Positions 1-22,741 of a stretch of 22,741 nt of DNA are shown here, piece after piece (the stretch's first letter is position 1; each line of letters opens with the position of its first letter). The notes beneath the pieces were generated by a model. The model was not told where the DNA came from. It did no database searches and saw only the letters and a list, made by a program, of their open reading frames with translations. The position numbers were made by a program, and so were the translations under genes. Source of the DNA: a virus; the IMG/VR virus record IMGVR_UViG_3300027325_000013, positions 1 through 22,741 of that record. One strand, 5' to 3'.

Positions 1-1
1 A

Positions 2-1510
2 GTTGCAGTTGATGACGGCGACGAATTAATATTTAGAGTTTATCCAATGAAAGCCGACGGTTCCCCAGATTGGGAATCAAGTCATATTGCAGAAGCAAAA
101 GTTCCATTATTTGATCTAGGGCAAGGGTATGCCCCAAGTTGGATTATGGGCGATCAACAATACCCAGTTCAATTTTATTTTGATAGATTAGTTCCAATAA
201 ATAGCCGTGAAGTTAATGACGGGCAACATAGGGGGTATTTTTTATCCTTCACTTCTACTGGGCAGAAACCAGACAGCCCAAACAGAATAAAGGTGCCAAC
301 TTGGAATACGCAAGGAACCCATTTAAACAGATATAGAACCGTTGAAGATCCAGAAGATTCACACCCAGACCATTTAAAATTAAGGGGGCAGAGATCAGCT
401 CATTTTGGTTTTTACGCTTGTTATTTTGACGAATTAGGTATTGAACAAGTTAATACCGACGGTTTAGGTGCTAGGCTTTTTCAAATGAGATATAACGCTT
501 TAGGAACTGGAACTCAACCAGAAGATTCAAATTTAGATATAATATTAGAAGTGGACGGTTTAATTGATTCAACGGGTTCTGTTACTGGAACTACTGGGCA
601 ATTAATAGATCAAACGCATAACCAAGTTGATACATTATTACACCGATTCAATCCCTTAACTAACAATTGGGAAGGTGGTTATTTTGAAAAGAATTGTTTT
701 TTACATACGCATAGCCAATACAATATAAGTGGTGGGTGGGCTTTTGGAAGAACTACGAGTGGTTCAACCGAAGGAAGGGTATTTAATACAGAATTGATAA
801 AGCAATTAGCGAGAGATTCTTATTCTAGGCTTGCATATGTAGGGGTTGGAAATCAGAAGTTGGGACTTTATGCAGACGGAGTTCCAGAAACTGATTTATT
901 TACTTTAACTGATGACGATTTAGTAACCTTTGAAAAGTTTACTATCAATGATTTGAAAAGTATTATTAACAAAGTTTCTATGGCTTATGATCGGCGTTAT
1001 GATGTTGTTGAAGACTTTGAAGACGAGCAACAAAAAGAATATAGGGGGTTTGGTAAAATCCTTAATATGAATTATAATGATAGTGGAATAGGACAAACTT
1101 TAGCATTAGATAGCTATAAGCTATTCGGAACAAAAGAGTTAAAGGAAGATAAATATAAGTGGTTAGCTGATGATATATCAGCAAATTCAGTTGCTAGGTT
1201 AATGTTAAGTCAGCACGATCTACCAAATGAATATATCACTTTTAGAATTGTTTTACATAAGTTTTTATCATTAAAACCATTAGATGTTTTATTAATAAAT
1301 TCTACTTTAACACCGAGTTGTTCGGGATCTAATCCAGATTATTTTGTTGATATTGAAAATAATTGTGATTCGGTAAGCGGATTAACAAACTATTCAGCTC
1401 AACAAGTTCGGGTGCAGATAAACAATTTAACATATGATTTGCCTTTTAAAGGCTTACCAACAATTAAAATAACTGGGCGTTTACTAATACATATAAACGA
1501 TCCAATTTAA
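2..1510 (+). CDS. Large phage structural (tail/fibre-type) protein, 5'-truncated
   Basis: The reading frame is open from base 2 through the first ATG at 47, and the 15 codons before that ATG read like protein (VAVDDGDELIFRVYP), so the gene very likely begins outside the window. At least 502 residues are present. The protein is rich in Gly, Asn, Asp, Thr and aromatic residues, has no signal peptide or membrane segment, and lacks long charged helices. This composition is typical of beta-rich virion proteins. It lies at the head of a rightward run that leads into the lysis genes, the usual place for distal tail or receptor-binding proteins. I do not recognise a family; 'tail-associated' is inferred from composition and position only. 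Confidence 0.6.
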   Translation, partial: VAVDDGDELIFRVYPMKADGSPDWESSHIAEAKVPLFDLGQGYAPSWIMGDQQYPVQFYFDRLVPINSREVNDGQHRGYFLSFTSTGQKPDSPNRIKVPTWNTQGTHLNRYRTVEDPEDSHPDHLKLRGQRSAHFGFYACYFDELGIEQVNTDGLGARLFQMRYNALGTGTQPEDSNLDIILEVDGLIDSTGSVTGTTGQLIDQTHNQVDTLLHRFNPLTNNWEGGYFEKNCFLHTHSQYNISGGWAFGRTTSGSTEGRVFNTELIKQLARDSYSRLAYVGVGNQKLGLYADGVPETDLFTLTDDDLVTFEKFTINDLKSIINKVSMAYDRRYDVVEDFEDEQQKEYRGFGKILNMNYNDSGIGQTLALDSYKLFGTKELKEDKYKWLADDISANSVARLMLSQHDLPNEYITFRIVLHKFLSLKPLDVLLINSTLTPSCSGSNPDYFVDIENNCDSVSGLTNYSAQQVRVQINNLTYDLPFKGLPTIKITGRLLIHINDPI

Positions 1511-1520
1511 GGAAGAAACT

Positions 1521-2075
1521 ATGACTTTAAACTGTTTTCAAATACCAACAAGTATTGATGATTTATGTAACTCTTGCGGGGGTACTTCTTGCGAAGATAT
1601 AAAAACAGCAATTCAAGATTTAGCTACAGAAGTTTCTTTAATGGATAATATAGCTTTTAATGAATTAACAACAGACAGTGGAAATTTTACGCCTTCCGCT
1701 GGTTTAAGTGTTGTAATGTGCGACCAGACAGTAGTAAATCCATATTCTTGCCCCGTATATGTTTTAATGGTGGCTCATATTACCCAAAGAACCTATACTG
1801 GTGGCGTCGGGAATTATTCAACATTGAGATATAATGGACTTCAACCAAGTGTTGATTTGAAAACTGAAAGACACGATCAAGGGGGGGTTTCAAATTTAGT
1901 TCAAGAACTTCAACTTCACAGTCGTATGATTCATATTAGGCAACTAAATGCGGGGGCAACTTTACCAGTTGTTTTAAGGGCGTTCTGTTCAAATTTTTAT
2001 GGTATGAGAACTACTGCCAATACTGGGGCGTGGGGTGCTAATCTGTTTACATATTTTTTAAGGGAAAGTAATTAA
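1521..2075 (+). CDS. Small putative virion protein
   Basis: This 184-residue protein starts 10 bases after the preceding stop, with a good Shine-Dalgarno (AGGAAG). The N-terminus is cysteine-rich (C5, C16, C19, C24), followed by a helical stretch and then a beta-rich domain with many Thr, Gly, Asn and Tyr residues (about 50-184). There is no signal peptide or transmembrane segment. The family is not recognised. Its tight coupling to the large structural gene, and a composition resembling small tail-tip or fibre-associated proteins, suggest a virion role. That is inference. Confidence 0.5.
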   Translation: MTLNCFQIPTSIDDLCNSCGGTSCEDIKTAIQDLATEVSLMDNIAFNELTTDSGNFTPSAGLSVVMCDQTVVNPYSCPVYVLMVAHITQRTYTGGVGNYSTLRYNGLQPSVDLKTERHDQGGVSNLVQELQLHSRMIHIRQLNAGATLPVVLRAFCSNFYGMRTTANTGAWGANLFTYFLRESN

Positions 2076-2444
2076 ATGTTATATTATAAAAGTAAAGAAG
2101 GTAGCGAACTAAAGGTTTTTAGTTCTGAAATTACAGAAGAACAGTTAAAACTTAGAATTAACTTAGATGACTATATAGAGTTAAGCGAGAAAGAAGCAGA
2201 AGAAGTTTTAACAAATAATACAATTCCAGAAACAGACGAAGAATTGAATACGACAAACAACGAGATAATCGAAGAAGTAGAAGCTGAAAAAGCTAAATCA
2301 ATGAAAGTTATTGATAGTGGTAAATTTACTTCAAGGGATTTAATCTTAGCAACTGGTGGAATACCAGATGACATCAAAGAAAAGAAGTATGTCGAAATGG
2401 AAGAAAGAAAAAAAAATAAAGAAAAAGACAAAAATAAAAAGTAA
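2076..2444 (+). CDS. Acidic/lysine-rich hypothetical protein
   Basis: The 122-residue product begins immediately after the previous stop, with AGGG about ten bases upstream. The first 40 residues look like a small beta/alpha unit. The middle (about 40-75) is strongly acidic (Glu and Asn runs), and the C-terminus (about 100-122) is a Lys/Glu/Asn tail that is probably disordered. No known domain is recognised. It sits between virion-type genes and the lysis cassette, so a chaperone or minor structural role is possible but unproven. Confidence 0.5.
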   Translation: MLYYKSKEGSELKVFSSEITEEQLKLRINLDDYIELSEKEAEEVLTNNTIPETDEELNTTNNEIIEEVEAEKAKSMKVIDSGKFTSRDLILATGGIPDDIKEKKYVEMEERKKNKEKDKNKK

Positions 2445-2446
2445 CA

Positions 2447-2782
2447 ATGGTTGATAAGAGTGAAGAAAAGCTAAAAGCAGTTCCAGAAGAAAAAGTTTCA
2501 ATAATGTCAGCAAGTACGGCTTATCTAGTTATTGCTTTTTTTGGTGCATTAGGAACTTTTTATTTAATAATCAAGCCAGAGATAGAAGACTTAGTTAGAA
2601 ATTCACACGATCGACAAAGTCAAGAAATGCAGTATAGACATAAGGAATTTGAAATAACAATGCAATTTAAGAAGGATATTCAAGACGGTAAGATTCTTGA
2701 CTTAAATAGTCGGATTACAAAGTTGGAAGAAAACCTTGAAAATTGTAAAATTGAATTAAATAAGTGCCAAAATGATAAATAA
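2447..2782 (+). CDS. Single-pass membrane protein with coiled-coil tail (candidate i-spanin or holin)
   Basis: This 111-residue protein has a charged N-terminus (1-18), one hydrophobic segment (about 22-43, rich in Ala, Ile, Val and Phe) and a long charged helical C-terminus (about 45-108) with heptad-like Leu/Ile spacing near LNSRITKLEENLE. That layout matches inner-membrane spanin subunits (Rz type), which have an N-terminal membrane anchor and a periplasmic coiled coil. Some class III holins look similar. Its end overlaps the start of the endolysin gene by 11 bases, and a lipoprotein follows, which strengthens a lysis role. No classical Shine-Dalgarno is seen. The exact function is inferred. 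Confidence 0.55.
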   Translation: MVDKSEEKLKAVPEEKVSIMSASTAYLVIAFFGALGTFYLIIKPEIEDLVRNSHDRQSQEMQYRHKEFEITMQFKKDIQDGKILDLNSRITKLEENLENCKIELNKCQNDK

Positions 2783-3290
2783 ATTGCAAAACTATTATAA
2801 ATTAACAAGTCTTAAATTTTACATAAATAAAGTTTGTTCCGAATTTAATATAGATCCAGAGATACTGAAAGCTATAGTATGGACTGAATCAAAAGGTAAT
2901 CCAGACGCAATAAGATATGAAGAAGGTTTTTATGTTAGGTATGTTAGAAATCAAAGACCATTAATTGGACATCACAGCAAGGGTGTTTGCTCATATAAAA
3001 CTGAAAAGCATAGTAGATCAATGAGTTGGGGGCTATGTCAGATAATGGGGCAGACAGCAAGGGAACTTGGGTTTAAGGGCGATTTCTGTTCTGAATTGAA
3101 CGATCCTAAGACTAATTTATATTATGGTGCAAAGTGTTTAAGATCTAAAATTAATCAAGAAAAAGGCGATTTATATGCGGGCATATTAAGATATAACGGC
3201 GGGGGCGATCCTAATTATACATCAAAAGTTTTAAACAATAAAAAGGTAAAATATGAAGAAGTGTTTTTTAATATTATTGATAATTTTTAG
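2772..3290 (+). CDS. Lytic transglycosylase (SLT family), probable phage endolysin
   Basis: This 172-residue enzyme is predicted to cleave the MurNAc-GlcNAc bond of peptidoglycan. The goose-type/SLT signature is visible: the catalytic Glu39 in AIVWTESKGNP, then SWGLCQIMG (about 85-93), then LRYNGGGDPNY (about 139-149), the usual AYNGG-type block. There is no signal peptide, so release across the inner membrane would need a holin. It overlaps the membrane protein before it (11 bases) and the lipoprotein gene after it (38 bases), forming a compact lysis cassette. There are several cysteines (22, 73, 89, 106, 122). A virion-associated muralytic role is an alternative, but the neighbours favour lysis. 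Confidence 0.85.
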   Translation: MINKLQNYYKLTSLKFYINKVCSEFNIDPEILKAIVWTESKGNPDAIRYEEGFYVRYVRNQRPLIGHHSKGVCSYKTEKHSRSMSWGLCQIMGQTARELGFKGDFCSELNDPKTNLYYGAKCLRSKINQEKGDLYAGILRYNGGGDPNYTSKVLNNKKVKYEEVFFNIIDNF

Positions 3291-3534
3291 TTTTGGTTGC
3301 GGATCTGGAAAGATTTCACAAAGCGTTGATTGTTCAAGTGATTCAAGTGTAACTGAAACAAACGAAAGTGAATCTACTGTAACAGTTGATGACAGCGGAA
3401 ATGAAGTAACTAAAGTTTTTTTAATTGAAAGTGGTTATACTATTACAACTACAAACTATGGAACCTTCAAAGCCAGAACCATAGAAAGCCCAGAAGGAAT
3501 AGTTGTAGATTGTGGTATAATAAACCAACAATAA
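3253..3534 (+). CDS. Small lipoprotein, candidate outer-membrane spanin (o-spanin)
   Basis: The 93-residue product has a short basic start (MKK), a hydrophobic core (about 5-14) and a cysteine at position 16 in SFGC. This is a plausible but non-ideal lipobox, with Phe at -2. The mature part is rich in Ser, Thr and Val and ends in a beta-like region. A strong Shine-Dalgarno (AAAGG) supports this start inside the end of the transglycosylase gene. Small lipoproteins overlapping or following endolysin genes are typical o-spanins, which pair with an inner-membrane i-spanin. The candidate partner is the coiled-coil membrane protein at 2447-2782. It lacks the proline-rich character of Rz1, so the call is inferred from position and signal. 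Confidence 0.55.
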   Translation: MKKCFLILLIIFSFGCGSGKISQSVDCSSDSSVTETNESESTVTVDDSGNEVTKVFLIESGYTITTTNYGTFKARTIESPEGIVVDCGIINQQ

Positions 3535-3665
3535 TGAATTTAATAAAAGCAATTAGGAATAATATTAAAAGCATATTACAATTAAATAAAGATAGATTTT
3601 ATATAGATTTAACTTGGATTGTGAAAAGTGTTTATAATAAATATTTTAATAGGAATATAAAATGA
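3534..3665 (+). CDS. 43-residue basic microprotein
   Basis: This short ORF begins in a TAATG overlap with the lipoprotein stop and ends in an ATGA overlap with the next gene, so it is placed for translational coupling on both sides. The product is basic (many Lys and Arg) and Asn- and Ile-rich, with amphipathic-helix character and one Trp at 28. There is no clear membrane segment and the family is not recognised. The exact double overlap in a compact operon is the main evidence that it is real. Confidence 0.5.
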   Translation: MNLIKAIRNNIKSILQLNKDRFYIDLTWIVKSVYNKYFNRNIK

Positions 3666-3886
3666 ATTACATATACAAAGTTTTAATTAAACTAGGATTT
3701 GGAAAAGGTGTTATTGAAAAAATGGCAATATTAATTCTTGCCCCATTATCTGGATATATTTCAACAATAGAAATGCAAGACGCAATACAAGGAATTGTAA
3801 TTGTAGCATTGGCATTTGTGCAATACATAGTTGGAAAAGTAGATAAACAACCAAAAGTGGTGGTTGAAGAAAACGCAAAAAAGTAA
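3662..3886 (+). CDS. Small membrane protein, candidate holin
   Basis: This 74-residue protein has two hydrophobic stretches (about 21-34 and 43-59) separated by a short polar turn (STIEMQDA), a basic N-terminus and a charged C-terminal tail (KVDKQPKVVVEENAKK). That is the usual shape of class II holins, which make membrane lesions that let endolysin out. It starts with ATG overlapping the preceding stop (ATGA), with AGGA about eight bases upstream. Its place directly after the transglycosylase and lipoprotein genes supports a holin role. No family-specific motif was identified. Confidence 0.6.
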   Translation: MNYIYKVLIKLGFGKGVIEKMAILILAPLSGYISTIEMQDAIQGIVIVALAFVQYIVGKVDKQPKVVVEENAKK

Positions 3887-3922
3887 TAATTAGAACTAAA
3901 ATACCAGAAGAAGGAATATATT

Positions 3923-4318
3923 ATGATTGATACAGCTCATATAGTTTTTGATTTCAAGGCAGATGATTGTTCTTGTGGATCTGATTTTAATTTTGAGATA
4001 GATCCAGATGAGTGTTTTAATATAGTTGTTGATTTTGAAGGAAAACTTCCAGAAGGTATATTTTTAAGTTCAGTTGGATCAATTAAAATAATTGATATTT
4101 TAGAAGGAACTGATGTAACAACTGTATTTACAACAGTTGTTGGAACTATTCAGCCTAATTTAGATGGCGACGATTTACTTGTTAATTTGCCAATTTGCGG
4201 AAATGAAGGTGTTTTAAATAAGAATTATAAAATTGAATTAGTGGTAATTGGGGACGACGGTTTACCAACTAAATTGAAAATTTGCTTAAACTTCAAAATA
4301 AGTAAGAAGTGTGAATAA
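3923..4318 (+). CDS. Hypothetical beta-rich small protein
   Basis: The 131-residue product has a strong Shine-Dalgarno (AGAAGGA). It is acidic and beta-rich (alternating Val, Ile and Asp/Gly), with cysteines at 16, 18, 31, 91, 120 and 130. The last 35 residues (YKIELVVIGDDGLPTKLKI and following) resemble the strand pattern of small Ig-like or base-plate-accessory phage domains. There is no signal peptide or membrane segment. It follows the holin-like gene and is coupled to the next gene. A small virion decoration or tail-accessory role is possible; no family is recognised. Confidence 0.5.
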   Translation: MIDTAHIVFDFKADDCSCGSDFNFEIDPDECFNIVVDFEGKLPEGIFLSSVGSIKIIDILEGTDVTTVFTTVVGTIQPNLDGDDLLVNLPICGNEGVLNKNYKIELVVIGDDGLPTKLKICLNFKISKKCE

Positions 4319-4676
4319 ATCATATAAAAAATTCAAACAAATGGTTGGTGGTTGCGAGTGTAACCTAAAAAAATTAATCATTGATTTGCGAGTAGATGCG
4401 GGCTTGGAAGGGCAAGTTGATTTTATAAGATCTAATAAAAGAAGCAATAGAAAACTAACTGGAAATGTAAAGTTCACAATGAACGATACTTATAGAAACA
4501 GATTAGTAACTGATGATTTTAAAATTGATTTTGATATTATTAACTATACAGTTAATTTTAAAATTGATGCTGAATATTTTGAAAGTAAAATATATAAAGG
4601 GATTCTTTTTGTTGAGTGTACAGAAGGGCGTCCGCTACTTTTTAAATTTCAAGTTATGGTTAGACACCTTCAATAA
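4311..4676 (+). CDS. Hypothetical small protein
   Basis: This 121-residue product starts at GTG 4311, overlapping the previous stop by 8 bases. An internal ATG at 4341 is an alternative start, but it has no Shine-Dalgarno either. The N-terminal part is basic (1-55, several Lys and Arg), and the C-terminal half is beta-strand-like (about 60-121). It is the last rightward gene of the left-hand block. Its 3' end overlaps the oppositely transcribed gene by 17 bases, so there is no intergenic terminator between the two convergent units. Confidence 0.45.
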   Translation: MNKSYKKFKQMVGGCECNLKKLIIDLRVDAGLEGQVDFIRSNKRSNRKLTGNVKFTMNDTYRNRLVTDDFKIDFDIINYTVNFKIDAEYFESKIYKGILFVECTEGRPLLFKFQVMVRHLQ

Positions 4677-5055
4677 ATAAATCATATCCAGTTTTATTTT
4701 GAAAATCACTTCTTAAAACCTTAATAAACCAACTGGTGGAAATACCCGCAAATTTACATATTCTATTAAGATTTTTTATTTCTAAATCAGAAACTAAAGA
4801 ATTTCTTCTGTTTCTCATTTCATCAACTTTATAACCTTTATTATAGCAGAATATACAAGTAGAAGTATTGATTAAAAGTTTCTCAATTTTTACTGTTTTT
4901 CCCTTCCAGAAGCTACATTTAACAAATGGAATCATAAACTTCAAATCTATAAATATAGTTTCCAGAATTGCACTATGAAGATATTCTTCTGGAAGGTTGT
5001 TAGATTTTGAACCTTCTGGTTTGTATTTTGTTAAACTTTCAGTTTGTGAACTCAT
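4660..5055 (-). CDS. Hypothetical protein with a CxxC pair
   Basis: This 131-residue protein is the last gene of the leftward cluster. It contains a CIFCYNKG segment (cysteines about 67 and 70), which could be half of a metal site, followed by a basic helical region (MRNRRNS). The C-terminal 50 residues look helical and could form a small helix-turn-helix-like unit. Its ATG overlaps the stop of the upstream 49-residue gene (ATGA), implying coupled translation. The family is not recognised. Confidence 0.45.
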   Translation of the reverse strand: MSSQTESLTKYKPEGSKSNNLPEEYLHSAILETIFIDLKFMIPFVKCSFWKGKTVKIEKLLINTSTCIFCYNKGYKVDEMRNRRNSLVSDLEIKNLNRICKFAGISTSWFIKVLRSDFQNKTGYDLFIEGV

Positions 5056-5201
5056 ACTATAAAAGCCTTTATTATCCAGACCGCCCCAACTATAGCAATA
5101 ACTAACGGAAGAACTCTAACAAATAAGCCCAGAAGAACCAAACTAATCATTAGTAAGAATACCAAGAAGCCCATTATTGTATTTAATATTATTTTTTTCA
5201 T
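5052..5201 (-). CDS. 49-residue membrane microprotein
   Basis: This short ORF has a good Shine-Dalgarno (AAAGG six bases before ATG) and a stop that overlaps the next gene in ATGA. Nearly the whole protein is hydrophobic: MKK start, a segment at about 5-28 rich in Leu, Ile, Phe and Val, a single Arg at 30, then a second hydrophobic stretch at 31-48. One long or two short transmembrane helices are expected. The function is unknown. Spacing and overlap make it a convincing gene. Confidence 0.55.
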   Translation of the reverse strand: MKKIILNTIMGFLVFLLMISLVLLGLFVRVLPLVIAIVGAVWIIKAFIV

Positions 5202-5210
5202 AATTTACCT

Positions 5211-5447
5211 TTATAAATTTATTACATTTTCTTTTAAATAAGCAAAAAGTTCTGATTGGGTTAAAAATATTTCAGCCCCGTCAAAAGTTTTATTACAGTT
5301 TTTTAATTTTATTTCAGTCTTTTTAACTATTTTGTTTCTTGATTTGAATTGTCTATGTGAAAATTCTTCTATTTTACCAACTTGCATTTTTCTAGCATAA
5401 ATTAAATATACCTTTAAATTTAGTTTTAACTTATCTTTTTTTATCAT
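5211..5447 (-). CDS. Small basic hypothetical protein
   Basis: The 78-residue product has an AAAGG Shine-Dalgarno and a very lysine-rich N-terminal half (MIKKDKLKLNLK and following), with a more neutral C-terminal helix-like end. No motif is recognised. It sits between the RecT gene and two tiny or unknown genes in the leftward unit. The net positive charge would suit nucleic-acid contact, but that is only a composition-based guess. Confidence 0.45.
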   Translation of the reverse strand: MIKKDKLKLNLKVYLIYARKMQVGKIEEFSHRQFKSRNKIVKKTEIKLKNCNKTFDGAEIFLTQSELFAYLKENVINL

Positions 5448-5469
5448 TTACTTACCTTTTATTGAATTA

Positions 5470-5494
5470 GCCAGTTATTTTTTGTCTTACTGGC
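5470..5494. other. Short inverted repeat between recT and the next gene
   Basis: GCCAGT and ACTGGC form a 6-bp stem with a 13-base loop in the 75-bp gap downstream of recT. No U-tract follows it on the leftward transcript, so it is at best a weak attenuator or RNA-processing hairpin. Confidence 0.25.
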
Positions 5495-5522
5495 AACGAC
5501 ACAATCAAGTATCAAGGACATA

Positions 5523-6530
5523 TCAATCTTGAAAATCTTTAGCTACTAATTCTTCTTCTTCTAGTTTTTTTTCTTCTAGGGAATCAGCAGTTTCTAGCTT
5601 AACTTCAACTTCTGGGTTTGGAATACCTTGTGTTTCAGCTTCCGCTTCCGCTTCTGGAACTATTTCAGCTTCCGCTTCCATTTCATTTTTTAAAGCAGTT
5701 TGATGCAATTTGTTATACTTATTTACAGTTGATTCTATTTTTAAAAGCGGAACTGGGCAAGAAGCTATCAGCTTTCCGCCTTTTCTAATCAAGCTACATT
5801 GGTTTTCTTCAAGAAACTTTTTCATATTCAAATATGCTTCTTCTGGCATTATGTTTTCACAACCAGTTAAATCATAATTAATAGGCTCAACATCAATATC
5901 TGGCTCATTTTGTTTTACATTACGAATTGAACCTTCTGGCATTTCTTCTTGTGTATAAATACCGCTCATTTGTTGTGGAAATGCTTTTCTTAAAGCAGTT
6001 GATTCAGCACACTTTGAAAGTAATACTCTAGGCATACGCCCCCAAATCATAAGTTTACCTTTTGAAGAAACTAAATCTTGGGCGTATTCCTTCCAATATA
6101 CAGTTATTGAAGTAGGCATTTTTCTATCTTTTCTGTAAACTTTACAAGTTGCTGAAACTGGGGCTTCAACAATATGATCTACATAAGTTGATGATCCGTT
6201 TTCCCATTTAGTTATTTTAATAGGAATTTCAATTATTTCTTCTGATAGTATAATTTCAGATCCGTCATATTGTGGGTGGCGATTTGCTATTTCATAGAAA
6301 CCATCTATTCCAGTCATAATTTGAACTTTTCTATAGCTATCTTTTCCCGTTACGATACACCAGATTTGCTTCAAAAATGGATTTAATCCAGAAGCCTTGC
6401 AAACTTCACTGAACATTGCAAATTCAGCGTCATTAGTTCCAACAGCAACTGTTTGCTTTAGTGTTTTAATCATATCTTTACTGGTAAAATCTAATCCACC
6501 AGTTGAAGTTGTCATTATTTCATTTGTCAT
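5523..6530 (-). CDS. recT: RecT/Bet-family single-strand annealing protein
   Basis: This 335-residue phage recombinase is expected to bind single-stranded DNA and anneal complementary strands during phage recombination and replication repair. The Bet-type family pattern is clear: SGLNPFLKQIWC (47-58), MTGIDGFYEIANRHPQYDG (72-90), WKEYAQD (146-152) and LSKCAESTALRKAFPQQMSGIY (171-192). The C-terminus is odd: from about 283 the protein is a Glu/Ala-repeat acidic tail, probably disordered and resembling the acidic tails of SSB-type proteins. Neighbouring genes encode a DUF1351-like and a Gp157-like protein, both common recT companions. No lambda-type exonuclease is seen; the VRR-NUC at 12421 is the only clear nuclease apart from TerL. 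Its promoter and leader are nearly identical to those of gp157. Confidence 0.9.
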   Translation of the reverse strand: MTNEIMTTSTGGLDFTSKDMIKTLKQTVAVGTNDAEFAMFSEVCKASGLNPFLKQIWCIVTGKDSYRKVQIMTGIDGFYEIANRHPQYDGSEIILSEEIIEIPIKITKWENGSSTYVDHIVEAPVSATCKVYRKDRKMPTSITVYWKEYAQDLVSSKGKLMIWGRMPRVLLSKCAESTALRKAFPQQMSGIYTQEEMPEGSIRNVKQNEPDIDVEPINYDLTGCENIMPEEAYLNMKKFLEENQCSLIRKGGKLIASCPVPLLKIESTVNKYNKLHQTALKNEMEAEAEIVPEAEAEAETQGIPNPEVEVKLETADSLEEKKLEEEELVAKDFQD

Positions 6531-6567
6531 AATATAGTCCTTAATAATTTATAAATACATTTGTATC
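6527..6567 (-). repeat. 41-bp direct repeat, copy 1 (recT leader)
   Basis: This stretch, covering the recT start codon, Shine-Dalgarno, leader and the -10 region, is identical base for base to 11391-11431 in front of the Gp157-like gene. It reads as a duplicated promoter-leader cassette. Confidence 0.9.
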
Positions 6568-6589
6568 ACAGACGCAATACAAATGTAAA
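6556..6589 (-). promoter_or_regulatory. recT promoter with paired TACAWWTGTA operators
   Basis: Two near-palindromic 10-mers, TACATTTGTA (6556-6565) and TACAAATGTA (6578-6587), lie 22 bp apart as an inverted pair. On the minus strand TTTACA (6584-6589) and TACAAA (6560-6565), separated by 18 bp, make a sigma70-like -35/-10. Each promoter element thus coincides with one motif, so bound protein would block RNA polymerase. Confidence 0.55.
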
Positions 6590-6593
6590 GACC

Positions 6594-7094
6594 TTAATTT
6601 ATATTTCTATATAAATTTCCTTTAACTCTTTTTGGATATAATTTGCGATCCCCGTTGTAGCAACCCAATGCACCATCTAAAGTTTTAAATCTATCATAGC
6701 AATTTCTTAATACTATCAAACCGCATTTAATACTGGTTCTGGGAATTAATAATTGCCTATGTGATTTTAAATTACACTTGTCTTTATGAAACCCATAAAT
6801 TACTTGCGTTAATCCATAGCTAGTAGCTAAATTCTTTTCCTTCCAGTTAGCTTTCAATTGCATTTTCTTAAACAGTTTAGCTTCAAACCTTTCAGCTTCT
6901 GGTTTATATCTGGATTCAGTAAAAACTAAAGCCCTAAATATTTCAGAAGGTATTCCGTATTTAGGCGACAATTGGAATATTAATTTATCTATATATTCTT
7001 TAGAGTAGTTTTTATTCCATTGCGACTGGGCGTGCATTATGCTAAAATTAGAAGCAAATATTGATGTGATTATTATTATTATTATTTTATTCAT
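6594..7094 (-). CDS. Exported lytic transglycosylase (SLT family)
   Basis: This 166-residue protein has an N-terminal Sec signal peptide: MNK, then a run of six Ile and a hydrophobic core to about 20, with a likely cut after HA at position 22. A compact SLT domain follows. Visible motifs are the catalytic Glu60 in ALVFTESRYKPEA, SYGLTQVIYG (92-101) and GALGCYNGD (141-149). It would act on peptidoglycan in the periplasm without a holin. It lies in the leftward early-type cluster upstream of recT, not in the lysis cassette, which already has a leaderless transglycosylase. Roles could include wall remodelling, superinfection effects or an auxiliary lysin. No good Shine-Dalgarno is visible, and a hairpin precedes the start. 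Confidence 0.8.
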   Translation of the reverse strand: MNKIIIIIITSIFASNFSIMHAQSQWNKNYSKEYIDKLIFQLSPKYGIPSEIFRALVFTESRYKPEAERFEAKLFKKMQLKANWKEKNLATSYGLTQVIYGFHKDKCNLKSHRQLLIPRTSIKCGLIVLRNCYDRFKTLDGALGCYNGDRKLYPKRVKGNLYRNIN

Positions 7095-7126
7095 ATTATT
7101 GTTTTTTTTATTTTTTTATTTTTAAA

Positions 7127-7151
7127 CTGATAAGAACCCACTTCTTATCAG
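7127..7151 (-). promoter_or_regulatory. 10-bp stem-loop in the 5' leader of the exported transglycosylase
   Basis: CTGATAAGAA and TTCTTATCAG form a perfect 10-bp stem with a 5-base loop. On the leftward transcript it falls about 15-40 bases after the predicted start site and is followed by A-rich rather than U-rich sequence, so it is not a typical terminator. It could stabilise the message or control translation of the following gene, which lacks a visible Shine-Dalgarno. Confidence 0.45.
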
Positions 7152-7164
7152 TATCCTTTTTCTT

Positions 7165-7202
7165 TACATTTGTATTATAATTGAGAACATAGAACCAGAC
7201 AA
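7165..7202 (-). promoter_or_regulatory. Promoter and single TACATTTGTA site upstream of the exported transglycosylase
   Basis: On the minus strand a perfect TATAAT (7174-7179) lies 17 bp from TTGTCT (7197-7202). The 10-mer TACATTTGTA (7165-7174) sits immediately downstream of the -10 box, over the expected start site, which is a repressor-type position. The promoter overlaps the end of the upstream 29-residue ORF. Confidence 0.5.
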
Positions 7203-7264
7203 CCCCCCAAAACCATAGCCCCAATTTCATACAATCCAAAACTTGTAAGATTTACAATTTCCAT
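7175..7264 (-). CDS. 29-residue hydrophobic microprotein
   Basis: The ATG follows the stop of the 37-residue ORF with no gap, and a GGGGG Shine-Dalgarno lies inside the end of that ORF. The product is one hydrophobic helix (about 8-28, with Gly, Leu, Val and two Cys) after a short acidic N-terminus. A single transmembrane segment is expected. It is too short for homology by eye. Tandem coupling with another micro membrane ORF supports it. Confidence 0.4.
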   Translation of the reverse strand: MEIVNLTSFGLYEIGAMVLGGCLVLCSQL

Positions 7265-7378
7265 TTAAGCCCCCATTACTAAAAACCTAAGCGTTTCAAT
7301 TATGCCAACTGTATCAGCGAGTAAGAAAACCCCGATACTGGCAAAAAAAGTTGTTATTTTATTAAATATTGATTTCAT
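7265..7378 (-). CDS. 37-residue membrane microprotein
   Basis: This short ORF has AGGA eight bases before its ATG. The product begins basic (MKSIFNK), followed by a hydrophobic helix of about 20 residues (9-29) and a second short apolar stretch. It lies directly upstream of, and touching, a 29-residue membrane ORF, and downstream of a lipoprotein gene in the same direction. Function is unknown. Small membrane plus lipoprotein combinations in early phage regions are sometimes involved in envelope modification or superinfection exclusion; that is inference. Confidence 0.45.
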   Translation of the reverse strand: MKSIFNKITTFFASIGVFLLADTVGIIETLRFLVMGA

Positions 7379-7443
7379 TTTATTATCCTAAATAGGAAGC
7401 TGAACCAAACAAACCCACTTCATTTGATCCAACTTCTTGTTAA

Positions 7444-7743
7444 TTATTTTCTTGATTGCGGTTGTTGTGCTTTACTTCTGGCAGATTGCCCAAACCTACT
7501 AAATCTGGCTTGTATTTTACTTCTTCTGGTACTATACCAATCTGTTTCTATATCTGGACTGGCTTTTCCATTAGTAATTGCACCTTGAACACCGTCCCAA
7601 AATGCGTCCATACCTTGTGCATCAGCAGAAATTTGTATTCTTCCCGCTTCCTTGCTGAACATACCTTGACCAACTTGTGAAGTACAAGCTGAAAGTGAAA
7701 GGATTAATCCTATTGTTGTTAATTTAATTATTGTTGTTTTCAT
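7444..7743 (-). CDS. Lipoprotein of unknown function
   Basis: The 99-residue protein has a textbook lipoprotein signal: MKTTIIK, a hydrophobic core (8-16) and the lipobox LSAC with Cys20. The mature 80 residues are polar. The C-terminal third is strongly basic and rich in Arg, Ser and Gln (about 70-99) and is probably disordered, so it could touch peptidoglycan or anionic lipid. AAGG supports the start. Unlike the o-spanin candidate it is far from the lysis genes and sits in the early-type cluster. Lysogenic conversion or superinfection exclusion (as with Llp or Cor lipoproteins) is a possible analogy, not shown by sequence. Confidence 0.65.
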   Translation of the reverse strand: MKTTIIKLTTIGLILSLSACTSQVGQGMFSKEAGRIQISADAQGMDAFWDGVQGAITNGKASPDIETDWYSTRRSKIQARFSRFGQSARSKAQQPQSRK

Positions 7744-7823
7744 TTTTTACCTTAATAAAATAGACATCATTGTCTTTATTTACTTACTTTGATGCCAGTA
7801 AATTATTAAGGTTTCAAAAAAGA

Positions 7824-8132
7824 TTATTTATTTAATAATTTTTCTTTTTTTAATTTTTTAACTTGAATATGCAATTGTTTGATTATCTTCCAGTTATTAG
7901 AATTTTTTGCAAAGTGTTGTAATCTAGTGAAAAAGTCAGCAGAAGTAATTTCAAAATCAAAAAAATCATATACCGCCAGTTTTTTTGTACTGGAAGTTGA
8001 GTTAAAAGCAAATATAAAATCACTTTTGCCCGCTTTATAAACTACTGGAACCCTAATTAAATCGGGAACCGATCCGTCTTTACTTTTCATTTGGAAGTGT
8101 TTTTTACCGTTTATTCTTAATTCTATTTTCAT
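7824..8132 (-). CDS. Hypothetical small protein
   Basis: The 102-residue product starts with a beta-like region (MKIELRINGKKHF) and ends with a very lysine-rich helix (about 85-102). There is no signal peptide, membrane segment or recognised motif. It is the gene just upstream of the lipoprotein in the leftward unit. The Shine-Dalgarno is weak (AAGA). The basic end might bind nucleic acid; this is only composition. Confidence 0.45.
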   Translation of the reverse strand: MKIELRINGKKHFQMKSKDGSVPDLIRVPVVYKAGKSDFIFAFNSTSSTKKLAVYDFFDFEITSADFFTRLQHFAKNSNNWKIIKQLHIQVKKLKKEKLLNK

Positions 8133-8150
8133 ATTCTTACACTATCTGAT

Positions 8151-8369
8151 TTAATCTAACATTTCCAAACATTTTTTTTCTTTAGGTATTAATTCTTGAT
8201 CTGATAATTCTTTAGTAGTTTTTTTAGGTTCGTAAAAATTATTTTTAAATATCTGGATTATTTCATTTAAACAATTATCCAGACTATCCCCATTTTCTTT
8301 TGCGAAGTTTAAACAGTTAATTATTACATCAACTTGTTCAACTGTTAAGTTTGTTATTTTTTTATTCAT
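8151..8369 (-). CDS. Small hypothetical protein
   Basis: The 72-residue product has a clear AAGGA Shine-Dalgarno and starts inside the last bases of the preceding gene (8-base overlap). It is predicted helical in its first 50 residues (LTVEQVDVIINCLNFAKENG and following), with a charged Lys/Glu C-terminus. No family is recognised. Overlap and spacing mark it as part of the leftward early operon. Confidence 0.5.
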   Translation of the reverse strand: MNKKITNLTVEQVDVIINCLNFAKENGDSLDNCLNEIIQIFKNNFYEPKKTTKELSDQELIPKEKKCLEMLD

Positions 8370-8739
8370 AAAGATTTCCTTCCAGTAAATTTTCTTTAAA
8401 CTGTTTAGCGTCTTCTAGTTTTCTTCTACGGTTGCCCCATAATAGACTTGGAACTATCAAACCTTTATAAACAACCCCGCTACTATGTTTAAAAGGCTTA
8501 GATAATATAAACCCTTCTGATTGCATTTTACATCTAGAACGACGCATTGATTCAAAATTATCAAATTCTTTAGATACCGCTTTTAATATTTCAGCCCCAG
8601 TATATGTTGCTTCTGGATCTATTCTTTGATTGTAAGCTAAAACATAAGCGTATAACTTTTGATCTGAATCCCTTGCTTCTGGGTGTTTTAATAGAATCTT
8701 ACAAACTAATTCAGCTAATCTTTTATTTAGTTTTTTCAT
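8362..8739 (-). CDS. Putative winged-helix-type phage protein
   Basis: This 125-residue basic protein has AAAGG before its ATG. Its pattern resembles a widespread uncharacterised phage family. It has an N-terminal helix ending in LLKHPEARDSDQKLYAYVL (about 16-34), then NFESMRRSRCKMQSEG (about 61-76), which looks like a recognition helix, and a C-terminal basic stretch (GNRRRKLEDAK). Members I recall have a 'hPeaRdsD...L' then 'sFesi.R.Rrk.QeeG' arrangement and often lie in early or regulatory regions. A DNA-binding role is likely but not proven. Confidence 0.5.
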   Translation of the reverse strand: MKKLNKRLAELVCKILLKHPEARDSDQKLYAYVLAYNQRIDPEATYTGAEILKAVSKEFDNFESMRRSRCKMQSEGFILSKPFKHSSGVVYKGLIVPSLLWGNRRRKLEDAKQFKENLLEGNLYE

Positions 8740-8740
8740 A

Positions 8741-8962
8741 TTAAACCTTTAGTGTTTTAATTTGTTTTTCTTGATCCGCTTCTGAAACTCTTAGATATTT
8801 TAATTTAGATTTAACATTTAATCTGGCTTCTTTTAGATTAGCAATTACTTTTGCTTTAGTTAAAGAACTATCTTTTGGAAATTTATAATCCATTTTCAAA
8901 TTCTTATCTATAACCTTTAAACTCAATAGTAAATTTAATATTTTCTTTTTATCCGTTGTCAT
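8741..8962 (-). CDS. Small lysine-rich hypothetical protein
   Basis: The 73-residue product is basic and mostly helical, with many Lys and Leu and no cysteine. GGGG lies about eight bases before the ATG. Its stop is one base from the start of the next gene, so the pair is probably co-translated. Composition suggests a small nucleic-acid-binding or partner protein; there is no recognisable motif. Confidence 0.45.
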   Translation of the reverse strand: MTTDKKKILNLLLSLKVIDKNLKMDYKFPKDSSLTKAKVIANLKEARLNVKSKLKYLRVSEADQEKQIKTLKV

Positions 8963-9226
8963 TTAAAGACCCCGAACTTTCATATTATTAACAGTGTCAG
9001 CGATTAGTTCGTCCAAACCATTTTCATCAAATGTTTCTTTTATTATTTGTTGAATATTAAGCCTTACTGATCCGTCTGTTGCAATAAATTCAGAAATTAA
9101 GTTAGAAACTAACTTACTTACTTCTTTTTCTATAACTTCCTTTAAATCAAAATGACTTGATAAACTATCTTTAACCATTTCCACAATTGCTTCTTGAATT
9201 GAATCGTAAATATCTTCTCTTGACAT
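8963..9226 (-). CDS. Small acidic helical hypothetical protein
   Basis: I place the start at ATG 9226, which has a strong AAAGGA Shine-Dalgarno. A longer frame back to 9289 would overlap the upstream gene by 50 bases and lacks a ribosome site. The 87-residue product (MSREDIYDSIQEAIVEMVKD and following) is acidic and helical throughout, with repeated ValGlu/IleAsp pairs, like a small oligomerising helix bundle. No family is recognised. Confidence 0.5.
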   Translation of the reverse strand: MSREDIYDSIQEAIVEMVKDSLSSHFDLKEVIEKEVSKLVSNLISEFIATDGSVRLNIQQIIKETFDENGLDELIADTVNNMKVRGL

Positions 9227-9239
9227 AATTTCCTTTTTA

Positions 9240-9473
9240 TTAATTATTCTTAAAATACAGTTTGCATTGATAAAGTTCTGGATCAGCATTACAAGTGTTA
9301 ATCATTTCTTGATACTTTTGAAACCTTATCTGATCCAGTTTTCCAAGTTCTTTATTTAACTGTAAGATCATAAATATCAATATAGGTATAAAAACGGTAA
9401 CTATCAGTGAAATACCAATAGTTAAACCGTTCTTTTCTAGAATTTGCATTACTTTTTTATCTAGATTATTCAT
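9240..9473 (-). CDS. Small membrane-anchored protein
   Basis: The 77-residue protein has a charged N-terminus (1-15), one strong transmembrane segment (about 17-39, with many Ile, Val, Leu and Phe) and a polar C-terminal part containing two cysteines (about 60 and 70) in a helical context. Its ATG lies two bases after the stop of the Acb2/Tad1-like gene, with no separate Shine-Dalgarno, implying translational coupling. Function is unknown. Confidence 0.5.
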   Translation of the reverse strand: MNNLDKKVMQILEKNGLTIGISLIVTVFIPILIFMILQLNKELGKLDQIRFQKYQEMINTCNADPELYQCKLYFKNN

Positions 9474-9475
9474 AG

Positions 9476-9751
9476 TTAAAATTCAGAATTATTAGTTTCA
9501 ACTGGTTCTGGATTATAAACATCAGCAGTTGGTTCAACCTTATCATTTTCTGGATTGTATGATTCTGGATATGGGTTTAATGCCCCTAATCTAGATAATT
9601 CCATACCTAACCACATTTTAGCTTCTTGTAATTTAGTCTTACTAAGACTTGTTTCTCTACTTGAACAAATTAATTCTTGTTCTATTTTACTAATTGCAAC
9701 CCTTAAAGTTTTTACTTCTTTAATTGTCATTGTTCTTACTTCTTCTGTCAT
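9476..9751 (-). CDS. Probable Acb2/Tad1-type helical-hairpin protein (anti-CBASS/anti-Thoeris candidate)
   Basis: The 91-residue product has two predicted helices (about 8-29 and 31-56) and then a Pro/Asn-rich tail with NPYPESYNPEN and EPTADV. The segment SRETSLSKTKLQEAKMWLG (31-49) matches, from memory, the conserved second helix of phage proteins in the Acb2/Tad1 hairpin family (pattern RE.aLa.TKLeEA.MW). Characterised Acb2 and Tad1 proteins are sponges that bind cyclic oligonucleotides or cyclic ADP-ribose signals of CBASS and Thoeris defence. It has AGGGA before its ATG and lies in the early cluster, as expected for an anti-defence gene. Ligand-binding residues cannot be confirmed here; many family members are untested. 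Confidence 0.5.
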   Translation of the reverse strand: MTEEVRTMTIKEVKTLRVAISKIEQELICSSRETSLSKTKLQEAKMWLGMELSRLGALNPYPESYNPENDKVEPTADVYNPEPVETNNSEF

Positions 9752-9765
9752 AATTTCCCTTTTAA

Positions 9766-10683
9766 TTAAAATGATTCTTCAACATTAATTTGATTTTCAA
9801 AATATAAATCAACCAGTTCTTCTTGTGCTTTTTCAAGCGTATCAAATCTAGTTTTTATATACTTTGAAACTTTTTTTCTATAAGTAGCAGAACGGGTTTT
9901 TTTCAACGCTTCCGCTTCTTGCTTTTCTTTTTCAGCTTTTTCTAATCTATCTTTTTCAGCTTTTAATTCAGCTTCTTTTCTTTCAGCTTCCAGTTTAACT
10001 TGCTTTTCATATTCCAGTTTAGCGTTCTTTTTTCTGGTTTCTTCCAGTTCAGCTTCCTTTTCAGCGTTAATTTTACGCTGTTCTTCCAGTTCAGCTTCTC
10101 TTTTAGCTTTTTCTTCGGCTTCTAGTTTAGCTTCTTCTTTACGCTGTTTTTCAACTTCTTCAAATTGAACTTTAGCTTCTGAAAGCATTACAGTATAATC
10201 ATCATCAGAAACTTCTTTTAGGGCTACAATGTCAAACTGATAACCCAGTTGAGTTAATTCCTTAATTCTATCAGCATAAATGCGTTGGGCTTTTTGTTCA
10301 GCTTCTTGCTTCTGGCGTAACTTCTCTTGCTCAATTCTTGTTTTTTCAGCATCTACTTTTAAAATCTGTTCAGCCAAATGCCTTTCAGCTTCTACAACTG
10401 GATTAGATAATCCTTTAGCTTTTTTATCAACCAGACGCCCATATTCCAAAGCGTCTTTTTTTAATTCTTTACGCCTTTTTTCTATTGAAACCCTTAATGA
10501 AGTTAAATCTTTTTTAAAATCTTTAGCTTTCTTATAGTTTTCAATATCATTAAAATCAGAAACTTCTATGCTCAAACCTTCTTCTTTTAATTTGTTGATT
10601 TTTTCTAGTGTAGTTTCAAAGGTAATTAAACCTTCAAAAGTTGAATCTTTTTTTACTAATACTTCTTTATTTTCTTTTGTCAT
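9766..10683 (-). CDS. DUF1351-like coiled-coil protein of the recT module
   Basis: This 305-residue protein has an N-terminal globular/helical part (1-110), including YKKAKDFKKDLTSLRVSIEKR and a basic KKAKG segment. A very long charged coiled coil (about 115-270) follows, almost entirely Glu, Lys, Ala, Arg and Gln, and then a short C-terminal domain (about 272-305). The N-terminal pattern resembles DUF1351, a family often found beside phage recT genes; its role is not established. The start has AAAGG. The coiled coil shows internal repetition (EAELEE-type units), so copy-number variation between relatives is likely. A recombination-accessory role is inferred from context. Confidence 0.6.
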   Translation of the reverse strand: MTKENKEVLVKKDSTFEGLITFETTLEKINKLKEEGLSIEVSDFNDIENYKKAKDFKKDLTSLRVSIEKRRKELKKDALEYGRLVDKKAKGLSNPVVEAERHLAEQILKVDAEKTRIEQEKLRQKQEAEQKAQRIYADRIKELTQLGYQFDIVALKEVSDDDYTVMLSEAKVQFEEVEKQRKEEAKLEAEEKAKREAELEEQRKINAEKEAELEETRKKNAKLEYEKQVKLEAERKEAELKAEKDRLEKAEKEKQEAEALKKTRSATYRKKVSKYIKTRFDTLEKAQEELVDLYFENQINVEESF

Positions 10684-10692
10684 AATATACCT

Positions 10693-11394
10693 TTATTTAA
10701 TGCTTACGCTTCTGTTTGATCTTAAATATGCTGAATTTGTTCTTTGCAAATTGATAGCAATTAAAACTTCTTCTTCTGAATAAGTTAAATAAGATTTATT
10801 TACTTCTTCCAGTTCAGCTTCTAAATCCTTAATTGTTTTTTCAATCATTTCATTAGTTGAATCTTTAGCCCCTTGCTTCCAGTCTTCCAGTTCCCCTTCC
10901 AAATGTTCTTTATTTTCAATTAACATTGCTAATTTTAAATATGGCTTTAAATCCTTTTTGCTAATTTTTCTTTCAGTTCTAACAGTAACAAATTGTTCTG
11001 GAATAGCTTCTTCATTTATCAGCTGAACCGATTCAGTTGTTTTTGTATAAACAGTTCCAATTGAAGTTGAAATATTCCAACCTTTTTTAATGTTCATAGA
11101 CAGATAGTTTTTCATTGATTGGATTTTATTATTTCTAATCTTTTCAGCTTTTGCTAATCTATCTTTTTCTTCTTTAATCATTTTAGCTTCTGATTCCAGA
11201 TTTCTAATCCATTTATAAATAGATTCAACTTTATCATCTAAATCAATCTTTAATTCAGATAGTTCAGAAAACAATTGATCTTTTAACTTGATATCTACTT
11301 CCCCAGTTTCTGGGTTAATAGTGTTTCCCTTTTCGTCCCACTGGTAGTTTTTTGTTATTTCCCAGATTTCTTGGGTTATTTCATATAATTTCAT
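10693..11394 (-). CDS. Siphovirus Gp157-like protein with an internal insertion
   Basis: The 233-residue product opens with MKLYEITQEIWEI and contains the family-like helix block DDKVESIYKWIRNLESEAKMIKEEKDRLAKAEK (53-85), then MKNYLSM and a strand pair GTVYTKTTESVQL (113-125) followed by EEAIPEQFVTVRTERKISKKDLKPYLK. This matches the Sipho_Gp157 family, linked in Streptococcus thermophilus phage Sfi21 to phage resistance and common near recT. Members are usually shorter (around 160-170 residues). Here about 55-60 extra helical, charged residues (roughly 152-208) appear before the usual C-terminal strand (AYLRSNRSVSIK). AGGA precedes the ATG within the 41-bp repeat. Confidence 0.7.
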   Translation of the reverse strand: MKLYEITQEIWEITKNYQWDEKGNTINPETGEVDIKLKDQLFSELSELKIDLDDKVESIYKWIRNLESEAKMIKEEKDRLAKAEKIRNNKIQSMKNYLSMNIKKGWNISTSIGTVYTKTTESVQLINEEAIPEQFVTVRTERKISKKDLKPYLKLAMLIENKEHLEGELEDWKQGAKDSTNEMIEKTIKDLEAELEEVNKSYLTYSEEEVLIAINLQRTNSAYLRSNRSVSIK

Positions 11395-11431
11395 AATATA
11401 GTCCTTAATAATTTATAAATACATTTGTATC
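11391..11431 (-). repeat. 41-bp direct repeat, copy 2 (gp157 leader)
   Basis: Identical to 6527-6567. It covers the start codon, ribosome site, leader and -10 region of the Gp157-like gene. Confidence 0.9.
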
Positions 11432-11452
11432 TTTAATTGATACAAATGTAAA
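11420..11452 (-). promoter_or_regulatory. gp157 promoter with paired TACAWWTGTA operators
   Basis: TACATTTGTA (11420-11429) and TACAAATGTA (11441-11450) form an inverted pair 21 bp apart. On the minus strand TTTACA (11447-11452) and TACAAA (11424-11429) are separated by 17 bp, as a sigma70-type promoter. The arrangement mirrors the recT promoter, with a one-base-shorter spacer, implying co-regulation. Confidence 0.55.
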
Positions 11453-11466
11453 GAGTTTAATTTTAT

Positions 11467-11634
11467 TTAGTTCCAAAACTTTAATTTTTTAATTAAGTTT
11501 CTTCGATTTTGTTTGCGAATTAGCTTATTAACATCTTTAATTAAAAATGTAGTTGCTATTCTTCTGGAAGGAACCGAACGATTCCTTGCAATTATTTCCA
11601 GTCTTTCTTTTTCTGTAAATATTCTATTAGTCAT
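11467..11634 (-). CDS. 55-residue basic protein
   Basis: This short ORF starts within the end of the upstream gene (8-base overlap) and has GGGG six bases before ATG. The product is strongly basic (Arg and Lys about a third of residues). It contains a helix-turn-helix-like TEKERLEIIARNRSVPSRRIATTF (7-30) followed by an Arg/Lys-rich tail ending KLKFWN. It could be a small DNA-binding protein. No named family is recognised. Confidence 0.5.
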   Translation of the reverse strand: MTNRIFTEKERLEIIARNRSVPSRRIATTFLIKDVNKLIRKQNRRNLIKKLKFWN

Positions 11635-12079
11635 TTAAAGCCCCATCTAAAGTATTTAATAAATATTGCTCATCATTTCCGTCAAGTGATTTAAGAACTT
11701 TTAATACAGAAGGTAATTCTGAACCGTCATAATGATAATCTAAATCTAATTCATTAGCACTTTCTTTTAAAGTATCTAACGCCCAGTTCTGGTATAAATC
11801 CCATACAGCAAAACTAATTTCTTCTTCTGTATAGTTTAATCTAAATTCTTCTAATTCTAATTTATCAATATAAAAATCATTATTAGTATTTTCAGTTTTT
11901 AACGATATAGAGTTTGCTAAGTTGTAAACCGCTATAGTTTGCCAGTTCTTCCAATCTAAACTTTTATCACTAAATACAAAAACTAATTCTTTTAAAGAAT
12001 TAAGTTCAGCATCAACAATTTTAAAAGCATCATTGTTTAAATGGCTTAGGTTTAATTTAAGTTCTTTTTTTGTGTTCAT
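11627..12079 (-). CDS. First gene of the leftward early unit: acidic hypothetical protein
   Basis: The 150-residue product is acidic, rich in Asp, Glu, Asn and Leu, with LDWKNWQTIAVYNLANSI and DLYQNWALDTLKESANEL as likely helices. AAAAGGA precedes the ATG. It is the first gene after the divergent control region at 12080-12177, a position often held by anti-host or regulatory early proteins. Low pI suggests a possible DNA mimic or protein inhibitor, but no family supports that. Confidence 0.5.
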   Translation of the reverse strand: MNTKKELKLNLSHLNNDAFKIVDAELNSLKELVFVFSDKSLDWKNWQTIAVYNLANSISLKTENTNNDFYIDKLELEEFRLNYTEEEISFAVWDLYQNWALDTLKESANELDLDYHYDGSELPSVLKVLKSLDGNDEQYLLNTLDGALND

Positions 12080-12097
12080 AATTTTATGTCCTTTTTA

Positions 12098-12143
12098 TTT
12101 ACAATTGTATCATTACAATATATACTTATGATACAAATGTAAA
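12098..12143. promoter_or_regulatory. Divergent promoter region with two operator motifs
   Basis: Rightward: TTTACA (12098-12103), a 17-bp spacer, then TATACT (12121-12126), a strong sigma70-like promoter for the HTH gene. Leftward: TTTACA (12138-12143) and TATATT (12117-12122), spaced 15 bp, would serve the early unit more weakly. The motif TACAATTGTA (12100-12109, a perfect palindrome) and TACAAATGTA (12132-12141) overlap the two -35 regions and lie 32 bp apart, about three helical turns. This looks like an autoregulated switch. Confidence 0.55.
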
Positions 12144-12177
12144 TAATAAGTTTCAAAATAATTAACAAAAGTAAAAA

Positions 12178-12414
12178 ATGGAAGAAATAGACAGAAAAGG
12201 TAGATTAAAAGAATATCATAAAATTTTTAGTGAAGTAGGCTTAAATTCATCTGAATTGGCTAGGCGTATGGGTTTATCCAGAAATGCTTTTAGGTGTAAA
12301 CTTCTAGATAATCTTAATTCAGATTATGACTTCAATGAGAAGTTATCAAATGTAATTAGGGCTATTTCATTAAAATTAAACAAAGTAGCTACCGACTTGG
12401 AACAGCAAGAGTAA
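12178..12414 (+). CDS. Small helix-turn-helix regulator (Cro/XRE-like)
   Basis: The 78-residue product contains a helix-turn-helix of the form LNSSELARRMGLSRNAFRCKL (about 22-42) in a small all-helical fold, matching lambda Cro/XRE-type DNA-binding proteins in length and layout. It is transcribed rightward from the TTTACA/TATACT promoter, divergently from the early cluster. The palindromic TACAWWTGTA motifs overlapping both promoters are its likely operators, so it may regulate itself and the early genes. No Shine-Dalgarno is evident. The presence of a Cro-like protein does not by itself show that the phage is temperate; no integrase is in the window. Confidence 0.7.
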   Translation: MEEIDRKGRLKEYHKIFSEVGLNSSELARRMGLSRNAFRCKLLDNLNSDYDFNEKLSNVIRAISLKLNKVATDLEQQE

Positions 12415-12420
12415 CTTAAT

Positions 12421-12798
12421 ATGTTCAACAGAGAGCATAGAGAACAAGTTGCTGTAATCGATTGGGCAAGGTTAATGTCCCCCAGACACCCCGCTTTAAT
12501 CTGGTTGCACGCTATACCGAACGGTGGCAAAAGACACCCAAAGATTGCCAGAGAGTTAAAAGCCGAAGGCGTCAAGGCGGGAATATCTGATTTATTCTTG
12601 CCTTGCCCTAAAGGGCGATATTCTGGTTTATATATTGAAATGAAAATCAGACCAAACAAACCTTCTGAAAAACAAATTGAGTTTATGAAATATGCGTCTG
12701 GCGTTGGTTATGCGTGTTCAGTTTGTTATAGTTCACTGGAAGCAATAGACCATTTAAAAAAGTATTTAGCCCTTCCAAATAAAAAAGTCAGCAGATAG
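12421..12798 (+). CDS. VRR-NUC domain nuclease
   Basis: The 125-residue protein is a stand-alone VRR-NUC (PD-(D/E)XK superfamily) nuclease. Visible features are HAIPNGGKRHPKIARELKAEGVKAGISDLFLP (30-61) with Asp57, YIEMK (71-75) with Glu73 and Lys75 forming the (D/E)xK centre, and Gln85 in SEKQIEFM. These phage enzymes are commonly found in replication/recombination modules and are proposed to act on branched DNA; biochemical roles vary. It follows the HTH gene by 6 bases in the same direction. It may supply the nuclease partner that the RecT-type recombinase otherwise lacks here. The stop lies inside an 11-bp tandem repeat. Confidence 0.85.
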   Translation: MFNREHREQVAVIDWARLMSPRHPALIWLHAIPNGGKRHPKIARELKAEGVKAGISDLFLPCPKGRYSGLYIEMKIRPNKPSEKQIEFMKYASGVGYACSVCYSSLEAIDHLKKYLALPNKKVSR

Positions 12799-12807
12799 TC
12801 AGCAGAT
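12786..12807 (+). repeat. Tandem 11-bp direct repeat at the VRR-NUC stop codon
   Basis: AGTCAGCAGAT occurs twice head to tail (12786-12796 and 12797-12807), spanning the end of the nuclease gene. It is likely a slippage duplication. Confidence 0.7.
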
Positions 12808-12821
12808 TCTAACTTAAATTA

Positions 12822-12836
12822 CTGTAAATATTACAG
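12822..12836. repeat. Inverted-repeat arm matching 13960-13973
   Basis: CTGTAAATATTACAG is nearly self-complementary (6-bp arms, 3-base centre). Its reverse complement recurs as TGTAATATTTACAG at 13960-13973, so the two copies bracket the replication-type gene in opposite orientation. Between the convergent VRR-NUC and replication genes (12799-12912) this and a weak GTTAC/GTAAC dyad around 12879-12902 are the only structures seen; neither has a U-tract. Confidence 0.35.
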
Positions 12837-12912
12837 ACCAAAATAAAACCAATCAGTGGGCGTGGATTTAATTTGTGTTACGGTTAAGCCTTAAAGTGTA
12901 ACGCAAACCAAG

Positions 12913-13728
12913 TTATTTGTTTAGATAAGTGAATAATGTTTTTTTATATTGCTTCTGGTGGTACGGATCAGCTTTTCTAATATTATTCCAACCTATTGAT
13001 TTAATACCTTCTAGAAGTTTCAATTTTATAGGTTCTGGAAGTGATTTTGAAACTTCTATGCGATTGGATAGAATATCATAATTATATCCTTTAGAAGCAA
13101 ATTTGAGAAGATTTTGCCAAGTGTTTTCATTTTCTTGATTACGATCCAGAGCAGATTCCCCTTTTTCCCTTCTGGCGAACCTATCAGAATAATAAAAAGT
13201 AGAATATCCACCAAAATATGCAACTTCAATGTCTTCAATCAACCAAGCTGAATTACCTTTATATTTTTCAAAACTTAACTTCATTGATTCCAGATCTAAT
13301 TTTTTAAGCCTTTTTAATTTTTTACAGTACAGATTTATAATTTCAGATAGTTCTTTAGAATTTTCAATTTCAAGTTCTGGAAGTAAGTCTTTAAAATTTT
13401 GATCAAAGTAATCATCTGATTTTACTGGGGCAACTGATCCCATTGGGCTAGCTATTGCTTTAATAAAAATTTGCCTTTTGTTATCATTAAAATCAATATT
13501 TATTAAATCTTTTTCAGATAACATTTTCAACATACGCTGAATTGAACGGGTAGAATAGTTTGATCCAGATTGATTTAAGGGCATAGCGTTCGATAAAGTA
13601 AGATTTCCCGCAAAGCATACCCCAGATTTACTTGAAAACGCTTGAATTATACCAAGTAAACAAGTTTCAGCTGTAGTAATTTTTGAATATTGCCATTGCT
13701 GAACATAAATATAATAATTTGATTCCAT
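12913..13728 (-). CDS. Winged-helix replication-type protein
   Basis: I choose ATG 13728, preceded by a GGGGG Shine-Dalgarno; a GTG at 13737 is in frame but would overlap that site. The 271-residue protein has an N-terminal winged-helix-like domain (about 18-90) with the segment SNYSTRSIQRMLKMLSEKDLINI (56-78), which matches the recognition-helix-plus-wing pattern of phage and plasmid replication initiators and DnaD-type N-domains. The rest is helical with several basic stretches and no recognised catalytic motif. It lies alone, leftward, with its 5' end facing the 13729-14023 control region containing phased repeats, consistent with an initiator beside its origin. A transcription regulator is the main alternative. 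Confidence 0.55.
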   Translation of the reverse strand: MESNYYIYVQQWQYSKITTAETCLLGIIQAFSSKSGVCFAGNLTLSNAMPLNQSGSNYSTRSIQRMLKMLSEKDLINIDFNDNKRQIFIKAIASPMGSVAPVKSDDYFDQNFKDLLPELEIENSKELSEIINLYCKKLKRLKKLDLESMKLSFEKYKGNSAWLIEDIEVAYFGGYSTFYYSDRFARREKGESALDRNQENENTWQNLLKFASKGYNYDILSNRIEVSKSLPEPIKLKLLEGIKSIGWNNIRKADPYHQKQYKKTLFTYLNK

Positions 13729-13773
13729 AACCCCCACTAAGTTTTATTTTTTTAAGATCTTATATTATAAAAA

Positions 13774-13785
13774 TACAAATGTAAA
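13774..13785 (-). promoter_or_regulatory. TACAWWTGTA site and promoter for the replication-type gene
   Basis: TACAAATGTA (13774-13783) overlaps a minus-strand TTTACA -35 box (13780-13785); TAAGAT lies 17 bp downstream as a weak -10. It has the same TTTACATTTGTAT arrangement as the recT and gp157 promoters. Confidence 0.45.
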
Positions 13786-13839
13786 TATTAAAAAAATCAT
13801 TGTGTATTATATATTTATATATAAGTTTATATATATTAT

Positions 13840-13895
13840 GACACTGGTGTCAGCCCCCCCAGACACTGGTGGCAACCCCCCCCGACACTGGTGGC
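13840..13895 (+). repeat. Three 22-bp phased repeats with poly-C spacers (iterons or operators)
   Basis: A 12-mer GACACTGGTGKC begins at exactly 13840, 13862 and 13884. The first is a near-palindrome (GACAC-TG-GTGTC); the other two read GACACTGGTGGC. The 10-bp spacers contain runs of 7 and 8 C, exceptional in this AT-rich sequence. The 22-bp period puts all copies on about the same face of the helix. Confidence 0.85.
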
Positions 13896-13898
13896 GTT

Positions 13899-13907
13899 TG
13901 CTATAGT
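13899..13907 (+). promoter_or_regulatory. Rightward extended -10 promoter next to the phased repeats
   Basis: TGCTATAGT is an extended -10 (TGN plus TATAGT, 5 of 6 to consensus). At the -35 position there is only poly-C and the third repeat, so transcription would depend on a protein bound to the repeats. It points to the packaging genes, about 115 bases upstream of the first. Confidence 0.4.
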
Positions 13908-14023
13908 GTATTGATATAAGAAAAAATCTAGTTATTAACAGTTTATCAACAACTGAATTTGTAATATTTACAGAATAGAAAAAATAGGGTAATATTTGTA
14001 AAAATTACAGAAAAGATACCAAT

Positions 14024-14461
14024 TTGGGGCAAAAAAAAAGAACCGCTAGAAGTTTGTTTAATGTTAATTCCAATTCAAAGGAATATTTTTCTATACCCAG
14101 CGATTGCTTCAATTTAGCCCAAGAAGAAGGAAGCCCAGAAGAAAATTTAATAATGGCAACAGTCTATTATGGTTTTTTTGATGTAGGATTAATTAAAAAT
14201 TCAATAAACCAAGACAGACCAACAGCTTCAAGCACAACGATCAGAGATACAGCAGACAAAGTAAAGTTTGGATTTAAACTAACTAAGTATGAAAGAACTT
14301 TATATTTGAAATTCAGAGATGCAAGGGATTGGATCATACACCCAGAATCAGATTGTGAAAAAAGACCTTTCAATTTTATCTGGTGTTGCAACGCAATTTT
14401 TGACCGACCGCAATTTATAATTGATTATGCAGTTGATTATATTTTTGATAATAAATATTGA
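14024..14461 (+). CDS. Hypothetical protein upstream of the small terminase
   Basis: The 145-residue frame has no ATG near its start. TTG 14024 is used here, with AGAAAAG about nine bases upstream; the next ATG, at codon 44, would remove coding-like sequence. A run of nine A at 14031-14039 follows the start. The protein is mixed alpha/beta, with a basic N-terminus (GQKKRTARS), KLTKYERTLYLKFRDARDWIIHPESDCEKRPFNFIWCC (about 85-122) and three cysteines in the C-terminal half. The family is not recognised. Small genes at this position sometimes encode HNH-type or packaging accessory proteins, but no HNH motif is present. Confidence 0.5.
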   Translation: MGQKKRTARSLFNVNSNSKEYFSIPSDCFNLAQEEGSPEENLIMATVYYGFFDVGLIKNSINQDRPTASSTTIRDTADKVKFGFKLTKYERTLYLKFRDARDWIIHPESDCEKRPFNFIWCCNAIFDRPQFIIDYAVDYIFDNKY

Positions 14462-14471
14462 TACAAATGTT
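14462..14471. promoter_or_regulatory. Degenerate TACAWWTGTA site before the small terminase
   Basis: TACAAATGTT matches nine of ten positions of the motif found at early promoters. It lies one base after the upstream stop, 23 bases before the small terminase ATG. No convincing -10 follows. Confidence 0.25.
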
Positions 14472-14494
14472 AATTTAATTTAAGCTATAAACAG

Positions 14495-14854
14495 ATGACC
14501 GATACAAAAGTTAATAAAGGCGTTTCAACTACTCATAGAGTAACTGGAAGAAAAAAGAATTTGATCAAAACAATGAAGTCATACGGTATGACCAACGACC
14601 AGATTGCCAATGTATTACAAATCAGCCTTCCGACATTAAATAAGTTTTATCCAAAAGAATTAGAATTTGGGAAGTCAGATATGCTAAAGAAGTTGGCAGA
14701 TACAGTTTACGGCAAGGCTTTAGGTGGTAATTTATCAGCGTGCTTTTTTGTTTTAAAAACTCAATATGGTTGGCGTGAAAAAAATACTATTGAAGTAACT
14801 GAACTTCCAGATATAATAATAAATAAATTACCTAAAGAATCGGAAGACAAATAA
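14495..14854 (+). CDS. terS: Terminase small subunit
   Basis: This 119-residue protein recognises phage DNA for packaging. An N-terminal basic stretch leads to a helix-turn-helix with MTNDQIANVLQISLPTLNKFY (32-52), then FGKSDMLKKLADTVYGKALGGNLSACFFVLKTQYGWREK (59-97). That conserved 'yGKAl.Gn..A..f.Lk...gWre' block is typical of phage small terminases. The large terminase would normally follow directly, but here two unusual genes (a peroxiredoxin-like protein and a small membrane protein) intervene before TerL at 15588. Confidence 0.85.
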   Translation: MTDTKVNKGVSTTHRVTGRKKNLIKTMKSYGMTNDQIANVLQISLPTLNKFYPKELEFGKSDMLKKLADTVYGKALGGNLSACFFVLKTQYGWREKNTIEVTELPDIIINKLPKESEDK

Positions 14855-14855
14855 A

Positions 14856-15449
14856 ATGGGATTAAAGAGAAATTTAGCAATAGATCACTTAATAGAATCA
14901 TATAGAGTAGATAACGAATTAGAAACTTTAGATATGCAGTTTTTAATAATAGTATTTATACCAAAGGCAGAAACATTTGTTTGCCCAACGGAAGTAGCAG
15001 AGTATTTAAAAATACTTCCAGAAGTAGAGATGCGAGAAGGTGGCTTGATGTTTATATCCAAATCTAAATACAAACACTGGTTCAACTGGATCAGAGAATC
15101 AAAGTATTTTGAAGGTATATTAAACAAAACTCAACATACTTATATTCCAGATGCTACTTTAGAATATTCCGATTCATTTGGGGCAATAGATTTCAATCCG
15201 CAATTTGATGAGATAGTTCCGACCAGAACCACGCTAATAATTTCAATCCCAGACAGAAAAGTTGTACATAGAACCTTTAATGATTGGGGGGTAGGCAGAA
15301 GCACCCACGAAACATTAAGAGTTTTAGACGGCTTATTAACAGATGAGATGTGCCCTTGTAACCGAGAAGTTGGCGGGAAAACTATCATACCAACAAGAAA
15401 AGAGATTGAAGAAAATAAATTATTAGAAGGTTTTAAAAATGATAAATAG
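14856..15449 (+). CDS. 2-Cys peroxiredoxin-like protein between the terminase genes
   Basis: The 197-residue protein carries the hallmarks of a typical 2-Cys peroxiredoxin (AhpC/Prx1), a thiol peroxidase reducing H2O2 and organic peroxides. The active site PKAETFVCPTE (36-46) fits PxxxTxxC, with Pro36, Thr40 and peroxidatic Cys43. SKSKYKHWFNWIRE (68-81) corresponds to the SVDSxxxHxAW block. Arg124 sits where the catalytic Arg precedes the LFIID strand. FNDWGVGRSTHETLRVL (141-157) matches the NDxxVGRSxxETLR signature. CP at 166-167 followed by GGKTIIP matches the resolving cysteine and its xTIKP tail. The Cys43-Cys166 spacing (123) is close to the family's about 121. The first 25-30 residues of the fold (PAPDF region) appear missing or reshaped. 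It starts one base after terS. Activity is unproven, but all key residues are present. Confidence 0.85.
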   Translation: MGLKRNLAIDHLIESYRVDNELETLDMQFLIIVFIPKAETFVCPTEVAEYLKILPEVEMREGGLMFISKSKYKHWFNWIRESKYFEGILNKTQHTYIPDATLEYSDSFGAIDFNPQFDEIVPTRTTLIISIPDRKVVHRTFNDWGVGRSTHETLRVLDGLLTDEMCPCNREVGGKTIIPTRKEIEENKLLEGFKNDK

Positions 15450-15588
15450 AAAAGCGTGTTTGGAAATATTAGCAATTACATTAATATCTTCAATTACTAT
15501 TGCAATTCAATCAGTTTGGCTTGTTTTCTTAGGTAGGTTAGCGTGGGAAGTAATAGAATTTATATTAGAAATTAATGTATTTATTTAA
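15439..15588 (+). CDS. 49-residue membrane microprotein between peroxiredoxin and TerL
   Basis: This short ORF overlaps the end of the peroxiredoxin-like gene by 11 bases, has AGAAGG eight bases before its ATG, and its stop overlaps the TerL start (TAATG). The product has a charged N-terminus (MINRKACLE), a long hydrophobic stretch (about 10-32) and a second amphipathic/apolar C-terminal part. One or two membrane helices are expected. TerL has no other ribosome site, so translation of this ORF may be needed to start TerL. Function is unknown. Confidence 0.6.
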   Translation: MINRKACLEILAITLISSITIAIQSVWLVFLGRLAWEVIEFILEINVFI

Positions 15589-16988
15589 TGCCAGTTAAAA
15601 AGACCATAGATTTACAATGGTGGGCGTCAGAGTGTATAGAAGACTATTTATCTGATTATTTATTTGTAACTGGTGGTTATGGAATAGGGAAAACCTTTTC
15701 TGGTGTATTATGGAGTTTAGACCGAGCTAAGAAAAACCCTAATACTGAAATTCTGAATATAATGCCTAAATATTCTTTGATCCAAGATGTACTGATTCCC
15801 ACATATAGAGATGTTTTAAATATATTTGGAAGGATTGAAGGAAAACATTATACAATTAATAAATCAGAATTAAAAATAGATCTGGGCAATGGTAATGTAA
15901 TTCACTTCCTAACTGGGGAAAAGCCAGAAAAGATTGTTGGTTTTAACAGAGTAGCTTTTGCGTGGCTAGACGAATCAGCGTTAATGGTTAGACAAGTTTA
16001 TGATAATGCGGTTGCCCGTTGCAGATTTGTTGGTTCAAATACAAAGCCCCAGATGTTAATGAGTTCAACGCCAGAAGGTTTAAACTGGTTCAGTGAAGAA
16101 GCTGATTCAGATGCACAATCTGGTTGGGATAAATCCGAAGATAAAGATCATACTAAAACTGATATGATAGAACTGGAAGGCGAACAGATAGAGATTAAAA
16201 AGAGAAGGTTCAGAGCTACAACCTTTTCAAATAAACAGAATTTAGCCCAGACCTATATACCAAGTTTATTAAAGGCTTATCAGCACAATGCAAATAAAGT
16301 TGATTCTTATGTATATGGTTTTTTTAGACCGTTCACTTCTGGTATGGCTTATTCTAATTTCAAATATGGAATTCATATCAAGAAACCAATGCCCGCTGAA
16401 CCATATTTTGATATTCATTTAAGTTGGGATTTTAACATTTGCCCGCAATGGGTAGTGGTTCAAACTTATTATGAAAGCGACGAGCATACGGGAAAAAGAA
16501 AAAGATTTAATTATGTAATTGACGAAGCAAATAGCAATGGCGAAACTTTAGAAGACGCCGTTGTTGAATTTATAGTTAAGTTCCCGCTGAAAGACTTCCA
16601 AGACACCCCAATATATATATATGGCGATTCTTCTGGGCGTGCCAGAAGTCATAAAGGAAATGGGGCTTCTGATTACGATAATATTATAGGTATATTAAAA
16701 GAAGCGGGGTACAATAAAATTAGTTTACGGGCAATTAAATCAAATCCGCTTGAAAGGGTCTCAGTTGATTTAGTCCAGAAGCTATTTTTTCAAGACGAAT
16801 TATTTATTTGTGATAATTGCCCAAATGTAATTAGATCGGTAACAAATACGGTATGGAAAAATGGGCAACGGCAGAAGCTAGATAAACCTTCCAATGATAC
16901 TTGGACGCACCCAATGGATTCATTGAAATATTATGTTTGTGCGGTATATGACAATAAAAACCATTTTATAGGAAATTATGGACGATAA
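15588..16988 (+). CDS. terL: Terminase large subunit
   Basis: The 466-residue packaging motor has an N-terminal ATPase and a C-terminal RNase H-like nuclease. Walker A is GGYGIGKT (29-36), Walker B VAFAWLDE (122-129), followed by SSTPEG (159-164), the coupling motif. Nuclease acidic residues are Asp281 in LSWDFN, Asp347 in YIYGDSSG and Asp444 in THPMDSLKYYV. The enzyme pumps DNA into the prohead through the portal encoded just downstream (11-base overlap). There is no independent Shine-Dalgarno; the ATG overlaps the stop of the 49-residue ORF. It reads as full-length. Confidence 0.95.
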   Translation: MPVKKTIDLQWWASECIEDYLSDYLFVTGGYGIGKTFSGVLWSLDRAKKNPNTEILNIMPKYSLIQDVLIPTYRDVLNIFGRIEGKHYTINKSELKIDLGNGNVIHFLTGEKPEKIVGFNRVAFAWLDESALMVRQVYDNAVARCRFVGSNTKPQMLMSSTPEGLNWFSEEADSDAQSGWDKSEDKDHTKTDMIELEGEQIEIKKRRFRATTFSNKQNLAQTYIPSLLKAYQHNANKVDSYVYGFFRPFTSGMAYSNFKYGIHIKKPMPAEPYFDIHLSWDFNICPQWVVVQTYYESDEHTGKRKRFNYVIDEANSNGETLEDAVVEFIVKFPLKDFQDTPIYIYGDSSGRARSHKGNGASDYDNIIGILKEAGYNKISLRAIKSNPLERVSVDLVQKLFFQDELFICDNCPNVIRSVTNTVWKNGQRQKLDKPSNDTWTHPMDSLKYYVCAVYDNKNHFIGNYGR

Positions 16989-18603
16989 GAATAGAAATAA
17001 AGAAGGCGTTGAATTATTTAACAATCCAAAATACAACGAATTATTGGAAGACTGGAAAAAATATAGGGATATTCTGGAAGGAAAAAAATCTACTATGACA
17101 CAGCCTAAGTATCTTTATTTGCACGAAATGGAAAATTTAGCAGAAGGTTGTGATTCCAGACTTCAAGAAATTGCTACCAGAATAAGAAACAATCGAGAAG
17201 AACGAACCGAATATATAAATTATATTAAAATGATTGTGAACAGATTAGTCAGTTTAATTTTAAAAGGTGGATTTGATACAGACGAAGTAGATGAGATAAT
17301 GGGCGAAGCATTAAATAATATAGATGGTTTCAATTCTACAATTGATGAGTATTCCAGAAAGTTAGTTGAAGACATTTTAGTTTATGGAATTTGTTATAAC
17401 TTAACAGATAAATCAGATACAAAGCCTAATTCAATCAAAGAAGAAAAGGAAATGGGATTATTGCCATACTTTACTAGAATTGCCCCGTTAGATCATAAAG
17501 ATTGGGAATATCAGTATAAAGAAGAAAATTCAATGCGTGGGTATGAACTTATTGCAAGTAGATATGAATTTTATAATGAAGAAGCTAGGGGCGGGGATTT
17601 AACCCAACAACCTAAAGAAGTTTTATATTGTAGGCTGAATTATTTAAAAGATGATAAATACAATATTCAGTTTTATAAATCTAATATCACTAAAGAAACT
17701 GTAAGATCATTAAATGTGAATACAAATCTTAGAAAAGATACTAACTTATCAGAACATTGGGTTCTGGATAAAGAGATTAGTAATTTAGAATTACCATTTA
17801 TACCAATTGCCAGTTCTAGGCAGTCAGAAAGCTATATTAAGGATTTAATACCAATAGCATTAAAGATCTATAACAAACAATCCAGTTATGACAATATTCT
17901 TTATTATCAAGCCTACGACAGAATTTTTATAATGACTGATCTAAAGGCACCGACTGGAAAAGATAAAGATACAGAAGTTTATCTGGGGGCAAGTTCTATT
18001 ACTAAATTAGCCCAAGACGATAAAGTGATTAAACTAGATCCGACAAATCCAATTGCATTAAGTGAATCAATATCAAATGATATTCAAGACTTTTTCAGAA
18101 TTGCCTTCTTGCAGAAGCGAACAGTAAACCAAAATTCAAGAACTGGCGAATCAGCAGATACACTTAAAGAGCAAAAAGAAGACTTGTTTACATATATTAA
18201 AATGATTAGACAAGAATTTTTAGATGTACTAAATACTTCGGTTCAGCATTTTGCCCAGTTCCAGAACAGTATTGACTTTGAAGGGAAATTAGCTTGGAAG
18301 GAAGACATTGACGAAGATGATATTGATAAGTTCATTAATTATGTTACTAGGCTTTCAGATGTAATTGCTAGATATCCAACACTTACTAAAGCGGTTCATA
18401 AGAAGTTAGTTCAATCACAATCATTTGCGGAAGAATCAGAGATATTAGACGAAATAGAAAATACTTCTGATGATTTATTAAATGAAGAAAAGGAAGAATC
18501 AAGGTTAATGGAAATAGAATCAGCAATAAATAGTAATAAAAAGGCTACAAGTGAAAGTAAATCCAGAAGCGGTGTACAAAAATCGGGTACGGTTAGTAAA
18601 TAG
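16978..18603 (+). CDS. Portal protein
   Basis: The 541-residue protein follows TerL with an 11-base overlap and AGGAAATT before its ATG. Length and layout fit the SPP1 gp6-like portal family: an N-terminal region with YINYIKMIVNRLVSLILKGG (80-99), a central wing, then a long C-terminal helical segment (about 380-460, FRIAFLQKRTVNQNSRTGESADTLKEQKEDL) typical of portal stem and crown, and a disordered Ser/Lys tail. It forms the dodecameric channel at the capsid vertex. Identification rests on position between TerL and the MuF-like gene and on overall pattern. Confidence 0.85.
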   Translation: MDDKNRNKEGVELFNNPKYNELLEDWKKYRDILEGKKSTMTQPKYLYLHEMENLAEGCDSRLQEIATRIRNNREERTEYINYIKMIVNRLVSLILKGGFDTDEVDEIMGEALNNIDGFNSTIDEYSRKLVEDILVYGICYNLTDKSDTKPNSIKEEKEMGLLPYFTRIAPLDHKDWEYQYKEENSMRGYELIASRYEFYNEEARGGDLTQQPKEVLYCRLNYLKDDKYNIQFYKSNITKETVRSLNVNTNLRKDTNLSEHWVLDKEISNLELPFIPIASSRQSESYIKDLIPIALKIYNKQSSYDNILYYQAYDRIFIMTDLKAPTGKDKDTEVYLGASSITKLAQDDKVIKLDPTNPIALSESISNDIQDFFRIAFLQKRTVNQNSRTGESADTLKEQKEDLFTYIKMIRQEFLDVLNTSVQHFAQFQNSIDFEGKLAWKEDIDEDDIDKFINYVTRLSDVIARYPTLTKAVHKKLVQSQSFAEESEILDEIENTSDDLLNEEKEESRLMEIESAINSNKKATSESKSRSGVQKSGTVSK

Positions 18604-19267
18604 CTTTATAGCTGAATTAGAAGGTTATTATAGGTTATACTTAACTGAACAGATTACCTTAATTACTAACGCCAGATCAGAAGAAGAACAGTTTAGCCTT
18701 CTGGCTGAAATGCGTTCTGGTTTACCTTCGGAAGTAACAGATAGGGTTGAAAATGTTACTGAAATGTTTCTATATGAACTGGAAGTGTTACAGCACGACT
18801 TTGAATTTGAAAGTTCAGAAGTTGCTATGATTAATAATTTAATAGTAAATGAAGTTGCTACAGTTATTGGGGTATTACAAGGAATTAATATATCAGTATC
18901 AAGCCAAGTTGCTAGACAGATTTATATTGGAATTAAAGATATAAAAGTAAATGATTTATTTGATAAGATTGGTTTACCAAGAATTTATCAGATCAGAACC
19001 AGTTTGCACACAGCATTAACCAGTTTCAGAAGAAGTTCAGTAATACAAAAATCTTTAAAGAAAGGAACTAGAAGGTTCAGATATATCAAAGTTAGAAAAG
19101 CAAAAACACCGCCCAGACCATTTTGTGCTGAAAGGCAAGGTAAGATATTCACTTATGAAGAAATTCAACAAATGGATAACGGGCAAGGTTTAACGCCAGT
19201 ATTTATTTATGGGGGTGGTTATAATTGCACCCACGATTGGGAACCAGTAGCAAATGAAGAAGAATAA
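18551..19267 (+). CDS. MuF-like minor head protein
   Basis: The 238-residue product starts at GTG 18551 (AAGG seven bases upstream), overlapping the portal gene by 53 bases in another frame. The N-terminal part is helical. The C-terminus RFRYIKVRKAKTPPRPFC through GKIFTYEEIQQMDNGQG to GGGYNCTHDWEPV (about 180-234) matches the phage minor head/MuF-type ending, with its NC-x-H motif and conserved cysteines. These proteins are packaged in a few copies near the portal and assist head morphogenesis or DNA ejection. The position directly after the portal is canonical. Confidence 0.7.
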   Translation: MKVNPEAVYKNRVRLVNSFIAELEGYYRLYLTEQITLITNARSEEEQFSLLAEMRSGLPSEVTDRVENVTEMFLYELEVLQHDFEFESSEVAMINNLIVNEVATVIGVLQGINISVSSQVARQIYIGIKDIKVNDLFDKIGLPRIYQIRTSLHTALTSFRRSSVIQKSLKKGTRRFRYIKVRKAKTPPRPFCAERQGKIFTYEEIQQMDNGQGLTPVFIYGGGYNCTHDWEPVANEEE

Positions 19268-19532
19268 AGCACAGATTTATAGAATTACATATTTAGAAGA
19301 AGAAGAAGAAGTTGAAGAATATACAATAACTTTAAATGATTTTAATAGAATTAAAGATGATTTTTATGACTTTTTAGATGAGATTGCAAGCCATTTAGAC
19401 GGCGATAAAATAGATTTAGTTCAGAAAATAGCAATAAGTTTTCATAATATATTAGTAGATTATGAACTTGAAGACGAAGACGATACTGAATTAAGTGATA
19501 CAATAGAAGAAACCAATCGGAGATACCATTGA
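19254..19532 (+). CDS. Small acidic head-module protein
   Basis: The 92-residue product overlaps the previous gene by 14 bases. It is very acidic, with EEEEEVEEYTITLNDFNRIKDDFYDFLDE (16-44) and a C-terminal EDEDDTELSDTIEE cluster. There are no cysteines or membrane segments. The family is not recognised. It lies between the MuF-like and tail-completion-like genes, so a small assembly chaperone or connector role is plausible. Confidence 0.5.
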   Translation: MKKNKAQIYRITYLEEEEEVEEYTITLNDFNRIKDDFYDFLDEIASHLDGDKIDLVQKIAISFHNILVDYELEDEDDTELSDTIEETNRRYH

Positions 19533-19957
19533 TAAAATATAAACAATCTGGAAACTTTAGGGACGCAATAACCCGAATAAACCCAAATGTGAAAGCCAGA
19601 TTAGATAGTGCCTTGCCAAATATAAGAACTGAAATCATAACCAGAACTAAAAAGGGGCAAAGCCCAGAAGGATCAACTTTTAAACCATATTCTAAAAGCT
19701 ATGCAGATTATAAAAGGAAGCGTGGTTTACAATCCAGTCCGCCAGATTTAAAACTAACTGGGAATATGCTCAATTCTATTCAAACTAAAGTTGGTATAGG
19801 TAAGAAGGGAATATCTGGTAAAATATCAGTAACTGGCGAATTTAATAGACAGAAGGCTAGGTGGAATCAAGGCGATAGTTCCAGAGTTCCATTTAGACGG
19901 TTTATGGCTATGTCAGAAGAACAAGTGAAACGATTAATTAATTATATATTTAGGTAA
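19529..19957 (+). CDS. Tail-completion / virion morphogenesis family protein (gp10-like)
   Basis: The 142-residue product begins at TTG 19529, which has GGAG six bases upstream and overlaps the preceding TGA. The pattern GQSPEGSTFKPYSKSYADYKRKRG (43-66), SPPDLKLTGNMLNSI (70-84) and a C-terminal PFRRFMAMSEEQ matches phage virion morphogenesis and HK97 gp10-like proteins: 'G..f.pys..Y...K....g..p.Lk.TG.ml.si'. Such proteins act in the head-tail connection or tail tube. It is unusual that it precedes scaffold and capsid genes here, since in most phages it follows them. Confidence 0.7.
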   Translation: MIKYKQSGNFRDAITRINPNVKARLDSALPNIRTEIITRTKKGQSPEGSTFKPYSKSYADYKRKRGLQSSPPDLKLTGNMLNSIQTKVGIGKKGISGKISVTGEFNRQKARWNQGDSSRVPFRRFMAMSEEQVKRLINYIFR

Positions 19958-19965
19958 TAACGGCT

Positions 19966-20712
19966 ATGACTAAAGAAAATGAAGAAAATACGGTTTCAGC
20001 AGAACAGTTTGCAGAAGTGCAAACCCAGTTAGCAGAAGCAACAAGTAAAATGACTGAATTAACAAATAAAAATTCAGAACTAAGCGAACAGCTAGGCATT
20101 TATAAAGGTGTTGATTTAACTAAAATTGAAGAAGACCGCCAGAAGCTAAGAGATTTACAAACCCAATCAGCGGGCGGTAATCCAGAACAAATAAATCAAA
20201 TGGTTGAAGAACGAGTTAATCAAGAAAAAGAACGGTTCAAATCAGATTATGGAAGCAAAATAACTGATCTAGAAGAAAGGCTAGGGGCTAGGAATCAAGA
20301 ACTTAAAGAATTAAAAGTTGTAGATCGAGCCTTCGGGAAAGTTTCAACAATGATTAATGAAGATGTTGCGGAAGACATCAAAAACATAATACGCCGTGAT
20401 GTTGATATGGTGGAAGGAAATTTAGTTGTTAAAGATTCAGAAGGTAATATTCGGTTGTCGAGAGCCAACCCGAAAAGCAATATGTCTTTAGATGAGTATA
20501 TATCTGAATTAAAAACAGCTAGACCGTCATATTTTAGACCAGAAGGAAAAAGTGGTGCGGGGCAACCGAACCAAAATAGAACTACTGGTGGAAATGGTGG
20601 ATCGTCGGCTTTAGATTCAATAGATAATAAAAGATTTGTTGAAGATGATAACTATAGGAGAAGTTTAGATCCTAAGATACAATATGCTAAAGCGAAACAA
20701 TTAGGGCTTTAA
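19966..20712 (+). CDS. Capsid scaffolding protein
   Basis: The 248-residue protein is acidic and helical. A long coiled-coil-like region (about 8-120) is rich in Glu, Gln and Lys (AQLAEATSKMTELTNKNSELSEQ and LEERLGARNQELKEL), then a middle domain and a Gly/Asn/Pro-rich linker (about 195-225) lead to a short C-terminal helix. Its place immediately upstream of the major capsid gene, and the helical/linker/C-terminal-helix layout, fit DUF4355-type scaffold proteins that guide prohead assembly. There is no visible protease domain. The Shine-Dalgarno is weak (AGGTAAT). Confidence 0.7.
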   Translation: MTKENEENTVSAEQFAEVQTQLAEATSKMTELTNKNSELSEQLGIYKGVDLTKIEEDRQKLRDLQTQSAGGNPEQINQMVEERVNQEKERFKSDYGSKITDLEERLGARNQELKELKVVDRAFGKVSTMINEDVAEDIKNIIRRDVDMVEGNLVVKDSEGNIRLSRANPKSNMSLDEYISELKTARPSYFRPEGKSGAGQPNQNRTTGGNGGSSALDSIDNKRFVEDDNYRRSLDPKIQYAKAKQLGL

Positions 20713-20728
20713 TAACTAAGGGGGAATT

Positions 20729-21631
20729 ATGCCATTTACAACAACTTATGGAAACTTAAACAATCCAACAGATATTGTACAGATGTCAGCCAGTGCTAAC
20801 TTGACACCAAGAGCAGTTTGGTTGAACTTAATCAATGATGTTGGTATGCCAGTAGGCACACAGACAAAAAAAATAACAAAAGACGGGGAACTAAGAAGAT
20901 TAGTTTTACCAGAAAATGTTCAATATACATTTGGATTATATTCAGAATACATTGAAACATTTACATTGTTAAATCCGATTAAATCTACAGTAATTTCAAG
21001 AATTACAGAAGAAGCGGACAGATTCGGATATAGAGATCCTTACACTAAGATTGGGGAAGAACAAGCTAAAGCATTTGTTTTAGGTATGGAAGAAGATATT
21101 TCTACACTTGTTTCAACTTCTACTTCTGTTTTAAACACAGCGGGTGTATCAGCTTCACAGCTTGATTTACAAGCGTGTGCTTTTAACATTAGAGCATCAA
21201 CAAATGGACACAGTGTTACAGATAGCAGATTAGTTTCTGTACTTCACGAAAAGACAGCATTTGAAATTGGTGTGGTAGATGTTTTAAACCCAGCGACTGG
21301 GGTATTGCCAGCGATTTATGGAAATAATAATACTTCATATACTGATCTGATTGAACACGCTTCAAGCCAAAGATCAAATGGATATTACGCTACACACGGT
21401 GGGCTTGATATTTATGTTACTACAGTTGTTGATGATGACGGTGCTAACTTTATGAACGCAGTATTTGATCCCGCTAGGGCATTTGTTGGTTGTTATGACC
21501 AATCAATCAAAACAAAAATAAGTGATGCAGATGTCGAATACTTTAGAGAGTTAGTAGCTTCTTGTCATTTTTCTGATTTTGCTTTACACAGAGATGAAGC
21601 AATTTGTAGATTAGAATCACCAATTCTTTAA
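20729..21631 (+). CDS. Major capsid protein
   Basis: The 300-residue protein has the strongest ribosome site in the window (AAGGGGGAATT before ATG), as expected for the most abundant virion protein. It follows the scaffold gene by 16 bases. The N-terminus is PFTTTYGNLNNPTDIVQMSASANLTPRAVWL. Later, TLLNPIKSTVISRITEEADRFGY (about 72-94), a central alpha/beta region, the insert-like GVLPAIYGNNNTSY and YYATHGGLDIYVT (around 220-235) precede a C-terminal strand-rich end. This is consistent with an HK97-fold capsid protein, though I cannot name the subfamily. A hairpin follows the gene. Confidence 0.8.
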   Translation: MPFTTTYGNLNNPTDIVQMSASANLTPRAVWLNLINDVGMPVGTQTKKITKDGELRRLVLPENVQYTFGLYSEYIETFTLLNPIKSTVISRITEEADRFGYRDPYTKIGEEQAKAFVLGMEEDISTLVSTSTSVLNTAGVSASQLDLQACAFNIRASTNGHSVTDSRLVSVLHEKTAFEIGVVDVLNPATGVLPAIYGNNNTSYTDLIEHASSQRSNGYYATHGGLDIYVTTVVDDDGANFMNAVFDPARAFVGCYDQSIKTKISDADVEYFRELVASCHFSDFALHRDEAICRLESPIL

Positions 21632-21649
21632 TAGGAATTGTTGTTTACT

Positions 21650-21672
21650 GGAAGGTGTTTATTACACCTTCC
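21650..21672 (+). terminator. Strong hairpin after the capsid gene
   Basis: GGAAGGTGT and ACACCTTCC pair as a 9-bp stem with a 5-base loop, in a 100-bp gap. The following bases are A-rich rather than T-rich, so it is a non-classical terminator or an mRNA-stabilising or processing element for the abundant capsid message. A second 6-bp dyad (CAATTC/GAATTG, 21621-21640) overlaps the capsid stop. Confidence 0.4.
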
Positions 21673-21731
21673 ATTATAAAAAAAAATAATAATGTATTGT
21701 ATGTAAAATTGTATTGGAAAGGTAAAAAACT

Positions 21732-22451
21732 ATGACGAATAAACTTAAAAAAGACGAAAACTTCAACTACTCATTTGAAGAATTTAGAACTTTAGTAGAA
21801 GCGGAAGGCGAAAAGATTTTAAATCAAATCAAGAACGGACGCTTTAATAAAAGTAACTCATTAAATGCTTATGTAATATTAGTTAAATTTAATGATGTAA
21901 CAGAAGTATTACTTCCAGAAGAAGAATTTGCGAGAGATCCAAAGACTGGCGAATTTTTAATGACTGAAACTGGTTTTCCAGTTAGAAATCCAAAATATAA
22001 TAAAGATGCTAAAAGGCACGGAAAAAGAAAAACAATACCAGTTGCAAAGCATTTAAGGTTATCTGGGGGGCATATTAAAATGTCATCAATAGAAAATATA
22101 ATTAGGCGTAAGTGGTTAGTATATGATTTTTACTTACCAAGTCATCAAGAAGTAATGGCTGATATTGATACACTGAAAAAGAGTGAACGAGCAGTTTTAT
22201 CTGGCGGTTTAACTAATATTATGAAAAACGGTATTTCAGCTTATACGGAACTTGGATCTTACCTTCAAGGGCAAAAAGATAAGTTGCACAATATGTGGAA
22301 TAATACAGATATGCTTAAAGAAAAAGATGCTAAGATTACGAACCTTGAAGCTAGAGTTAAGCAAATGCAAAAACAAATTAAAGACGGTAAACCTAAAAGT
22401 GATGTAGTAACACCAGAAAAGCCAGAGAAGGAAAACCCTAAAAATAACTAA
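21732..22451 (+). CDS. Head-module hypothetical protein with C-terminal coiled coil
   Basis: The 239-residue product has GGAAAGGT upstream. Residues 1-130 are alpha/beta and include LEPEEEFARDPKTG-like acidic and basic blocks (LLPEEEFARDPKTGEF, KRHGKRKTIPVAKHLRLSG). Residues about 185-222 form a coiled coil (LKEKDAKITNLEARVKQMQKQ), ending in a Pro/Lys/Glu-rich disordered tail. No family is recognised. Immediately downstream of the capsid protein, a connector, decoration or assembly role is likely. Confidence 0.5.
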   Translation: MTNKLKKDENFNYSFEEFRTLVEAEGEKILNQIKNGRFNKSNSLNAYVILVKFNDVTEVLLPEEEFARDPKTGEFLMTETGFPVRNPKYNKDAKRHGKRKTIPVAKHLRLSGGHIKMSSIENIIRRKWLVYDFYLPSHQEVMADIDTLKKSERAVLSGGLTNIMKNGISAYTELGSYLQGQKDKLHNMWNNTDMLKEKDAKITNLEARVKQMQKQIKDGKPKSDVVTPEKPEKENPKNN

Positions 22452-22461
22452 ATAGGAAATT

Positions 22462-22741
22462 ATGACAATTGAAAAAACCATAAAAGAAATTGAAGCTAAT
22501 AAGAAAAAGGGACTTGAAAAGCAAAATGAAGTTCTTGAAGCTACTAGAAAAAACTACAATAAACCTTCCGAGTTTGTAACAGCAAAAGGTAAAAACATTT
22601 CAGCAACTGGCGGAATAGTTAAGAAGCGAGAATTTCTTAATGAATCAAAAGACGAAGCAACGGGTTCAGATAATGAATCAAAAGATGACACTTCAAAGGA
22701 TTCTAAGCTAGAAGTTGAAAGTGAAACAAAAATAGATACTT
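22462..22741 (+). CDS. Head-module hypothetical protein, 3'-truncated by the window end
   Basis: At least 93 residues are seen, starting at an ATG with AGGAAATT upstream, 10 bases after the previous stop. The N-terminus is helical and lysine-rich (TIEKTIKEIEANKKKGLEKQ), then a short Gly-containing segment (TAKGKNISATGGIVKK), then a Ser/Asp/Glu/Lys-rich stretch likely to be disordered. The reading frame is open at the window edge. The family is not recognised. Confidence 0.5.
   Translation, partial: MTIEKTIKEIEANKKKGLEKQNEVLEATRKNYNKPSEFVTAKGKNISATGGIVKKREFLNESKDEATGSDNESKDDTSKDSKLEVESETKIDT

Follow-up and report, generated by a model that had tools for sequence, protein, structure and literature searches.

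Among the described systems closest to the phage protein considered here is AhpC from Mycobacterium tuberculosis (MtAhpC), in which the disulfide between C61 and C174 is handed over to C174 and C176, to be then reduced by AhpD or TrxC (PMC5505994). Among viruses, ahpC has been noted in those of Microcystis (PMC12542629), and infection by phage YerA41 is reported to raise antioxidant genes of the host itself, among them a peroxiredoxin, Dps and catalase (PMC7354516). Annotated phage peroxiredoxins include those of Synechococcus phage S-SCSM1, Microcystis phage MaAM05 (prxU), and an Acinetobacter phage (ahpC), all of them sharing less than 31% identity with the protein of this study.

AhpC is not rare in phages: it is common in environmental ones, usually together with its reductant AhpD. 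A scan of IMG/VR for the motif TFVCPTE returned at least 120 stretches. Among the matches listed, AhpD lies within 5 kb in 82 of the 103 loci that have 600 bp or more of downstream sequence, and no more than 100 bp downstream and on the same strand in 48 of these 103; a clustering-based count, also among the matches listed, places AhpD in 91 of 119 AhpC loci. These AhpC-AhpD pairs (phrog_20402), partly from T4-like phages, carry the AhpC signature GRSPEETLRVLDALQTGELCACNRxxGG and have their cysteine pattern in common with the protein described below. Contrary to it, they come with AhpD, have a more typical AhpC, and stand mostly apart from the sampled bacteria. Two Dps-like genes (phrog_3636) were also seen near the AhpC locus of one of these stretches (L051).

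The stretch of DNA analysed here (the window; 22,741 nucleotides) comes from a small uncultured phage and is a fragment of the viral record IMGVR_UViG_3300027325_000013 (positions 1 to 22,741). Its packaging and head region contains the following features:

14495..14854, + strand: terminase small subunit (terS) with HTH, 119 aa (phrog_309, E=3.8e-10)
14856..15449, + strand: AhpC-type three-cysteine peroxiredoxin (Prx), 197 aa (PF00578, TIGR03137, phmmer against the PDB, AlphaFold model with Foldseek, and conservation)
15439..15588, + strand: hydrophobic ORF of 49 aa with a single TM-like segment (no PHROG match)
15588..16988, + strand: terminase large subunit (terL), 466 aa (phrog_2, E=4.2e-24; PF03237, E=5.3e-10)
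16978..18603, + strand: portal protein (phrog_145, E=3.6e-38)
19966..20712, + strand, same late direction: head scaffolding protein (PF06810, E=6.9e-6, below cutoff; phrog_206, E=3.4e-16, a value from a scan of the genome ORFs in which the matching ORF is not named)

The Prx gene runs from an ATG to a TAG and belongs to a series without gaps, in the order terS, Prx, 49-aa ORF, terL and portal. The stop codon of terS lies 1 nt ahead of the Prx start, the 49-aa ORF overlaps the end of Prx by 11 nt and the start of terL by 1 nt (TAATG), and terL and portal overlap by 11 nt. The first-pass annotation had placed the peroxiredoxin between the two terminase genes; both terminases are confirmed by profile, with the addition that the small TM-like ORF also intervenes before terL. 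No promoter or terminator signals beyond chance were found around Prx or between the genes of the operon. The GC3 and codon use of Prx are the same as those of terS and terL, so the gene is probably an old resident of this genome. Upstream of the operon, between divergent transcripts, tandem near-copies of 'gacactggtggc..cccccc' occupy positions 13800-13920, a possible regulatory or origin-like element.

The family of this protein is supported by several searches, with matches well outside what chance would give. The AhpC-TSA profile PF00578 matches it at 32.6 bits (E=8.9e-8), above the gathering cutoff of 26, and phmmer against the PDB retrieves a solved 2-Cys peroxiredoxin (E=3.6e-13). The NCBI AhpC model TIGR03137 also matches (E=3e-8), and its score of 33.6 bits is far below the equivalog cutoff of 272, which is why we do not file Prx as an AhpC equivalog; other NCBI peroxiredoxin models match as well, well under their curated cutoffs. 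The 1-cysPrx_C domain (PF10417), which had been proposed as a second profile check, gave no match at E<=1 in the Pfam search, a domain that is not obligatory in AhpC, since the viral AhpC of locus L089 likewise goes without it. No PHROG matched the protein. Its AlphaFold (AF2) model has a pLDDT of 81.8 and a pTM of 0.76, and was built on an alignment of 47 Prx relatives, so that the fold partly depends on the family assumption. The best PDB match of this model in Foldseek is MtAhpC (2bmx_B; E=1.3e-10, probability 1.00), in agreement with the thioredoxin-like peroxiredoxin fold that had been anticipated, and the C-terminal loop at residues 169-175, in the region of the resolving cysteine, is of low confidence (pLDDT<50).

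The translation contains the motif PKAETFVCPTE, with P36, T40 and the peroxidatic cysteine C43, followed by R124, FNDWGVGRSTHETLRVL, and CP at 166-167. C43, C166 (resolving) and C168 are its only cysteines, the last one in a CPCN context two residues past C166, and both C166 and C168 are at least 90% conserved in an alignment of 48 sequences. The distance between the peroxidatic and resolving cysteines is 123 residues, within the ranges of the viral (109-136) and bacterial (113-136) relatives. The AhpC/Prx1-type protein with complete catalytic residues that the first-pass annotation had recognised, including its typical cysteine spacing, is thus borne out. Its designation as 2-Cys peroxiredoxin-like needs adjusting: with exactly three cysteines, the protein fits a three-cysteine AhpC, a type served by AhpD or thioredoxin, better than a generic 2-Cys peroxiredoxin. 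It falls within the AhpC-TSA superfamily and combines its three cysteines with catalytic features of the AhpC/Prx1 type. MtAhpC, at 27-30% identity, shares with it the C-x-C resolving motif and the same catalytic residues, and differs in that the phage protein has a short N-terminus, lacks several near-invariant residues, and has no phage-encoded AhpD or thioredoxin.

All ten residues P36, T40, C43, W78, D99, R124, G147, R148, R155 and G173 of Prx are invariant in the 48 aligned sequences. Set against some 160 relatives from viruses and bacteria, Prx retains 21 of 29 near-invariant columns, C166 included, and has lost eight, none of them a cysteine (positions 10, 38, 39, 57, 70, 77, 130 and 144), the missing residues including the equivalents at D38, F39, F57, D70 and D130. 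The peroxidatic cysteine is found at position 43; in the relatives, its median position is 51 for viruses and 53 for bacteria, with 43 as the lowest bacterial value. The positions in the relatives are approximate, as their starts were trimmed by script. The earlier description of the protein as truncated at the N-terminus was therefore overstated: the N-terminus is somewhat short and divergent, and the core complete.

Prx is also extremely divergent. Its nearest relative is 39% identical, and the closest cellular one found, an AhpC from Trinickia (Burkholderiaceae; L132), shares 39-43% identity; the C-terminus LRVLDGLQTDEMCPCNREVGGDTL of the Trinickia protein is near-identical to that of the phage, but this high identity is only local, the rest of Prx being far diverged. 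In a maximum-likelihood tree, its end branch is about 9 substitutions per site long (median, 0.14), which makes its placement beside viral sequences unusable. A branch with full support in this tree splits most viral AhpC sequences from the sampled bacterial ones. One exact motif served to gather the viral sequences, and the bacterial ones come from a partial sample (547 genomes of two phyla, picked for their resemblance to the window protein), so that this split is a lead rather than proof of a phage-only clade. An IMG/VR protein search with Prx recovered only a near-identical record and one relative of 30% identity, and a DNA pattern search for DEMCPCNRE only the same genome. Searches with the portal, terL and tail proteins found no related phage, with or without Prx, terL yielding just the distant L005; the matches of terL and RecT, all below 35% identity, are spread over phages of many hosts.

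Such a long branch, in a single phage species with neither close relatives nor a reductant of its own, would be expected of a host gene that was captured and now drifts with no function. We consider this very improbable, given that the ORF is intact and keeps every catalytic residue despite about 60-67% divergence, and that it is retained in a compact genome, overlapping neighbours with equal codon usage. The same branch, the loss of near-invariant non-catalytic residues, and the slot between terS and terL could also suit a ring or chaperone-like scaffold, no longer peroxidatic and repurposed for the packaging machine. This is quite improbable too: Prx keeps its peroxidatic and resolving cysteines as well as Arg124 and the PxxxTxxC motif, which would be unexpected were catalysis dispensable, no virion or packaging homologue was found, and the only viral structure significantly matched by the model (in BFVD) comes from Synechococcus phage S-SCSM1 and is itself annotated as a peroxiredoxin. 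None of the roles contemplated in the first-pass annotation, be it in structure, as a chaperone or in packaging, found positive support here.

As the window is of metagenomic origin only, a chimeric assembly or host contamination might in principle have put a bacterial gene between the terminase genes. A second record, IMGVR_UViG_3300009417_000002 (36,839 bp), contains the window at 99.97-99.98% identity with the same gene order, which makes a chimera very unlikely, and ends in a 123-bp direct repeat, as expected if the genome is complete, at about 36.7 kb, and was assembled as a circle. The codon usage of Prx is like that of its neighbours, their start and stop junctions interlock, and no close bacterial copy was found in the sampled bacteria; we thus regard an artefact as largely refuted and extremely unlikely.

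Among the 44 ORFs of this genome (G001), no member of the AhpD (CMD), thioredoxin, glutaredoxin or thioredoxin reductase families was found, and no integrase was recognised among the scanned ORFs at the thresholds used. The family of Prx is already known; what is unusual is its slot, its divergence and its missing partner. Other observations concern the early and late genes. An imperfect direct repeat of 95 bp (83%; 6515-6606 and 11376-11468 in the window) lies over the starts of the early genes RecT and Gp157, and is possibly a promoter or leader common to both. Two separate SLT transglycosylase-like genes are encoded, one on the late strand (2772-3290, +) and one on the early strand (6594-7094, -). 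A 91-aa ORF (9476-9751, -) shows a weak match, below cutoff (E=2.9e-4) and over 23 residues only, to the Acb2/Tad1 hairpin domain, which occurs in anti-CBASS and anti-Thoeris sponges; this match may be due to chance.

Taking together the catalytic residues kept despite divergence, the intact place in the operon, and the redox genes that accompany its phage relatives, the best reading is that of an active peroxidase: Prx is probably a three-cysteine thiol peroxidase of the AhpC type, carried by the phage and competent in catalysis, which is recharged by host thiols and made late, together with the packaging proteins. By analogy with MtAhpC, Cys43 would reduce H2O2 or an organic peroxide, becoming a sulfenate that Cys166 from the partner subunit would resolve; Cys168 would then take over the disulfide (C166-C168), and a host reductant, either thioredoxin or an AhpD/lipoyl system, would recharge the enzyme. 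We infer a host-supplied reductant because the phage encodes none that is recognisable, and a late synthesis along with the packaging and head genes because of the uninterrupted run from terS to portal. Made at that stage, Prx would clear peroxide from the infected cell and, while virions are assembled, protect exposed DNA and those phage proteins that contain cysteines. The missing phage reductant, the low-confidence region of the resolving cysteine, and the TIGR03137 score far below cutoff count against this peroxidase reading, and the extreme divergence, with its lost near-invariant residues, is compatible with an altered or lost activity.

The first-pass annotation had also regarded the gene as unusual for a packaging module. 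It is indeed uncommon and, in the open-licence literature, we found no report of a peroxiredoxin between terS and terL. It is not unique, since comparable placements occur in at least two other lineages and in one further phage. Among the matches listed, terL lies within 5 kb of the peroxiredoxin in nine T4-like loci of one lineage (blastp with a 599-aa terL). Four other loci (L059, L098, L053 and L035) had been brought up by the phrog_2 search and were excluded from this count because their ORFs are shorter P-loop proteins, PhoH-like by eye. The other lineage, of 150-kb phages (L092, L190 and L194), has the order peroxiredoxin, thioredoxin reductase and thioredoxin, followed by an ORF of 179-182 aa and terL. 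L190 and L194 have in addition a heme oxygenase between thioredoxin and this ORF (PF01126, E=1.1e-17), and in L190 a portal and a ferritin/Dps-like gene are found farther along, past terL:

L190:7001-14303, also in L194 and L092/L189: redox island around terL in the 150-kb lineage, with AhpC, thioredoxin reductase, thioredoxin, heme oxygenase, terL, portal and a ferritin/Dps-like gene

As in the window phage, the peroxiredoxin of this lineage is encoded just ahead of terL and shares its strand; in contrast, it is accompanied by a full reductant chain and its terL is only distantly related, the HTH protein upstream of the cluster being a candidate terS at most. The further phage (L003), an unrelated one of 50 kb, carries a lone peroxiredoxin (9911-10456) in an opposite-strand cassette adjoining its portal gene. 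That the relatives of Prx travel with redox partners, whether AhpD or the thioredoxin pair, suggests that these proteins serve as peroxidases across phages in general.

This recurrence near terL in two other lineages and beside portal in L003, plus the gapless co-encoding with terS and terL, raises the question of a more specific task, which would involve the cysteine-rich proteins of the same phage:

L129:1591-2397, 8484-9617, 9635-10123 and 10245-10886, in the tail/head region of the genome, outside the window: predicted virion-region proteins rich in cysteine (3.4-7.4%)

These ORFs, assigned to the virion region by position alone, encode proteins of 163 aa (12 Cys, 7.4%), 269 aa (4.5%), 214 aa (4.2%) and 378 aa (3.4%), compared with about 1.2% Cys in other viral loci. 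Prx might accordingly control the redox state of virion assembly or packaging, as a thiol oxidase or relay, or as a shield for these proteins or for terminase. We consider it unlikely: the tie to the cysteine-rich ORFs is one of co-occurrence only, the peroxiredoxins of most other phages are not known to adjoin terL, and cysteine richness is explicable by metal binding or by a habit of the lineage. A dedicated assembly part, that is, a fast-evolved AhpC sensing or setting the thiols of terminase or virion proteins and thereby coupling packaging or maturation to the peroxide of the cell, is decidedly unlikely. A redox function specific to packaging or to the virion is possible, but nothing found here supports it.

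Returning to the peroxidase reading, this phage would have a peroxide-detoxifying enzyme built into its late packaging operon. If Prx is functional, whether oxidative damage limits virion assembly becomes a directly testable matter, and many phages would invest in managing peroxide during infection, an aspect that is hardly discussed in the literature we found.
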